Positions 1 to 64,000 of a stretch of 64,000 nucleotides of DNA are shown in pieces. The DNA is taken from positions 4,225,795 to 4,289,794 of the forward strand of contig KB904821.1 of NCBI GenBank assembly GCA_000380225.1, written 5' to 3'. A model generated the notes under the pieces. That model was given only the letters and a program-made list of their open reading frames with translations, made no database searches and was not told where the DNA came from. This DNA comes from a filamentous cyanobacterium ESFC-1. Its GTDB lineage: Bacteria > Cyanobacteriota > Cyanobacteriia > Cyanobacteriales > Spirulinaceae. Position numbers and translations under genes: made by a program. Within the stretch, counting starts at the first letter, position 1; the number at the start of each line of letters is the position of its first letter.

Positions 1-62
1 GTAAGTGGTCGAAAAATTATTTCTCAACCTCTGCGACAATCGCGTCAACAGCATAGCAAAGC

Positions 63-129
63 GCGATCGCGTATCTTGTAGAGTATGTTCCCTACTGTAA
101 CTCTCGCGATCGCGCCGATAGATTATTAG
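63..129. repeat. Flanking repeat, copy 1
   Basis: This ~67-bp block begins and ends near GCGATCGC (HIP1) octamers and closely resembles 1989-2056 in the same orientation. By eye roughly four of five bases match, including the central CTACTGTAA and the terminal ATTATTAG. The two copies bracket the small-gene cluster between 217 and 1948. Whether they mark a mobile cassette or are simply dispersed repeats cannot be decided here. Confidence 0.6.
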
Positions 130-216
130 GAACGCACCTGAAAAACGCGATCGCCTCAATCAAAACGTTAAGGTATTATGGATAAATCCGAAGAATAGCA
201 ATCGGGGTCTAACATA

Positions 217-507
217 ATGCAATCAATCCTTTTAAGCCGCGAAGAAGTTGCGCGTCGAGCAAAGCAATTATATGAGGGCGGCATCCGACAAAAGGTCGAG
301 ATTGAGGAAAATATTGGCAAAATGGTGATCATCAATGTTGAAACAGGCGATTACGAAGTCGATAATACTGGACTGCAAGCAGCTAAGATACTCCAAGAGA
401 AGTCCCCGTATGCCAGACTCTTTGGCATCCGCATCGGCTATAGTGTGGCGGCTTCTTTCGGAGGTGTAATGGAACGGGTGAGTCATGATTTCCGGTATTG
501 TGACTGA
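217..507 (+). CDS. Small protein paired with aspartic protease, function unknown
   Basis: This is a 96-residue soluble protein with a charged N-terminal helix and a central stretch (NVETGDYEVD) followed by a region ending in an ARLFGIRIGY motif. I recognise this style of protein as the upstream member of a two-gene unit common in cyanobacteria, but its function is unknown. It overlaps the start of the next gene (a clan AA aspartic protease) by 23 bp, so the two are very likely co-translated. The close overlap and small size resemble toxin-antitoxin organisation, but no toxin fold is seen. The ATG start has only a weak GGGG-like ribosome site upstream. Confidence 0.75.
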   Translation: MQSILLSREEVARRAKQLYEGGIRQKVEIEENIGKMVIINVETGDYEVDNTGLQAAKILQEKSPYARLFGIRIGYSVAASFGGVMERVSHDFRYCD

Positions 508-850
508 CAGACACGCAGTTGTCTCGCTGACATTTCTTTTGGCAAATGATACAACTTTCCCGATCGAGTTTGTCATAGATACAGGCTTTACAGACCAGCT
601 TTGTTTGCCGTTAGAAGCCGTAAATTTGCTAAGACTACCTTTTTTATACGATTTAACCGCAAACCTCGCAGATAACAGTTCGGTCATTTTGCCCGTTCAT
701 CAAGCTACAATTTTTTGGGATGGAGTGGAAAGAGAGGTTCGTGTCTTGGCGACAGGACGACGACCTTTGATTGGGACTGCTTTGCTAGATGAGCAAGAAC
801 TCGTAATTCAATTTACAGAGGGTGGGTTAGTGACGATTGATGAGCTATAG
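485..850 (+). CDS. Clan AA (retropepsin-like) aspartic protease
   Basis: This 121-residue protein has the aspartic-protease signature Asp-Thr-Gly (VIDTGFTDQ, residues about 31-39) after a beta-rich N-terminus. A second hydrophobic segment (RPLIGTALLDEQEL) fits the flap or dimer region of single-lobe, retropepsin-like enzymes, which act as homodimers. It has no signal peptide or membrane segment, so it is probably cytosolic. It overlaps the preceding gene by 23 bp. Substrate and role are unknown. The catalytic motif is seen in the sequence; the protease activity is inferred from the family. Confidence 0.75.
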   Translation: MISGIVTDRHAVVSLTFLLANDTTFPIEFVIDTGFTDQLCLPLEAVNLLRLPFLYDLTANLADNSSVILPVHQATIFWDGVEREVRVLATGRRPLIGTALLDEQELVIQFTEGGLVTIDEL

Positions 851-937
851 AAAACATTTGGAGTGGTTGGACGTTTCGCGAGTACGGAACATTATCTCAT
901 CATCACGGTTTATGAAGTCACTGAACTGGAAGGATAA
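851..937 (+). pseudogene. Probable 3' remnant of a small toxin gene (DUF4258-like)
   Basis: Immediately after the protease stop, in the same frame, an open stretch without an ATG ends in TEHYLIITVYEVTELEG and a TAA at 935-937. This resembles the C-terminal strand of DUF4258-type toxins, which normally sit just upstream of YgiT-type zinc-finger genes. The 5' part of such a gene is missing and the protease gene occupies its place. This suggests a deletion that fused the two neighbouring units. Assignment to DUF4258 is by context and general resemblance only. Confidence 0.4.
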
Positions 938-941
938 TCCT

Positions 942-1175
942 ATGTATGGATACAAATGTGAGTATTGCGAAGGAACGGTTCAGCCTCGAATGGTAAAACG
1001 CGAAGCATTCAAACATAGAGATGGGTTTGTTATTCTCGAAGATGTAACAATTGGTGTTTGTGATACCTGTGGCAATCGGTATTACTCTGCCGATATTCTT
1101 CATACTGTTCATGCTATTGCAACTGGCGCAAAACCTCCTGAGCGAACCGAACAAATTCCGGTTTCAGGAGTGTAA
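942..1175 (+). CDS. YgiT-type zinc finger protein (antitoxin-like)
   Basis: This 77-residue protein has two CxxC pairs (CEYC near residue 5, CDTC near residue 36) that would bind one zinc ion, as in the N-terminal domain of MqsA/YgiT antitoxins. It lacks the C-terminal helix-turn-helix of full MqsA, so it is the short, domain-only form. The start at 942 is chosen because AAGGA at 930-934 gives a well-spaced ribosome site. A longer in-frame ORF from 837 exists, but it reads through the preceding remnant out of its natural frame. Its expected toxin partner seems to be only a remnant. Confidence 0.7.
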   Translation: MYGYKCEYCEGTVQPRMVKREAFKHRDGFVILEDVTIGVCDTCGNRYYSADILHTVHAIATGAKPPERTEQIPVSGV

Positions 1176-1281
1176 TAAGGCGGGTGAGTATTGCAGAAGT
1201 TTCTAGGTTGTGTTGCTGCATCGGCGCTATAAATAAACATACAACTACAAATGCGCGATCGCGTCATACAGGACGTTAGCA

Positions 1282-1617
1282 ATGCCAAATATTCAAGTGG
1301 TAAAAACACAAGTTCCGATTGACTACGAGAAAATAGTTGAGTTCTGTCAACGTTGGCAAATCGCTGAGTTTGCTTTATTTGGCTCTGTCCTACGAGATGA
1401 TTTCTGTCCAGATAATAGCGACATTGATGTATTAGTTATTTTTGCTGATGGCGTTAGCAAAACAATTGGAAACTTGCTCAATATGGAAGAAGAGTTACAA
1501 GAAGTTTTTGGACGAAACGTTGATCTAGTCGATCGTTGTGACATCGAGCAAAGCCATAATTATCTACGTCGCAAGGCAATTTTAAACTCTGCTAAGGTCA
1601 TTTATGCAGCCTCGTGA
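1282..1617 (+). CDS. mntA: MntA-type nucleotidyltransferase antitoxin
   Basis: This 111-residue minimal nucleotidyltransferase has the signature Gly-Ser (FALFGS, residues about 31-36) followed by SDIDVLV, whose two aspartates bind metal. In the characterised family MntA transfers AMP to a tyrosine of its partner HepT and so neutralises it. The spacing between GS and DxD is eleven residues (the usual motif has ten), a small oddity caused by the PDNS stretch. The gene overlaps hepT by 14 bp, the normal arrangement of this module. A degenerate HIP1 site lies just upstream. Confidence 0.85.
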   Translation: MPNIQVVKTQVPIDYEKIVEFCQRWQIAEFALFGSVLRDDFCPDNSDIDVLVIFADGVSKTIGNLLNMEEELQEVFGRNVDLVDRCDIEQSHNYLRRKAILNSAKVIYAAS

Positions 1618-1948
1618 GCTTCACTATTTATTGGATATGCTCAATGCTGCAAAATTAGCTCAAGATTTTGTATTTGGTACAACTTGGGACATGTTTCAAA
1701 CCGATTTGATGCGTCAAGCCGCAGTAACTCGTCAGATTGAAATTATTGGAGAAGCAGCGCGGAGAATTTCTGAAACTACTCAGGCTGAATTACCCGATAT
1801 TCCCTGGCGCGATATGATTGGAATGCGAAATCGCATTGTACATGAGTACAATCGTTTAAACCTGGAAATTATTTGGAATGTTACTCAAGTTAGTATTCCT
1901 CAACTAATTCTGTCGATAGAGCCTCTGATTCCTCCCGAAGAACCCTGA
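1604..1948 (+). CDS. hepT: HepT-like HEPN ribonuclease toxin (DUF86)
   Basis: This 114-residue all-helical protein carries the HEPN motif Rx4HxY (RNRIVHEY, residues about 79-86). The motif holds the RNase active site, and its Tyr is AMPylated by MntA in the characterised system. An IGEAARRIS segment in the middle is also typical of DUF86. It overlaps mntA by 14 bp. The module looks intact: both genes are full length with their motifs present. Confidence 0.87.
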   Translation: MQPRELHYLLDMLNAAKLAQDFVFGTTWDMFQTDLMRQAAVTRQIEIIGEAARRISETTQAELPDIPWRDMIGMRNRIVHEYNRLNLEIIWNVTQVSIPQLILSIEPLIPPEEP

Positions 1949-1988
1949 AAATTTCATGTTCGCCCCCTACAGTTACGATTGAAAAAAA

Positions 1989-2056
1989 GCGATCGCGCTA
2001 TCTTATAGAGTGCATTTTCTACTGTAAATCCCGCGATCGCACCAATAAATTATTAG
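1989..2056. repeat. Flanking repeat, copy 2
   Basis: This is the direct-orientation counterpart of 63-129, starting and ending at HIP1 octamers. It lies between the end of hepT and the end of the convergent PIN toxin gene. Confidence 0.6.
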
Positions 2057-2059
2057 TTA

Positions 2060-2455
2060 TCAATTAGCCGCCCAAAGTAAAGTAACTTCATATTGATTAA
2101 ATATCGAATCTGCACTCACAAGTATCATGTCTTCAATCTGAGCTTGTGCGACTAACATTCGGTCAAAAGGATCGCGATGATGTAAAGGAAGTGTAGCTAC
2201 TTGCAAAGCATGAGAAGCGTTGATTTCTAGCGATCGCGCTGCCAGTTGAGTCATACGAGTAGAGACATAATCATTGATAGTTTCTGGTAGGGGTAAATTC
2301 CCGATGGAAACCTTAATTTCCATTTCCCAAACACTGGCAACTGAGAACCAGATTTCATTCGTTTCATCGGCAATTTTTTCAATCGCATTCTCATTCAGTT
2401 TTTCGGGCTGAGAAAACCACCATAACCAGCATTGAGTATCTAACAAAAGCCTCAC
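2060..2455 (-). CDS. PIN-domain toxin (VapC-like)
   Basis: This 131-residue PIN-domain protein has the N-terminal LLLDTQ motif with the first catalytic Asp, a SVASVWEMEIK segment with the conserved Glu, and HHRDPFDRML with the third acidic cluster. It belongs to the type II toxin-antitoxin PIN nucleases that cleave RNA. Its ATG overlaps the stop of the upstream Phd-type antitoxin by 4 bp, so the two are translationally coupled. All acidic positions appear intact, so an active toxin is expected. Confidence 0.87.
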   Translation of the reverse strand: MRLLLDTQCWLWWFSQPEKLNENAIEKIADETNEIWFSVASVWEMEIKVSIGNLPLPETINDYVSTRMTQLAARSLEINASHALQVATLPLHHRDPFDRMLVAQAQIEDMILVSADSIFNQYEVTLLWAAN

Positions 2456-2697
2456 TCCGCATCGCCCTCAAATGCGACTAAAATATCTTCTGGCAGAGGA
2501 GCATTAAAATCATCTGGTACAACAAATTTTCCCCGATCTTGTCCCAAGCTAGACCGACGATCTAGAGATGTCTGAAATGGAACAAGTTTAGCAATAGGAA
2601 TGCCTTGGTTGGCAATGATAATTTCTTCTCCAAGCTCAACACGAGATAATAGCCGAGAGAGGTTTGTCTCAGCCTGATGGATATTTACAGTTTCCAT
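2452..2697 (-). CDS. Phd/YefM-type antitoxin of the PIN toxin
   Basis: This 81-residue protein opens with METVNIHQAETNLSRLL, the DNA-binding N-terminus of Phd/YefM antitoxins, and then has the EEIIIANQGIPIAKLVP strand pair. The acidic, flexible C-terminus would wrap the toxin. It is the first gene of the minus-strand pair and presumably represses its own promoter in the 2698-2840 interval, as is usual for the family. Confidence 0.87.
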   Translation of the reverse strand: METVNIHQAETNLSRLLSRVELGEEIIIANQGIPIAKLVPFQTSLDRRSSLGQDRGKFVVPDDFNAPLPEDILVAFEGDAE

Positions 2698-2840
2698 GTT
2701 TTTTACAAACTAAGCCGATAAACTTAGTTTACTTTAACTGCGGCGATTGTATAAAGAAAGGCTAAAAGTACAGATTCCGAGAGGATTTTAGCTAAAAACC
2801 GTAAGATTAAAATTAGAAGCGATCGCGTGAGGTTACGGAA

Positions 2841-3038
2841 ATGCAACTTACCCTAAATTTACCCGATTATCTCAGCCAAACTGAAACCTTCAACCAGAGT
2901 GACTGGCTGCGGGAGATTGCCATTGCTCTGTTTCAGCAAGAGCGAATATCCCTCAGCCGTGCCAGCAAGATTGCTGAGATGGAAATCATGGACTTTCAAA
3001 AACTATTGGCAGATCAGGGAATGTTTAAGCCTGCCTAA
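2841..3038 (+). CDS. UPF0175-family antitoxin-like protein, C-terminally short
   Basis: This 65-residue protein resembles UPF0175 proteins: an SLSRASKIAEMEIMDFQKLLADQG helix-turn-helix-like region after a short N-terminal strand. Family members usually continue about 15-25 residues past this point with an acidic tail. Here the frame ends at MFKPA, so the C-terminus may have been lost. UPF0175 genes often precede a PIN-type (DUF3368) toxin, but none follows; the next gene is a pentapeptide-repeat protein. It is best read as an orphan, possibly truncated antitoxin. Confidence 0.65.
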   Translation: MQLTLNLPDYLSQTETFNQSDWLREIAIALFQQERISLSRASKIAEMEIMDFQKLLADQGMFKPA

Positions 3039-3101
3039 AGATTTAGCGGGTTTTCGGGTCTGGGGAGCGATAATAAACTCAGCATGGAGGAAGTCTCAAG
3101 A

Positions 3102-3938
3102 ATGCGAAAGCGATTCAAACGTTGGCAGCCAAAGACAAAAAGCAATAAATGGTGGATGATGGGAGCGATCGCGACTCCGGTCATTTTCTCGATGATAGGG
3201 TTGCTTGGGCTAACCCCCGATCGCAGACTTCTGGCCCAGAGCGATCGCTCATCCCCCAAAGAAAGCGTAACCCAAACTCCCCCCCATCGTGAAACCAGCA
3301 TCAGCGATCTCGGAACAATAGTAGCGGTTGCCAGTGGAGTCTTCCTCTTATTCAAATTTCGCCTGGCCAAGAGCAATCCAGAGATTACAGACCTCAAAGG
3401 TGCTAACCTGAACGGGGCTGACCTTAAAGGTGTTGATTTCTGCGGGGCTGACCTAAACGGGGCTGACCTCAGTGGGGCTGACCTGAATGGGGCAGACCTC
3501 AAATATGCTAACCTTGTCAGTGCCAACCTCAACGGATGCAACCTCAGTGGCGCTGACCTCAAATACGCCAACCTCAGTGGGGCAGACCTCAAATATGCCA
3601 ACCTCAGTGGGGCAGACCTCAGATATACCAACCTTAGTGGCGTACACCTCAAATGTGCCATACTCACTGATGCTAACCTTAGCGATGCCAATCTCAGTGG
3701 TGCCTTGCTATTTTTTATCAATTCGCGAGAAGTTCTCAATCTTGAACCGCTTCAGCTAGAGGCAGAACCTTCGCCTTTTTTGTGTAATGTTGCCCTGCCT
3801 ACTTATGCCCATCAACCCCCGGTAAACCCCAATCGCGACTGCCATCGCATCCCCCAACTTTTGAGCGATCGCTACGATATTTCATTAGAGGAAGCTCAAG
3901 GGATAGTCAACGAAGCACGACAACACCCCTGGGACTAA
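3102..3938 (+). CDS. Membrane-anchored pentapeptide-repeat protein
   Basis: This 278-residue protein has a basic N-terminus, a hydrophobic segment (about residues 17-37), a second hydrophobic segment near residues 70-85, and then roughly 25 A(D/N)LxG pentapeptide units (about residues 95-205) that form a right-handed beta-helix. The C-terminal 70 residues are non-repetitive and include IPQLLSDRYDISLEEAQGIV. The ATG at 3102 is preferred over 3084 because GGAGGAA at 3086-3092 is ideally placed upstream of it. The domain is known as a structural scaffold; the function is unknown. Confidence 0.8.
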   Translation: MRKRFKRWQPKTKSNKWWMMGAIATPVIFSMIGLLGLTPDRRLLAQSDRSSPKESVTQTPPHRETSISDLGTIVAVASGVFLLFKFRLAKSNPEITDLKGANLNGADLKGVDFCGADLNGADLSGADLNGADLKYANLVSANLNGCNLSGADLKYANLSGADLKYANLSGADLRYTNLSGVHLKCAILTDANLSDANLSGALLFFINSREVLNLEPLQLEAEPSPFLCNVALPTYAHQPPVNPNRDCHRIPQLLSDRYDISLEEAQGIVNEARQHPWD

Positions 3939-4059
3939 CTCAAACATCACAATCGGCGTTGTGAAGTTATCTATCATTCGGGTCGCGATCGGTCATACTC
4001 AAATGTAGATAAGCTGCTTTTTATTCTAGTGGAAATAAACACGACAGCAAGACTATTAC

Positions 4060-4599
4060 ATGAAACCTGTTTCAAAAAAAGGTCAACTCAAAAAATGGAT
4101 AGACGATCGCGGCTTTGGCTTTATCAAACCCGATGAAGGGGGAAAAGATGTTTTTCTACACATTAGTGCTGTCAAAAGAGCAAGTCGTCGTCCCCAAGTA
4201 GGAGACACGATTTTTTACGAACAAATTACTGAACCCGATGGCAAAATTCGCGCCACGAAAGCGGCAATTCAAGGTGTCACACTTCCCTATCAACCCAAAC
4301 AGAGAAAAAAAACAAAAAGACAATACCTCACAGGCGTTATCGGTATTACAATTTCTATTGCCATTGTCTTTGTTGTAGAACAATTGAGTTCTCGAAATTC
4401 TCCTTCCCCCGTCACATCGGTTACCGAGCCAGAATGTAAGATTAAGGGTAATATTTCCTGGAACAATGGGAAAAAATTGTATCACCTTCCGGGGATGGAA
4501 GATTACAAATCGACCCAGATCGATTTTGATAGAGGAGAGAGGTGGTTTTGTACAGAGTCTGAAGCAATTAACGCCGGTTGGCAAAAAGCACCCCTATAA
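4060..4599 (+). CDS. Cold-shock-domain protein with membrane helix and C-terminal Cys module
   Basis: This 179-residue protein has three parts. Residues about 5-72 form a cold-shock domain with both RNA-binding motifs (GFGFI and DVFLHI). Residues about 90-108 are a single transmembrane helix (IGITISIAIVFVV). The C-terminal 55 residues contain CKIKGNIS, YHLPGM and ERWFCTESEAINAGW, a Cys-pair module also found at the end of DUF1294 and nuclease-like proteins. Related bacterial proteins have CSD plus DUF1294 (four helices); here one helix replaces DUF1294. The CSD should face the cytosol and the Cys module the other side. Function is unknown. Confidence 0.8.
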   Translation: MKPVSKKGQLKKWIDDRGFGFIKPDEGGKDVFLHISAVKRASRRPQVGDTIFYEQITEPDGKIRATKAAIQGVTLPYQPKQRKKTKRQYLTGVIGITISIAIVFVVEQLSSRNSPSPVTSVTEPECKIKGNISWNNGKKLYHLPGMEDYKSTQIDFDRGERWFCTESEAINAGWQKAPL

Positions 4600-4624
4600 A
4601 ATCAGACGAATTGCGACCGATTAA

Positions 4625-7168
4625 TCAAAGCAGGGGAATTGTAATTTTAAAAGTTGCTCCCTGACCGAGTTTAGAATCGCAAGTTAGCTTTCCTTGGTGC
4701 TTTTCGATAATTTGATGGCTAATCGAAAGTCCTAAACCTGTTCCTTTCCCGACGGGTTTGGTGGTGAAAAAGGGATCGAAAATGCGTTTCTTAACGGATT
4801 TGGCAATACCGGGGCCATTGTCTTTGATGGTAATAATTGCTTCTTCGTCTTGGACTTCGGTTTGAATTTCTAAAATGGGTTGATGAACAATAGTTTCTAG
4901 GGCATCGACGCTGTTACCCAGAATATTCATAAAAACTTGATTGAGTTGCGCGGCGTAACATTCAATCGGGGGAATTTCGCCATAGTTGCGGATAATTTGG
5001 ACATCGGTGCGATCGGGTCGGGTTTTGAGGCGATGCTGCAAAATGAGCAGGGCACTTTCGAGGCCGTCGTGAATATCAACGCGCTTGGTGTGGGATTCGT
5101 CTACGCGGGAAAAGCTACGCAAAGATAGCACCAGTTGACGAATGCGCTCGGTGCCAGCTTTCATGGAGTTGAGGATTTTGGGCAGATCGTTGGTGATAAA
5201 GTCGAGGTCGATGGTGCTGGCGCGATCGCGAATCGGCATTGCCGGTTGCGGGTAACATTCTTGATAAAGGGCGATTAAACTCAGTAAGTCTTCGGCGTAT
5301 TCTTCGACGTAGGACAAATTGCCGTAAACAAAGTTGATGGGATTGTTGATTTCGTGGGCGACTCCGGCGACGAGTTGACCCAATCCTGCCATTTTTTCGT
5401 TTTGGATCAGGTGGGTTTGGGTGCAGCGCAATTCAGCCAGGGTTTGGGCGAGGGCTTGGGCTTGATTTTGGGTTTGTTCGAGTAATTCGGCTTGTTGTAG
5501 AGCAATTCCGAGTTGTAAGCCGATTTGAGCTAAAAGATCGACTTCATAAGCTTCCCAGTGGCGAGTGGTGGAGTTTTGGTAAGCGGCAAGCAGTCCCCAG
5601 AGGTTTTGTCCTTGGAAAATGGGAACGATGATATAAGCGCGAACGTTGAGGTCTTGCAATAAGGCGACGTGACAATCGGAATAACCCGCCCGATCTACAT
5701 CGTCAATCACGGAGTATTCGTTGTGACGATAGCGCCCTCCTTGGGTTTCTTGGAGGTAGGTGTCGGCAATAAAGGGTTGCTGTTGCAGCAGAGAAGTCCA
5801 ACCGGGAAGGATGGATTCGGCAACGATTTCGCCACTCCAATCGGGCAGAAAGTGGTAGATGGCGACTCTTTCGACATCGAGCAGTTGACGGGTTTCTTCG
5901 GTGGTGTTGGTGAAAATCGTGTCAATGTCGAGGGATTGACGGATTTTATCGATGGTAATGGCTAGGGTGCGCTGTCGCTCTAGGGATCGCTTTTGTTCGG
6001 CGGCGATCGCGAGTTGGGCGGCTTGGTCTTGCACTTTTTGGTAATATTCGGCTTGTTGAATGGCAATGCCGAGTTGTGTACCGATTTGAGTGAGTAACTC
6101 GATTTCTGCGGCTTCCCAAGTGCGAGGGGCATTGTTTTGATAAACGGCAAACAAGCCCCAAAGTTGATCTTTTTGTAAGATGGGGGCGATCGCGTAGGCT
6201 TTGGCGGCAAATTGTTCGAGCAGTTGAATGTGACAATCTTGATGGCCGGCGGTATAAATATCGTTAACCGCAAAGCTTTGTCCTAGGGCGTATCTGCCCC
6301 CTTTACTGGTTTGTAGATAAGTATCTTCAATAACGGGGCATTCTTGTTGTAATTTTGGCCAACCGGGGGCGACAGATTCAGCGACAAACACACCACTCCA
6401 ATCGGTATTAAAGCGATAAATGGCGGCGCGATCGCTGTTGAGGAGATGACGAACTTCTTGGGTGGCGGTAGCAAAAATACTGTCAATGTTTAAAGATTGA
6501 CGAATTTTATCAACAACATGGGCCAGGATTTTTTGCCGTTGGGCTACTTTTTCTCGTTCTTGATTTTGGGTCTGGATTCGGCGTGTTTCGAGTTGTTCGA
6601 GATGCTGAATTGCGAGATTGAAGTGGCGGGTAATCGGGCGAGCCAATTCCAAACTGCGATCGGGTAAAGTGGGGTGGGTTGAGCATTGGTGAATGGCTAA
6701 AATTCCCCAGATTTTATGATGTTTGAAAATGGGAATAATGAGATTGCGATCGAGTTCTATCGGTTTTAATGAGGGGGAAGTATTGCGGTTTACCGTAGAG
6801 TTTCCCCCTGGCTCGAAGGTGTCAAGATCAAAGAAAGATGGGGATAAATCAGTCAGGGCTGTGCAGCGATCGCAACTCGCATTTACTTTAATATTTTCGA
6901 CAATCATTTGGGTTGAAGCGTCATCCCCAAGGCGAATAATAACGGCGCGATCGGTTCCAAAAAGTTGCCGTACTTCTTGGACTGCAATGTTAAAAAGGTC
7001 GTCTAGGGTTGAGGCTTCATAAAACTGCGCGATCGCGTCTGATACTTTTTGAATGGGTGGGAGCGATCTAGAACTGTCTTCCCTCGAATCAGACTGCACC
7101 TGACGATTCCCAATCGATTCGTCATTGAGGGAAGGGGAATAATGAGAATGGGGGGTTCGATCGGACAT
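4625..7168 (-). CDS. Multi-GAF sensor histidine kinase, cyanobacteriochrome-like GAFs
   Basis: This soluble 847-residue kinase has three GAF domains (about 40-195, 230-400 and 415-585), then HisKA with phospho-acceptor His605 in AHEINNP and an HATPase_c domain with DNGPGI and GTGLGLS boxes at the end. GAF2 and GAF3 each carry a Cys-His pair (Cys312, Cys499, in DCHxxLL) followed by a VPI or API and LWGL motif, the position where cyanobacteriochromes attach bilin. GAF1 lacks it. The ATG at 7168 is chosen; an upstream GTG at 7258 would add 30 residues of no family character. No response regulator gene is adjacent. Bilin binding is an inference. Confidence 0.85.
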   Translation of the reverse strand: MSDRTPHSHYSPSLNDESIGNRQVQSDSREDSSRSLPPIQKVSDAIAQFYEASTLDDLFNIAVQEVRQLFGTDRAVIIRLGDDASTQMIVENIKVNASCDRCTALTDLSPSFFDLDTFEPGGNSTVNRNTSPSLKPIELDRNLIIPIFKHHKIWGILAIHQCSTHPTLPDRSLELARPITRHFNLAIQHLEQLETRRIQTQNQEREKVAQRQKILAHVVDKIRQSLNIDSIFATATQEVRHLLNSDRAAIYRFNTDWSGVFVAESVAPGWPKLQQECPVIEDTYLQTSKGGRYALGQSFAVNDIYTAGHQDCHIQLLEQFAAKAYAIAPILQKDQLWGLFAVYQNNAPRTWEAAEIELLTQIGTQLGIAIQQAEYYQKVQDQAAQLAIAAEQKRSLERQRTLAITIDKIRQSLDIDTIFTNTTEETRQLLDVERVAIYHFLPDWSGEIVAESILPGWTSLLQQQPFIADTYLQETQGGRYRHNEYSVIDDVDRAGYSDCHVALLQDLNVRAYIIVPIFQGQNLWGLLAAYQNSTTRHWEAYEVDLLAQIGLQLGIALQQAELLEQTQNQAQALAQTLAELRCTQTHLIQNEKMAGLGQLVAGVAHEINNPINFVYGNLSYVEEYAEDLLSLIALYQECYPQPAMPIRDRASTIDLDFITNDLPKILNSMKAGTERIRQLVLSLRSFSRVDESHTKRVDIHDGLESALLILQHRLKTRPDRTDVQIIRNYGEIPPIECYAAQLNQVFMNILGNSVDALETIVHQPILEIQTEVQDEEAIITIKDNGPGIAKSVKKRIFDPFFTTKPVGKGTGLGLSISHQIIEKHQGKLTCDSKLGQGATFKITIPLL

Positions 7169-7597
7169 TTGAATAATAAACTTTTCACTAAAATTAAAAA
7201 TAAAACTGATTTGTATTCTGGTCAGTCTAGAAGGCTTTGAGTGAGAACCCTCGGCCACCCCAAAACTAACTCAGTTTCACCTTGGATAACTCATTTTTTG
7301 GGGAAAAAGTTGTTAAGAATTTATAAATTTTGGCGCTGCAAATGATTTCAAGAATTGCGATAATCGTGAAAATGAGCGCAAAAATAGTCTGAGATGCTCG
7401 ATAAGATCGCACTTTTTCGCGTTTACTTTAATCTATATTATTAAGAAAATTTTAAAAAAGTCAAATAAAACCAAAAAAGTTTACTAAGCTGCAATACGGC
7501 CCAACTCAGGCTGTATTGCAGCTTCAACATTGCTCGATTCGACCTAATTGTTAAAAAGCCAGCAGACCGAAAATAATAAAATTCGGCCAGAGTTTTA
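7169..7597. other. Intergenic region between ccs1 and the GAF kinase
   Basis: This AT-rich stretch holds the leader of the histidine kinase gene and the terminator of ccs1 at 7486-7524. No small ORF with a plausible ribosome site was seen. Confidence 0.6.
7486..7524 (-). terminator. Rho-independent terminator of ccdA-ccs1
   Basis: A 16-bp stem (AAGCTGCAATACGGCC, 7486-7501, with 7509-7524; one G-T pair) encloses a 7-nt loop. Read on the minus strand it lies about 75 bp past the ccs1 stop and is followed by a T-rich run at 7480-7471. Confidence 0.75.
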
Positions 7598-8986
7598 TCA
7601 AGAAACAGAGCTTGGCATTGCCATTTCTGAAGAAGTACGATCTGCGGTTTTCTGGGCTTGTAGTTGGTCTAACAATTCCACCATCTCCCGTTCAAACGTG
7701 ACTTGAGCGCGATTAGTTTTGCCCCCCACATAAAAGCGATCGCCCTGTTGCAACGCCCAGATTTGCGAATGAGACACATAACTCATCAAGGCGCTAACCA
7801 TCAACAAACCAAACCCGGCATAAACCATCGGAATCCCCGGATCGGCTTTGATTTGTAGCCCCGTCGAGCCAATCAAGCGTAGCACTTTAAGGCTTACTCC
7901 TTCGACTTCAATCGCCATTCCTTCTCGTACCGCCCCCACTAATTTACCTTGGACATCGTAAACCAACAATGTCCCTTGTAAGTCTTTAGCGAGTAGGGAA
8001 ATGCCCACAGTCAAATCCGGCTTTGTCGGTACCCAAGTCCCCCACAATCGCGCCTCTCCTCCAGTTTTGAGTTGAGCCATCGGTAAGCGGAAAATGGGGC
8101 TGTTATTAATCTGTACTTCGACTCCTGAAATGCCCCAATTGGTTTGATAGAAAGTTACGCCGTTATAGCGTAAGGGTTTGTTGACATAAATCGTTTGGCG
8201 ATCGCGCTCTTGGCCATCATCCCCAATCACCGACAAATCGGAATAAAACTGGTCGATATTACCATCAGAAGTATAATCAATCCAAAAGCGATTGACCTGA
8301 ATCCCCCAATCGGTCGGAACTTGCGCCTGAGCAAATGGCCCCGCTTCAATAATATTTTTCACCTTGAAATCCGAGCCACTGGGAATCATCTCTTGGGCCA
8401 TAAAACCCGAAAGCGCCCCCCAAATCGCCCCGGCCAAAATCAGTAACATACTCGCGTGTACAATAATCGGCCCGACGCGACCGATAATGCCTTTACGGGC
8501 ATATAAAGTATCCCCCTCGTGAAAAACTTTATAGCCTTTTTGAGTTAACAATGGCTCTAGAGATTGAACCGATCCCGTGTCTAACTCGGCACTGAGGGCG
8601 AGTTTTTCAAATTGTCGGGGTTTGTTGTAGAATTTCCAGCGACGAGCGCTTTTGAGAGCCGGCCACTGACGAGTAAAGGTACAAGCGGTCAAACTGCTGC
8701 CGAATAAAACCAATAAGGACAAAAACCACCAAGTTTGATAAACATGGTCGAGTCCTAGGGTTAATAAAACCTTCCAAGTTAAAAAGCCGAATAATGCCGG
8801 ATTTTCGGGATAATTGGCTTGATAAAAGTCTAGGGATTGGCCTTGCTCGATAACAGTGCCGCTAACACTACATAAAGCAATGATCAGAAGGAGCGCGATC
8901 GCGAAGGGTAATTTCGCTAAATATTTAACGCTCTTTTTAAACGGAACCAGCAGCAGATTTGACCCAAAAGAAGCATTTGCAGACAT
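7598..8986 (-). CDS. ccs1: Cytochrome c biogenesis protein Ccs1/ResB
   Basis: This 462-residue membrane protein of System II cytochrome c maturation works with CcsA to deliver haem and hold apocytochrome on the luminal side of the thylakoid. Transmembrane helices are visible near residues 24-42, 75-95 and 165-190 and near the C-terminus (about 395-415), with a large luminal domain between the last two. The histidines in IIVHASM and in SYVSHSQ lie at the third and fourth helices, where haem-ligating histidines are expected. It is 64 bp downstream of ccdA on the same strand, and the terminator at 7486-7524 closes the operon. CcsA is not in the window. Confidence 0.92.
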
Positions 8987-9050
8987 AAAATCTATTTTTG
9001 TGAATTAAAACTCAATATTGTTGTTTTTCTCCCGCATTTCGATGATTGAT

Positions 9051-9782
9051 TCAAACCAAGAGCCGCGACAGTAAGGTAAACACCCCAAACGCCAGTAACA
9101 ACGCCCCACTGGCCGGATTAATCCACCCCGACCAACGCCGCAACGCCAAAAACTGTTTGAGAGAAGCCGCAAACGTTCCCGCAGCCACCAACGGCAAGAC
9201 ATATCCCACCGCATAAGCGAGTAATAAAGCGCCCCCTAGAATCAAATCCTGGGTCGAAATCACCCAAGCCAGCAAAGTCGCTAAAACTGGAGTGCTACAA
9301 GGAGAGGCGACCACACCAAAGCTCAAGCCAATCAGATAAGACCGCAGTCCCTTGGGTAAATCTGCCGATATCCATTCGGTGGCCCCCCAATCGGGAAAAC
9401 TCAAGGGGACAATTTCTAACAGATTAAGTCCCATCAAAATCGCGATCGCGCCGACTAGAATCGGTAAACCCCATCCCACCTGACCGTAAACGCGACCCAC
9501 CGCCGCCGCAAACACCCCTAATCCGGCTAAAGTGGTGGCTAAACCCAAAGCAAACCAAATTGATTGACGGGCAGCTTCCCCGCGATTCTCCGCTTCATAG
9601 CCGCCGATGTAGCCAATGGTAATCGGCAGCATCGACAGCATACAAGGAGTCAAACTGGTGAGCAGTCCGGCGGTGAAAATAATGCCGATACTCCACAGGC
9701 TGAGGTGGCTGAGTTGGTCAGAAACTAAGCGATCTGACCATTGAGAGAGTTGATACAGTTGCGTTTGTAGCGTTTCGATCAT
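9051..9782 (-). CDS. ccdA: Thiol-disulfide transporter CcdA
   Basis: This 243-residue protein has six predicted transmembrane helices and the two conserved membrane cysteines in LTPCMLSMLP and SPCSTPVLATL. It moves reducing equivalents from stromal or cytosolic thioredoxin across the thylakoid membrane to keep apocytochrome c cysteines reduced for haem attachment. It is the first gene of the minus-strand pair ccdA-ccs1, which matches its partner function. It is divergent from hli, with 169 bp between the two start codons. Confidence 0.92.
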   Translation of the reverse strand: MIETLQTQLYQLSQWSDRLVSDQLSHLSLWSIGIIFTAGLLTSLTPCMLSMLPITIGYIGGYEAENRGEAARQSIWFALGLATTLAGLGVFAAAVGRVYGQVGWGLPILVGAIAILMGLNLLEIVPLSFPDWGATEWISADLPKGLRSYLIGLSFGVVASPCSTPVLATLLAWVISTQDLILGGALLLAYAVGYVLPLVAAGTFAASLKQFLALRRWSGWINPASGALLLAFGVFTLLSRLLV

Positions 9783-9899
9783 GCTGTAAGGCTAGAGTTT
9801 GGGCTAAGACAGACTTCCTTAAAAATTGTAACGCAGGGGCATCTTAGCGGGCGATTGCGATCGTACCTCTATCTTTTGTTGCAACTTTTGTAAATTTTA

Positions 9900-9917
9900 G
9901 TTACATTTAATTACAAG
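9900..9917 (+). promoter_or_regulatory. HLR1-like operator (RpaB site) upstream of hli
   Basis: GTTACATT-TA-ATTACAAG fits the HLR1 consensus of two (G/T)TTACA(T/A)(T/A) half sites separated by 2 bp. The first half is perfect and the second has two end mismatches. A further TTTACA follows at 9921. In cyanobacteria the response regulator RpaB binds HLR1 to control high-light-inducible genes. The site lies about 35 bp upstream of the hli ATG. Confidence 0.7.
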
Positions 9918-9951
9918 AAGTTTACACAACTGGATCATCGCAGGAGTCAAT

Positions 9952-10104
9952 ATGGAAAACGATAATCGCAACGCTTTCAAATTTGGTTTCACGGCTGGCG
10001 CAGAAAACTGGAATGGTCGTTTGGCCATGATCGGCTTTGCTGCTGCTTTAATCATCGAATTAGCCAGCGGCCAAGGTTTATTACACTTCTGGGGTTTAAT
10101 GTAA
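9952..10104 (+). CDS. hli: High-light-inducible protein (Hlip/Scp)
   Basis: This 50-residue protein has one transmembrane helix with the chlorophyll-binding signature of the CAB/ELIP/Hlip family: AENWNGRLAMIGF (residues about 17-29), with the Glu-Arg and Asn ligand positions intact, then a hydrophobic helix end and a GLLHFWGLM tail. Hlips dimerise in the thylakoid, bind chlorophyll and carotenoid, and protect photosystem II assembly intermediates under high light. An AGGAG ribosome site is at 9942-9946, an HLR1-like operator at 9900-9917 and a terminator at 10166. Confidence 0.93.
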   Translation: MENDNRNAFKFGFTAGAENWNGRLAMIGFAAALIIELASGQGLLHFWGLM

Positions 10105-10165
10105 TCCCGGTTGCTAACAAGCCATCGGAAGACAATCTCTGTCAATCTCTAACTTTTGGTAATAC

Positions 10166-10202
10166 TGGGTTTTCATCATTGGGAAAGCCCATATTTTTTT
10201 TA
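10166..10202 (+). terminator. Rho-independent terminator of hli
   Basis: A 9-bp stem (TGGGTTTTC at 10166-10174 with GAAAGCCCA at 10183-10191; one G-T pair) with an 8-nt loop is followed by an uninterrupted run of Ts on the plus strand. Confidence 0.8.
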
Positions 10203-10210
10203 AACTAAAA

Positions 10211-10241
10211 GTAGGCCCAGTTGTTGAAAAACTGGGCCTAC
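10211..10241 (-). terminator. Rho-independent terminator of sigA
   Basis: A perfect 12-bp stem (GTAGGCCCAGTT, 10211-10222, with 10230-10241) has a 7-nt loop. On the minus strand it sits 24 bp past the sigma-factor stop and is followed by TTTTAGTTTA. It can also act as a back-up terminator for hli. Confidence 0.8.
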
Positions 10242-10264
10242 TTAAATTCGTTTAAAATTTGAGT

Positions 10265-11374
10265 CTAGCGGATATATTCCTTGAGAATACTATTGCGGTT
10301 AGGATGGCGCAATTTCCGTAACGCTTTCGCTTCAATTTGGCGAATGCGCTCGCGGGTTACATTAAAAATTTGACCAATTTCTTCTAAAGTTTTCATACGG
10401 CCATCATCTAGCCCGTAGCGCAAACGTAGCACATCCCGCTCCCTTGGGCTTAAGGTATCAAGCACGTTTTCGAGGTCTTCCCGTAACAAGTTTTTAGAAA
10501 CTTGATCTTCGGGGGTTTCACCATCGGCTTCAATGAAATCCCCTAAGCGAGAATCTTCCTCTTTGCCAATCGGGGTTTCTAAAGAAATGGGAAGTTGCGC
10601 GGATTTAGCAATAAAACGCAATTTCTCAATGGTCATTTCCATGCTTTCGGCGATTTCTTCTTCGGTGGGCTTACGACCCATTTCTTGCGACAGAATTTTG
10701 GTCGTTTTCTTGATCCGAGAAATCGTTTCGTAGAGATGAACGGGAAGGCGAATGGTACGAGATTGATCGGCGATCGCGCGGGTAATCGCTTGACGAATCC
10801 ACCACGTCGCATAAGTCGAAAACTTGTAGCCTTTGGCGTGATCGAACTTCTCTGCGGCCCGAATCAAACCCAAAGAGCCTTCTTGAATCAGGTCTTGGAA
10901 AGATAACCCACGATTCATATATTTTTTCGCAATGGAAACCACTAACCGGAGGTTAGATTGCACCATTTTATCTTTAGCTCTACGACCGAGAAAAAGACGA
11001 CGACGAAATTCGCCGATTTCTAGAGATATTTCTTGGGCCCACTCACCATCACTGGGAAGGCGATCGAGTTCATCAATCAAGCGATCGCGGACTCTTTCAA
11101 ACTCTAATAATTCAGCGATTTTACGCGCGAGTTCAATTTCTTCTTCAGCCCTTAATAAGCGGATTCGACCGATTTCTTGTAAATAAACCCGAATAGAATC
11201 TTCGGTATAGAGCTTTTTCTTGTTTTGATCGCGATTTTTTTTGGCGGTGGCTTTTTTCGCCTTTTCGCCGCTATCTCGGTTAGTGGTTCCATCTTTAGCA
11301 TCTTCCTCAATGAGGAGTTCTAACTCACTCTGAGGTGGATTGATGGTTGCGAGTACGTTGTTGGCCTGGGTCAT
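10265..11374 (-). CDS. sigA: Primary (group 1) RNA polymerase sigma factor
   Basis: This 369-residue sigma-70 factor has a short acidic and lysine-rich N-terminus, region 1.2 ([12 protein letters not shown], about residue 59), region 2 with the core-binding and -10 recognition helices ([18 protein letters not shown] through [14 protein letters not shown], about 140-200), region 3 (about 215-270) and region 4 with the -35 helix-turn-helix ([20 protein letters not shown], about 330-350). The C-terminal [18 protein letters not shown] is typical of group 1 rather than group 2 factors. It directs housekeeping transcription. It has its own terminator and a long 5' region. Confidence 0.92.
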
Positions 11375-12233
11375 GCCGTTATTCCTCTTGCTCCTTCAGT
11401 TCAAGACCAGAACATTATGTTAGTCTAGCTAATAAAAATTCGGTCAGACTTCGCTTTACTGTAATTTTCAACATTTTTGCAGATTGACTTAACACTTAGG
11501 CCATCTCAGGCTGAAGCGTCAAAATCGCTTTCAGATTATCCCTAAGTACAGATGCCATTCAGCAATTATTGTGCTTAATCAGTGGAAGACCTTTCTGATT
11601 GTAGCCTCTCTTACAAAAAATGGATTGGTGAAATGAATTTTCTTGTCAAAACAACAAGTTCAAAGGGCGAGAAATATTTGGCCCAGTCGATACACCCATC
11701 CGTTTATCGATCATCTCCAAGCTATAATTTGGAGTTTTAAAGGCTTCAACCCTCAAGTTAACCCTCTACATCTAGATGATGACAGTTCAACAAGTGGGTT
11801 GAACGCAATTTAGAGGCTTTCTTGCATTTGAAAATCAGCAAATGTATTAAATCCTTCCGAAAGGTCATACACGGCAGACACGCCGAGGGCGATCGATTCG
11901 ATCTATACCTTTGGTGCGATCATCTGACAAATTAGAATTAGCACAATAAAGACTTGTCCGTCATTGTAATGAATTCAACTCGAAATGGCATCAAAAGTCC
12001 GATCTAAAATCTGTCATTTGATAGATTTTGTCCCAAGAAGTACATTTGTACGCCCAAAAATCAACCCGATTTAGTGAAAACCAACATAAATGTCAAGAGT
12101 TTATGAAGCGATCGCGCCAAAATGTAAAGATTAAGCAAAAAAAAGTAAACAAATTTAATCAATACTAAAGATGGAAATTGAGGTTTCTCAATCAACCTCA
12201 TCAGCCTCTAAGGGAGAGTGTCACCCCTTAAAA
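11375..12233. other. Long intergenic region upstream of sigA
   Basis: Some 860 bp separate the sigA start from the end of the deacetylase gene, and both are read on the minus strand. No ORF with coding character was found on either strand. A short inverted repeat, CTCCAA-N8-TTGGAG, lies at 11715-11734. The length suggests a long sigA leader or multiple promoters, or an unrecognised small RNA; nothing specific can be assigned. Confidence 0.5.
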
Positions 12234-12911
12234 TTAATCGTAGCCGCGATCGCCCCAAAGCTGCTCGACCGTTACAAATTGATACCCCCGTTTTTGTAAC
12301 CGAGGGATTAATTCTTCGATGGTTGCTGCCACATCCTGACCGCCACAAACCCCATCATGCAGCACAATCAACGAGCCATTCTGCACTTGCTGTAAAACCC
12401 GTTTTATCACTGTATCCACCCCCGGACGTACCCAATCTTCAGGAACCACACTCCACATCACCGGACGATACTGCCACTGCTGAAACAACTTTAAAGTTTG
12501 CGGTGTAAACAAACCATTTGGCGGTCGTACATCGATCAGGCGATCGCGCGGGACTTGGCAGGTTTGAGTAATGATATCTTGAGTTTGAGCCAGACTCCCT
12601 TGCAACTCCTGAGCCTTTAACCGGGGAAACGAGCGATGGGTGTAGCCGTGTAAGCCAATATAATGCGATCGCGCCACCACCGCTTGAGCAATTTGAGGAT
12701 ATCGCGCCACATTGGCCCCCAACCAAAAGAAACTTGCCTGCACTTGATAGCGGTCTAGCACATCCAGCAACGGGGGCGTATATTGGGGATGCGGCCCATC
12801 ATCAAACGTTAACGCCACTTGAGAAACCTGAGACGACCCTGACCACAAACAACTCGGAAACGTAGGACGCAGGATTTTGTACAGCCACGGATATAAAGGG
12901 GCAAATTGCAT
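12234..12911 (-). CDS. Polysaccharide deacetylase (NodB/CE4 domain)
   Basis: This 225-residue protein has the carbohydrate esterase 4 core: TFDDGPH (motif 1, residues about 35-41, catalytic and metal Asp), GLHGYTHRSF (motif 2, metal-binding His pair), DVRPPNGLF (motif 3) and IVLHDGV near residue 190 (motif 5). The family removes N- or O-acetyl groups from chitin-like or peptidoglycan sugars using a divalent metal. No cleavable signal peptide is obvious, only a hydrophobic aromatic N-terminus, so location is uncertain. It is alone on this strand. Substrate cannot be told from sequence. Confidence 0.87.
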   Translation of the reverse strand: MQFAPLYPWLYKILRPTFPSCLWSGSSQVSQVALTFDDGPHPQYTPPLLDVLDRYQVQASFFWLGANVARYPQIAQAVVARSHYIGLHGYTHRSFPRLKAQELQGSLAQTQDIITQTCQVPRDRLIDVRPPNGLFTPQTLKLFQQWQYRPVMWSVVPEDWVRPGVDTVIKRVLQQVQNGSLIVLHDGVCGGQDVAATIEELIPRLQKRGYQFVTVEQLWGDRGYD

Positions 12912-12915
12912 TTTT

Positions 12916-12955
12916 GTTATTGGTTACTGGTTATTGGTTGTTAGTTATTGGTTAA
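12916..12955. repeat. Heptamer repeats, TTGGTTA type
   Basis: Five to six imperfect heptamers (TTGGTTA, TTGGTTG, TTAGTTA) form a short STRR-like array in the space between two divergent genes. Confidence 0.8.
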
Positions 12956-13010
12956 ATAACCAAGGACAGATGACAAAATATAAAAATAGCGATCGCTCCT
13001 TATCAGGATA

Positions 13011-14360
13011 ATGCTCAAATCTCGCCTTTTATTACTTGGTGTAATCCTTCTCCTGCCCGGTTGTGGGTGGTTGAATAACAACGCCACATCCCCTCCCGAA
13101 AATCCAGAAACCCTTGTCACCGACCGAGACGAAACCGGAAATTGTCCGAGTCGCGACCCCTTTGGCACTGGGTTAGACCGCGCCCTGAGTGCTGCTAGAC
13201 TGGCTCAAACGGCGCGATCGCCCAGAGAATGGCATATCGTTATTTTGTACTGGATGCAGGCCATAGAAGCCATGCAAGCGGTGAATTATGACAGCCCCAA
13301 GCGTGCCTTTGCTCAGAAAAAAGTCCAAGAATATCAACGCAACCTCGCCGTCGCCCAGAAACGGGCAACCAATGCCCCCGAAGCCCTGCCTTTTGCCAGT
13401 TTTGACAGCGACTTCCTCAACGAGCAGTTGTTGCTGTATTTGTCTTATACGGCGGCTGTGGGAACTCCCGATGTCTTGATTGTCGGCAGTTCGCGAGCCA
13501 TTCAAGGCATCGATCCGAGAGTGTTGCAAGCGGCAATTCAAGATCGGGGCGATCGCAACCTCAGAATTTTTAACTTTGGGGTCAATGGCGCAACCGCCCA
13601 AGTGGTCGATTTTATGATGCGCGAATTGCTTACCCCCGAACAACTACCGAGTTTAATTATTTGGGCTGATGGAGCGCGGGCGTTTAACAGTGGTCGTCCG
13701 GATCGAACCTATCAGGCGATCGCGACTTCTCCCGGCTATCAAAACATCCAAGCAGGGCAGTATCCCTTCTTAGGGGCAGAATTACCCGTAGAATTAGACG
13801 AAAATTGCCAATCTAGTCGCGGTTTATCCTTATCTTGGCTCAATCCCCTCAAAACCGACAGCGCGATCGCCGCCACCATTCAAGATATTGACGCGAACGG
13901 CTTTTTGCCCGTCGCTCGTCAATTTAACCCCAACACCTACTATCAACAATTTCCCCGAGTAGCCGGACTTTATGACGGCGATTATCAGAACTTTGATTTA
14001 TGGGGAGAGCAAACCGTCGCCCTCAAGCGCCTCGTCGCCTACACCAAAGCCCAAAACGTTCCCTTAGTCTTTGTCAACTTACCCCTCACCCAAGATTATC
14101 TCGACGAAACCCGCAGCCAAGCCGAACAAAAATTCCGCAGTTTTATGCAGTTTCACGCCAGAGAGTTGAATTTTGGCTGGGTTGATTTTAGTACCACACC
14201 CCAACTCCAAAATAATGCCTATTTTGCCGACCCCAGCCACCTCAATCAACAAGGAGCAAAATCCGTAGCTCAAAGTTTAGCGCGATCGCCCCAAATTCAA
14301 TGGTCTGAAATCGCCAAATTCCCCAAAAACTTTAGCGTCCCTGAGTCTGAGGATTTATAG
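13011..14360 (+). CDS. DUF1574-like SGNH-type lipoprotein
   Basis: This 449-residue protein begins with a lipoprotein signal (hydrophobic segment, then LLPGC, lipidated Cys18). The middle contains DVLIVGSSRAIQGIDP (about residues 155-170), which resembles the GDS-like block I of SGNH hydrolases, and the end contains ADPSHLNQQGAKSVA, matching the Asp-x-x-His block V. This is the pattern of the cyanobacterial DUF1574 family. It would act outside the cytoplasmic membrane, perhaps on acylated polysaccharide. Catalysis is inferred, since only the block motifs are visible. It is divergent from the polysaccharide deacetylase, which may act on related material. Confidence 0.75.
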   Translation: MLKSRLLLLGVILLLPGCGWLNNNATSPPENPETLVTDRDETGNCPSRDPFGTGLDRALSAARLAQTARSPREWHIVILYWMQAIEAMQAVNYDSPKRAFAQKKVQEYQRNLAVAQKRATNAPEALPFASFDSDFLNEQLLLYLSYTAAVGTPDVLIVGSSRAIQGIDPRVLQAAIQDRGDRNLRIFNFGVNGATAQVVDFMMRELLTPEQLPSLIIWADGARAFNSGRPDRTYQAIATSPGYQNIQAGQYPFLGAELPVELDENCQSSRGLSLSWLNPLKTDSAIAATIQDIDANGFLPVARQFNPNTYYQQFPRVAGLYDGDYQNFDLWGEQTVALKRLVAYTKAQNVPLVFVNLPLTQDYLDETRSQAEQKFRSFMQFHARELNFGWVDFSTTPQLQNNAYFADPSHLNQQGAKSVAQSLARSPQIQWSEIAKFPKNFSVPESEDL

Positions 14361-14414
14361 AAGGTTTCTTCAGTTATCAGCATCTAAGGGGCAGTAGGTA
14401 TTGGGCAATCGGCT

Positions 14415-14438
14415 TGTAGGGGCGGGGTTTCCCCGCCC
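14415..14438. repeat. Dispersed GGGGCGGGG-TTT-CCCCGCCC hairpin
   Basis: This is an 8-bp GC-rich hairpin preceded by TGTAG. Related copies occur at 19117-19135, 30285-30308 and 53073-53096, always next to heptamer arrays. Here it lies between convergent genes and could also stall transcription. Confidence 0.65.
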
Positions 14439-14506
14439 AACAACCAACAACCAATAACAAAAAAGGGCGGAAAATACCGCCCCGACTGATAAACCAACAA
14501 TCAACC

Positions 14507-16366
14507 TTAAAGCTTATGACCGCATTCCGGGCAGAAATTGTGAACGGTGGTATTCACTGCCCCACAAGCCGTACAGGTAATATCAGCTTCTTGTTTGGGT
14601 TGGGGACGTTCGGGTAAACCAATCATTTGCGAATTGGCTTTACCGGGGGCAATCATCGGATAACAGTTTTCGTCCTTGGTGACATGGGCATCGAGCAACA
14701 CCGGGCCGTCGTGGGCCAGCATTTCCGCGATCGCGTCTTTGAGGTCAGAGCGATCGCGCACGACCATTCCCTTCACCCCAAACGCCTTCGCCAACAACAC
14801 CAAATCCGGCGAACCCACGCCCATATTAGACGACGAATAACGCTCCTCATAAAAAGTTTGCTGCCATTGACGCACCATACCTTGCCAACCGTTGTTAATC
14901 ACCACCGTCTTGACCTTGATGCCATACTGCGCCAGGGTTGCCAACTCCTGTAAATTCATTTGGAAACTGGCATCACCGCTAATACAAATCGTTTGCGCGT
15001 CGGGGACTGCCTTACAAACCCCCATTGCCGCCGGGACACCATAGCCCATCGTCCCTAAACCCGAACTCGAAATCCAGCGCCGGGGGCCATAATTAATAAA
15101 CTGGGCTGCCCACATTTGATGCTGACCCACATCCGTTGTGTAGTAAGCATTAGGGGCTTGTCGTCCCAATTCCACAATCACCTCTTGAGGAGACATACTA
15201 TCCGGGCGTTGCGGCACAATCAGGGGGTAGTGTTGCCGCCAACGCTCGATGCGCTTGAGCCACTCTTGGGTTTCCGTGGTATTTTGCGGGATACTTAAAT
15301 CTTTGATGCGGCGCAACATCTGACGCAGAATTGTTTTCACATCCCCCACAATTGGCACTTCCGGAGGGCGGTTTTTGCCTACTTCTGCCGGGTCAATGTC
15401 GATGTGAATCACTTTCGCTCGCGAGGCAAATTCATCTAACTTGCCCGTCACGCGATCGTCAAAGCGGGCCCCAACGGCAATCAAAAGGTCGCACTCGCTC
15501 ACGGCAAAATTCGCATAAGCCGTGCCGTGCATCCCCAACATCCCCACCGAAAGCGGATGTTTCTCGTCAAATGACCCCAAACCCATTAACGTTGTTGTAA
15601 CCGGAATTTGGAAATGTTCGGCTAATTGCTTTACTTCCTCATGGGCATTGGAAATAATCGCACCGCCACCCACATACATTAAGGGGCGACGAGTTTCCCG
15701 TAATAATTTTAAAGCGTTATTAATTGGGCGAGGATTACCTTTCACCGTGGGGCGATAACCGGGTAACTTAGCGCTCCCTGGCTCTACGGGGATATAATCA
15801 ATTTCTTCGATGCCCACATCTTTTGGCACATCGATTAAAACTGGCCCTGGTCTTCCGGTGTTGGCGAGGTGAAACGCCTCAGCTACAGTCCGCGCCATAT
15901 CTTTCGCATCCCGTACCACATAGGAATGCTTCACAATCGGCAGTGTAATGCCGTAAATATCAATTTCTTGAAACGCATCTGTCCCAATGGCCGCGCGGGT
16001 AACTTGCCCGGTAATGGCTACCATAGGAATCGAGTCGAGATGAGCAGTCGCTAAACCCGTGACTAAGTTCGTCGCACCGGGGCCAGAAGTGGCAAAACAA
16101 ACCCCCACTTGACCTGTGGCTCTGGCATAACCGTCGGCAGCGTGGGCGGCGGCTTGTTCGTGTCGCACTAAAATATGCTGAAGATCGCCTCTAGCTTCGG
16201 CGCGATACAGTTCATCATAAATCGGGAGAATCGCGCCCCCCGGATAACCAAAAATATGTTTGACTCCATGACGGACGAGACTATCGATTAAGGCATAAGC
16301 GCCTGTCTCGCGACGAGACGCACTTTTGCTGGCTTGAGTTTTTCGAGAAATACTAGAAGATACCAC
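14507..16366 (-). CDS. ilvB: Acetolactate synthase large subunit with C-terminal zinc ribbon
   Basis: This 619-residue thiamine-diphosphate enzyme condenses two pyruvates to acetolactate (valine/leucine) or pyruvate and 2-oxobutyrate (isoleucine). The N-terminal TPP domain has [15 protein letters not shown] and the catalytic Glu in [12 protein letters not shown]. The middle is the FAD-binding domain ([12 protein letters not shown]). The C-terminal TPP domain has [14 protein letters not shown] with the Mg-binding GDA and NN. The last 25 residues (TCTACG and FCPECG) form a two-CxxC zinc ribbon not present in the classical enterobacterial enzyme. The start is GTG. ilvN is not in the window. Confidence 0.93.
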
Positions 16367-16699
16367 GATCTACCTGTTGAACTACATCATTAATAAAAAC
16401 GAGATTAGGGTTGACGTTGCTTCACACTCTCAAGAGGAGAGAGCGCGATCGCCAACGTCGATCGAAACAATAGGATTGCGGGAGTTCACCCTAAAGCAAC
16501 TCCCCTAGGGATAGGCTTGATTTTGACTGCGATTGCCTGAATAAGTCAAGCTATAAATACAAATCTCAGGGTTAAGCTAAAGATTATACCTATCTTTAAT
16601 TAAAATAATAATTTTTTGAGTCAAGGGAATAGCGAATTGGGCTTTATCTTGACAATTGTTAAAATTCTAGCACCAACCATTGGTGCAGTAATCACCCTA
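16367..16699. other. Intergenic region upstream of ilvB
   Basis: This 333-bp interval is the 5' region of ilvB on the minus strand. It includes a TATAAT-like box near 16585-16592 (minus strand) without a well-spaced -35. There is no ORF of note and no recognisable attenuator hairpin with a leader peptide. Confidence 0.5.
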
Positions 16700-17608
16700 T
16701 TAAAGCATATCCAACCAACGAACTAAATCCGCTTCCCTCTCAAACTCCAGCAAAGCTTCTCCGAGGGCTTCCATCTGCTCTAGGGACAGCGTAACCAGAC
16801 GGGCTTGTAAGTCTTCACTCACTGTCCCGATTCGCCGTTGCAGCAAGCGCAGAATAAAGCGTTTTTCCTGTTCTCGGCTTTGCTCAATGCCTTGCTCGAT
16901 GCCTTGCTCGATGCCTTGCTCAATGCCTTGCTCGATGCCTTGCTCGATGCCTTGCTCAATGCCTTGCTCAATTCCTTCTTGCAGAATACGCTGATAAACT
17001 ACCGATTCGCGCATGATGTCCTCCCGAAAATAGGCTTGGATGAGGTTATCTGAAAATTTTATCCCTGCTAACAATTGTATACAGGCTGAGACGTTACGCT
17101 GTAGCTCTGGGGCTTCGATGTCATCAAGCTTGTCTGCAACTTCTTGTAGCAAAGATTCTGGCGTTTCGCTTTGAGCTAAAATTGCCAGAGGATACAAACC
17201 AGGATCGCTGAGGAAAAGGTTACAATCGCATTCCCAAATCCGAATCACGCGGTAACGATGTGTTGTATTGCGAGTGCGAAATTCTGTCTCAAAAACGGCG
17301 GGGGAGTTGGTGGGTTTGAGGAAAATGATAACCTGCTCGATGTCGCTGTCGTAGAGACGATATAATCTTACACCGTAGTCAAGCATTCTTAGGGGAAGGG
17401 ATGGCTGAGATTGAGGTGAGGTTTGAAATTCGAGGTGCAAGACACAGTTATCAACCTGTAGAAAGAATAAACCATCGACGCGGATGGGTTCGACGTTAAG
17501 CTCGGTGGGGAGAAGTTCGACAGGACTTGCTTCGATATCGAGTAGCCAACGCACAAAGGATTGGGGGAAGGTTTCGAGGAGGTATTTGAGGGTGCTATCG
17601 TAACTCAT
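16700..17608 (-). CDS. Rpn-type PD-(D/E)XK nuclease-family protein with (EQGI)n repeat
   Basis: This 302-residue protein of the cyanobacterial 'transposase/Rpn-like' nuclease group has N-terminal DSTLKYLLETFP, a core with VDGLFFLQVD and LHLEFQT (acidic and Glu-x-Gln positions of the PD-(D/E)XK fold), and a C-terminal DUF4351-like domain (RRIGTVSEDLQARLVTLS...). Between them is a tandem EQGI tetrapeptide, about eight units, encoded by 12-bp repeats at roughly 16875-16975. Unit number in such arrays varies by slippage. The ATG overlaps the thiO stop by 4 bp. Despite database names, transposition has not been shown for stand-alone copies; the role is unknown. Confidence 0.75.
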   Translation of the reverse strand: MSYDSTLKYLLETFPQSFVRWLLDIEASPVELLPTELNVEPIRVDGLFFLQVDNCVLHLEFQTSPQSQPSLPLRMLDYGVRLYRLYDSDIEQVIIFLKPTNSPAVFETEFRTRNTTHRYRVIRIWECDCNLFLSDPGLYPLAILAQSETPESLLQEVADKLDDIEAPELQRNVSACIQLLAGIKFSDNLIQAYFREDIMRESVVYQRILQEGIEQGIEQGIEQGIEQGIEQGIEQGIEQGIEQSREQEKRFILRLLQRRIGTVSEDLQARLVTLSLEQMEALGEALLEFEREADLVRWLDML

Positions 17609-18720
17609 GATTGGGATAGTTTTTCTTGAAGCAAATCCCGTACCCCTAAAGCGGTAGCGGTCGCGAGGAAAACGCCGTTGCGGTAATGACCTGTGGCGAG
17701 GATAACGTTATGGTAGCCGGGTAGGTCTTCGATGATGGGGGCAGGGCGGCCTTCGGGACGGGGACGCAAGCCCGACCAAGTACGGAGGATTTCAGCGTTT
17801 GCGAGGTCGGGATAGTAGCGAAAGGCTTGTTGTTTGACGGTTTCAAGTAGAGAGGCTTCGGCTTCGAGATAGCCGCTTTCGTCGGCAAATTCGACGGTTG
17901 CGCCAATCCAATATTCGCCGTTACCGAGGGGGACAATATGTACGTCATTTCCGGTAACAACGGGGTTGAAGTCGGGGGAATTGTGTTCTGGATTTAAGCG
18001 AACGTGCAAGGCTTGACCAAGGACGGGGCGAATATCGACGGTTTGCTCTAAGGCACTTGTGAGGGGCGTTGAGCCAATTCCGGCGGTGACAATGACAAAA
18101 TCGGCGGCGATCGCGCTTTCGGGTGTTTTGAGGTGGGTACAGTGCCGCAGATTATCCCCATCCGGGGGTGTGGCATCGGTGTCGAGAATGGGGGTGTTAA
18201 ATTGGCAGGTTACGCCTCGTTTTTGGGCGGCGGCGATTAAGCTGTGGGTGAGTTGTTGGGGGTGGACTTGGCGATCGCGCGGGGAATATACAGCCCCCAC
18301 AATACGATTATCTTGGATATGGGGGAGGCGATCGCGCAGTTGTTCTCGACTCCACAATTCTAGGGGCCAGCCTTGGTTTTCTCGCTTGGTTTGGAGTTTC
18401 TGCCAGCGCGATAAATCATCTTCTTCAAAGCGCAACATCACCAAGCCCTGGCGATTGTAGAGTATCTTTTCCCCGGTTATCGCTTCGAGTTCGGGAATCA
18501 GGGTTTCGTAACGCTCTAAGCTGTCGCGACGTAAGCGCCAATTGCGTCCTTTGGTTTTATGGCTAATTGCTCCCATCAGAACCCCCAACGCCGCCCCCGT
18601 TGAGCCTGTGGCGGGGGTTTTAGCGTCGATCAGGGTAATTTCCAGGTACGCGATCGCGCTCAATTCGTAGGCGATTGTCGCCCCGACAATACCACAGCCA
18701 ATAATTGCAATGCGAGTCAT
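17605..18720 (-). CDS. thiO: ThiO/DadA-type FAD-dependent amine oxidase (glycine oxidase-like)
   Basis: This 371-residue flavoprotein begins MTRIAIIGCGIVGATIAYEL, a Rossmann GxGxxG FAD site, and ends with a TWSGLRPRPEGRPAPIIEDLPG and ILATGHYRNGVFLA segment typical of ThiO-like glycine oxidases. These feed iminoacetate (dehydroglycine) into thiazole synthesis for thiamine. The start at 18720 is chosen because the ORF upstream reads through heptamer repeats (WLLVIGY translations) and is not coding. No thiG or thiS is adjacent, so a role as a general glycine or D-amino acid oxidase cannot be excluded. It overlaps the next gene by 4 bp. Confidence 0.82.
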   Translation of the reverse strand: MTRIAIIGCGIVGATIAYELSAIAYLEITLIDAKTPATGSTGAALGVLMGAISHKTKGRNWRLRRDSLERYETLIPELEAITGEKILYNRQGLVMLRFEEDDLSRWQKLQTKRENQGWPLELWSREQLRDRLPHIQDNRIVGAVYSPRDRQVHPQQLTHSLIAAAQKRGVTCQFNTPILDTDATPPDGDNLRHCTHLKTPESAIAADFVIVTAGIGSTPLTSALEQTVDIRPVLGQALHVRLNPEHNSPDFNPVVTGNDVHIVPLGNGEYWIGATVEFADESGYLEAEASLLETVKQQAFRYYPDLANAEILRTWSGLRPRPEGRPAPIIEDLPGYHNVILATGHYRNGVFLATATALGVRDLLQEKLSQS

Positions 18721-18733
18721 TTCAGTAATCAGT

Positions 18734-19105
18734 TTTTTAGGCAGTAGGCAGTGGGCAGTGGGCAGTAGGTATTGGGCAGTAGGTATTGGGCAATCGGGGG
18801 GAGTGGGGAGAGTGGGAGGAGTGGGAGGAGGGGGAGGAGTGGGAGGAGTGGGAGGAAATGACCAATTACCAGTTACCAATGACCAATTGAGGGATTCTGG
18901 TAATAACCAATAACCAATAACTGGTGCGACCCCGCGCCGCCGTAAGGCGCAAGGGAACGCGCACCAGAAATAACCAATAACCAATAACCAATAACCAACA
19001 ACCAATAACCAATAACCAATAACCAACAACCAATAACCAATAACCAATAACCAATAACCAATAACCAATAACCAACAACCAACAACCAACAACCAACAAC
19101 CAAGG
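18734..19105. repeat. Heptamer repeat block (GGCAGTA, TGGGAGG, CCAATAA families)
   Basis: Three STRR-like families follow one another: GGCAGT(A/G) near 18738-18795, purine-rich (G)GGAGTGG near 18797-18857, and CCAATAA/CCAACAA from 18870 to 19105. The block fills the whole thiO-psbQ interval and contains the 157-bp arm of the inverted repeat described separately. It ends in a hairpin (GGGCGAGGAAACCCCGCCC, 19117-19135). Confidence 0.85.
18851..19007. repeat. Inverted repeat arm A, with embedded 47-bp element
   Basis: About 157 bp that reappears as its reverse complement at 20741-20897 with, by eye, one mismatch. Both copies contain the same 47-bp insert (here 18921-18967) bounded by CTGGTGCG and CGCACCAG and holding an inner GCGCC-GGCGC palindrome. 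The arms flank psbQ and the alpha/beta-hydrolase-fold gene. Confidence 0.85.
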
Positions 19106-19172
19106 ACAAATCATAAGGGCGAGGAAACCCCGCCCAATCTAGCCTTTAGCCCGTTAAGAGTTGATGCAGAAT

Positions 19173-19622
19173 CTAAGCATCGGGAATCAAATCCAAGAAA
19201 GCATCAAAATCTTTCAACGCTTCAGCATATTGTCTTTCAGCAATATCGATGCGATCGGCTTTGGCCGCAGTATCAATTTTTTCAAGGTGAACAAAGAGTT
19301 CTTTGGCGGCTTCTTTGGCTGTATCTTGGTCTTTGGGCAGTAAATTGCGAGAAATGAAGCCCATACTGCCGCGCACTTGCCCTAACGGTCCGTGGATAAA
19401 GTTTCCCACATCAATCCATTCTTTATCCGCAATCAAAGTAGCCAATTCGGGCATTCGTTGACGGGCTGCGGTAATGGGGCCAGAATATTGTCGGAGTTGG
19501 GCGATTTTTTCGGGGGTGTAGGTTGGGGGGGCTTTGGCTTCGGGTGCGCCACCACAAGCGGTTAAGAAGGCGATTGTCAGGGCCAAAATGAGGGGTAAAA
19601 GAGATCGTAAACGTTTAATCAT
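19173..19622 (-). CDS. psbQ: Photosystem II lipoprotein PsbQ (CyanoQ)
   Basis: This 149-residue protein has a lipoprotein signal ending in FLTACGG, with lipidated Cys22, so it is anchored at the luminal thylakoid face. The mature part is a four-helix bundle with IHGPLGQVRGSM, the hallmark segment of PsbQ/CyanoQ. It binds the luminal side of photosystem II and stabilises the oxygen-evolving complex and dimers. It is monocistronic in appearance, 135 bp downstream of the hydrolase-fold gene on the same strand, and bounded by heptamer arrays. Confidence 0.93.
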   Translation of the reverse strand: MIKRLRSLLPLILALTIAFLTACGGAPEAKAPPTYTPEKIAQLRQYSGPITAARQRMPELATLIADKEWIDVGNFIHGPLGQVRGSMGFISRNLLPKDQDTAKEAAKELFVHLEKIDTAAKADRIDIAERQYAEALKDFDAFLDLIPDA

Positions 19623-19757
19623 TTTCTGAATATAACAAGCAACAACAAAATAATTAAGGCATGACTAAAAAGCTGCGTATTCAACGATTGCAGGCTTTTT
19701 GCTACCGTTTTTATCTTCCCATAGAATCTGAATCTCGCGGCGATGGGTTAGTTTACT

Positions 19758-20609
19758 TTATCTCATCTGACGACGCAAAAAGGTAATTAGGTCTGGGCCA
19801 ATTTCTTCAGACCAATGTTCCTGGGGGTAGTGACGGGCTTCGGGGAGTTGGGTCATATCAACGTTGGATCGCGATTTGGCCAGGGTTTCGGCCATGTCTA
19901 CGTCTAGCCAGGGGTCTGCACAGCCCCAGAAAATCTGAACGGGTTTTGTCCAATCTTTTAAGCCCGTTTCGATTTCGGCGGTAATTTGGGGAAGGTTGAG
20001 TTTTTGGACGGTGGCTAAAAGCGATCGCCCGGATGCGGAGGTTTGCAAAAAGGGTTTGCGGTAAATATCGAGGTTGCGATCGCCAATCTGAAATCCACTG
20101 CCGCCTTCGAGGGTACGATCGACCAATAAGGGGTCTTGGGTCAGCATATCCCCGACTAGGGGCCATCCCCATTGTTTCATTTTCAGAGGCAGTTTCGCGG
20201 TTGGATTCAAGGGCGTATTGAGGATAACGAGGCGCTCGATTTTATCGGGATTGCGGATCGCATATTGCAGCCCCATTGATCCCAGAAATCCTTGCACGAC
20301 GAGGTGAATAGTTTTAAGTTCTAGGGTATTTACGAAATCGTCTAAAGCTTTGATGTAACTATCTGGTGTGTAGTCGAAGTCGCGACGTTCCGGTTTACTC
20401 GAAAAGCCATGACCAATCCAGTCTGGCGCGATCGCCCGCCAGCCGCGATCGCTCACTTGGGTCATGATCTCACACCAACTCAAACTCTGGGACGGTAGCC
20501 CATGGAGAAAAAGAATCGGTGTTTCTTTGGCGGTTGTCTCCGGTTGAGCTTCGCGATAAAACCACTCTAGCCCCCCGATGGTTATTGATTGTTCGGTTAC
20601 TGAACCCAC
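19758..20609 (-). CDS. Alpha/beta-hydrolase-fold protein, nucleophile position degenerate
   Basis: This 283-residue protein has the alpha/beta-hydrolase fold of the haloalkane-dehalogenase/epoxide-hydrolase branch: oxyanion-hole FLHGLPSQSLSW (about residues 33-44), DWIGHGFSSKP (about 60-70) and a C-terminal histidine (ARHYPQEHWSEEI). The nucleophile elbow, normally GxSxG or HDWGG, reads VVQGFLGS (about residues 104-111), where no Ser, Asp or Cys occupies the tip. It may therefore be non-hydrolytic or use another residue. It lies upstream of psbQ on the same strand, inside the inverted-repeat bracket. Confidence 0.8.
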   Translation of the reverse strand: MGSVTEQSITIGGLEWFYREAQPETTAKETPILFLHGLPSQSLSWCEIMTQVSDRGWRAIAPDWIGHGFSSKPERRDFDYTPDSYIKALDDFVNTLELKTIHLVVQGFLGSMGLQYAIRNPDKIERLVILNTPLNPTAKLPLKMKQWGWPLVGDMLTQDPLLVDRTLEGGSGFQIGDRNLDIYRKPFLQTSASGRSLLATVQKLNLPQITAEIETGLKDWTKPVQIFWGCADPWLDVDMAETLAKSRSNVDMTQLPEARHYPQEHWSEEIGPDLITFLRRQMR

Positions 20610-20708
20610 GATTTTTTGCAGTTTGCCTTATATTGATTTGCACCAGAGTTTAGCGTTCGCTGGAACTTTGGCCAAGGTGTTATCGTTGTAGTGTATAGAC
20701 TACTTTTT

Positions 20709-20960
20709 GTATTATTGGTTGTTGGTTATTGGTTGTTGGTTATTGGTTGTTGGTTATTGGTTATTGGTTATTGGTTATTTCTGGTGCGCGTTCCCTTGCG
20801 CCTTACGGCGGCGCGGGGTCGCACCAGTTATTGGTTATTGGTTATTACCAGAATCCCTCAATTGGTCATTGGTAACTGGTAATTGGTAATTTCCTCCCCC
20901 TCCTCCCCCTCCTCCCCCTCTCCCCACTCCCTACTGCCTAAGACCTAAGACCTAAGAAAA
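20709..20960. repeat. Heptamer repeat block with inverted repeat arm B
   Basis: TTGGTTA/TTGGTTG heptamers from about 20713 lead into the arm (20741-20897) that is the reverse complement of 18851-19007, including the 47-bp element at 20781-20827. A CCTCCCC pyrimidine tract and CTAAGAC heptamers follow. The array runs right up to, and into, the start codon of the next gene (CTGATGACTGATAACTG). Confidence 0.85.
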
Positions 20961-20964
20961 GCTG

Positions 20965-23016
20965 ATGACTGATAACTGTATAAACCAACTCATCCCCCAA
21001 TACGCCCAAGCCCTCGATCAAATCGAGCAGACGGCCAATCCGCCCCTCGAACCCATTTTGGATGTTTTGTTAATTCGAGACAATATACAAAGCATTTTAG
21101 AGGGCGCTGAGGCGATCGCGTCCCACGATCTCAGTCATCTAGCCAAACTCGACAATCGCTTGCATCATCTCGCCAACGCGATCGCGTCTCATCCTGAAAT
21201 CGAACAATGTCGCGAAAGTCGCCAACCCCCCAAAACCGCTTGGTGGTGGTATCTTGAAGCCTCTCCGCCTCCCCCCCAGTTGCAACCCTGGTGGGCAAAA
21301 CACGATTGGGTGTGGAATGTGGGGACGGTGACTTGTTTGGTGATTTCGACGACGTTTTTAAGCCAGACAGCGAATGCGTTTTCGGCAGCCAAGGGTTTTG
21401 ATTTTCTGGGGGTGTTGAGTACCATCGGTCAAGGGACGGGTTTGGTTTTGGTGGCAGGAGGCGCTTTGACCGATCGCGGCAAACGGGTGATTAAAAATGG
21501 TTTAACTCATTTTGAGTTTCCCCCCTATCTCCACGCTGAAATCACTTTTGCCGGGGCGTTGCTGTTGTTGGGGGTGTCCTACGGCATTAATCAGAATTTG
21601 CATTTAGTCGGTGAGTTGTATTACCAACAGGGTTTGCGCCAACAAACGGAAAATCGTTGGTCTGAGGCGCAGGATAGCTACGATCGCGCCCTCAATTTTA
21701 TTCCCGACGATCCCCGAATTTATGTAGCCACGGGCAATATTTACGAAGTGTTGGGGGAATTTGACACCGCGATCGCCCAGTACGAAAAAGGCGTACTTGC
21801 AGGCGATCCGGGGTCGATGAATGCTTTGGGACGGGCGATCGTGTGGAAAGATTGGGCTTATCGTGATTGGCAAACCGCCATTAACGAAGATGTCGCCCAA
21901 GAAGCAGAATTGCTGTTTGAACGAGCCAATAAGCTCATTAGCCAAATTGAAGGAAATTCCGATTTAACCCGCTTACAAGCCGAAATTCGCATGAATCAGG
22001 GCATTTTGGATTGGGCGCGGTCGGATTGGGAGATGGAAAACGGCTTACTGAATCGCATTTGGTTGTTTGACAATGCGGTAGATTTAAACGACTCTATTCC
22101 CGAAAAAGACCGTTCTCGTTACGCATCTTGGTATTTTCGCGGGAATTGCTACAGCCAGCTTTCTCTCATTCTGCGTTTCGCTTTTGAAGGGACAGTAGCC
22201 GGAATTGACCCCGATGTGGCTTATCGGCAGTTTGATTGGGCTTGTTTTGACCTGATGCGGGGCGATCGCGCCGCTTTGATTTATGATTCTCGTGTGGTGA
22301 GGCAGGCGATCGATTTAGCGCCAGTGCGAGAATTTTTCCAAACTCTCGAAAACAATGCTCGACCCAATTTAATCCAAAATGAGGCGCAAATCCAACAACG
22401 CCAACAACAACTCGAAAACGCGATCGCGTCTAATCTGGATGCGTTGTTCCCCATCGAGGAAGCTGTTACCCTGCGCGTATTTGTTAACAATCAAGGGCAA
22501 GTTGTCAAATATTACGCTTACGATGAAAATTCCGCCGATTTAGCTTATGCTACGCCCATTGACAGTTTGTGGTGGCAATATCGCAATGAAGCGTCAAATA
22601 CGACTCCCTCTTTGGCGGATTTTCGCGTTACATTTACCCCCGATCAAACTTATACTATTACCCCTTGGTCAACGGCTGTCAGCGATTTTGGGCAAAGCAA
22701 TCGCAGCATTCTCAAAAGCCGTCTTTTTGAACAACTCGACCAAAATACCCCTAAACATTTTGATGATTTTTCTGGGGCTTGGATGATGGGAGATAGTACC
22801 ACATTTACGCCGCCGTTACAGTATCAGGTGGGCTTAACCACCGAGGGTAAAATTGCCACAGTTGAGTTTCTTAATCCCGAAGCCCAAGAGGATTTTACCG
22901 CGACTCCTTTGGCTACTATCGAACAGGTAGAAGCCCCCCAACAGCCTTTACTGAATTTTCGAGTTGAGTTTCAAGCGAATGATGTGTTTCGCATTGTAGA
23001 AATGCCTTCGGAATAG
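20965..23016 (+). CDS. TPR-containing membrane protein, function unknown
   Basis: This 683-residue protein has a soluble N-terminal part (about 1-110), two or three hydrophobic segments (about 112-135, 150-170 and 190-212), then TPR-like helices (NRWSEAQDSYDRALNFIPDDPRIY and FDTAIAQYEKGVLAG, about 225-290), a long helical region and a C-terminal beta-rich region of about 170 residues (from about 500). Helix pairs suggest protein-protein contacts; the C-terminal part may be an extracellular sensor or ligand domain. I do not recognise the family. The ATG is made by a heptamer repeat, and no good ribosome site precedes it. Confidence 0.75.
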   Translation: MTDNCINQLIPQYAQALDQIEQTANPPLEPILDVLLIRDNIQSILEGAEAIASHDLSHLAKLDNRLHHLANAIASHPEIEQCRESRQPPKTAWWWYLEASPPPPQLQPWWAKHDWVWNVGTVTCLVISTTFLSQTANAFSAAKGFDFLGVLSTIGQGTGLVLVAGGALTDRGKRVIKNGLTHFEFPPYLHAEITFAGALLLLGVSYGINQNLHLVGELYYQQGLRQQTENRWSEAQDSYDRALNFIPDDPRIYVATGNIYEVLGEFDTAIAQYEKGVLAGDPGSMNALGRAIVWKDWAYRDWQTAINEDVAQEAELLFERANKLISQIEGNSDLTRLQAEIRMNQGILDWARSDWEMENGLLNRIWLFDNAVDLNDSIPEKDRSRYASWYFRGNCYSQLSLILRFAFEGTVAGIDPDVAYRQFDWACFDLMRGDRAALIYDSRVVRQAIDLAPVREFFQTLENNARPNLIQNEAQIQQRQQQLENAIASNLDALFPIEEAVTLRVFVNNQGQVVKYYAYDENSADLAYATPIDSLWWQYRNEASNTTPSLADFRVTFTPDQTYTITPWSTAVSDFGQSNRSILKSRLFEQLDQNTPKHFDDFSGAWMMGDSTTFTPPLQYQVGLTTEGKIATVEFLNPEAQEDFTATPLATIEQVEAPQQPLLNFRVEFQANDVFRIVEMPSE

Positions 23017-23392
23017 TAATTGGTAATTGGTCAATCGTGACAAGTTAAGCTTAAAAATAAAATCTCAAGAGCTTTCTAAACTGTTGTAGGGGTGAGGTTT
23101 CGCGCGTATAGTCATTACAATTAGTTTCCGTACAGTCATCTCCCAATAAAGGTATCGTATTCTCCCTGAACCGCCCTCACCCCAAACCCCTCTCCCACTC
23201 CGAGAGGGGCTGCTGGTTTTTATTTGGAATTACTATACAATCTCAATTTTTGGGAAACGACAATTTGATACTGCAATTCCGTCCAAAAACGTAAAATTGG
23301 GCAGGAAAACCCAGCCCCTACGCAAGACTTGACAAAATGCAAATCAGCTTAACTTGTCACTAATGGTAATTAGTAATTAGTAATTGTAATTA
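23017..23392. other. Intergenic region with MITE-like element
   Basis: This space between convergent genes contains the TA-flanked element at 23108-23236, a CCCCAAACCCCTCTCCCA stretch typical of cyanobacterial dispersed repeats, a GGGCAGGAAAACCCAGCCCCTACG hairpin relative near 23299, and a duplicated AAGTTAAGC/GCTTAACTTGTCA flank at about 23043 and 23346. No ORF is seen. Confidence 0.6.
23108..23236. mobile_element. MITE-like element, 129 bp, copy 1
   Basis: The ends TAGTCATTACAATTAG and TATTTGGAATTACTA form imperfect terminal inverted repeats bordered by TA on both sides, the target duplication left by IS630/Tc1-mariner-type transposases. An equal-length copy with the same ends lies at 27688-27816. 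It has no coding capacity. Confidence 0.6.
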
Positions 23393-24844
23393 TTATCTCG
23401 ATCCCAAAACGCGATCGCTCCAAAACAGCCACAACCGCATCATTCCTCCGGTTACAATCCCCGTACAAATGCCGATAATGGTGATAATACTAGGAATTGC
23501 CCAAACATCGGGAGTTAAAAGGGTTTGTATTCCCGCTTGGGGAGAAGGAATTTCTGTGGTTTCGTCGAGGGAAGGGGTTTCTGTGGTAACCACCCGATAG
23601 GCGATCGCCCCAACTGCAATACCACAACCCAAACCGACTCCTGTCGCGATCGCTTGTTGTTGAAAATCTCGCTGATTTCTAACTTGATAAAAATCAATTT
23701 CAGTGCGGAGTAAATCGAGGGAAGCTTTGAGGAGTTTTTCCCCTTCTTGTAAACGTTCCCAATCGCGCTCAATTTGCCCTACATATTGTTGAGTGGTTTG
23801 AGAAACTAATTGCTTAAATCCCGATAAATCGGCGGTTAACTGTTCTATTTTTAAAACAGCTTCTAAATTTTCGAGGTGTTGGCTATAAGTGGCACAACTT
23901 TCTTTGATTTTACAAACCTGATTTTTGAAATCAAAGAGATCGAGCATATAGTTAGCAAAAATGTCTTCGAGGTTTTGCCATTCTAAATCGAGTTGAGTGA
24001 AGTGATAAACTCGGTCAAATTCTTTTTTAAACTTTTCAAAATATTGTTGAATCTCGATAATATCGTTTTCGAGGATTTGTTTGAGTAGGCGACTTTGACT
24101 ATAGCTGACTAGGGTTTTGTGATGGGAACACCATAAACGCAACCAATCATCTAAAAAATAAGTGGCGGCTGAGGCAATTTCTGGACTGGGATAAATGGCA
24201 ATAATTAAGTGATGATTTTCTTCAAAATCATGAGTAATATAGTTTTCTAAATTAATATCTTCGGGATTTTCGGGTAAGTTGAAATTATATTGACACAATT
24301 CAAAAATAGTCCCGCCTAAAAAAGTATTAACGCTTTTAAGACTATCTTGCCAGTCGTATTGCGGAAATAAAGACGAATAACATTCTTTAGCTAAAAGTTC
24401 TGGATTGTTATGGGTTGAAGTTTGCCAATCCAACTGGGCTGAAATCATCCAAGTTTGCCCTAACGTGACTGTTTGATGGGCAATTTTTTCTTCTAAAATA
24501 ACTTTAGCTTCCTGAAGCCAAGGCACAGGATAAGGAAAACTTTTGTCGCGGGCGCTACAACTAATTAACACCCCATAAACATCCTGTAAGCGCACCGGAT
24601 AATAATAACCCTGACAATCTCCAGCCATAAAAGAGAGAGAATTAATTTCGGTGCGATCGCTCAATAACTCGACAAACTCTCCTTCAAAATCGCGATCGCG
24701 TTGCCAAGAAGAATCATCATAAGTCGCGGGTAATTTTTGCCGAAAATGCTCGCGGTTACTGCGTAAATCTTCGAGAGTTTGACCAAATTCTTTGCGAATA
24801 TCGTACACAAATAAATCCAGGGTGGGGGCAATTAAGTTGGCCAT
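23393..24844 (-). CDS. Uncharacterised coiled-coil protein with two C-terminal membrane helices
   Basis: This 483-residue protein of unrecognised family has a mixed alpha/beta N-terminal domain (about 1-215), a long helical, probably coiled-coil region (about 230-395) and two hydrophobic helices near residues 400-420 and 447-470 before a short basic tail. There is no Walker A, so it is not a dynamin or SMC, despite the helical arm and membrane end. It is convergent with the TPR membrane protein; whether they cooperate is unknown. Confidence 0.65.
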   Translation of the reverse strand: MANLIAPTLDLFVYDIRKEFGQTLEDLRSNREHFRQKLPATYDDSSWQRDRDFEGEFVELLSDRTEINSLSFMAGDCQGYYYPVRLQDVYGVLISCSARDKSFPYPVPWLQEAKVILEEKIAHQTVTLGQTWMISAQLDWQTSTHNNPELLAKECYSSLFPQYDWQDSLKSVNTFLGGTIFELCQYNFNLPENPEDINLENYITHDFEENHHLIIAIYPSPEIASAATYFLDDWLRLWCSHHKTLVSYSQSRLLKQILENDIIEIQQYFEKFKKEFDRVYHFTQLDLEWQNLEDIFANYMLDLFDFKNQVCKIKESCATYSQHLENLEAVLKIEQLTADLSGFKQLVSQTTQQYVGQIERDWERLQEGEKLLKASLDLLRTEIDFYQVRNQRDFQQQAIATGVGLGCGIAVGAIAYRVVTTETPSLDETTEIPSPQAGIQTLLTPDVWAIPSIITIIGICTGIVTGGMMRLWLFWSDRVLGSR

Positions 24845-24988
24845 ACAAAGATTTTTAGATCAAAAAAGTCTATTTAGAGTTTCAAGTTTACAAGATTACC
24901 GTAAACCCCCCCAAAGCGTAAGCCTCACCTCAAGTCCCAGATTTGCGGTATAACAAACTCAAAGCGTTGACCCGAAAGCAAAACCGCA

Positions 24989-26449
24989 ATGACCACTCTG
25001 CGCGTGCGATCGCCCGAATTTCCTCGCGATTTGCCCTGGCTCAACTCCAAGAACCCCTTAACCCTCAAAGAATTGCGAGGACGGGTTATTTTGCTCGATT
25101 TCTGGACGTATGGTTGTATCAACTGCATCCACAGTTTAAATGACCTCAAATACCTCGAACAGAAATATCAAGATTGCTTGACAGTTATTGGTATTCATAC
25201 CGCCAAATTTGATAACGAGCAAGAAGTTGAGAATATTCGTCAAGCCATTTTGCGCTACGATATTCGGCATCCGGTAGCCGTCGATCGCGAGTCGAAAGTT
25301 TGGGATCATTTCGCCGTTCGTGCCTTGCCCACATGGGTTTTAATTGACCCAGAAGGCTACTGTATCGCTCGTTTGGCCGGAGAAGGTCATCGCCAGAAAA
25401 TAGACGACGCGATCGCCCAATTACAAGCCGATCGCGCCATTTCTGACTCCCCCCTACAACTGGCGTTAGAACAAGCCTCTCAACCCCCCACTCCCCTTTA
25501 TTTCCCCGGTAATCTACACGCTGACTCCAACCGTCTATTTATTGCCGACAGCCATCACCATCGCATTATTATCAGCAGCGAATACGGCAAAATCGACCAA
25601 ATCATCGGAACGGGAAAAGCGGGTTGGCAAGATGGGTATTTTGAACAAGCGCAATTTCGGCAACCCCAGGGCTTAGTCTGCCATCGCGATCGCCTTTATG
25701 TCGCGGATACAGGCAATCACCTGATTCGCTGTCTCGATTTAACCCAAGAAATCGTTACCACCATCGCCGGAACGGGCAACCAAAGCCGCATTTTTGCCCC
25801 CCACGGCGGTCTAGCCAGGGAAGTTGACCTAAATTCCCCTTGGGACTTGGTTTACCTCCAGCAAGCCCTCTATATCGCCATGGCCGGGCATCACCAAATC
25901 TGGAAACTAGACCTCAACCATAACACCATTCAAACCTACGCTGGCCGCGGTGCAGAAGCCTGTTTAGACGGGGAATTGCTTGAAGCCGGATTCACCCAAC
26001 CTAGTGGCATTACCACGGACGGCCAAGCCCTGTATATTGCCGATAGCGAAGCCAGTTCCATTCGTCGCATTGACTTAGAACCCCAAGCCCAAGTGACCAC
26101 TCTTTGCGGCAGTCGGGATTTATTTGATTTTGGGGATGTTGATGGAATCGGGGAAGAAGTCCGCTTGCAGCATTGTTTGGGGATTACCTTTGCCGAAGGT
26201 TGGCTGTGGGTGGCAGATACCTACAACCACAAAATTAAGCGCATTACCCCCCACACCGGACGCTGTTGTACGGTTACTTGCGCCGAACTGAACGAACCTT
26301 CTGGGCTGAGTTTGGCTCACAATTGCCTGTATATTGCCGATACAAATAATCATCGCCTCTGCCGCTTGAATTTACAAAGCCTTTCTTTAGAAACTGTTGA
26401 ATTTCCCGGTTTATGTGCGCCAGAAGCTTGTTTTTTGCCTGTTGATTAA
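24989..26449 (+). CDS. Thioredoxin-like plus NHL-repeat protein (NHLRC2-like)
   Basis: This 486-residue protein has an N-terminal thioredoxin-like domain (about 1-150) with WTYGCINC, a CxxC redox site of the type seen in animal NHLRC2, and a cis-Pro loop (RALPTWVLIDPEG). A six-bladed NHL beta-propeller follows (about 165-480), with repeats such as LYVADTGNHLIRCLD and LYIADTNNHRLCRLN. No signal peptide is seen, so it is cytosolic. Biochemical function in bacteria is not established. Its stop codon overlaps that of the convergent downstream gene. Confidence 0.87.
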   Translation: MTTLRVRSPEFPRDLPWLNSKNPLTLKELRGRVILLDFWTYGCINCIHSLNDLKYLEQKYQDCLTVIGIHTAKFDNEQEVENIRQAILRYDIRHPVAVDRESKVWDHFAVRALPTWVLIDPEGYCIARLAGEGHRQKIDDAIAQLQADRAISDSPLQLALEQASQPPTPLYFPGNLHADSNRLFIADSHHHRIIISSEYGKIDQIIGTGKAGWQDGYFEQAQFRQPQGLVCHRDRLYVADTGNHLIRCLDLTQEIVTTIAGTGNQSRIFAPHGGLAREVDLNSPWDLVYLQQALYIAMAGHHQIWKLDLNHNTIQTYAGRGAEACLDGELLEAGFTQPSGITTDGQALYIADSEASSIRRIDLEPQAQVTTLCGSRDLFDFGDVDGIGEEVRLQHCLGITFAEGWLWVADTYNHKIKRITPHTGRCCTVTCAELNEPSGLSLAHNCLYIADTNNHRLCRLNLQSLSLETVEFPGLCAPEACFLPVD

Positions 26450-27141
26450 TTCAGTAACTCAAACGAATCTAAAAAGCGATCGCCCGTTTCGGGATAAGCT
26501 TCCTCAGTCATCGAAGCGGCCACTAACATATAGAGGCGATCGCCCACTAAATAAACCCTCGTTTTCAAAAAGCCCTCAGCCCCGATAATTTCCATTTCGC
26601 GACCGGGGTAGGAATCTAGCGTAATCTCTCGTTCTTGTAAAAGCTGGCCATCGAGAACCCCATTCGCCACAAAATCATCCCGAAACCCGTCTAAAAAGGT
26701 CGCGATCGCCTCAGAACTTTCTAGAGTGTCAAGACCAGCATAATCGCGATAAAACGCCGCATATCCCACCGTATTGCTATTAGTATCGAGCAAAATTGCC
26801 CCCGACTCCTCGATTCCCATCTCAGGATCGGCCCGGACCACTTCTTCTACCGGGGTTGCGGGTAAAGCAATACGGAATCCCGCAGCATCATAAGTAAACT
26901 CCTCCCATTCGTCCTCCTCCTCGATTGCTTCGGGGGTTTCTTCGTCTTCAGGAAGTTCGAGTTCGAGGGTTTCTTCTGGGGTTTCCTCGGAACTTTCGAG
27001 GGGTTCTTCAACTTCGACTGGGGTTTCAGTTTGAGCTAATTGTACAGGCTGCGCGATCGCTCCCCCAGACGCGATCGCCCCCACTAAAATCGGAATAGCA
27101 CTCAAACTCAACCAAGAATCAAATCGGCGTTTCGTCATCAT
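26446..27141 (-). CDS. Secreted acidic protein, function unknown
   Basis: This 231-residue protein has a basic N-terminus and hydrophobic signal peptide ending near AIAQP (about residue 30). A highly acidic, Glu-Pro-rich linker (about 40-80) follows, then a globular domain beginning EEFTYDAAGFRIALPATP, which resembles small outer-membrane-attached or periplasmic beta domains. The start at 27141 (MMTKRR) fits the signal peptide better than the longer ORF. The stop overlaps the convergent NHL gene. No enzyme motif is seen. Confidence 0.7.
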   Translation of the reverse strand: MMTKRRFDSWLSLSAIPILVGAIASGGAIAQPVQLAQTETPVEVEEPLESSEETPEETLELELPEDEETPEAIEEEDEWEEFTYDAAGFRIALPATPVEEVVRADPEMGIEESGAILLDTNSNTVGYAAFYRDYAGLDTLESSEAIATFLDGFRDDFVANGVLDGQLLQEREITLDSYPGREMEIIGAEGFLKTRVYLVGDRLYMLVAASMTEEAYPETGDRFLDSFELLN

Positions 27142-27234
27142 TACACTACAAAAAATGGATAACTCAATGTATCTAGAAGCCAAATTCTACAACATCCGAT
27201 ATAACGGAAAGAGCAGTCTATCTCATTGCCACCC

Positions 27235-27459
27235 ATGAGCGAACAATTCCACTACATCATCCCTGCCTTACCGCCGACTGCTGAGTTTTTTGCCCCCTAT
27301 CAACTGGCTTGGGAGTTTCGTCATGAAACCCAAGTCCGTGACGATTTTAACGCTTATTGTGAATGGTATCGCGAAACCGCCGAACGCCATCAAGCCGAAC
27401 TCGAAACTCTGCGGCAAGATGTTAATATTTTAGGCTGGTTTCTGCGCTCGAAATCTTAA
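27235..27459 (+). CDS. Small hypothetical protein
   Basis: This 74-residue soluble protein is rich in aromatic and acidic residues, with a helical C-terminal half (RETAERHQAELETLRQDVNILGWFL). The ATG at 27235 is preferred over a TTG at 27226. It has codon use like its neighbours and sits just upstream of a heptamer array, so it may be real, but no family is recognised. It is divergent from the secreted acidic protein. Confidence 0.6.
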   Translation: MSEQFHYIIPALPPTAEFFAPYQLAWEFRHETQVRDDFNAYCEWYRETAERHQAELETLRQDVNILGWFLRSKS

Positions 27460-27462
27460 GAG

Positions 27463-27669
27463 TTATTGGTTATTGGTTGTTGGTTATTGGTTATTGGTTG
27501 TTGGTTGTTGGTTATTGGTTGTTGGTTATTGGTTGTTGGTTGTTGGTTATTGGTTATTGGTTGTTGGTTGTTGGTTATTGGTTATTGGTTATTAGTTACT
27601 GGTTATTGGTTATTAGTTGTTGGTTATTGGTTATTGGTTATTAGTTACTGGTTATTGGTTATTGGTTAT
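27463..27669. repeat. Heptamer array, TTGGTTA/TTGGTTG
   Basis: About 29 consecutive heptamers (TTGGTTA, TTGGTTG, with TTAGTTA and CTGGTTA variants) form one of the longest arrays in the window. It starts 3 bp after the stop of the preceding small gene. Confidence 0.9.
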
Positions 27670-27687
27670 CGCTCACCACGAACAACT

Positions 27688-27816
27688 ATAGTCATTCCAA
27701 CTAAGTTCCATACATTGATGCGTGTTTCCTTCATCCTTTGAAAGCGGACTTTGCTCTGTTGGTTCCCCAGATTTTAATCTGCGGGCGGGCTGTCGGTTCT
27801 TATTTAGAATTACTAT
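27688..27816. mobile_element. MITE-like element, 129 bp, copy 2
   Basis: The ends TAGTCATTCCAACTA and TATTTAGAATTACTA match those of 23108-23236, again bordered by TA dinucleotides, and the length is identical. The interior differs. It lies between two heptamer arrays. Confidence 0.6.
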
Positions 27817-27817
27817 A

Positions 27818-27952
27818 TTAATTGTTAATTGTACATTGTTAATTGTTAATTGTTAATTGTTAATTGTTAACTGTTAATTATTAATTGTACATTGTTAATT
27901 ATTAATTGTTAATTGTACATTGTTAATTGTACATTGTTAATTGTTAATTGCC
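27818..27952. repeat. Heptamer array, TTGTTAA/TTGTACA
   Basis: About 19 units of TTGTTAA, TTATTAA and TTGTACA run into the 3' end of the transporter gene and supply its stop codon at 27944-27946. Confidence 0.9.
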
Positions 27953-30175
27953 TTCACTCAACACTTCTTCAAAAGCAAAATCAGGAGCCGCTAACACAAA
28001 TAAAGTCGTCGGAATATGAGTAGCTTTTGCTTGTAACTGCTCGTAATATTCCGTATATTTCATGCCTTCTTGGGGAGTCGCCATCCCCAGAAAAATCAGA
28101 TCGGCATTTTGAGAAGATTCGTGTAAAATTTCATCAAACGAGCGCCCTTCAGCAATTAAAACTTTAGGAACAGCCTCAATACGAAGTTCCTCAATTAAAT
28201 TTTTAAGATTCGTTTGAGCCGCTTGCGCCGCAGTTTGGTTAGGGACAACTAATTTTAAATAAATCGTGGCTTCGCGCCAAGCCATTTGTGTGCGTAACAA
28301 ATAAGCCAACAACAACATCAAACTCCCGTTGGCTTGACGACCCCCCCACCAAACATCAATCCGTTGACGCTTACCAAAGCCCAAATCGCGGTTATCGTGG
28401 AGGATAATTAAACTGCGTTTAGCGCGATGTAACGTGCCGATGGTCTGACAATAGCGATCGCGCCGGGCCGGAGATTCGCTATCCCCCAACAGCACCGTAT
28501 TGGGAACCAAATGACCCAACCCATAAATTTCGACCAACTGTTCGGCCCCCGCAAACGGGTCTGGGGCAGTAATTAAGCGCACCAACGCCTTAACATTGCG
28601 GCGTTCGAGATACTCCCGTAAAGTTTTCTCGGAGTGAGCTTGCTGCGCCAAATCACGCGACCCATTCGGTAACACACTCGACACCGTAATTAAGCCGCGA
28701 TTGTGGGTAAAGGCATCGGCCAATTCAATCAGCGGCCAGCGCTTCGTCGGCGTTCCCGAAAGCACTAAAATATGAGGCCGCCAGTTTTTCGGGTCTTCGG
28801 GCCCCCGCAGTTGAAACAAACTAAACCGCAGCAGCGCCAACCAAACCCCGCGACGCACATCTCCCCAGGCCGCGGCCAATTCTCGTTGTTGTAGCCAAAG
28901 ATAAATCCCCAAGACAATCAAAGCGGCTACAACCGTGGCAATGGGGTTAATCAAGAACATCACCACCAAACAGCCAAACGCCCCCAACAAAGAAAAAGAC
29001 CAATGGACGCGAAAGGTGGGACGATAAGAAGGACTTTGTAGAAACCCCTCAATACCTGCCGAGATATTCAAAACTAAATAAGTCGTCAGGAAAAACATAG
29101 TCAACACCGGGGCAATTAAGTTCAAGTCACCAATCACCACCGCAGCCACAGCAACCACCAGGGTTACTGCCGTCCCGATACGGGGTTCATCGGCAGAACC
29201 GCTACCTTGACCGAGAAAGCTCATCCAACGGGGTAAAACGCCGTCGCGGGCTAAGGCTTGTAAGACTCTGGGTGCGCCGAGTAAGCTGCCCAAAGCACTA
29301 CTGAGGGTTGCGCCCCAAACCCCAAATAAAATCGCCGGCCCCCAAAACGAGAGTTGTTGAATCACCAAGGGTTCACCAGGGGCGGGAATGGCAGCCAGCG
29401 TCCCGGCATCGGCTCGCATTGCCATGAAAATCGGCAAAATCATGTAAATGACGTAACCCGTTCCCACGGCGGCTAAAGTCCCGGTGGGGATAGATTTGGT
29501 GGGGTCGCGCAAATCCCCGGACATATTAACCCCGGCCATAATGCCAGTAACCGCCGGGAAAAATACCGAAAAGACTGCCCAAAACGGTTCGCGATCGCTC
29601 ACCCACAATTCGATCACTGTGGGTTCGATGGGTTTTCCGAACGCAAAGGAAACCAAAGATAGGGCGATCGCGGCCATGATGATATACTGCGCCCGAATCG
29701 CCAAACTCGCGGAAGTAATGCCCAATACGGCCACCGCGATCGTCGTTACCAAGGCCACATACATTTGGTTGAGATGACCAAAGGTTTGCACCACACTTTC
29801 AGCAAAACCAATGGTATACAGTGCAATCGAAAGCGCTTGAGCGAAATATAACGGAATACCAACTGCTCCCCCGGATTCTAAGCCCAGAGAGCGACTAATC
29901 ATATAATACGCGCCGCCCCCCCGCACCACGCGATCCGTCGAGATCGCACTCACAGAAAGGGCAGTCAAAAAGGTAATTCCCGTTGACAAGGTGACGATCG
30001 CCAATGTCCCAAACAACCCCACATTGCCCACCACCCAGCCAAAGCGCAAATACATAATCACCCCCAAAATTGTCAGAATTGAGGGGGTAAATACGCCACC
30101 AAAGGTTCCCAAACCTGTTTTCGATTCCATGGGACTAGAGGTTGTAGTGGGTTGCTGTTGGTCGCGATCGTTCAT
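27944..30175 (-). CDS. SLC12-type (cation-chloride cotransporter-like) permease
   Basis: This 743-residue protein has about 12 transmembrane helices of the APC superfamily (residues about 20-440), starting with GTFGGVFTPSILTILGVIMYLRFGWVVG, the conserved first helix of SLC12 cotransporters. A cytosolic C-terminal domain of about 300 residues (from PHILVLSGTPTKRWPLIELA) with two USP-like halves follows. Family members move chloride with Na+ or K+, or amino acids; the ions used by this one are not predictable. The last codon and stop arise from the adjacent heptamer array. Confidence 0.87.
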   Translation of the reverse strand: MNDRDQQQPTTTSSPMESKTGLGTFGGVFTPSILTILGVIMYLRFGWVVGNVGLFGTLAIVTLSTGITFLTALSVSAISTDRVVRGGGAYYMISRSLGLESGGAVGIPLYFAQALSIALYTIGFAESVVQTFGHLNQMYVALVTTIAVAVLGITSASLAIRAQYIIMAAIALSLVSFAFGKPIEPTVIELWVSDREPFWAVFSVFFPAVTGIMAGVNMSGDLRDPTKSIPTGTLAAVGTGYVIYMILPIFMAMRADAGTLAAIPAPGEPLVIQQLSFWGPAILFGVWGATLSSALGSLLGAPRVLQALARDGVLPRWMSFLGQGSGSADEPRIGTAVTLVVAVAAVVIGDLNLIAPVLTMFFLTTYLVLNISAGIEGFLQSPSYRPTFRVHWSFSLLGAFGCLVVMFLINPIATVVAALIVLGIYLWLQQRELAAAWGDVRRGVWLALLRFSLFQLRGPEDPKNWRPHILVLSGTPTKRWPLIELADAFTHNRGLITVSSVLPNGSRDLAQQAHSEKTLREYLERRNVKALVRLITAPDPFAGAEQLVEIYGLGHLVPNTVLLGDSESPARRDRYCQTIGTLHRAKRSLIILHDNRDLGFGKRQRIDVWWGGRQANGSLMLLLAYLLRTQMAWREATIYLKLVVPNQTAAQAAQTNLKNLIEELRIEAVPKVLIAEGRSFDEILHESSQNADLIFLGMATPQEGMKYTEYYEQLQAKATHIPTTLFVLAAPDFAFEEVLSEGN

Positions 30176-30398
30176 TATTTGTTGTTGGTTGTTGGTTGTT
30201 GGTTATTGGTTGTTGGTTGTTGGTTGTTGGTTGTTGGTTGTTGGTTGTTGGTTATTGGTTATTGGTTGTTGGTTATTGGTTATTGGATGGGGAAACCCCA
30301 CCCCTACACACCGATTGCCGATTGCCGATTGCCGATTGCCCCAAACACTGATTACTGAAAAAGCTGCCCACTGCCCAATACCTAAGACCTAAAAAAGC
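30176..30398. repeat. Heptamer arrays (TTGGTTG, GATTGCC) and hairpin
   Basis: TTGGTTG/TTGGTTA units at 30181-30284 are followed by the GGGGAAACCCC hairpin relative at 30285-30308, then four GATTGCC units (30312-30340) and CTGCCCA/CTAAGAC units. They fill the whole interval between two same-strand genes. Confidence 0.88.
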
Positions 30399-33300
30399 CT
30401 ACTCCTCATCTGGTGTCAAAGGATCGAGGGGACGCAAAATAGCAGGACTTTCGTTTTCCTCGAAAGGCGCATTAATATTGCGATCGGGTAAGGGAATAGT
30501 ATCGGGTTGTGTATCGTTCGTAAACAAGCGAAACAAAGCTTGTTCGAGGGTTTCAGCAATGACAATTTTGTTATCGTAAACCACAATAACTCGTACCAAA
30601 GTCGGCAAACCATTGTTATCTGCCTCCAAATATAACGGCTCTACATATAAAATTGATTCTTCAATGGGAATCACCAGTAAATTACCTTGTAATGCCTTAG
30701 AACCTTGCCGATCCCATAATGAGATTAACTGGGAAATTACCGGGTCTTGATTAATTAAAGCCTCAATTTGCCGAATCCCGTAAATTAACTTTTGTTTGGG
30801 GAACTGATACAACAGCAATTTACCGTAGTAAGGCGAATCCGATCGCGCCGCTAACCAAGCAATGAGATTCGGTCGCGCTGTGGGGGTAAACGGTTGCAGT
30901 AAGATAAATTCTTCTTGGGTTTCCATCGGCAACCGCATAATCAAATGATAGGGTTCGACGGGTTGCGGTTCGGTGCGATAAATTTCTTGGGGAATTTCCC
31001 ACTGATCCTCCCGGTTATAAAAGACCTTGGGGTCGGTCATGTGGTAGTTGAGGAGACGTTCGGACTGGACTTTGACGAGATCGGCAGGATAGCGAATATG
31101 GGCTTGTAATGCCTCTGGCATTGCGGTTAAGGGTTTAAACATATTCGGGAAGATTTGCTGCCAACTGCGGATAATGGGGTCGTTCGGTTCGGCCACATAA
31201 AAGTCTACATCGCCGTTGTAGGCATCAATGACAATTTTGACGGAGTTGCGGGTGTAGTTAAAGGGATATTGCCCCGGATCGGAATAGGGATAGTGATCGG
31301 TGGTGGTGTAAGCATCGACAATCCAGTAGAGATAGTTTTCGGGTTGGCTTTGGGGATTGTCGGTGGTATCTACCGAGACTAAGTAGGGGTCGAGATCGAA
31401 GCGGAGAAAGGGCGCGATCGCCCGTAAACGATGTTTGAGGTCGCGGCGGAATAACAAGCGGGTATCGGGGCGAAAATTGCGGGTAAACAGCATTTGCCAA
31501 TCTTTGAGATACTCGGCAAATAAGATGCGCTGTCCAAAGGAACCCAAGGGAATCCCCCCTTTTCCGTCATAGGTGTTATAAACGTTCTCATTACCACTGG
31601 GAAAGTCTAACTCCTGCACGTTACTGGGAGTCATCACATAATTCGTCGTCAGTTCGCCGTAATAGATGCGAGGATTCTCAATGGGGATGCTTTCTTGAAC
31701 GTAGATGTTATCGGTTAACAGCAAGCCTTCTTGGTCTTCTGTGCCAATGTCTTGTACAAAATAATCCGGTAAGCCCCCTTCTCCCACTTTGTTCACGGGA
31801 CTGACGGTAAAGCCGTAGCCGTGGGTATAAACTAAATGGCGATTGACCCAGGTTTGAGCTTGGGCTGGAACTGAATCATAATCAAGTTCGCGGGCTGAAA
31901 TGATCACTTGTTGCTTGTTGGGGGTGTCTTCCTCACTCAAGCGCATGGTGTAGCGGTCAATATCCGCCGACAAAAAGCTGTAATACAGCCGGATTTGCTG
32001 TAATTGGCGGTTGGTGTCCAACAAGGGACGAGAATCCCACAAGCGGATGTTGTCGATGGTCAGAGAGTTGTCTTCGAGGCTTTCTGGGGTCAGTTGGGCT
32101 TGGGGGTTAAAGGTTTTGACTTCGATGTTGTTTTCGTCGAGGGCAAAGGCTTGACGAGTGGCGGCGATGTTGTATTCGAGATAAGGCCGTTCGCGGTCGA
32201 GTTCGTTGGGTTGGACGATGATTAATTGCACGATCGCGGGTAGGACGAAAATCCCCACAAACAAGGCTAAGAGATAAAATCCTATGACCAAGCGCAATTG
32301 GGGTTGGGGGAAAATGCGGCGGCCTGGGGGGGTTCCCAGCATTCGTAGAAATAACCAAACTCCCGACGCGATCGCGAGAAAAAATAGCAATAATTCGGCA
32401 TTGAGTTTAACGGCGCGATCGGTGTAGCCAATGCCGTAAACCACCCCTTGGTCGGAATATAACAGTTCGTAGCGGGCGATCCAGTGGTGAAATGCCTGCA
32501 TAAACATCACGGCGGCGGCTAACCCGGATAGATGGCGCAGTTGGGGCTTGGTAAAGCCGGAAAACTGGCCTTGAGACAAGCTATTTCCGGATAACAGATA
32601 CAGCAGCAAGCAGGCAATAAAGCCATACAGCAACAATCCCCCCAGCCAAAAGTACAATAACTGGCCGATGGGGAGGCGATAGATATAAAAACTAATATCG
32701 TTGTTGAAAATCGGGTCGGTGATGTCGAAGGGCAGGGCGTTGAAAAATAGTAATATCCGCGTCCAATTCCCCGATAGCACAAAGCCAAACAGCAAACTTA
32801 ATAAAGCAGCGACGGACATTAACGCCGTTTGAGGGGCAACACAAACCCAAAATGTAACCGCCGCGATCGCCATTAATGACCCAGAAAACACCAACGTCCA
32901 AGAAAATAACCGTTCCTGTTCGGCAATGATTTGCGGTAAGCGTTCGATCAGGACATCGAGGTTAAATGGCGAGGGTAAGGGGGGCGTGACGTTGGGTAAA
33001 TCGAAATCCGGTCGGCTGAGATCGAGGGCAACTTCGCTGTAGTGAACCAACATCAAGGCGGCAATACTGGCTAAAATAAAAACAATCGGCAGCAAAACCC
33101 GCAATCCTATCGGAAACTGCCGCATTTTCTTTGGTTTTGCCGGAAAGTCGAGATTCAGGGTATCCCGCAAACTCGGTAATTGGCGCTTGGGGAGGGATGG
33201 GGGCGGTGGCACAAAGCTCAAACGCCGAGCAATACTTAAGTTCCCCAATAAATACAAAGCCGAAGTCACCGAGGCGATTGTCCACAACCCCATCTGATTG

Positions 33301-33452
33301 CGGAGGCGTTGAAAGAAGTTATCTAAATAATCAACTTCTGCAAACCACAACACCTCGACGATCAAACGAGCGCCTAAATCAAACGCGAGTAGTAAGCCAA
33401 CAATGATGGCCAATCCTTGGAAAATACGCTTTCGCTGCCCTTGCTTTTTCAT
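30399..33452 (-). CDS. UPF0182-family large membrane protein
   Basis: This 1017-residue protein has about seven transmembrane helices in the first 410 residues (first at about 12-30) and a large extracytoplasmic C-terminal region with the conserved block VYTHGYGFTVSPVN (about residue 545) and a proline- and acid-rich tail. This fits the UPF0182 family found in cyanobacteria and actinobacteria, whose function is not established. Length matches the family. It is followed by a repeat block and preceded closely by nothing on the same strand except hemA, 87 bp upstream. Confidence 0.9.
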   Translation of the reverse strand: MKKQGQRKRIFQGLAIIVGLLLAFDLGARLIVEVLWFAEVDYLDNFFQRLRNQMGLWTIASVTSALYLLGNLSIARRLSFVPPPPSLPKRQLPSLRDTLNLDFPAKPKKMRQFPIGLRVLLPIVFILASIAALMLVHYSEVALDLSRPDFDLPNVTPPLPSPFNLDVLIERLPQIIAEQERLFSWTLVFSGSLMAIAAVTFWVCVAPQTALMSVAALLSLLFGFVLSGNWTRILLFFNALPFDITDPIFNNDISFYIYRLPIGQLLYFWLGGLLLYGFIACLLLYLLSGNSLSQGQFSGFTKPQLRHLSGLAAAVMFMQAFHHWIARYELLYSDQGVVYGIGYTDRAVKLNAELLLFFLAIASGVWLFLRMLGTPPGRRIFPQPQLRLVIGFYLLALFVGIFVLPAIVQLIIVQPNELDRERPYLEYNIAATRQAFALDENNIEVKTFNPQAQLTPESLEDNSLTIDNIRLWDSRPLLDTNRQLQQIRLYYSFLSADIDRYTMRLSEEDTPNKQQVIISARELDYDSVPAQAQTWVNRHLVYTHGYGFTVSPVNKVGEGGLPDYFVQDIGTEDQEGLLLTDNIYVQESIPIENPRIYYGELTTNYVMTPSNVQELDFPSGNENVYNTYDGKGGIPLGSFGQRILFAEYLKDWQMLFTRNFRPDTRLLFRRDLKHRLRAIAPFLRFDLDPYLVSVDTTDNPQSQPENYLYWIVDAYTTTDHYPYSDPGQYPFNYTRNSVKIVIDAYNGDVDFYVAEPNDPIIRSWQQIFPNMFKPLTAMPEALQAHIRYPADLVKVQSERLLNYHMTDPKVFYNREDQWEIPQEIYRTEPQPVEPYHLIMRLPMETQEEFILLQPFTPTARPNLIAWLAARSDSPYYGKLLLYQFPKQKLIYGIRQIEALINQDPVISQLISLWDRQGSKALQGNLLVIPIEESILYVEPLYLEADNNGLPTLVRVIVVYDNKIVIAETLEQALFRLFTNDTQPDTIPLPDRNINAPFEENESPAILRPLDPLTPDEE

Positions 33453-33539
33453 GACATCCCTATACCGAAATCAAAAGCCCTCGGCATCTATAGTAGCGAT
33501 CCTGGGATTGGCCGACATCAATCTTTTTTTTAAATTGAT

Positions 33540-34826
33540 TTAGCTGTATTGATTTTTGGTGTCCAAGTTAAACAGCATTTGCAATGATTGTAAACACCTT
33601 TCTCGGGCTTCGATGTCTTGCTGCGATCGCAACTGTACCATCGGATCGTGCAGAATCTTATTCACAATGCCCCGTGTCAGGGCTTCGATGGTTTCTTGGT
33701 GTTTGTCGGCAAATTCAGTGCCAAGGCGGGATAATGCCTTTTCGAGTTCCTGCTCGCGGATGCCTTCGACTTTACTGCGTAAACTGCTAATGGTAGGAAC
33801 GGTATGGAGCGATCGCCGCCAGGCTTCAAAGGCTTCGACTTCTTCTTCGAGTAATACCATCGCTTCGGCGGCAATTTTGCGGCGATTGGCGGTATTTTGG
33901 GCGACTACGGCTTTGAGGTCATCGACGTTGTAGCATTGAATTTGCTCGATTTCGATGACATTGGCGTGAATATTCCGGGGAACGGAAATATCGACTAACA
34001 TCAACGCTCGGTCTGTTTTGACGCAAGTGTTGAGGTTATCTTTGTCTAAAATCGGTTCGGTGGCCCCGGTACTGGTAAAGGTAATATCAGACTCAGCCAC
34101 GCGATCGAGCATTTCGGAGAGGGGACAAAGTTGTAAATTCGCATCGGGAAACTGTTGGGCCAGGTTTTGCGCTCGTTTCGTCGAACGATTGACAATGGCG
34201 ATTTGGGTTGCGCCTTTGGCCAGTAAATGTTTGACCAGCAATTGCGCCATTTTACCCGCCCCGACGATTGTAACTTGGTATTGAGACAAGTCCTCGACCT
34301 TCATTTGCACCAATTCTACCGCCGCCGAAGAAATCGAAACCGCCCCTGTCCCGATGTCGGTTTCGCTGCGGACTCGTTTTCCGGCAGCTAGGGCTTGCTT
34401 GAGCAATCGATCCAATAAACGCCCCAAACCTTTGTATTTCTGGGCTTGTTTGTGCATGGTTTTGACTTGGGCGAGGATTTGACCTTCCCCTAGTACCAAG
34501 CTATCCAAGCCCGCCGACACTCGCATGAGGTGACGCATTGCGTCTTGGTGCAGCAAAATAAACAAATGTCGTCGCAATTCGGCTAAAGAAATTTGTCCGG
34601 TTTCGGCTAAAAACTGCACAATTTCGAGGGCCCCTTGTTGACTTTCTTTGACCACCGCATAGATTTCTAAACGGTTACAGGTACTCAGAATGGCCACTTC
34701 TTCGATGTGGACATAGTTTTGTAACTGCGCGATCGCGGCTTCGATTTTCGCTTCGGGAATGCTGAGTTTTTCGCGAATGTCTACGGGGGCTGTTTTGTGG
34801 CTTAGTCCAACAACAATGATATCCAT
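33540..34826 (-). CDS. hemA: Glutamyl-tRNA reductase
   Basis: This 428-residue enzyme performs the first committed step of tetrapyrrole synthesis, reducing glutamyl-tRNA to glutamate-1-semialdehyde with NADPH. The N-terminal catalytic domain carries [12 protein letters not shown] with the nucleophilic Cys (about residue 50). The NADPH domain has the nucleotide-binding [14 protein letters not shown] (about 188-201), and the C-terminus is the helical dimerisation domain. It supplies both haem and chlorophyll. The upstream 290-bp interval contains a hairpin-forming dispersed repeat. Confidence 0.95.
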
Positions 34827-34907
34827 ATAGACCGCTTGAATTTTTTTAAAAACTGTATTTCTTTAAACTGCGGGTGTCGTGCCAACGTCTCTGCTATCCA
34901 GACGTAG

Positions 34908-35006
34908 TAGCGTGACACACTTTAAACGGTGGGTGACGGCGGATTGCCAGATTGCTATCACAGCTTGAGTTTTAGCCGCCTAACCCACCCTACTGCTGTG
35001 ACACAC
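34908..35006. repeat. Dispersed ~100-bp hairpin repeat, copy 1
   Basis: This copy is similar to the reverse complement of 55691-55791. It contains GGTGGGTGACGGCGG (34929-34943) and CCGCCTAACCCACC (34977-34990), which can pair into a hairpin, and is bounded by direct GTGACACAC(T/C)TTAA motifs. It is non-coding and MITE- or REP-like, and sits between glpX and hemA. Confidence 0.7.
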
Positions 35007-35116
35007 CTTAAATAAGGCTTTAGAAAACCCCTACAACTACCTTGAGGTTTTATTGTATTACTTCTCGTCCCTGGGAGTTGCCCCAACACAGGACAACTCC
35101 CCACAAAACCTAATTT

Positions 35117-36154
35117 CTAGCGCAACTGTAAAACTTTCGGATCGTCTACGATATGGACGGTATCGACAAACCGCGCGGTTTGAGATTGACTGGAAATAAC
35201 TAAGCTTTGGGTTCGCATACCACCGTGGAAGAAACGCACTCCTTCCATCAGGGTTCCGGGGGTAATGCCACAAGCAGCAAACAGAACTGTCTCGCCACTG
35301 GCAAGTTCTTCGGCATTGTACACGCGATCGGGGTCGGTGATGTCCATTTCTTTTAAGCGGGCGATGTTGCCTTCTTTGCTTTCCCCGATTAAGCCAGTTT
35401 TCACCACTTCCGGGTCATAGATTAATTGACCTTGGAAATGACCGCCTAAACAACGCATGGCCGCCGCAGAAATTACCCCTTCAGGAGCCGCCCCAATCCC
35501 CATTAAAGCGTGAATATTGGTACCGGAGAAGGCACAGGATAAGGCCGCAGATACGTCTCCATCGCTGATCAAACGCACTCGGGCCCCGGCTTGGCGGATT
35601 TCTTGGATCAAGTCTTTGTGACGAGGACGATCCATGACCACTACGACTAATTCTTCAATCGAGCGGTCCATACACTCGGAAATGATTTTGAGGTTTTCTG
35701 TGGCCGATTTGGTAATGTCTACATGACCTTTGGCCGCAGGAGGAGCGGCCAGTTTTTTCATGTAAAAGTCGGGGGCGCGGAATAAGCCACCTTTTTCCGA
35801 GATGGCTAAAACTGCCATCGAGCCGGGTTGTCCGTAAGCGACAAGGTTGGTTCCTTCACAGGGATCGACGGCAATATCGATTTCGAGCAATTCTTCGGTG
35901 TTGCAGTGGTTGGCTGCATCTTCGCGGGTACAAATCCCGACTTCTTCACCAATGTACAGCATGGGGGCTTCGTCTCGTTCCCCTTCCCCGATTACGATGC
36001 GACCGCGCATGTGAATTTTGTTCATGCGTTCGCGCATCGCTTCCACCGCAACGTGGTCGGCGGTGTTTTTTTCGCCTTTCCCCATCCATTTAGCGGAGGC
36101 GATCGCGGCTTTTTCTACCACTTCAATAATTTCTAAACCTAGAGTGCTATCCAC
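35117..36154 (-). CDS. glpX: Class II fructose-1,6-/sedoheptulose-1,7-bisphosphatase
   Basis: This 345-residue GlpX-type phosphatase is the dual FBPase/SBPase of the cyanobacterial Calvin cycle. Visible motifs are [18 protein letters not shown] (about 57-74), the metal-binding DPCEGTN (about 97-103) and GGHFQGQ (about residue 235). It starts with a GTG codon; the N-terminal [15 protein letters not shown] is the family's usual beginning. It regenerates ribulose bisphosphate and is allosterically controlled by AMP and redox in studied relatives. It appears monocistronic, with an 848-bp upstream region shared with ols. Confidence 0.95.
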
Positions 36155-37002
36155 GAATTTATTCCTCTTAATTGTGTAAAGTGCTTATAACTTTGGTGGG
36201 GCGAATGTTGCCTGCTCCAGTCTTAAAGTCTATCAGAAGCCGGGATGTCCTCGAAATCCGGTTAGACCCGATGAGATGTTAAATTTTAATAAGCTGCTAG
36301 GGCGATCGCGCTTCGAGGGTAAGGGAATGTTGCCCTAGCCGGTTCTGTGGGGGGGCGATCGCGTCTCCTGAACTCTGATGGGGCAAGATCGAGCCGTCTT
36401 CCCCTCCTATGCCGATTTTTGAGTCTTGGATAGGGTGAAATCGGCCAACCCGTTCGAGGCGATTTTCAGAGAGGTTGGCGGTGGTGCAGAAATAACCGGA
36501 AAAGCAAGCTTCAATTGAGTCAATGATTGGAAAGCGAACAGGAGACGTTGCCGGAGCGATCGCCGCTACGAGTAAAATCAGGGCAAAAACCCTGAAGCAA
36601 CCTCAAAGCAAACTCACAGAAATTGAGGTGGGATGGGTCAAAAACCCGCAATTTCTCCAACCGATATTAGGTTAAATCAAGCGGTTAGATAAGATCGGGA
36701 TCGATCGATCGCGATTCAGTCTGTCTAAAAACTTGTCCAGAAGTGAATCTCTCCGAAATCGATCAAATCGTTTTTCAGGCGATCGATTGACTATAGTATT
36801 ATTTATTGCGATTTGTTACATCGAGAGCGTAGCGCCGTCAATTAGCGTCAGATTCAGATTGACCCGATGAATCTTATCAGGTCAAACCAAAGCAATGACT
36901 GCTCAAGCCCAAAGCTTGTCAGACGAGTGCGATCGCTCATTTACGATGATAAATCTCGAACATCACCCATTACATCCATAGAGGAGTAGCTAGATCGTCA
37001 TA
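36155..37002. other. Long divergent intergenic region between glpX and ols
   Basis: 848 bp separate the divergent glpX and ols starts. Two HIP1 sites (about 36303, 36356) are present, and GAGGAG at 36981-36986 lies 16 bp before the ols ATG. A 28-codon ORF (36895-36981) ends 21 bp upstream of ols. No known regulator site was recognised. Confidence 0.5.
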
Positions 37003-40000
37003 ATGTTAGGCAAATTCTCCACGTTGGTAGACCTCCTGCGCGACAGAGCGCTGCATCAACCCAAAAAAACGGCTTTTATCTTTTTGCCAGACGGCGAAAC
37101 GCCATCAGGAGGCTTAACCTACGGGGAACTCGAAAAACGAGCGCGGGCGATCGCGACACAGTTACAGGGGCAAAATGCCCAAGGGGAAAGAGCGCTACTC
37201 CTCTATCCGCCGGGATTAGAATTTATTGAAGCGTTTTTCGGCTGCTTATTCGCCGGGACGATCGCGGTTCCGGCTTATCCCCCGCGACGGGGCGCATCGT
37301 TAACCCGTTTAGAAGCCGTGGTGGCCGATGCTCGCGCCAAATATACCCTCACCACGCGATCGCTCCTCGATAGCATTCAAGGACGCTTCTCGCAAAACCT
37401 TTTACTCAAAGAATCTCTCCACTGGCTGACCACCGACAACATCGACACGGCTCAAGCGGACAATTGGCAAGACCCCAACATAGACTCAGAAACCATTGCC
37501 TTTCTACAATACACCTCCGGTTCAACCGGAAACCCCAAAGGCGCGATCGTCAACCACCGCAACCTATTACACAACAGCGCCCTAATTAGTATAGGATTTC
37601 GTCACGCCAGTAAGAGCGTGGTTTCTTGGCTGCCGTCTTATCACGACATGGGCTTAATTGGCGGGATTTTACAGCCGATTTATTTGGGGGTGTGTATGGT
37701 AATGATGCCCCCGGTGACCTTTCTCCAGCGGCCCTTGCGGTGGTTACAAACCATTTCTAAGTATCAGGCGACCGCGAGCGGCGGGCCGAACTTCGCTTAT
37801 GAACTCTGCGCCAGTAAAGCCACTCCTGAAGCCCTAGAAAGCCTCGATCTCAGTTGCTGGGAAATTGCCTTTAGCGGGGCCGAACCGATCCGGGCCGAAA
37901 CCCTCGATCGCTTTACTGAGACCTTTGCCCCTTGTGGCTTTCGTCGTCAAGTCTTTTTCCCCTGTTATGGCATGGCCGAGACGACTTTAATTGTATCGGG
38001 GGCCGATTACGCCACCCCTCCGATTCTCAAAACCGTAGACAGTCAGGCTTTGAGTCAAGACCGCATTGTAGAAACCCCTGACGAGGAAATGCCTACCCTG
38101 GTGAGTTGCGGTCAGCCCTTGGGGGATTTGCGCGTCGCGATCGCCCACCCGGAAACCGGCGAACCCTGCGCCCCAGACGAAGTGGGCGAAATTTGGGTGT
38201 CAGGGGACAGTGTGGTGCAAGGCTACTGGAACCGCCCCGAACTCACTCAAGCAGTCTTCGGGGCGCACCTGAGTACCGGAGAGGGACCTTTTCTGCGGAC
38301 GGGGGATTTAGGCTTTTTGCAAGACGGGGAATTGTTCGTAACCGGTCGCCGCAAGGATTTGATTATTATTCGCGGTCGCAACCACTATCCCCAAGATATT
38401 GAAAAAACCGTTGAAACCAGTCACCCGGCGTTGCGTATTGCTTGGGGGGCAGCGTTTGCGGTCGTGGTAGATGGTGAAGAAAGACTCGCGATCGCCCAGG
38501 AAATCGAACGCAGTGCCTTACGCCAACTTAAAGATGATGCCCAAATTGCTGAAGTTACCCAAGCGATTCGCACTCGTGTAGCACAATATCACGAATTACA
38601 GCCCTATGCCATTTTGTTGCTGAAAACGGGCAGTATTCCCAAGACTTCGAGTGGTAAGATTCAGCGTTATGCTTGTCGCGAGGGTTTTCTCAATCATACC
38701 CTGGATGTTGTGGGGGAATGGCGAGTCAATTATCAGTCATCAGTCATCAGTCAACAGATTGAGGCAGTAGGCAGTAGGCAGTGGGCAGTCAACAGTCAAC
38801 AGTCATCAGTCGGCAATCGGCAATCGGCAATCGGGAATAGTCAACCAACAACTAACAACCAACAACTAACAACCAACAACCAACAACTAACAACCAACAA
38901 CCAACAACAAATCCAAACTTGGTTAATTGGGCAAGTTGCCGAACAACTGGGCTTAGATGCTGCGGTGGTAGACCCCCATCAACCCTTTGCCTACTATGGC
39001 TTAGACTCGGTGGCGGCGGTGCGGTTAACCGGGGAACTCGAAGAATGGCTTGAGCGCAGTTTGTCCCCTACTTTAGCTTACGATTACCCGACGATCGCGG
39101 CCTTGGCGGCGTATCTCAGTGGCAGCGAAGTAGTTGTGGCGACTCCTGGAAAAATTCGCTCAAAACCCCGTCTCAGCGACGATAAAATCGCGATTGTGGG
39201 GTTGGGTTGTCGTTTTCCAGGGGCAGATAATCTCGAAGCTTATTGGCAGTTGTTAACGGGTGGCAAAGTGGCGATTCAAAAAAGCGATCGCCCCACCCTC
39301 AACGCTACTCCTGGGGGTTTTCTCGACCAAGTGGATTTATTCGATCCGCAGTTTTTCAATATTTCACCGCGAGAAGCCGAACGGATGGACCCCCAGCAAC
39401 GGTTATTAATGGAGGTGACTTGGGAAGCCCTGGAAACCGGGGGAATTGCCCCTCAGACATTAGGGGGAAGTGCCACGGGGGTATTTGTGGGGATTAGCAG
39501 TACCGATTATCTACAATTGCAAGCGTCATCGGAAGTTCCGGTCAATGCTTATGCGGGGACGGGAAATGCCCACAGTATCGCGGCCAATCGCTTATCCTAT
39601 TTCTTGGATTTACGCGGGCCCTCTATGGCAATTGATACGGCTTGTTCGTCGTCGTTGGTGGCGGTACATTTGGCTTGTCAAAGTTTGCAATCGGGGGAAT
39701 GCGACACGGCGATCGCGGGGGGTGTTAATGTTATTTTGGCCGGCGATCTTACCGATACGTTTACCCAAGCGGGAATGCTGGCAGAAGACGGGGTTTGTAA
39801 GACCTTTGATGCGGATGCGGATGGTTATGGCCGCGGTGAGGGTTGCGGTGTGGTGATTCTGAAGCGGTATTCTCAGGCGGTTGCTGATGGCGATCGCGTC
39901 TGGGCTACCCTTGAAGGCAGCGCTTTGGTGCAAGATGGCCGCAGCAACGGTTTGACGGCACCGAATGGTATTGCTCAACAAACCGCGATCGCCCAGGCTT

Positions 40001-43000
40001 TAGAACGAGCCAATTTAGAAGCCAATGCGGTAAGCTACGTTGAAGCTCACGGGACGGGAACACCCCTTGGCGATCCGATTGAGATTAATGCCCTTAAAGC
40101 GGTGTTATTGCAGAATCGCGACCCAGAAAGTCCTTGTTGGTTGGGTTCGGTGAAAACCAATATCGGTCACTTAGAAGCGGCTGCGGGGATGGCAGGTTTA
40201 ATTAAGGTGGTTTTGGCTTGCGATCGCGGTATTATTCCGCCGCATCAAAATTTACGCAGTCTCAATCCTCACATTCATTTAGAAAATACGCCTCTTAAAA
40301 TTCCTACAACTGGGCAACGTTGGGAAGTTACAGAAAAGCGAATTGCGGGAGTCTCTTCTTTTGGCTTTGGGGGAATGAATGCCCATGTCATTATTGCCGA
40401 AAGTCAGGTTGAAACGAAGACTCAGCCCTCAGAAGATGAGCGTCCTTTACACCTGTTAACTTTATCGGCTAAGTCGAAATCGGCTTTGCAAGACCAAATT
40501 AAGCGCTATCGTGCTTATTTACAGGATGATCCAGAAGTAAATTTAGGCGGTCTCTGTTTTACGGCGAATACAGGGCGATCGCATTTTGATTATCGTGCAT
40601 CTTGGCTTGCCGCAAATACCGCCGATTTAGCCGCACAACTGAATGAAGAATTTAGCCCGAAAGCGAAAGCAACAACGAGTTTAAAAATCGCGTTTTTGTG
40701 TACCGGACAAGGTTCGCAGTATGCCAATATGGGGCGGGAGTTGTACGAAACGCAACCTGTTTTTCGCGAGATTATTGATTATTGCGATCGCGAGTTGCAG
40801 CCTCATCTCAAGCCCTCGTTGCGATCGGTGTTGTACGAAGCAGACCACAATAATCGAGTTAACGCCACGGCTTACACCCAACCTGCCCTATTTGCCATTG
40901 AATACGCGATCGCGCAGTTGTGGCAATCTTGGGGCATTGCTCCCGATGTTATTTTAGGTCACAGCGTCGGGGAATATGTCGCCGCTTGTATTGCCGGGGT
41001 TTTTAGTCTCGAAGACGGCTTAAAACTGATTACCGAACGGGCTAGACTGATGCAGGCTTTACCCCAAACTGGGTTAATGGCGGCGGTTTTTGCCGATGCA
41101 GAGACGATTGAAACGGTTATTCAGGATCGAGAAGTCACCATCGCGGCGTTGAATGCGCCTAATATTACCGTGATTTCCGGCACAAAACAGGGGATAGAAG
41201 ACGCGATCGCCGCTTTTGATACAAGGGATATCAAAACGAAGGTTCTCAACGTCTCCCACGCCTTCCACTCGCCCCTCATGCAGCCCATGTTGGCTCAGTT
41301 CGAGCAGTTAGCCCGTAGCATTGAGTACCATCCCCCGCAAATTCCCTTGGTTTCTAACCTCACGGGGGAATTTGTCACGGCTGAAATTGCGACTCCTGAT
41401 TATTGGTGTCGTCATATTCTCGAACCTGTGCGCTTTGCTCAAAGTATGCAGGTGCTAGAAGCTCAAAAATGCAATACTTTTATCGAAATTGGCGCAAAAT
41501 CAACCCTTTTGGGCATGGGGCGGCAATGTATTGCTAGTGAGGGCTTGTGGTTGCCGAGTTTACATCCCGAATTTGGCGATACGCAGCAGATGTTGGGCAG
41601 TTTACAACAACTGTATGAAAACGGCGCAAGTGTTGATTGGGCTGGGTTTGATTCTCCCTTTTCTCGCCAAAAACTTGCCCTCCCCACTTATCCTTTTCAG
41701 CGTCAACGCTATTGGCTCGAAGCCTTGGATCGCAAGGGCGGTGGGAGTTTGCGCCTTCCCGATTGGTTTTATCAAGTGGAGTATGAGCAATTACCAATTA
41801 CTAACAAAGAACTAACAACAAACAACAAACAACCAACAACAAATGACCAAGGACAAAAGACACAGGACAAATTGGTAATCTTTTGTGCTGAAAGGGAAAC
41901 TGATTTTGCTGAAACCTTGGCTGCAAGCTGCAACAAGCAAGGGGGAAGCAGCGAGATTGTTGTGTTTGATGAAGCCTTCGATCCGGCGGTCAAATCTAGC
42001 TTTGAGCAGTTTTTCGCGGGATTAACTCAGCCTGTTACTCATATTATTTATGGGGGCGATCGCGTCAATCCCGATAACCTCTCTCTAGAGGCGATCGCGA
42101 ATGCCCAAAAACAAGCCCACATCGGACTTTTACACCTCGTCCAAACCTTGAGCGATCGCCCTCACCCATCCCCAACCCCGCAGCTTTGGCTGATCACCCA
42201 TCAAGCCCAAAGTTTACAGCCCCAAGAGCGTGTTAACCCCATTGCGGCTTCGTTGTGGGGAATGGGACGCACTATTGCTTTAGAATTGCCCCAGTTGTGG
42301 GGGGGAATGGTGGATTTAGGCGCAGAAAGTCTCGATAGTGATGGGGCGATCGCGACGATTCTCAAGCCTCAAGGGGAAAATCAAATCTTATTACGGCAAA
42401 ATCGGCGCTATGTGCCACGTTTACGCCCCCAATCTTCGCCAAAGTCTAATAATCTGTCGATTCAAAGTGATGCCACTTATCTCATTACCGGGGGTTTGGG
42501 CAGTTTAGGGCTGAAAACGGCGCAATGGCTGATCGAACAAGGGGCAACTTCTTTGGTGTTAACCGGACGCAATGTGCCGCAAAATAATGCCAAAATTACC
42601 GCCTTAGAAGCACAAGGGGCAAAAATTACCTGTATTGCTGCCGATGTCACCGATCCGCAGGATGTGGCTTATTTACTACAAGAAATTGCCCCACTATTGC
42701 CGTTACGGGGGATTATCCATGCTGCGGGAATCCTAGCTGATAATGCGATCGCGCAACAAACCCCATCGCAATTTGAAGAAGTGTTTGCACCAAAGGGCTT
42801 AGGGGCTTGGAATTTACACACAGCCACCCTCGATTATGACCTCGATTTCTTTGTGCTGTATTCCTCGATTGCGGCAATACTCGGATCGCCAGGTCAAAGT
42901 AATTATGCCGCAGCTAATGGCTTTTTGGATGGATTAGCTCGCGATCGCGCTGCCTTGGGTTTGCCCGCACTTAGTATAAACTGGAGTGCTTGGGGTCAAG

Positions 43001-45324
43001 GGGGTATGGCGCAACAACAAGAAAAACGCTTAGAAGCCTTGGGATTAAAACCCTTAGCACCGAATTTGGCAGTGAAGGCTTTATTTAGCGCAATTTCTAG
43101 CCAAGACTCCCAGAAGCTCGTTATTGATGCCGATTGGCAAAAAGTCGCTGGGGTTTGGGGCGAAATTCCCCCCTTGTTGCGAGACTTGGTGCAGTTTCCC
43201 GAAACCGAAGAAACCCAGTCTTCTCCTTGGTTAGAGCGCCTACAAACCGCATCTCCTGACCAACAAACCCCCATCCTGCAAGATTACTTACAACAGCAAA
43301 TCGCTCAAGCCCTGCATCTGCAACCCCAACAAATCCAACCCTCTCGCAACTTATTAGACTTGGGCTTGGATTCGTTGATGTTAATGGAAACCATTAACCA
43401 ACTCAAAAACGATTTGCAGTTGTTGTTGTATCCCAGAGAATTTTATGAGCGTCCCCGGATTGATGCTTTAGCCGAATATATCGCGGCAGAATTTAACCGC
43501 ACTCATAACCCCACTAAGGACATCGCTGCTACAGATACCGCTTCCGAAGTGAGCTTAGAGATCGGCAGCAATACCACCGAAACTGGGCCAATTTTAGAGC
43601 GCAAACTCGATCCGGCAGTATTTATCCTTTCTAGTCCGCGAGCCGGGTCTACTTTGCTGCGCGTGATGTTAGCAGGTCATCCTCAGCTATTCTCGCCGCC
43701 AGAGTTACATTTACTGCCATTTACGACCCTAGCCGAGCGCGAAACCGAGTTAGCATTAACGAATCTCGATGAAGGCTTGGTGCGAAGTCTCATGGAATTA
43801 TTCGAGCTAGATGCAGACGGCGCGATCGCCCTCACCGCCGAAATGAGCCATTCTGGGCTGAGTATTCCCGATGTGTACGCCAAACTGCAAAAAGGCGCTC
43901 AACCCCGTCTCCTGGTGGATAAATCGCCCACCTACGCCCTCCATCGCACCATCCTCGATCGCGCTGAGGCTTGGTTTGAGAAGGCGAAATACATCCATTT
44001 GATCCGCCATCCCTATGCGGTGGTAGAATCCTTTACCCGCTTGCGGATGGAAAAACTATTGGGCAATAATTCTGGGAATCCTTATGCTGTTGCTGAAAAA
44101 GTGTGGCGGACTTGTAATCAAAATATTCTCGACTTTGGGCAAACCGTAGATGACCGCTATTTGCTGGTGTATTACGAAAACCTCGTTAAACAGCCCCGTT
44201 GCGAAATGCGGCGAATCTGCGAATTTTTGGATATACCCTGGTCTGAAGCCGTTTTACAGCCCTATCAAGGCGATCGCATGACTGATGGGACTCAGCATAA
44301 CTCCCTCTCCATTGGCGACCCCAATTTTAAAGAACGTCGCCAACTCGACCCCAGTTTAGCTGATGTTTGGCAAACCATTGAACTACCCCGTCCTCTCAAT
44401 GCCAAAACCCAAGCACTAGCCGAGGGTTTAGATTATCCCCTCCCCCATCAAGTCAAGCCGCAACTAGGGGAAGCGACGATGCAAGAGCAATTCATCGACG
44501 TGCGGGGTCAAAAACTCTGCGTCTGTACTTGGGGAGATCCAGAGCATCCGCCGGTTTTACTGCTTCACGGTATCCTCGAACAAGGCGCAGCTTGGCAACC
44601 CACTGCTCAAGCCTTGGCTGCTCAGGGATATTGGTGTATTGCACCAGATTTACGGGGTCACGGACGCTCCGATTATGCTCCCGGTGGGGCTTATCGCTTG
44701 CTTGATTTCCTCGGCGATCTTGATGTTTTGGCGCAAACCCTAAACCTCCAACCCTGCTTAGTCGTGGGTCATTCCTTGGGAAGCGCGATCGCGGCGTTGT
44801 GGGCAAGTGCGCGACCCTCTCGCGTTAAATCATTGGTTTTCGTTGAAACTGTACTTCCTGTAGAAAATAGCAGTGAAATTAGCGCTCAATTAACCGCTCA
44901 CCTCGATAGACTCCAGGTTGCGCCCCAACACTCCGTTTTTCCGAGTCTAGAAGTTGTGGCCAAACGCCTCCAAGCCGGGACTCCTGGGATTTCTGACGAT
45001 CTCGCCCTCTTTTTAGCCCAACGGCACACCGAGCCTTGTGAGGGGGGTTGGCGTTGGCGTTGGGATGTTCGTTTGAGCGATCGCTCTAGCTTTGGTTTTG
45101 GCGGCTTATCCTTCGATCGTTCCCAATATCTCCAACTGCTGCAAGACCTTTCTTGTCCGATTACGCTGATTTATGGCGATCGCAGCACCTTCAACCGTCG
45201 CGAGGATTTAGTCGCTCAACAACAAGCTATGGCTTCTGCTCGTCGCTTCCAACTCCAAGGGGGTCACAATCTCCATCTCGATGCACCCGACGATCTTGCC
45301 GATATTATCAGTGATGAATTATGA
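37003..45324 (+). CDS. ols: Olefin synthase (Ols), modular polyketide synthase for terminal alkenes
   Basis: This 2773-residue protein has the order FAAL (about 1-575), ACP1 (637-708, Ser669), KS (727-1135, Cys881, His1016, His1056), AT (1228-1575, Ser1321; HAFH indicates malonyl-CoA), KR (1625-2030, GGLGSLG and the SSI...Y pair), ACP2 (2090-2164, Ser2124), sulfotransferase (2200-2485, PRAGSTLLR PAPS loop) and thioesterase (2493-2773, Ser2591). In the known pathway the FAAL loads a fatty acid, one round of extension and reduction gives a beta-hydroxyacyl chain, PAPS-dependent sulfation activates it, and the thioesterase releases a terminal alkene after loss of CO2 and sulfate. All catalytic residues are present. 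Two linkers are made of heptamer repeats. Confidence 0.95.
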   Translation: MLGKFSTLVDLLRDRALHQPKKTAFIFLPDGETPSGGLTYGELEKRARAIATQLQGQNAQGERALLLYPPGLEFIEAFFGCLFAGTIAVPAYPPRRGASLTRLEAVVADARAKYTLTTRSLLDSIQGRFSQNLLLKESLHWLTTDNIDTAQADNWQDPNIDSETIAFLQYTSGSTGNPKGAIVNHRNLLHNSALISIGFRHASKSVVSWLPSYHDMGLIGGILQPIYLGVCMVMMPPVTFLQRPLRWLQTISKYQATASGGPNFAYELCASKATPEALESLDLSCWEIAFSGAEPIRAETLDRFTETFAPCGFRRQVFFPCYGMAETTLIVSGADYATPPILKTVDSQALSQDRIVETPDEEMPTLVSCGQPLGDLRVAIAHPETGEPCAPDEVGEIWVSGDSVVQGYWNRPELTQAVFGAHLSTGEGPFLRTGDLGFLQDGELFVTGRRKDLIIIRGRNHYPQDIEKTVETSHPALRIAWGAAFAVVVDGEERLAIAQEIERSALRQLKDDAQIAEVTQAIRTRVAQYHELQPYAILLLKTGSIPKTSSGKIQRYACREGFLNHTLDVVGEWRVNYQSSVISQQIEAVGSRQWAVNSQQSSVGNRQSAIGNSQPTTNNQQLTTNNQQLTTNNQQQIQTWLIGQVAEQLGLDAAVVDPHQPFAYYGLDSVAAVRLTGELEEWLERSLSPTLAYDYPTIAALAAYLSGSEVVVATPGKIRSKPRLSDDKIAIVGLGCRFPGADNLEAYWQLLTGGKVAIQKSDRPTLNATPGGFLDQVDLFDPQFFNISPREAERMDPQQRLLMEVTWEALETGGIAPQTLGGSATGVFVGISSTDYLQLQASSEVPVNAYAGTGNAHSIAANRLSYFLDLRGPSMAIDTACSSSLVAVHLACQSLQSGECDTAIAGGVNVILAGDLTDTFTQAGMLAEDGVCKTFDADADGYGRGEGCGVVILKRYSQAVADGDRVWATLEGSALVQDGRSNGLTAPNGIAQQTAIAQALERANLEANAVSYVEAHGTGTPLGDPIEINALKAVLLQNRDPESPCWLGSVKTNIGHLEAAAGMAGLIKVVLACDRGIIPPHQNLRSLNPHIHLENTPLKIPTTGQRWEVTEKRIAGVSSFGFGGMNAHVIIAESQVETKTQPSEDERPLHLLTLSAKSKSALQDQIKRYRAYLQDDPEVNLGGLCFTANTGRSHFDYRASWLAANTADLAAQLNEEFSPKAKATTSLKIAFLCTGQGSQYANMGRELYETQPVFREIIDYCDRELQPHLKPSLRSVLYEADHNNRVNATAYTQPALFAIEYAIAQLWQSWGIAPDVILGHSVGEYVAACIAGVFSLEDGLKLITERARLMQALPQTGLMAAVFADAETIETVIQDREVTIAALNAPNITVISGTKQGIEDAIAAFDTRDIKTKVLNVSHAFHSPLMQPMLAQFEQLARSIEYHPPQIPLVSNLTGEFVTAEIATPDYWCRHILEPVRFAQSMQVLEAQKCNTFIEIGAKSTLLGMGRQCIASEGLWLPSLHPEFGDTQQMLGSLQQLYENGASVDWAGFDSPFSRQKLALPTYPFQRQRYWLEALDRKGGGSLRLPDWFYQVEYEQLPITNKELTTNNKQPTTNDQGQKTQDKLVIFCAERETDFAETLAASCNKQGGSSEIVVFDEAFDPAVKSSFEQFFAGLTQPVTHIIYGGDRVNPDNLSLEAIANAQKQAHIGLLHLVQTLSDRPHPSPTPQLWLITHQAQSLQPQERVNPIAASLWGMGRTIALELPQLWGGMVDLGAESLDSDGAIATILKPQGENQILLRQNRRYVPRLRPQSSPKSNNLSIQSDATYLITGGLGSLGLKTAQWLIEQGATSLVLTGRNVPQNNAKITALEAQGAKITCIAADVTDPQDVAYLLQEIAPLLPLRGIIHAAGILADNAIAQQTPSQFEEVFAPKGLGAWNLHTATLDYDLDFFVLYSSIAAILGSPGQSNYAAANGFLDGLARDRAALGLPALSINWSAWGQGGMAQQQEKRLEALGLKPLAPNLAVKALFSAISSQDSQKLVIDADWQKVAGVWGEIPPLLRDLVQFPETEETQSSPWLERLQTASPDQQTPILQDYLQQQIAQALHLQPQQIQPSRNLLDLGLDSLMLMETINQLKNDLQLLLYPREFYERPRIDALAEYIAAEFNRTHNPTKDIAATDTASEVSLEIGSNTTETGPILERKLDPAVFILSSPRAGSTLLRVMLAGHPQLFSPPELHLLPFTTLAERETELALTNLDEGLVRSLMELFELDADGAIALTAEMSHSGLSIPDVYAKLQKGAQPRLLVDKSPTYALHRTILDRAEAWFEKAKYIHLIRHPYAVVESFTRLRMEKLLGNNSGNPYAVAEKVWRTCNQNILDFGQTVDDRYLLVYYENLVKQPRCEMRRICEFLDIPWSEAVLQPYQGDRMTDGTQHNSLSIGDPNFKERRQLDPSLADVWQTIELPRPLNAKTQALAEGLDYPLPHQVKPQLGEATMQEQFIDVRGQKLCVCTWGDPEHPPVLLLHGILEQGAAWQPTAQALAAQGYWCIAPDLRGHGRSDYAPGGAYRLLDFLGDLDVLAQTLNLQPCLVVGHSLGSAIAALWASARPSRVKSLVFVETVLPVENSSEISAQLTAHLDRLQVAPQHSVFPSLEVVAKRLQAGTPGISDDLALFLAQRHTEPCEGGWRWRWDVRLSDRSSFGFGGLSFDRSQYLQLLQDLSCPITLIYGDRSTFNRREDLVAQQQAMASARRFQLQGGHNLHLDAPDDLADIISDEL
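38731..38909 (+). repeat. In-frame heptamer repeats in the FAAL-ACP linker of ols
   Basis: CAGTCAT, GGCAGTA, CGGCAAT and CAACTAA/CAACCAA units follow one another inside the gene, the same families as in intergenic arrays. Because 7 and 3 are coprime, three heptamers give a seven-residue peptide period, seen as TTNNQQL repeated three to four times (about residues 616-635). The region codes a polar, presumably disordered linker. Confidence 0.9.
41791..41868 (+). repeat. In-frame heptamer repeats after the AT domain of ols
   Basis: CAATTAC, CTAACAA, CAACAAA and ACCAAGGACAAA units encode a short polar segment (LTTNNKQPTTNDQ, about residues 1604-1616) between the AT post-linker and the KR structural subdomain. 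This is a second insertion of STRR-like sequence within the same gene. Confidence 0.8.
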
Positions 45325-45528
45325 ACCAATGACCAATGACCAATGACCAATAACCAATGACCAATGACCAATTGTGGCAAATAACCCATAAGCAATGACC
45401 AATGACCAACAACCAATAACCAATGACCAATGACCAATTGTGGCAAATAACCCATAAGCAATGACCAATAACCAACAACCAATAACCAACAACCAACAAC
45501 CAATGACCAATGACCAATGACCAATAAA
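45325..45528. repeat. Heptamer array TGACCAA with 66-bp tandem duplication
   Basis: TGACCAA, TAACCAA and CAACCAA units fill the interval between ols and the next gene. A 30-bp non-heptamer segment (starting ATTGTGGCAAATAACCC) occurs at 45371-45400 and again at 45437-45466, giving a 66-bp period. Confidence 0.9.
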
Positions 45529-46446
45529 ATGACCCAAATCGAAAATCTCTTAGCCGTATTGTCTTGGGGATTTTATAAAACTAATAAACTGATTATCAGC
45601 CAAATCTATAGGGTGTATTTAGCCATTAGTAGCCGCAAAAACTTGCGCTGGCGGGTATTATCGGCAAAAACCCTCAAAAATCCGGTGGGATTGCCCGTGA
45701 TTATGACCAAGGGGCCGCGCTGGAATACTCACGCGATCGTCGCTTCCCTTGCGCCAATTTCGGTTCAATCTTCTCTGTCTGTTGAAGTCCCGGTGGCTGA
45801 AGCTTCCGCCGAATCTTGGACGGTGGTGGTGTATAGTCATCCCGATTACGAAACGATCGCGAATCTCGGTTCTTTGTCTTCTAAATCCGGTCAAGATTGG
45901 GCAACGGTACAACTTAAACCGGGGAAATATGCCCTAGTTTTACGGTATTACGAATGGGGCGAAACGGTAAAGTTGCCGACCATTAAAGCCGACGATCGCG
46001 AGGTGTTGGCGGCTCAACCTCTGGCTGCGAATGTTAATGAGTTTCTGCACGAATTACAACATAATAAAAGCCTTTTTTATCGAGCGCTCCATTATTATAT
46101 ATTTGTGATTTTAAAACAGCGAGACCGCTTGCCGGAAGCTTGGGTAAAACGGGAGTTTTTACCTGTGGGCGATCGCGATAATTATTTTGGTTATGGCTAT
46201 TGCGAAAAGGGAAATGTCCTTCAGTTTCAATTTGACCCCCAGTTACAAAAGTATTATAAAATCTATCTGACTTTGTATAATCGTTCGAGTTTTCCGACGT
46301 TTTGGACAACAATTTCTCAGGAAACTTATCAAACTAAACCGATTGCCCAAGACGGCTTTTACCTACTACGATTCCGCGCTCAATCCCCCGAAGCTACGGA
46401 AATCATCTCTCCCAACGATAGCCTCTGGCAAGTTAATCAGCAATGA
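45529..46446 (+). CDS. Uncharacterised protein following ols
   Basis: This 305-residue protein has no recognised family. The N-terminal 40 residues are amphipathic or weakly hydrophobic (LLAVLSWGFYKTNKLIISQIYRVYLA in part), then a beta-rich region (about 50-150: VIMTKGPRWNTHAIVASLAPI, TVVVYSHPDYE, KPGKYALVLRYY) and a second beta-rich part near residues 205-290. It could be a lipid-facing or carbohydrate-binding accessory protein. The ATG at 45529 is preferred to 45517, which lies inside the heptamer array. It is downstream of ols on the same strand, but the array between them leaves co-transcription uncertain. Confidence 0.7.
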   Translation: MTQIENLLAVLSWGFYKTNKLIISQIYRVYLAISSRKNLRWRVLSAKTLKNPVGLPVIMTKGPRWNTHAIVASLAPISVQSSLSVEVPVAEASAESWTVVVYSHPDYETIANLGSLSSKSGQDWATVQLKPGKYALVLRYYEWGETVKLPTIKADDREVLAAQPLAANVNEFLHELQHNKSLFYRALHYYIFVILKQRDRLPEAWVKREFLPVGDRDNYFGYGYCEKGNVLQFQFDPQLQKYYKIYLTLYNRSSFPTFWTTISQETYQTKPIAQDGFYLLRFRAQSPEATEIISPNDSLWQVNQQ

Positions 46447-46611
46447 ACAATTTACAATGAACAATTTACAATGAACAATTTACAATGAACAATTCATAAT
46501 GAACAATTTACAATGAACAATTTACAATGAACAATTAATAATAACCAATAACTAACAACAAACAACAAACAACAAACAACGAATAACCAACAACAAACAA
46601 CAAACAAAACC
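46439..46611. repeat. Heptamer array AACAATT/TACAATG and CAACAAA
   Basis: Alternating heptamers AACAATT and TACAATG give a 14-bp unit repeated about six times (46444-46535). CAATAAC, TAACAAC and AAACAAC units then run up to the accA start codon. Confidence 0.9.
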
Positions 46612-47586
46612 ATGCCCACCCAAACCCGAAAACCTTTTTTACTCGACTTTGAAAAACCCTTGTGCGAATTAGAATCACGAATTGCTCAAATTCGTGAATT
46701 AGCTGCTGAAAATAACGTCGATGTTTCGGCGCAAATTCAAGAATTAGAAGCCAAAGCGGTGCAATTGCGCCAAGAAATTTTTAGCGCCCTCACGCCGTCT
46801 CAGCGCTTGCAATTGGCTCGTCATCCTCGTCGTCCTTCGACTCTCGATTATATTCAGGCAATTTGCGATGATTGGTTTGAAATGCACGGCGATCGCGGCG
46901 GTTATGACGATCCGGCATTGGTGGGGGGTGTGGCGCGTTTAGACGGTAAACCCGTGGTGATTTTGGGCCACCAAAAAGGCCGGGATACGAAAGATAATGT
47001 GGCGCGGAATTTCGGCATGGCTTCTCCGGGGGGCTATCGTAAAGCAATGCGCCTGATGGATCACGCCAATCGCTTTCAAATGCCCATTATTACCCTGATT
47101 GATACCCCTGGGGCTTGGGCGGGGGTTGACGCGGAAAAACTCGGTCAAGGGGAAGCGATCGCCTACAATTTACGGGAAATGTTCGCCCTAGATGTCCCAA
47201 TTTTGTGTACGGTGATTGGTGAAGGTGGATCGGGGGGCGCACTGGGCATTGGGGTGGGCGATCGCCTGATGATGTTTGAGCATTCAGTTTATACCGTAGC
47301 CACTCCCGAAGCTTGTGCGGCGATTCTCTGGAAAGATGCCAGTCGCTCTCCTCAAGCGGCTTCTGCCCTCAAAATTACGGCTTGGGATTTGAAAGAATTG
47401 GGCATTATTGACCAAATTTTACCCGAACCTTCCAGTGGCGCTCATGCCGATCCGTTGGGAGCGGCTCAAAACTTGAAAAAGGCATTGTTAGAAAATTTGC
47501 AAGACCTCCTCAGTCTGAGTGCAAAACAGCGTCGCGATCTGCGTTATCAAAAATTTCGTCAGATGGGAAAATACACCCTGGCGTAA
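46612..47586 (+). CDS. accA: Acetyl-CoA carboxylase carboxyltransferase subunit alpha
   Basis: This 324-residue protein is the alpha half of the carboxyltransferase that, with AccD, moves CO2 from biotin to acetyl-CoA to give malonyl-CoA. Recognisable are the N-terminal [15 protein letters not shown], the [24 protein letters not shown] segment in parts (about 163-186) and the oxyanion-loop [25 protein letters not shown] in parts. It normally stands alone in cyanobacteria. Here it lies 1.3 kb downstream of ols, whose AT domain uses malonyl-CoA; this may be coincidence. The upstream array leaves no clear ribosome site. Confidence 0.95.
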
Positions 47587-48163
47587 AGTCTTGGCAACGC
47601 TACAATAGTTGTAGTTGGAGGCATCACGGGGAAGAAAAGTCGCGATCGCCGATCTAATTTCACGGCCTCCCATCTTTAAACAAGCCTTGCAAGAATGATA
47701 TACTGATTGTCAGTAACATTTGTTTATACTTATGAAGTTGTGGCTTGTTACGCCCTCCAATTGTGGTTTCAGCGCCGCTTTCCCCCTTCTGAATTAGCCC
47801 AAAGCGCTTATTAAAAAGTTTTTTCAGACTTTTCAACAACTCCCTCATCGGGTTTACAGTCCGACAACGCTTTTTGACGTTTTGCTCTGGATTTCCTGAG
47901 TTTAACTTTCTCGCAAACTGCGATTGGCGTTTCTCGATCCAACCCGATGTCATTTCTGGCGCTTAGCGCCATGACGAAAAGATTTTCTGACTGCTTTGAG
48001 ATCGATCTTCTGGGGGTAATCAGATTTCGATTTTAATCCATACACTATTTTGGTCGAGTTGTTTTGGCTGCAACTTTGCCGATTCACGCGGCTATATAGT
48101 GACGGTTTACCCGAAAATTCCCGTAATTACTTACATTTGTTCAGCATTCAACTCAATTCAACT
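47587..48163. other. Intergenic region between accA and folE
   Basis: 577 bp with no convincing gene. A minus-strand ORF (47660-47953) lacks coding character. A perfect palindrome, GGCGCTTAGCGCC, is at about 47959-47971. The folE leader lies at the right end, and its reading frame is open upstream of the chosen ATG. Confidence 0.5.
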
Positions 48164-48895
48164 ATGACCATAGCTCCTTCTAACGGTTCTAATCGTTCTA
48201 ACTCAGCGTCTATGAGTAATAATCCTAACTCTCTCAATCCGAATTCTAGTAATGGGGTTTCTACGCTTCCAGACCGCAATACTCACAACGGGACAGAAGC
48301 CAAAATCACTCCCACTTCCGAACAAGACAAAGAAAAAATGATGATGGCTGTCCGGGAAATTTTAGAGGGAGTCGGAGAAGACCCTGAGCGAGAAGGTTTA
48401 CTGAAAACCCCGAAGCGCGTTGCCGAAGCTTATCAGTTTTTGACCCAAGGTTACAATCAATCCCTCGAATCTTTGGTAAATGGGGCGATCTTCGATGAAG
48501 GTCACAATGAAATGGTATTAGTGCGCGATATCGATTTCTTTAGCTTGTGCGAACACCACATGCTGCCGTTTATGGGGAAAGCTCATGTGGCTTATATCCC
48601 GAATCAAAAAGTGGTGGGTTTGAGCAAGTTGGCTCGCATTGTGGAAATGTATGCTCGTCGCTTACAAGTGCAAGAGCGCTTAAATCGCCAAATTGCTGAG
48701 GCGATTCAGACGGTTTTAGAACCCCAAGGAGTGGCTGTGGTGATGGAAGCGACTCACATGTGTATGGCCATGCGCGGCGTACAAAAACCGGGGTCTTGGA
48801 CGGTGACCAGCGCCATGATTGGCCGGTTTGACGAGGAACAAAAAACCCGCGAGGAGTTTTTGAGCTTGATTCGCCACCAACCTCAGTTTTTCTAA
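48164..48895 (+). CDS. folE: GTP cyclohydrolase I
   Basis: This 243-residue enzyme converts GTP to dihydroneopterin triphosphate, the first step of folate and pterin (including cyanopterin glycoside) synthesis. The catalytic part starts near residue 55. Zinc ligands appear in CEHHMLPF (about residue 130) and CMAMRGV. The [14 protein letters not shown] helix follows. The first ~50 residues are Ser/Asn-rich and variable. The ATG at 48164 is chosen; the open frame extends upstream to a TTG but with non-typical sequence. Confidence 0.94.
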
Positions 48896-48896
48896 G

Positions 48897-49082
48897 TTTT
48901 GGTTGTTGGTCATTGGTCGTTGGTTGTTGGTTATTGGTTACTGGTAGGGAACAGATTTTGGGTAATTTATAATTTTTCCCCACTCCTCCCCCTCTTCCCC
49001 CTCCCCCCCGATTGCCGACTGCCGACTGCCGATTGCCCAACAACTACTACCCACTGCCCACTGCCTACTGCCTACTGCCCAA
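48897..49082. repeat. Heptamer arrays (TTGGTTG, GATTGCC, CTGCCCA/CTACTGC)
   Basis: TTGGTTG/TTGGTCA units at 48899-48943 are followed by a pyrimidine tract and by GATTGCC, CGACTGC and CCACTGC/CTACTGC units up to 49082. The last units enter the trpF gene and supply its final codons and stop. Confidence 0.88.
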
Positions 49083-49706
49083 AAATTGGAGTTGCTCGAA
49101 TAAACGGGCAACTTTTTTTAGGTCTTTGTCTCCGGGCGATCGCTCTACGCCACTCGAAAGGTCGATGCCGTGGGGTTGGAGTTGGTTTAGGGCGGTTTTG
49201 ATGTTTTCGGGGGTTAAGCCGCCTGCAAGCAACCAGGGGCGACTGGGTTGAAAGGCTTGTAAGCTCTGCCAGTCCAGGGTTTTGCCTGTGCCGCCGAGCA
49301 GTTGGGGATGATAGGCATCGAGGAGAAAGGTGTCGGCGGTTTCGCGATAGGTTTCGACGGCGTTGAGGGATGCTGTATCGCGAATTTTAAAGGCTTTGAG
49401 AATTTCGACTTGGGGCAGAATGTCTCGCAGGTTTTGGCAGTATTGGGGGGATTCTGAGCCGTGGAGTTGAACGCCAGTGAGGGCGGTTTGCTCGACGAGG
49501 GCGCGAATTTCATCTATTTCGGCGTTGGCAAATACGCCAATTTTCTGGATGTGGGAGGGTAGATTTTGGGTGAGGGTTTGCAGTTGCGTTGGAGCGACAT
49601 AGCGGGGGGACGCTGAGACACAAATAAAGCCTAAAGCGGTTGCTCCCATATTCGCGATCGCGTGGCCTTGATCGACTTGGGTAATTCCACAAATTTTAAC
49701 GCGCAT
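49065..49706 (-). CDS. trpF: Phosphoribosylanthranilate isomerase
   Basis: This 213-residue TIM-barrel enzyme of tryptophan synthesis (Amadori rearrangement of phosphoribosylanthranilate) has VKICGIT at the start (catalytic Cys about residue 5), [18 protein letters not shown] (catalytic Asp about 130) and the phosphate-binding [11 protein letters not shown] and GIDLSSGVE. The start at 49706 fits the family; the longer frame adds an unrelated N-terminus. The extreme C-terminus GSRQ and the stop are encoded by GGCAGTA heptamers, so the natural C-terminus has been overwritten by repeat sequence. Confidence 0.93.
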
Positions 49707-49791
49707 TACTTTTGATTCTGTAGTTTTGTATCGAATGGGTTGCTGAGTATTAAGTCTTCTCAAGTTTTACGGATTTTCGCAACTGTATTTT

Positions 49792-49797
49792 TATAAT
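49792..49797 (+). promoter_or_regulatory. Candidate -10 box of psaK
   Basis: TATAAT lies about 69 bp upstream of the psaK ATG. A good -35 hexamer at standard spacing was not found. A TTTTAC-N-TTTCGC pair upstream is only a weak match to HLR1. Confidence 0.35.
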
Positions 49798-49865
49798 GCC
49801 TTGTGGCAGAGTTGAGCCATTTTTAAAAATACTCGTAATTTGTACCCAATTTTGAGGAGAGATAG

Positions 49866-50135
49866 ATGATTAATGAAATTTCTGTGGTTGCGGCTGTTCC
49901 TAATACATCAGAGTGGGGCTTTTCGGTGGCTTTGGTGATGATTTTGGCCAATGTGTTTGCGATCGCGATCGGTCGTTTTGCTATCCAAAATCCCGGCCAA
50001 GGCCCGGATTTGCCTTTCCCGAAACCCGCCCTCTGGAAAAATTTTAGCGCTTCTGACCTTTTAGCTACGGTCAGCTTTGGCCATATCCTGGGTGCGGGCT
50101 TAATCCTCGGTTTGTCCAATGCTGGCTTATTATGA
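49866..50135 (+). CDS. psaK: Photosystem I subunit PsaK
   Basis: This 89-residue thylakoid protein has two transmembrane helices (about 17-38 and 65-84) joined by a stromal loop containing NPGQGPDLPFP. The N-terminal region matches mature cyanobacterial PsaK, and the C-terminal FGHILGAGLILGLSNAG is conserved. It sits at the edge of the PSI core, binds chlorophyll, and takes part in state transitions and high-light energy transfer. A strong ribosome site, GAGGAGAG, lies at 49854-49861. Confidence 0.94.
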   Translation: MINEISVVAAVPNTSEWGFSVALVMILANVFAIAIGRFAIQNPGQGPDLPFPKPALWKNFSASDLLATVSFGHILGAGLILGLSNAGLL

Positions 50136-50560
50136 GGGTTGGTGGCGCGATCGCCCACGGTAGCTGTTCCTTCTACCCTTTGGGGCTAGACTAGGGACGA
50201 GGCGGTTTCATTCCTTGAGATGCGATCGCGGGCGATTTTTAAGATTTAGCTTTCCATAGATGCCAAAAGGGAGAGCATTGGTTTACAATTAATTCGCACG
50301 AATCTTTTATCTTAAAGTCGTGAGAAGACCCGCGCCATAAGGAACGTTGGCGACGTTCGGGAATCGCGACTCAACAACCCTTTACCGCCCTACTTGCGAC
50401 ATCCTTTGAAAGTTGCTAAAATTCACGCACAAGATTGCTAATTGTCGTTTAAATTCTCACCACAAGCTTTCACGCAAGCGAATAGACGAAAACCAAGTCT
50501 AAAGTGCTTGAGAACTAAACATCAAAGACATAACTCGCAATCATAATATTCTAAATTTGC
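50136..50560. other. Intergenic region between psaK and the FHA gene
   Basis: 425 bp with two HIP1-like sites (about 50147, 50223) and an AACGTTGGCGACGTT imperfect palindrome at about 50342-50356. No ORF beyond a few tens of codons has coding character, and no clear terminator for psaK was identified. Confidence 0.5.
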
Positions 50561-51124
50561 GTGACTATTTTGAGCGTCAGGAAGTGGCGTTTTAGCCTGT
50601 GGAGACGATGTAAGACCAAAGCGCCGAAACTTTTTCGGGTCGAGGCAATTGTCATTGAAGCTCCGAAGCCCACGCCCAAAGTAAAGCGTTGGCGTTGGGT
50701 ACTTTACCGTCTTTTATCATTCCAGACCTTGGCGATTGTTCTAACTCTGCTACATCCCCTCCAAGCCGTTCCGGTTCAAAGCTGGACGTTTGATACTGAT
50801 GCGTCAATTCGTGTCGGACGGTCTACTAATAATGATGTCGTGCTATACAGTGCCGTAGTTTCCCGCCATCATGTCGAAATTCAACCGCAACAAGAGGGTT
50901 GGGAGTTGATTAACTTGGGCGCAAATGGCACTTATGTTGACGGGAAACGCATTACCAAAATCCCTGTGACCAATGGGCTGTTGATGCGCTTGGCCAGTTC
51001 GGGGCCTCATATCCAAATCCGCATCGAGTCGGGTCAAGTCACTGCTAGAGAGGAGCGCCAACAACATTCTGAAGTATCCGGGCCTTTGACTGGGGATAGC
51101 ACTAAGGATACATTAATCACTTGA
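50561..51124 (+). CDS. FHA-domain protein
   Basis: This 187-residue protein has a basic N-terminal region (about 1-45) and one forkhead-associated domain (about 55-155) with the diagnostic GRSTNNDVVL, SRHHVEI and LGANGTYVDGKRI motifs that bind phosphothreonine. The hydrophobic stretch at 50-65 fits the first FHA strand rather than a membrane helix. A short acidic tail follows. The start is GTG. Partner kinase is not adjacent. It is convergent with ureF. Confidence 0.85.
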   Translation: MTILSVRKWRFSLWRRCKTKAPKLFRVEAIVIEAPKPTPKVKRWRWVLYRLLSFQTLAIVLTLLHPLQAVPVQSWTFDTDASIRVGRSTNNDVVLYSAVVSRHHVEIQPQQEGWELINLGANGTYVDGKRITKIPVTNGLLMRLASSGPHIQIRIESGQVTAREERQQHSEVSGPLTGDSTKDTLIT

Positions 51125-51164
51125 GCATTAAATTTAATTCAATCTAGCCCAGACTGACTCAAGA

Positions 51165-51842
51165 CTAACTGCGAAATAGGCGCATATATTGGGTTTCGTG
51201 GGCCATGCTGGCCAGGGAAAGCCCCCAGTTACAACTGCTTAAGGCGCTGTCGGGGAGCGATCGCACTGCGGCAGCAGTGGTCATCAGGCGATCGCGCAAC
51301 ATCCATAATAACTGTTGTCCGGTGGTTTGACCGAGGGGAATTAATTTCACTCCTGCGCCGATTAGATGAGTTGTCCAAGCTTGTAAATAAGCCAGAGTCG
51401 CACTTTCAAGGTCGATCTGCCAACGAGATGCGGCCACCCCAAAGGCGATCGCGTAGTTACACGAATGGGCTGGTAAATGAGCAGTAACCCCCGGTTCTAG
51501 GTCTTCAACTAACTTGAGTAGAGTTTGTCCCATTTGCTGGCTAGAACGGCGTAATTCGAGGGTTTCGCGACTCGCAGACAGCCAACTATTCCAAAAGGAA
51601 ACTTTCTCCCAATCTTCGCTTTGCGTTGCGAGATAAGCTCTCACCATTATTGCCGTTTCGATGCGAATTGAGCCATAGCTTAACTCGGTATCCAGCCAAG
51701 TATACAGGGAGTCGCGATCGCGTATGACTTGCTGCTCGATCAGGGTTTCGATGCCCTCAGAATAACTATAAGCCCCCACAGGTAAGGCAGGACTAGCCAG
51801 TTGTAATAAGTTTAATAATCCTAAAGCTTCTGAAGTTGACAT
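51165..51842 (-). CDS. ureF: Urease accessory protein UreF
   Basis: This 225-residue all-helical chaperone binds UreD/H and UreG to gate nickel and CO2 delivery to apo-urease. The N-terminal [21 protein letters not shown] is the family signature (partial) and the C-terminal half has [22 protein letters not shown]-like helices. It lies 90 bp downstream of ureE on the same strand, the usual order. ureG does not follow; the next gene is the convergent FHA gene. Confidence 0.93.
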
Positions 51843-51932
51843 ATTATTTGTCCTTGGTTCTTCGTCCGTAGTCCGCCCTTCAGGGCTTATCTCTACTGCT
51901 ATTCTGCGAGATTTGCACCTAATCCGTAAAAT

Positions 51933-52367
51933 TTAGTGGGAATGATGATAAGCCCCGGTTTCGGGATGAAAGGGGGCGGTTTCGGCTTGGATGTGGAGAT
52001 TCATTTTTTCCAGCATGGCTTGGAGAACCGAATCCGGGGACAAGCGTAGATACTGAGGCGTAATTTCTAAGGGGATGTGGCGATTTCCGAGGTGATAGGC
52101 AGCCCGGAGGAGAACGAGGGGGGAGTTGGCCGTTACCGTTAAAACAGGTTCGGGTTCTGCGGTAATTTGCACGATTTCTCCGGTTTGGCTTTGGAGACAA
52201 TCGCCATCGGTTAACACTGTCCCCCGTGGTAATTTCAACACGACCACCGGACAATGGGGTTTTTCAAAACGGTAGCGACTGCGCGATCGCTCCTCGGCAG
52301 TGAGGGGTAAGGTAAGATGCACCGAGACATCATTGGAAAGGGTCAAACGTTGCGTGCAAACTAGCAT
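51933..52367 (-). CDS. ureE: Urease accessory protein UreE (nickel chaperone)
   Basis: This 144-residue protein has an N-terminal peptide-binding domain (about 1-70) and a C-terminal metallochaperone domain with [12 protein letters not shown], where the conserved nickel His sits, and a GAYHHSH tail with extra His residues. It hands nickel to UreG/UreF. The ATG at 52367 is chosen because the longer TTG-initiated frame would overlap the upstream DUF4168 gene. Operon with ureF is likely. Confidence 0.92.
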
Positions 52368-52392
52368 CGAATCGAAATTAAGGGCGATCGCG

Positions 52393-52887
52393 TTAACGTT
52401 GTAATTCAATCATCGCATTTTGGACTTTCCGTTTCAAATCCTCACTGGCTTGGACTTGTTCGGTAATGGTATTAAAGCGGGAGAGATCGTTGAAATAACG
52501 ACGGACGATTTCTCGCGAGCGATTACAATAGTTTACCGCAATGTTACGGGCATTACGCGGTAGGTTATTGAAGCTAGAAGGTTGACTACAGACAATATTG
52601 GCGGGTTCTGAACCAATAATCCGTTTAATGTCATTATAAGCGGATTGGCGCAACGGTTCCATGGCCAAAACTGCTTGAGCATAATTTCTCACTTCGTCTT
52701 GGCTTACACTTTGGGCATAAGCGGCGTTTTGGAGCGATAAGGGGGAATTTTGGCTTAAATCGGGGGTAATCCCCACAGCCACACCCATTGTTGCTAATGC
52801 GCCGACTAGCAAGGAACGAACGAGAACACGATTGATTAAAAAGCGGGAATAAGAAGTTAATAGCATGGCAGTTTGATGATTTTGCAA
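52393..52887 (-). CDS. Secreted DUF4168-like protein
   Basis: This 164-residue protein has a signal peptide (hydrophobic about 15-38, cleavage near AYAQS, about residue 58, or earlier) followed by a helical domain with [25 protein letters not shown] in parts and [26 protein letters not shown] in parts, the pattern of DUF4168. A Cys pair (about residues 98 and 119) may form a disulfide. Function is unknown. It lies 25 bp upstream of ureE on the same strand. Confidence 0.8.
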
Positions 52888-52952
52888 TGGGTGAGTTTAC
52901 AGGCGATCGCTGATAGGAGTTTTGAATCATTTTATCGCCTAGAAGTTCCTGT

Positions 52953-53157
52953 TTAGTTATTGGTCATTGGTCATTTGTCCTTGGTTGTTGGTTGTTGGTT
53001 GTTGGTTGTTGGTAATTTCCTCCCACTCCTTCCCCTCCTCCCCCTCTCCCCCCTCTCCCCCCTCTCCCCCTTGGACGGGGAAACCCCGCCCCTACATACC
53101 TACTGCCTACTACCTAAAAAACTGTTGACTGTTGACTGTTGACTGACAACTGAAAAA
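52953..53157. repeat. Heptamer arrays (TTGGTTG, CTCCCCC, CTGTTGA) and hairpin
   Basis: TTGGTCA/TTGGTTG units (52958-53013), a CTCCCCC-type pyrimidine block (53019-53070), the GACGGGGAAACCCCGCCCCTACA hairpin relative (53074-53096) and CTACTGC and CTGTTGA units (53099-53147, the STRR3-like CAACAGT family) fill the space before holA. Confidence 0.88.
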
Positions 53158-53163
53158 ACCGCC

Positions 53164-54144
53164 TTACCTGACAACTTGACATATCTCAATCGCCTTGGCT
53201 TGCAGGGTTTCGTAAGAATCAGACCCTTTTTTGAGGGCGACTTCTAACTCTAGTAAGATAGGTAAGATTTGGCAGAGTTTAGCCGTAGATAAACCTTGGA
53301 TTTCTTTGCGAATGAAGTAGAGTCGCTTGGGATTGCCAATATCGGCGGCTGAGGCAATTTTTTTGTTGTCTTGCTCGCCTTTATCCAGCCAGACGCGGAC
53401 AATTAGCCACATCCGAAATTGACTGACGAGGGTAGCGACGATTTTTAATGCGGGTTCGTTGTTGTTGAGCAGTTCAACAACTAAACTCAAGGCTGCGGCG
53501 GTTTGGCCTTGACGGAGGGCGGCGGCGAGTTGCAAGCTATTTTGGGTGTTGGTGACAACCAGGCGGGAAATAACGGTTTCGTCAAGGGGTTTGGGGCTGT
53601 TATCGCCGTAGAGTTTGAGTTTTTCGAGTTCATTCCACAAGCGGCGGGTATTGTTGCCTACTGCTTCAGCGAGGATTTCTGCGCCTTGGGGGGTAAGTTT
53701 TACGCCGAGGTTGCGGGCGGCTTCGCGGACTTTTTGTTGGAGTTCTTCGGTTTTCCAGGGCGGGATTAAGCCGAATTCTTTGATTAGAGCGTGTTTTTGT
53801 AACAGTTTGGTAATTTTGCTGCGGCCATCAGGCTTTTTTTTGCTGGTTAGCAGTAAAGTAGTGTTGGGAGGGAGTTGAGGCAGCGATCGCTGGAGTTCTG
53901 TGAGGAGGTCGGCGGTCGATTGCTGACAAACGGTGGTATCGGCTAACCAAACAAAACGGTTGCCCATACCAAAGGCGGGGGTCAGGGCTTGGTTTAAGGC
54001 TTCGGTGACGGCATCCTCGCGATCGCCTGGGATTTTTTGATCGTTGAATTGCGCCCAGGTGGAATCGACGGTTTGCGATCGCAGTTTTTCAATTTCTTGG
54101 CTCATGGCGAACTCATCTTCGCCCCAAAAAAGATATATTGGCAT
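53164..54144 (-). CDS. holA: DNA polymerase III subunit delta
   Basis: This 326-residue clamp-loader subunit opens the beta clamp. The N-terminal IYLFWGEDEFAMSQEIEKLR marks the AAA+ domain 1 (no Walker A, as usual for delta). Domain 2 includes LTPQGAEILAEAVGNNTRRLWNELEKL in parts (about 150-175). The C-terminal collar domain has LRQGQTAAALSLVVELLNN in part and LVSQFRMWLIV. Length fits the family. It is divergent from the next gene with only 29 bp between starts. Confidence 0.92.
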   Translation of the reverse strand: MPIYLFWGEDEFAMSQEIEKLRSQTVDSTWAQFNDQKIPGDREDAVTEALNQALTPAFGMGNRFVWLADTTVCQQSTADLLTELQRSLPQLPPNTTLLLTSKKKPDGRSKITKLLQKHALIKEFGLIPPWKTEELQQKVREAARNLGVKLTPQGAEILAEAVGNNTRRLWNELEKLKLYGDNSPKPLDETVISRLVVTNTQNSLQLAAALRQGQTAAALSLVVELLNNNEPALKIVATLVSQFRMWLIVRVWLDKGEQDNKKIASAADIGNPKRLYFIRKEIQGLSTAKLCQILPILLELEVALKKGSDSYETLQAKAIEICQVVR

Positions 54145-54173
54145 AGATCGGCAGTTATTTACTCAAAGGCGAA

Positions 54174-54947
54174 TTGGACGACACTTATCAAAGTTATCTT
54201 AATCGTGTGGCCCGATTAACTCGCGCCGCAACTCAACGCACGCAACTCCAAACAATTCAAGAATCTCCGAAGTTTGAGGGTAGCCAAGCGGTGGCTTTTC
54301 CCGGTTATAGCGTGATGACGGCGATCGCGGCAGAAGATGCGGCGAATACAGCGTTATACTCCAAGTTAGCCACGCTACAACAGGAATTGGTTTCTCAAAC
54401 CGATCCGGGGTTAATTATTCCCGTGAAGCCCCAGACGTTTCACTTGACCTTGGCGGATTTGATTTGGGAAGATGCTTATCGTCAGGCGGTCAAAGAAAAA
54501 CCGGATTATGAATCCCAGTTGCGCGATCGCGTTGCTCATTGTTTCCAAAAGTGCCAAGCTGAGGTTAGTCAGGATAAGCCCCTGCAATGGGATTTACTCG
54601 GAATCATTATGCGGCCTAGGGCGATTAGTGTGGGTTTGGTGCTACAACAAGAAGATGATTACAAACGCTTGATGGTGTTGCGTCGTGCTATTTACCAAGA
54701 CCCGCAGATTAGGGCTTTGGGCATCGAGCAGCAGTATAATTTTATCGCTCATGTCACTTTGGGGTATTTTGGCGCGATCGCCCCGGATTTGAATCGCGAT
54801 CGCCTTTGCGAACAGTTAGCGACCATTAACGATAACTGGCTCGATTGGGCGTTTCCGTCCCTCACCGCAACTTCGGCGCAGTTGTGGAAGTTTGAGGATA
54901 TGTCTACCTTTGATCGCGATCCATCTTTCCCGAAGTTAGCGTTTTAG
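54174..54947 (+). CDS. DUF1868-like 2H-phosphoesterase-fold protein
   Basis: This 257-residue protein has two His-x-Thr motifs, HLTL (about residue 89) and HVTL (about residue 206), the paired catalytic signature of the 2H phosphoesterase superfamily, which acts on cyclic phosphodiesters or RNA 2',3' ends. The remainder resembles DUF1868. The start is TTG with AAGGCG just upstream; no ATG is available. It is 6 bp upstream of cobH, so co-transcription is likely. Substrate is unknown. Confidence 0.8.
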   Translation: MDDTYQSYLNRVARLTRAATQRTQLQTIQESPKFEGSQAVAFPGYSVMTAIAAEDAANTALYSKLATLQQELVSQTDPGLIIPVKPQTFHLTLADLIWEDAYRQAVKEKPDYESQLRDRVAHCFQKCQAEVSQDKPLQWDLLGIIMRPRAISVGLVLQQEDDYKRLMVLRRAIYQDPQIRALGIEQQYNFIAHVTLGYFGAIAPDLNRDRLCEQLATINDNWLDWAFPSLTATSAQLWKFEDMSTFDRDPSFPKLAF

Positions 54948-54953
54948 GCTTTT

Positions 54954-55568
54954 GTGACTGACCTCGATCACCCCATTACCCAGGCTAGTTTTGCGATGAT
55001 TGACCGGGAAGTTGGCGCACATTCCCTGAGTCAAGCCAAATACGCGATCGCCCGTCGCGTCATCCACACCACTGCCGATTTTGACTTTCTGCACTTACTC
55101 CAGTGGAGTCCGGGGGCAATCGAGGGCGCGATCGCCAGCCTACAAAACCGCATTCCCATTATTGTTGATGTCAACATGGTCAAAAGTGGCATCGCGAGTA
55201 TGGTGGCGAAAACCTTTCAAAACCCGATTATCGTCGCTGTAGACCAAGCCAAAACTGCCCTCCCCGGCAAAACTCGCACCGAAACCGGAATATTGACTTG
55301 TTTCGAGCAGTATCCCCAAGGTATCTACGCGATCGGTAATGCCCCCACCGCCCTACTTGCGTTGTGCGAACAAATCCCCCATTCCCCCACTCCTCCTGCC
55401 CTGGTTATCGGTGCGCCAGTGGGCTTTGTAGCGGTGCTAGAAGCCAAAGCCGCCCTCGCTGACCTTCCCACCCCCAAAATCCTGGTTCAAGGGCGCAAAG
55501 GCGGTTCTCCGGTGGCTGCGGCAATTTTGAATGCTTTGTTGGTATTGGCTTCTTCTCAGCCTGAATGA
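54954..55568 (+). CDS. cobH: Precorrin-8X methylmutase
   Basis: This 204-residue enzyme moves a methyl group from C-11 to C-12 in the corrin ring to give hydrogenobyrinate or its cobalt form, in cobalamin or pseudocobalamin synthesis. Family motifs include RVIHTTADFDF (about residues 35-45, with the catalytic His), VDVNMVKSGI and the C-terminal GAPVGFVAVLEAKAAL and GRKGGSPVAAAILNALL. The start is GTG. It is downstream of a 2H-phosphoesterase gene; no other cob genes are near. Confidence 0.92.
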   Translation: MTDLDHPITQASFAMIDREVGAHSLSQAKYAIARRVIHTTADFDFLHLLQWSPGAIEGAIASLQNRIPIIVDVNMVKSGIASMVAKTFQNPIIVAVDQAKTALPGKTRTETGILTCFEQYPQGIYAIGNAPTALLALCEQIPHSPTPPALVIGAPVGFVAVLEAKAALADLPTPKILVQGRKGGSPVAAAILNALLVLASSQPE

Positions 55569-55690
55569 GTTGTAATGAAGCTTTAGGTAGGGTGTCGTTA
55601 GCCACCCCTGTCAAGGTGTAATTTTCAGCAAGCAAGAATAACCCTCAAAGCCGCATTTTGTCGTCATTGGCGCTAACATCCGCACAAATT

Positions 55691-55791
55691 AAGCTGTGTC
55701 GAGCCAGTAGGGTAGGTTAGGCGGCTGAAACTCAGGCTATGACTGTAATCTAGTTATCCGCCGTAACCCACCGTTTAAGATGTATCACGCT
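55691..55791. repeat. Dispersed ~100-bp hairpin repeat, copy 2
   Basis: This is similar to the reverse complement of 34908-35006. CCAGTAGGGTAGGTTAGGCGGC pairs with GCCGTAACCCACCG to make a hairpin. Its right end touches the sppA stop codon. Confidence 0.7.
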
Positions 55792-57586
55792 ATTTCACCT
55801 CTAAATCAAAGGGCAATAACGCATAAATTCCCCTCGGATCGGTCAGGGCTTTGAGAATCGAAAGATCGTCTTTAAACTTGACAAATTCTTGGGTGAGAGG
55901 ATCGGGAGTGACGAGATTTTCGACTTGGGTTTGTTCGCTCAAAATGCGAATAATTTGGTCTTCAAAATCACCTTCTTTCAACAATTCTTGGACTTCCCAA
56001 TCTTCCCCTAATTCGGCAATATTAGCAGCGTGGGCGATCGCGCTTTCGAGGCCGCCAATTTCGTCAACCAAACCCACTTGCTTTGCGTCAATCCCAGACC
56101 AAACGCGACCTTGAGCGATTTCAGCCACTTGGTTTCTAGGGAGGTTGCGGGCTGTGGCTACTTTGTCTAAAAATTGGTTATAGATTTTGTTAACGAGACG
56201 CTGGTATAAAGCCATTTCTTCGGGGGTTTTTGGGCGATTAATGGCTTCTAAATCGGCGAAAGTGTTAGTTTTGACGCTATCCCAAGTAATGCCATTTTCG
56301 GCGCTAATTTCGGCAATATTGGGTAATATCCCAAACACGCCAATTGACCCGGTAATGGTGTTAGCTTCAGCGAAAATGTATTGGGCCCCTGTTGCAATCC
56401 AATAACCCCCAGACGCGGCGGTATTTCCCATGGAAACCACTACGGGTTTTTCTGCGGCCAGGAGGTTAAGTTCCCTTAAAATAAGTTCAGAAGCGGTGGC
56501 ACTTCCCCCTGGGCTATTAATGCGAAGGACAACGGATTTTACGTCTTCGTCTTCTCGTAAGTCTCGCAATTCTTGACGCAGGCGATCGCTACCAATTTGA
56601 CCAACATCACCACCTCCACTGACAATTTGTCCTTCTGCATACACAACCGCAATTTTATTGTCGGAGTCGCGATCGACAGCTTCTACCGGGATATCGAGAT
56701 AACGCCGCAAGCTGACTTTACGAAAGGTGCGATCGCTTTCTTTTTTATCGGTTAATTCTTTGAGATCGGTGACCACTTCATCCCAATAAGCGACGCGATC
56801 GATTAATTTGGCGTTGAGGGCTTCGTCGGGTAATAAGATGCCTTGATTGTTCGCGATCGCCTGTAATTGAGCATTATTCAGATTACGACTGGCGCTAACA
56901 TCTGTTAAAAATTGACCCCAAACATCGTTGAGTAAATTGGCAATTTGCTGGCGGTTTTCGGGACTCAGTTCTTCTTGAATAAAGGGTTCAACGGCAGCTT
57001 TATATTGACCCACCCGGACAATTTGTACCCCTACCCCAAACTTTTCTAATGCTCCGGCAAAAAAGACTTGTTGCGAACTCAAACCATTGAGTTCTACTGC
57101 CCCCATCGGGTTAATAATTACAGTATCAGCAATCGAACCAAGATAATAATCTTTTTCAGATAAATCGACATCATAAGCAATGATTCGTTTTCCACTATCT
57201 CTAAACCGTTGTAGAGCTTTTCTAACTTCGGAGAGAGTGGCATAACCTGTATTATTACTCCCTAGAGAACCATCGAGAAATAACGCCACAATACGGTCAT
57301 CTTGGCGGGCTTTGTCGATAGCTTCTACAACGCGACGCAGGGGGAGAGTATTGGGAATATTTTCGGATAAAGCTTGGGTTAAATTAACTGTAGGTTCGGT
57401 GTCGCTGATGGCTTGAGATAAGTCAAAAACTAACACGGATTTATCGCCGATGCTGGGTTCTTCTTCGTTCGCAACCGCAGCAATGAGCAGTACCACTAAG
57501 CTACTCGCACCGAGAACGCCCAATAAGCTAATACCCAGGATTGTACCAACTAAGCTGGCAAAGGTTTGTTTGAAAAATTGACGCAT
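55790..57586 (-). CDS. sppA: Signal peptide peptidase SppA, 67K type
   Basis: This 598-residue membrane-anchored serine protease has an N-terminal transmembrane segment (about 10-38) and two S49 domains. The catalytic Lys lies in the first (VRVGQYKAAVEPF, about residue 205) and the catalytic Ser in the second (NTAASGGYWIA, about residue 394). It degrades cleaved signal peptides. In cyanobacteria SppA also contributes to phycobilisome light acclimation. Full length, no truncation. Confidence 0.92.
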   Translation of the reverse strand: MRQFFKQTFASLVGTILGISLLGVLGASSLVVLLIAAVANEEEPSIGDKSVLVFDLSQAISDTEPTVNLTQALSENIPNTLPLRRVVEAIDKARQDDRIVALFLDGSLGSNNTGYATLSEVRKALQRFRDSGKRIIAYDVDLSEKDYYLGSIADTVIINPMGAVELNGLSSQQVFFAGALEKFGVGVQIVRVGQYKAAVEPFIQEELSPENRQQIANLLNDVWGQFLTDVSASRNLNNAQLQAIANNQGILLPDEALNAKLIDRVAYWDEVVTDLKELTDKKESDRTFRKVSLRRYLDIPVEAVDRDSDNKIAVVYAEGQIVSGGGDVGQIGSDRLRQELRDLREDEDVKSVVLRINSPGGSATASELILRELNLLAAEKPVVVSMGNTAASGGYWIATGAQYIFAEANTITGSIGVFGILPNIAEISAENGITWDSVKTNTFADLEAINRPKTPEEMALYQRLVNKIYNQFLDKVATARNLPRNQVAEIAQGRVWSGIDAKQVGLVDEIGGLESAIAHAANIAELGEDWEVQELLKEGDFEDQIIRILSEQTQVENLVTPDPLTQEFVKFKDDLSILKALTDPRGIYALLPFDLEVK

Positions 57587-57590
57587 TTTT

Positions 57591-57625
57591 TTCAGTTATC
57601 AGTTAACAGTAATCAGTTATCAGCC
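57591..57625. repeat. Heptamer repeats CAGTTAT type
   Basis: Three to four units (TCAGTTA, TCAGTTA, ACAGTAA) lie just upstream of the sppA start. The rest of the interval to 57773 contains no supported gene. Confidence 0.65.
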
Positions 57626-57773
57626 GAGGGAACGTTTGTTCGGGGATTGACGGGTGCGAAACAGGGGTGCTACTCGCATTTCTATTGCTCGGCTCGCAAG
57701 TACTCGGTTCTCCCAGAAGGACGATTTAAGTTTCACCGAGAATGTCATATCAGTAGCTTGAAATAAGGAACTT

Positions 57774-58475
57774 CTACACATCTGGGTCAATCCCTAACTC
57801 TCGCAATTGAGCCGCTAATTGTTCGGCTCGTTGGCGTTCTTGTTCGGCTCGTTGGCGTTCTTGTTCAGCTCGTTGGCGTTCTTGTTCAAACTGTCGCTGG
57901 AAATCTGCGGCTCGTTGCTCCAACTCCTGCATTGTCAGAAACTTACGATTATCGGGACGATATAACGCCAAAGTGTCAGCAGTCAACACAAAACGAATCC
58001 CTAACCTCGGACTCGTCCAGTTAGTCATCTCCTCAATCGTTCTCAGGCTTCCTTCTTCGCGACGCAACCCGTGGAGGTCATTGCGTTCTGGGTCGTAGAT
58101 ATAATATTCTTCTACGCCGTAATGGTCGTAAAACTGTAACTTTTTCGTCATTTCCTTGAGACGATTCCCAGGGGAAAGAATTTCAAACACCACCTGGGGA
58201 ACAATATTGTCTTCCTCCCACTGACGATAAGAACCTCGGTCTCCTTTGGGTCGTCCAAAGACTACCATTGCGTCCGGTGCAATGCGGATTTTCGGCTGGT
58301 CTTCTACGGGATACCACAGCAAGTCTCCTGCCACAAAAACGTCGGGATTGTCGGCAAATAATACCTCTAGATTTTCTTTAATTAAGACAATCCAGCGAAA
58401 TTGTTGGGTATTATCTGACATCGGCTGTCCGTCGCTGTCGGGGTAGATGATTTGGCTTGATTTTGAGAGGGTCAT
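57774..58475 (-). CDS. Uma2-family (DUF820) nuclease-fold protein
   Basis: This 233-residue protein of the PD-(D/E)XK superfamily has VVFEILSPGNRLKEMTKKLQFYDHYGVEEYYIYDPE in pieces (about 92-128), the core with acidic, Glu and Lys positions of Uma2 proteins. The C-terminal 35 residues repeat EQERQRA three times (21-bp DNA units), a charged coiled-coil. Such genes are strongly multiplied in cyanobacteria. Nuclease activity and role are unproven for most. Confidence 0.83.
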   Translation of the reverse strand: MTLSKSSQIIYPDSDGQPMSDNTQQFRWIVLIKENLEVLFADNPDVFVAGDLLWYPVEDQPKIRIAPDAMVVFGRPKGDRGSYRQWEEDNIVPQVVFEILSPGNRLKEMTKKLQFYDHYGVEEYYIYDPERNDLHGLRREEGSLRTIEEMTNWTSPRLGIRFVLTADTLALYRPDNRKFLTMQELEQRAADFQRQFEQERQRAEQERQRAEQERQRAEQLAAQLRELGIDPDV

Positions 58476-58570
58476 TGCAGTTATTCAGTCTTTAAGGGTC
58501 ACGTTTTACCGATAATTTACTGGTTTTCTGTGTCTTGCCGAGGGTTCCCTTTAACGAACAACAGATAACC

Positions 58571-59599
58571 CTATCCTAACTTTTGTAAGGCGTTATCGTG
58601 TTGCAATTCTGCTACGGTACGATTTCCGGTACAAAAGAGAACTGTCGTCATCTCTGCAATCAGAAGTTGGGCAAGTTCGTCGAGGGCTTCGATCGACTCG
58701 CTGGCGGCTTTGAGGAAGGGGTAAGCCAAGCCTGCGAGGTCGGCCCCTAGGGCGATCGCTTTGGCGGCATCCATGCCGTTTCTCAAGCCCCCAGAGGCAA
58801 TCAGGGGCGTGTCGGGGTAGGCGTGATGGATTTGGGTGAGGCATTCGGCGGTGGGAATGCCCCAATCGGCAAAGGTGCGTCCGAGTTGGCGTTGGCGTGG
58901 GTTTTGGGTGCGTTCGCTTTCGACTTTTGCCCAGGATGTCCCCCCAGCACCGGCTACGTCAATGGCGGAAATGCCCGCATCGAGGAGTTTTTGTGCCATT
59001 TTCGCTGAAATGCCGTTACCGACTTCTTTGGCGATCGCGGGAACGGGGAGTTTACTGCATAGTGTTTCAATTTTGTCAAGCAGGTTTTTGAAGTTGCGAT
59101 CGCCGTTGGGTTGGATACATTCTTGGAGGGGATTGAGGTGTAAAATCAAAGCGTCGGCTTCGAGGTCATCCACGGCTCGCAGACATTGGTCTAAGCCGTA
59201 GCTATAGTTGAGTTGGACGGCTCCGAGATTGGCAAAAAGCAGGATGTCTGGGGCTTGCGATCGCACCGCGAAGGTATGAGCAACTTCGGGTTTTTCCACT
59301 GCGACTCGTTGCGATCCAACTCCCATGGCAAATTGATATTTTTGCGCGATCGCGGCTAATCTGTAGTTGATTTCCTTGGCTTGTGCTGTGCCACCTGTCA
59401 TCGAAGAAATTAACAAAGGCGCACCTAAAGCTTTATCAAAAAACTCAGTTGAAAGGTCGATTTCATCATAGTCTAATTCGGGCAAACAGCAATGTTGAAA
59501 TCGATATTTTTCAAAGCCATTGGTTGCTTGTCGAAATTGTACATCTTCTTCTAAACAAATGCGAATATGATCGGCTTTTCGGGCTTGGGTATTACTCAT
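58571..59599 (-). CDS. fni: Type 2 isopentenyl-diphosphate isomerase (FMN)
   Basis: This 342-residue TIM-barrel enzyme interconverts isopentenyl and dimethylallyl diphosphate in the plastid-type MEP pathway, using reduced FMN, NADPH and Mg. Seen are [16 protein letters not shown] near the start, LISSMTGGT (FMN loop), HLNPLQE (catalytic Gln region about 155), AGGTSW and the FMN-phosphate site [20 protein letters not shown] in pieces. Full length; isoprenoids feed chlorophyll and carotenoid production. Confidence 0.93.
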
Positions 59600-59649
59600 A
59601 TTTTTGTTATTAGCAGTTAAGTAGAACTTTTATTCGAGGAGTGACTGGT

Positions 59650-59762
59650 ACGCGTGTTATTAGTTGTTGGTTGTTAGTTGTTGGTACAGTTTCTCCTCAT
59701 TACAAATTTGGTAATTGGTCATTGCTCATTGGTAATTATTAATTGTAAATTGTACATTGTTC
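59650..59762. repeat. Heptamer repeats between pyrR and fni
   Basis: TTGTTAG/TTGGTTG units near 59659-59685 and GTAATTG/TCATTGG/TTGTACA units at 59711-59762 form short mixed arrays. Confidence 0.75.
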
Positions 59763-59774
59763 ATTCTTCCTAAT

Positions 59775-60320
59775 TCACTCACTGGCTCGAATTAACTCTA
59801 CCGCATCTCGTCCATCCACATCCTGGAGATAGACTTTAACTTGTTCTTCAAAAGCCGTTGGGAGGGTTTTACCCACGAAATCCGGGTGAATGGGGAGTTG
59901 ACGATGGCCGCGATCGACTAAAGCCGCTAAAGCCACAATTTCAGGCCGTCCGTATTCGTGAACCGCATTTAAAGCCGCCCGAATGGTACGACCGCTAAAA
60001 ATGACATCATCGACTAGAACGACGTATTTCCCCGTTAAATCGAAAGAAATATCGGTTTTTGCCGGAGTTCGTAAGGCAACACGATCGAGATCGTCTCTGT
60101 AAAATGTGATGTCAAGCGCTCCCACAGCAACGGATTCGTTTTCTAGCATTGCGATTTGCTGCGCCAGTAAGTAAGAAAGCGGAACCCCTCGCGTATAAAT
60201 GCCTAATAAAACTAACTTAGAAAGATCGCCCGATCGCTCAACAATTTGAGATGCGAGACGAGTGAGGGTGCGGCGAATCTCCTCTGGGGAAAGAATTTCA
60301 ACGACTTTAGCAGGCATCAT
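59775..60320 (-). CDS. pyrR: Bifunctional PyrR-type regulator/uracil phosphoribosyltransferase
   Basis: This 181-residue type I phosphoribosyltransferase has the PRPP-binding loop [18 protein letters not shown] (about residues 97-114). PyrR proteins of Gram-positive bacteria bind pyr mRNA to attenuate transcription and convert uracil to UMP; in cyanobacteria the RNA-binding role is less certain. The start region [19 protein letters not shown] matches the family. It is divergent from the KAS-HDO fusion gene with 245 bp between starts. No pyr operon is present. Confidence 0.9.
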
Positions 60321-60476
60321 AGAGGTTTAAAAACACGAATCCGTTGTGCTAACTGTCACATTATATTCGTTATTTCGTGCGAGATTAAGTCAGAATTAAA
60401 AATTAAGCTTAAAATTCGCGATCGCGCCGCAATTTTTACCCATTTCAGCAATTAATGTGGTGGTAAATTCTAAAAC

Positions 60477-60497
60477 TGTCACACAAGTTTTGTGACA
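60477..60497 (+). promoter_or_regulatory. Near-palindromic candidate operator upstream of the KAS-HDO gene
   Basis: TGTCACA-N7-TGTGACA is a 21-bp near palindrome centred about 79 bp upstream of the fusion gene ATG. The arms are perfect for 7 bp. A second short palindrome (TTACTT-TTG-AAGTAA, 60512-60526) follows. This is the size and shape of a dimeric repressor or activator site, but it does not match NtcA (GTA-N8-TAC) or CRP consensus; the regulator is unknown. Confidence 0.45.
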
Positions 60498-60565
60498 CTT
60501 GCTGATTGTTGTTACTTTTGAAGTAAGCAAATAAATTTAGCCAAAACTATAACTCATTATCTTCA

Positions 60566-62437
60566 ATGAACTCTGCATATATTACCAGCATTGGCAAGTT
60601 TTTACCCGGCGATCCAATTAATAATGACGAGATGGAAAGTTATCTCGGTAAAATTGGCGATCGCGCCTCTAAAGTTCGTCGTCGTATTCTCAAAAGCAAC
60701 GGGATTCAACAGCGTTATTATGCCATTAATCGCCAACAAAAAACAGTTTATCAAAATAGTGAAATGGCGGCTTTGGCCATACGAGATACTTTAGCCGCAA
60801 TCGATTTAGAACCCAAAGCAGTTGATTTACTCGCTTGTGCAACCACAATTCCCGATTTAACCGTTCCGGGTTTTGCTAGTATGGTACACGGACGACTGAC
60901 CGAGTTTCCCCCTCTAGAAGCGGTGTCAACTCAGGGGGTTTGTTGTGCGGGAGTTGCGGCGTTAAATTATAGCCAATCCCAAGTTAAGTTAGGTCAAAAA
61001 CGCCACGCGATCGCGGTTGCTTCTGAGTTTGCTTCTCGCTTATTTAAACACAGTCATTTTGAAGCAGATAACCGTTTTAAAAATAACGAAAAGCTGCCTT
61101 TTGATACAGAATTTTTACGCTGGATGTTATCCGATGGGGCTGGTGCATTTTTAATTCAAGATTGCCCCCGCAGTCAAGGGATTAGTTTAAGAATCGACTG
61201 GATTGAATCAGTTTCCCATGCTCATGCTTATGAAGCTTGTATGTACGCGGGAACCGACAGCGAAAAAGCCGAAAAAAGCTGGCTGGATTATCCTTCTTAT
61301 GCTGATGCTGCGGCTGCGGGTGCGTTTCATTTACGGCAAGATATTCGTCGTCTTGATGAAGTGATTAAACTGGGGGTAACGGGCTGGCTAAAACTAATCG
61401 AAGCCGGACGAATTAACCCGCAAGAAATTGATTGGTTTTTGTGTCATTATTCCTCTCATTTTTTCCGCAGCCAGATTGTAGAGTTGCTCGAAAAAGCCAA
61501 CTGTATGATTCCCGAACATAAATGGTTTACGAACCTCTATAGTCGCGGTAATACGGGTTGTGCTTCGATTTATTTAATGCTGGAGGAATTGTTTAACTCT
61601 GGCAAGTTGCAGCCCGGACAAAAACTATTTTGTTTCGTCCCAGAAAGTGGACGTTATACCACGGCTTACATGATGATGACAGTGGTAGAAAGTCACAAAA
61701 CTGTTATTGCTAATTTATCTTCAACTGTAGAATCCCCCATGACTTCTGAAACGATTACAAATCCTAACCAAGACAATTCTAATCCTACCGTCAACGCTGA
61801 ATTATTGCGTCAACTCACATTAGTTTGGTTGGACTTTGAGCGACAACTACAAACTGTCCCGATTATCCGTAAACTCAATCGCGGAGACTTCACCGTTGAA
61901 GATTATCAAGCCCTCCTGCGGAATTTGCGTCCACAAGTTGTAGAAGGAGCAAGATGGATTACCCGCGCTGCTTCTAATATGATTGATTTTAAGATGCGAT
62001 CGCTCTTTATTGGCCATGCTCAAGACGAACATCGAGATTATCAAATGCTAGAGCGCAATTATGTCAGCATTGGGGGCAATTTAGAAGACATTATCAACGC
62101 TGAGAAAAATGTTGGTTCGGAAGCCCTTTCTGCTTTTATTTTCCATCAAGCTTCCCGCGAAAATCCCCTCGATTTAATTGGTAGTATGTTTATGATTGAA
62201 GGCTTGGGGAATCGGCTTGCGGGGAAATGGGCAAAACAGATTCAAGAGACTTTAAATCTCGAAGCCAGTCAGGTTTCCTTCTTGGGCTATCATGCCGAAA
62301 ATGATGAATCCCATATTGGCAAACTCGAAGCCATTTTAAATGCTGATTGGCTGACTCCCGAACTTGCTAAGCGAATTGTTAAAACCGCCAAAGTTACCGC
62401 TCGTTTGTATCAACTCCAACTCGAAGAAATTAGCTAA
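60566..62437 (+). CDS. Ketoacyl synthase III-like / haem-oxygenase-like di-iron oxidase fusion
   Basis: This 623-residue protein is a two-domain fusion. Residues about 1-385 form a thiolase-fold KAS III/FabH-like domain with Cys126/Cys127 at the nucleophile position (VCCAGVAAL), His294 (HYSSHFF) and Asn329 (SRGNTGC), completing a Cys-His-Asn triad. A polar linker (about 386-410) joins it to an all-helical domain (about 411-623) with GHAQDEHRDYQ (His484, Glu488, His489) and HAENDESH (His576, Asp580, His583, the HxxxDxxH motif) of haem-oxygenase-like di-iron oxidases such as UndA and BesC. A ketoacyl product oxidised in cis is the obvious hypothesis. It is followed after one base by its partner gene. 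Confidence 0.85.
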   Translation: MNSAYITSIGKFLPGDPINNDEMESYLGKIGDRASKVRRRILKSNGIQQRYYAINRQQKTVYQNSEMAALAIRDTLAAIDLEPKAVDLLACATTIPDLTVPGFASMVHGRLTEFPPLEAVSTQGVCCAGVAALNYSQSQVKLGQKRHAIAVASEFASRLFKHSHFEADNRFKNNEKLPFDTEFLRWMLSDGAGAFLIQDCPRSQGISLRIDWIESVSHAHAYEACMYAGTDSEKAEKSWLDYPSYADAAAAGAFHLRQDIRRLDEVIKLGVTGWLKLIEAGRINPQEIDWFLCHYSSHFFRSQIVELLEKANCMIPEHKWFTNLYSRGNTGCASIYLMLEELFNSGKLQPGQKLFCFVPESGRYTTAYMMMTVVESHKTVIANLSSTVESPMTSETITNPNQDNSNPTVNAELLRQLTLVWLDFERQLQTVPIIRKLNRGDFTVEDYQALLRNLRPQVVEGARWITRAASNMIDFKMRSLFIGHAQDEHRDYQMLERNYVSIGGNLEDIINAEKNVGSEALSAFIFHQASRENPLDLIGSMFMIEGLGNRLAGKWAKQIQETLNLEASQVSFLGYHAENDESHIGKLEAILNADWLTPELAKRIVKTAKVTARLYQLQLEEIS

Positions 62438-62438
62438 A

Positions 62439-63335
62439 ATGACTCCGACTTTCAAAACTTCAGCCACCCCCGAAACCCTAATACAACAGCCTTATAATCG
62501 TCGCAATCCCAACACCTGGCAAGTCTTATATTTAGAGCAAGCCATTCCTATTGATGACACATCAAAGGAATATATGATTCGGGATTTGCAAAGCTGGACA
62601 CGCAACTATTTACTGATTCCGATTAAACTGTTTGCGAATATCTGCTTGGCATTAATTATGACGGTAAAGCGGTTACTGCCATTTCAGTTTCACGCTTACG
62701 GCATTATGCACAAATCCGCGACTTTCTTCCTCAAAAACTTCGTGACTCCAGAAGCCTGTTATCTGATTGTGCGTCACATTAGCTTAGGCTCAAATATCGT
62801 TAACTTTCTCATTGATAACGGGCCAAATCCTGAGATTGAGCGCTCGAATTTATACCCTCGTACTGTAGACGATCTCGCGCAAGAGGCCTTTCTCGAACAT
62901 GACTTGATTTTGTATAACTTTGTCTACGATTATCACCAAGCCAAACGGAAAAATCCCCATTGGTTAGAAATAGTTAAACAAAAGGGATTAGACTTCAGCA
63001 GTATCAAAACCCCAGAAGTGGAAATGGACTTTAAAAAGCGTCGCTGGCTGCGAATCTTAGACTTAGAATCTGCCATCGAATTGTTTAAAGTCTTTTACTC
63101 TCTATGTCTCACCAGTGACGAGTTTGAACGGGCTGTCCTTTCATTACAATTTGATGAAAACTTTGGGCTGTATTTCACCGAAATTACTGGGGATAGTAGC
63201 TGGAATCATATCATTACCAACCGTCACCCTCTAGCCCCCAATAGCCCATTTCAAGCAGCGCGAGATTTAATGTTACACGGCATTGTCACCGAATATATGC
63301 ACCGCTATCTGGAAATATATCGCGATCGCGCCTAA
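62439..63335 (+). CDS. Uncharacterised partner of the KAS-HDO fusion
   Basis: This 298-residue protein of unrecognised family has a single base between the preceding stop and its ATG, so it is almost certainly translationally coupled to the fusion enzyme. A hydrophobic segment at about residues 55-80 (LLIPIKLFANICLALIM) may attach it to membrane. The rest is helical and rich in His/Glu, including EAFLEHD, FVYDYHQ and TEYMHRYLE (an ExxH), which could bind metal, but no complete known ligand set is seen. A role in the same lipid or hydrocarbon pathway is inferred from coupling only. Confidence 0.7.
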   Translation: MTPTFKTSATPETLIQQPYNRRNPNTWQVLYLEQAIPIDDTSKEYMIRDLQSWTRNYLLIPIKLFANICLALIMTVKRLLPFQFHAYGIMHKSATFFLKNFVTPEACYLIVRHISLGSNIVNFLIDNGPNPEIERSNLYPRTVDDLAQEAFLEHDLILYNFVYDYHQAKRKNPHWLEIVKQKGLDFSSIKTPEVEMDFKKRRWLRILDLESAIELFKVFYSLCLTSDEFERAVLSLQFDENFGLYFTEITGDSSWNHIITNRHPLAPNSPFQAARDLMLHGIVTEYMHRYLEIYRDRA

Positions 63336-63361
63336 TTTAACAGCTATTTACATCCCCTTTT

Positions 63362-63390
63362 ATCACCCTGGATTTTTATCTCTGGGTGAT
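63362..63390 (+). terminator. Possible terminator after the KAS-HDO pair
   Basis: ATCACCC (63362-63368) pairs with GGGTGAT (63384-63390), but the following T-run is weak, so this may only be an RNA-stabilising hairpin. Confidence 0.4.
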
Positions 63391-63504
63391 TTAATCATGC
63401 TCTAGTCTCAGGCTCAAATCCGGTTTACAATAGGAACCGATAAACTGCGTTTTTCGTCAACTATCGAGGTAAAGTCTTGTTTTTACATCCCTTGGTAAAA
63501 ACAA

Positions 63505-63567
63505 GAACCCTGGTTTCTAGAATCACATTCTAACTTTATCGGATAAGCGGATAAGAAACCGGGGTTC
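63505..63567. repeat. Inverted repeat GAACCCTGGTTTCT / AGAAACCGGGGTTC
   Basis: Fourteen-bp arms (one mismatch) are separated by about 35 bp. The AGAAACC(C/G)GGTT sequence is a recognisable dispersed cyanobacterial palindrome. It lies 24 bp upstream of the next gene's start codon. Confidence 0.6.
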
Positions 63568-63591
63568 TAAAATCTTCGTAAATAAAATCCT

Positions 63592-64000
63592 ATGAAAACA
63601 AAATTATTACTCCCTCTGCTACTTTTAGGACTCGCAACCCCCGCTTATGCCGCTAATCCCGAAGATGTCCAGCAACTCCTTGAAACCAAACAATGTCCTC
63701 AGTGCGACTTAAGGGAAGCGAATCTGGAAGGGGCAGATTTACAGGGGGCTAATTTACGCGGTGCAAACCTAGAAGAAGCCAACTTGAAAGAAGCCAATCT
63801 ACAGGGGGCAAATCTTACGGGTGCTAACCTGGAAAATGCTGTTTTCAACGAACTCGAAAGGGGGGATATTCGCTCGCAAGTCAAACCCCTAGAAACAGCA
63901 GTTAACTATTTTATTCCGTCTGAAGATATTGTTACCAATCTCGATAATGCCAACCTCAGAGGCGCGAATTTACGCTTGGCTCAACTGCCGAAAGTCAGTC
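63592..64000 (+). CDS. Secreted pentapeptide-repeat protein, 3' end outside window
   Basis: At least 136 residues, open to the window edge. A signal peptide (hydrophobic about 4-18, cleavage near AYAAN, about residue 21) is followed by ETKQCPQCDL, a CxxC-like motif common at the start of cyanobacterial exported pentapeptide proteins, and about twelve A(N/D)LxG units (from residue 42). A non-repetitive insert (VKPLETAVNYFIPSEDI) interrupts the coil before it resumes at DNANLRGANLR. Function is unknown. Confidence 0.8.
   Translation, partial: MKTKLLLPLLLLGLATPAYAANPEDVQQLLETKQCPQCDLREANLEGADLQGANLRGANLEEANLKEANLQGANLTGANLENAVFNELERGDIRSQVKPLETAVNYFIPSEDIVTNLDNANLRGANLRLAQLPKVS

Follow-up and report, generated by a model that had tools for sequence, protein, structure and literature searches.

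A gene joining a beta-ketosynthase (KAS) of the StlD/DarB type to a haem-oxygenase-like (HDO) domain was found together with a DUF6999 gene in a 64,000-nucleotide stretch of DNA from the filamentous cyanobacterium ESFC-1 (hereafter the window). The pairing of DUF6999 with the KAS-HDO fusion, or with separate KAS and HDO genes, recurs across four phyla and is real. The two genes may form an operon for an oxidised ring lipid, in which the KAS domain would make a dialkylcyclohexanedione and the HDO domain would oxidise the product, replacing DarA; I give this reading a little less than an even chance. I infer both the ring product and its oxidation, the KAS chemistry being assigned at the level of the family. 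No description of the fusion operon was found in the open-access literature searched.

Table 1. Features of the fusion operon, with positions in the window.
Feature	Position	Strand	Remarks
Fusion gene, StlD/DarB-type beta-ketosynthase and haem-oxygenase-like (HDO) domain	60566..62437	+	623 aa, ATG start
Ketosynthase domain, residues 1-375	60566..61690	+	NF005293 450.4 bits; StlD 5gk0 E 4e-90
KAS triad codons, C126, H294 and N329	60941-60943; 61445-61447; 61550-61552	+
Variable linker, residues 376-409	61691..61792	+	Based on alignment
HDO-fold domain, residues 410-623	61793..62434	+	Foldseek and VIA matches; model pLDDT 89.9
HDO candidate metal ligands			E460 (E/D), E488, D491, E545, H576, D580, H583; also invariant H484, H489
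Partner gene, DUF6999 (PF22523), unknown function	62439..63335	+	298 aa, predicted almost wholly helical

Conserved pairing of the fusion gene and DUF6999

A fused ORF lies upstream of the DUF6999 gene, within about 0.7 kb, in 53 of the 60 loci collected, with no row dropped from the counts. In 45 of 57 pairs, the DUF6999 start is no more than 8 nt from the stop codon of the fusion. The locus scan of the contigs used two short peptide patterns, and a divergent DUF6999 would therefore be missed; the copy found in a Caulobacter control genome is absent from its list. Among 386 cyanobacterial genomes, the intact fusion and DUF6999 occur in the same nine. The pairing was also found in all three Actinomycetota genomes with DUF6999 and in all three Acidobacteriota genomes with a full-length DUF6999 copy. 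The counts from genomes and from named loci are given apart because the two sources overlap; L047 and L037, L052 and L036, L063 and L033, L064 and L035, and L067 and L034 seem to be the same contigs. The cyanobacterial carriers of the pair are Microcoleus, Tychonema, Spirulina, Leptolyngbya, and Nodosilinea.

The linker region is the split point in some lineages. The two parts are separate genes in L088, L089, and L118, while the protein lies in two reading frames in L129 and L130. On a Pseudoalteromonas plasmid, KAS, HDO, and DUF6999 are three separate genes, and the flanking proteins on that record gave no informative Pfam match. DUF6999 without an intact fusion was found in L087, where the HDO part is broken, and in L097, a cyanobacterial MAG. 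The initial annotation had proposed a ketoacyl synthase III joined to a haem-oxygenase-like oxidase and coupled to a partner gene, and had set the occurrence of homologues with the second gene as a test; the 53 of 60 loci are a strongly positive outcome, and Pfam and the co-occurrence support such a fusion and the conservation of its partner. Is this merely an ordinary FabH paralogue next to an unrelated gene? The wider neighbourhoods of the fusion loci differ between genera, and no support for chance neighbours was found; the pairing itself is conserved across four phyla as the other neighbours change. The co-occurrence counts contradict such a reading, and its probability is virtually negligible.

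The partner protein scored 358.5 bits for DUF6999 (PF22523) against a gathering cut-off of 27. As had been noted from the sequence, its gene begins one base after the fusion gene: the ATG is at 62439 and the TAA of the fusion ends at 62437. The ORF list gives the partner 323 residues by starting from an upstream TTG, and the ATG start gives 298. The DUF6999 model (pLDDT 87.4) had no PDB match in Foldseek at E <= 0.001, and assignment to a known fold was dropped on that result. The longest hydrophobic stretch (residues 58-76, mean Kyte-Doolittle value 2.2) is consistent with a protein that is possibly membrane-bound.

Assignment of the ketosynthase domain to the StlD/DarB type

The 623-residue fused protein with a complete Cys126/His294/Asn329 triad, claimed at the outset, was confirmed. 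C126, H294, and N329, as well as H576, D580, and H583 of the HDO domain, were read directly in the ORF; the first three align with the Cys, His, and Asn of StlD (5gk0). The triad does not vary across the 63 aligned KAS rows, which, like the 57 HDO rows treated below, are near-complete matches with identical sequences counted once. A second StlD sequence, 5gk2, has Ala at the H294 equivalent.

The fusion has an ACP_syn_III_C match over the Pfam cut-off (44.7 bits). For the NCBIfam model NF005293 ("StlD/DarB family beta-ketosynthase"), it scored a borderline 450.4 bits against the cut-off of 450, and 452.1 in a repeat run. On the same model, a DarB from a bartoloside-like locus scores 551, while two distant fused homologues fall under the cut-off (290 bits for L098 and 419 for L100). 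The best solved relatives are two StlD sequences (306 and 301 bits), followed by FabH (60 bits). The KAS domain was not filed as DarB itself because it missed the cut-off of the stricter DarB model for dialkylresorcinol biosynthesis, NF053539 (400.5 against 550).

In the ketosynthase tree, the fusion KAS groups with the DarB-type enzymes, and a branch of 99/95 separates them from a single FabH and a distant KAS from Streptomyces. The trees were built from 22 of 62 rows picked by hand, plus bartoloside-like, Streptomyces, Bacteroidetes, and Pseudoalteromonas sequences and L129-L131; the FabH outgroup is one of four intended rows, two others being empty and one a wrong ORF. The HDO-linked ketosynthases did not appear as one clade in the tree, and a single clade was not rejected either (p-AU 0.48, in a tree with all outgroups omitted). 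An ordinary FabH was rejected on the best FabH structure (60 bits against 306 for StlD) and on the separation of the sole FabH row used.

Judged by its sequence, the KAS domain belongs to the StlD/DarB family, which underlies the cyclohexanediones and dialkylresorcinols. The earlier label of KAS III holds for the domain, but NF005293 places the enzyme with StlD/DarB and not with generic chain-building KAS III enzymes. This ketosynthase class is known for 2,5-dialkylcyclohexane-1,3-diones (PMC4578411, the consulted part of which does not name DarB; the link comes from a survey that it cites). DarB and DarA are described as the DAR cyclase and the DAR aromatase, respectively, in the consulted part of PMC3949708. 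The fusion resembles the StlD/DarB ketosynthases in its score at the cut-off, its triad, and its best solved relative, and differs from them in the fused or adjacent HDO domain, the DUF6999 partner, and the lack of a detected DarA.

The HDO-fold domain and its putative metal site

The HDO domain matched Haem_oxygenas_2 (PF14518) at 34 bits against the gathering score of 28.9, and its AlphaFold model has a haem-oxygenase fold. The model superimposes on 3dde with a Z-score of 25.1 (rmsd 2.0, 213 aligned), followed by CADD (Z 23.3), FlcD (Z 20.1), and HrmI (Z 19.6). In Foldseek, 3dde (TM 0.88) and CADD (TM 0.85-0.86) are the closest solved structures, while the UndA chains among the matches are more distant (TM by query length 0.71-0.74) and share only the fold. 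The structure 3dde, of unknown function, is also the sole convincing PDB sequence match of the domain.

The initial annotation had drawn on UndA to propose a terminal alkene or other hydrocarbon. In such a route, the KAS domain would make a beta-keto or condensed acyl acid, which the HDO domain would cleave or decarboxylate to a hydrocarbon, ketone, or alkene. UndA is indeed among the structural matches, and several HDOs are reported to cleave C-C bonds (PMC11363339, consulted in part). However, the KAS falls among the ring-forming StlD/DarB enzymes, 3dde and CADD are nearer than UndA, and the COQ4-like neighbour described below suits ring chemistry better. The hydrocarbon lead is therefore unsupported as stated, and I consider an UndA-like route very doubtful. 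A ring-shaped lipid is a more probable product than an alkene because the KAS belongs with the 2,5-dialkylcyclohexane-1,3-dione class (PMC4578411, as far as consulted).

All 57 distinct sequences of the HDO domain carry the same six candidate ligands as well as H484 and H489, and position 460 is E in 46 and D in 11. The stand-alone HDO protein of Pseudoalteromonas, which has no Pfam match at E <= 0.01, also retains H576, D580, H583, E545, and E488. Characterised HDOs carry an E-H-E-H-(D/E)-H motif, according to the part of PMC11363339 consulted. In the fusion, the alpha-1 helix has E488-x2-D491 where 3dde has E-x2-H, and the candidate dimetal positions, read from a sequence alignment to 3dde, are E-D-E-H-D-H with Asp491 at the second place. 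The domain shares with the HDO superfamily (UndA, BesC, SznF, CADD, FlcD, and HrmI; PF14518) the fold, the H-x3-D-x2-H of the last core helix, and the Glu of the middle helix, whereas the Asp at the usual alpha-1 His and the ketosynthase fusion set it apart. Of the di-iron oxidase proposed earlier, the H576/D580/H583 motif and the fold in the AlphaFold model stand, while the di-iron site is unproven: these three residues do not establish it alone because alpha-1 has E488-x2-D491 and not E-x2-H. From the residues present, the metal site is possibly mononuclear, unusual, or absent.

If it is absent, the domain might be a cofactor-free oxidase like PqqC or TenA, or merely hold the substrate, and the product would be a plain cyclohexanedione. 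The fold is common to PqqC and TenA (Z about 20), which, according to the consulted part of PMC11363339, need no metal; the Asp in place of the canonical His is in keeping with this. The invariance of H576, D580, H583, E545, and E488 in all 57 sequences, and their retention in Pseudoalteromonas, argue against it, and I regard this reading as distinctly unlikely.

Comparison with DarA and bartoloside systems

A DarA-like gene was found in none of 19 genomes or records of the HDO type (Pseudoalteromonas being represented by its plasmid only and one record having a broken fusion), in a search that would miss a very divergent DarA and whose three positives, out of three with unfused DarB, are the profile's own sources. 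This is one difference from the DarAB dialkylresorcinol pathway. DarA was not seen at three Bacteroidetes DarB loci either. In bartoloside-like loci and Streptomyces plasmids, a DarA-like gene adjoins the unfused DarB; the DarA-like label rests on where these genes lie and on their similarity to each other, and no family model matched them.

The bartoloside (brt) clusters of cyanobacteria have a DarB-type ketosynthase that draws on fatty-acid derivatives (PMC7081238 and PMC8406957, both consulted in part). L041 and L042, labelled brt-like by their gene content, share a cyanobacterial DarB-type ketosynthase with the fusion loci. They differ in that their DarB is a separate gene, accompanied by a DarA-like gene and by genes for a glycosyltransferase, an SBBP beta-propeller protein, and a protein with a weak, sub-cut-off resemblance to AurF. 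When compared with 10 fusion loci, these genes clustered only with each other and with none from the fusion loci.

A COQ4-like accessory gene

A COQ4-like gene lies near the fusion in 16 of the 60 loci and was not seen in the other 44, within the sequence stretch examined. At E <= 1e-10, it was found in two of 386 cyanobacterial genomes, both with the fusion, in each case beside the operon; it is absent from the genome of the window. Its product, of about 160 residues, has HDxxH-x11-E, the motif of COQ4, in 18 of 18 loci. Despite this motif and a weak match to COQ4 (PF05019), the accessory protein missed the Pfam gathering score in four of four cases (11.7-15.5 bits against 22.9; E 0.011-0.16), and it had no useful match in the PDB. 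Human COQ4 is reported as a ring oxidative decarboxylase that replaces the ring carboxyl with a hydroxyl (PMC11495197, in the part consulted).

The operon might make a quinone-like redox lipid: the KAS domain would form a dialkyl ring, the HDO domain would hydroxylate it, and the COQ4-like protein and DUF6999 would finish a membrane hydroquinone or quinone. The position of the COQ4-like gene, its motif, and the chemistry of COQ4 fit this route, while the sub-threshold scores and the loci without the gene, including that of the window, speak against it. I consider it unlikely.

Proposed pathway

For the preferred reading, an oxidised ring lipid, the following steps are proposed. The KAS domain would take beta-ketoacyl and alpha,beta-unsaturated acyl thioesters from ordinary fatty-acid synthesis, condense the two chains head to head, and close a 2,5-dialkylcyclohexane-1,3-dione or a carboxylated precursor. 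The fused HDO-fold domain would then oxidise this product by means of a non-haem metal centre and O2, most likely by aromatisation to a dialkylresorcinol or by ring hydroxylation; it would therefore stand in place of DarA, the separate aromatase. The fusion or adjacency of the genes would hold the reactive intermediate close. More weakly, the pathway may require DUF6999 as a partner, which would act as an additional tailoring enzyme or as a scaffold on the membrane side, and in some lineages the COQ4-like protein may add another ring step.

It is conceivable, though I would not expect it, that the operons of the four phyla make undescribed aromatic or quinone-like membrane lipids, in which the ketosynthase product is oxidised by an O2-dependent domain of the haem-oxygenase fold, fused or encoded nearby, with an unusual E-D-E-H-D-H metal site; DUF6999 would be an obligatory new enzyme, and a COQ4-like oxidative decarboxylase would serve as an accessory in some lineages. 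If the preferred reading is true, an oxygen-activating domain within the synthase replaces the dedicated aromatase of dialkylresorcinol pathways, DUF6999 gains its first role, and the haem-oxygenase-like oxidases gain a new reaction. An unreported lipid class would then be predicted in cyanobacteria with the gene pair, which is small enough to be tested in a laboratory host.

Surroundings in the window

No RNA family reached the gathering score in 60000-64000. Promoter-like and terminator-like sites were below the shuffle means (four against 7.2 and two against 3.9, respectively). An Ols-like PKS lies at 37003-45324, and its sole tie to the fusion operon is its presence in the same window.

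Conserved pairing of the fusion gene with DUF6999

The six residues named in the initial annotation, Cys126, His294 and Asn329 of the ketosynthase (KAS) domain and His576, Asp580 and His583 of the haem-oxygenase-like (HDO) domain, were all found by direct reading of the fusion ORF, and the spacing to the partner ATG was as described there. The partner ORF was identified as DUF6999 (PF22523; 358.5 bits against a Pfam cut-off of 27).

Coordinates of the features discussed
Feature	Sequence	Position	Strand	Remark
Fusion ORF, 623 aa	Window	60566-62437	+	Read in window sequence
Partner ORF, 298 aa	Window	ATG at 62439		One base past fusion stop; read in window sequence
PKS	Window	37003-45324		
DUF6208	Window	45517-46446		
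accA-like gene	Window	46612-47586		
COQ4-like gene	Locus L053	6940-7446	-	

Do homologues of the fusion occur with the second gene, as the initial annotation asked? They do. A search with the window's protein found intact fusions in nine of 386 cyanobacterial genomes, and PF22523 exceeded its cut-off in the same nine; two other genomes gave weak PF22523 matches under the cut-off. The sole broken fusion among the 386 genomes (two stops, truncated; locus L039) sits in genome G099, which gave no PF22523 match in this search. This suggests that the fusion and DUF6999 were lost together in G099. The genome_contigs collection, scanned for patterns taken from a DUF6999 alignment, yielded 60 loci. Of these, 56 carry a cyanobacterial label, and in 53 a fused ORF lies upstream of DUF6999, within about 0.7 kb. 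Elsewhere in this set, the ketosynthase and HDO are neighbouring separate genes (L088 and L089), the ketosynthase contains a stop (L102), the HDO part is broken (L087), or the fusion is on another contig (L061) or at the end of one (L071); in one MAG (L097) DUF6999 is present and the fusion was not found. In 45 of 57 measurable pairs, that of the window included, the DUF6999 start lies no more than 8 nt from the stop of the preceding gene; in the other 12 it is farther away. The MAG of L102 is labelled Euryarchaeota; its contig, including the neighbouring genes, is much like the Acidobacteria gp22 locus L100 and was probably mis-binned.

The pairing extends outside the cyanobacteria. DUF6999 exceeded the cut-off in three of 296 actinobacterial genomes, each time adjoining a ketosynthase and HDO, which are fused in one and lie in two reading frames in two (two genes or a frameshift). 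Among 247 acidobacterial genomes there were four such matches; three full-length copies adjoin a fusion, and the fourth (G695) is a 40-residue fragment with no fusion nearby. On a Pseudoalteromonas plasmid, ketosynthase, HDO and DUF6999 are three consecutive separate genes. DUF6999 also exceeded the cut-off in the Caulobacter vibrioides control genome.

Ketosynthase and HDO domains

The first 375 residues of the fusion just reach the NCBIfam StlD/DarB family beta-ketosynthase model (450.4 bits, cut-off 450) and miss the stricter DarB model (400.5 bits, cut-off 550). On the family model, the distant fused homologues L098 (290 bits) and L100 (419 bits) fall under the cut-off, while one unfused DarB of the bartoloside-like (brt-like) clusters, so named from gene content, scores 551 bits. 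The closest solved structures are StlD 5gk0 (306 bits) and 5gk2 (301 bits), followed by FabH (60 bits). The tree separates the StlD/DarB group (99/95) from a single FabH and a single distant KAS of Streptomyces. When outgroups were left out, one clade joined the brt-like and Bacteroidetes DarB proteins (100/99), the Streptomyces pair was placed inside the HDO-linked set, though not firmly (89/71), and a single clade of HDO-linked ketosynthases was not rejected (p-AU 0.48). Placements in these trees are unsure because of long branches.

Residues 493-615 of the fusion match PF14518 (34 bits, Pfam cut-off 28.9). An AlphaFold model of the HDO domain from an alignment of 57 sequences (pLDDT 89.9, pTM 0.87) ranked 3dde, a structure of unknown function (TM 0.88), CADD (TM 0.85-0.86) and TenA proteins highest in Foldseek, with UndA at TM 0.71-0.74; VIA-align Z scores were 25.1 for 3dde, 23.3 for CADD, 20.1 for FlcD and 19.6 for HrmI. 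The candidate ligands E488, D491, E545, H576, D580 and H583 are invariant in all 57 sequences, as are H484 and H489; at position 460, 46 sequences have Glu and 11 have Asp. An excerpt of PMC11363339 gives the dimetal motif of characterised HDOs as E-H-E-H-(D/E)-H. In the alignment to 3dde, Asp491 replaces the first His of this motif, and the separate Pseudoalteromonas HDO protein has Asp at the same place. Thus, compared with the HDO superfamily, the putative middle and last core-helix ligands fit, but the alpha-1 pair is unusual.

Non-detection of DarA and a possible pathway

A passage of PMC4578411 describes a widespread ketosynthase class that converts a beta-ketoacyl and an alpha,beta-unsaturated acyl thioester into 2,5-dialkylcyclohexane-1,3-diones. 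DarB is unnamed in that passage; it was tied to the class through the survey cited there and part of PMC3949708, where DarA is listed as aromatase and DarB as DAR cyclase. Cyanobacterial dialkylresorcinol clusters contain both, according to an excerpt of PMC8406957. Unfused DarB-type ketosynthases have other neighbours than the fusion. The brt-like loci L041 and L042 (genomes G076 and G093) have DarB with a DarA-like gene, a glycosyltransferase, an SBBP beta-propeller and a weakly AurF-like protein. Two Streptomyces plasmids (L119 and L120) have a DarB-type gene with a DarA-like gene and two acyl carrier proteins; an FAD-dependent oxygenase or oxidoreductase, FabF, P450 and FabG are also present. 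The one Streptomyces DarA-like protein compared is 32% identical to a cyanobacterial one (E 2e-47). For the cyanobacterial and Streptomyces proteins alike, the name DarA was given from gene position and mutual similarity.

A profile of the four DarA-like proteins, which detected each of the three of its sources that were searched, found no DarA in 19 HDO-type genomes or records: 18 genomes, including the one whose fusion is broken, and a plasmid. Single-sequence searches agreed: none was found in 10 fusion genomes, and none in a further search of seven genomes or records run without a positive control. The absence of DarA proves nothing by itself, since in three Bacteroidetes plasmids (L133, Bacteroides; L134, Phocaeicola; L121, Prevotella) the annotation shows no DarA and no HDO alongside the DarB-type gene. 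The gene next to it in these plasmids encodes a helix-turn-helix regulator, TetR-like or of another kind.

By class membership, the KAS domain would form a 2,5-dialkylcyclohexane-1,3-dione. Since an oxidase-like domain is joined to a ketosynthase of this class and no DarA was detected, the simplest reading of the gene content is that the HDO domain would carry out the oxidation done elsewhere by DarA, or a related ring oxidation. DUF6999 is predicted to be helical, and its invariant polar residues, including R112, H113, H154, D155, D208, D239, H280 and E285, are compatible with a putative enzyme role.

COQ4-like gene and other observations

Sixteen of the 60 loci, as well as L037 (seemingly the same contig as L047) and L040, encode a COQ4-like protein of about 160 aa close to the fusion. 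Its gene occurs on either side of the fusion and in either orientation. At E <= 1e-10 the gene was found in just two of the 386 cyanobacterial genomes, and not in ESFC-1, the window's genome; both of the two carry the fusion, and in both the gene adjoins the operon. The COQ4 match is weak (E 0.011-0.16, under the cut-off in all four tested); HDxxH-x11-E, presumably the COQ4 motif, is kept at 18 of 18 loci. Human COQ4 swaps a ring carboxyl for a hydroxyl in a single oxidative step, according to part of PMC11495197.

No account of the fusion or DUF6999 was found in the one open-access library searched; a mention is possible in the 2013 survey by Fuchs and others (Angew Chem), the key one on ketosynthases of this kind. 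According to an excerpt of PMC8546630, nontoxic Microcoleus has a 'resorcinol' cluster of antiSMASH type. This cluster may be the fusion gene under a generic label. Pfam assigns FAAL-ACP-KS-AT-KR-ACP-sulfotransferase-hydrolase domains to a PKS in the window, a layout like that of olefin synthase; DUF6208 and an accA-like gene follow it.
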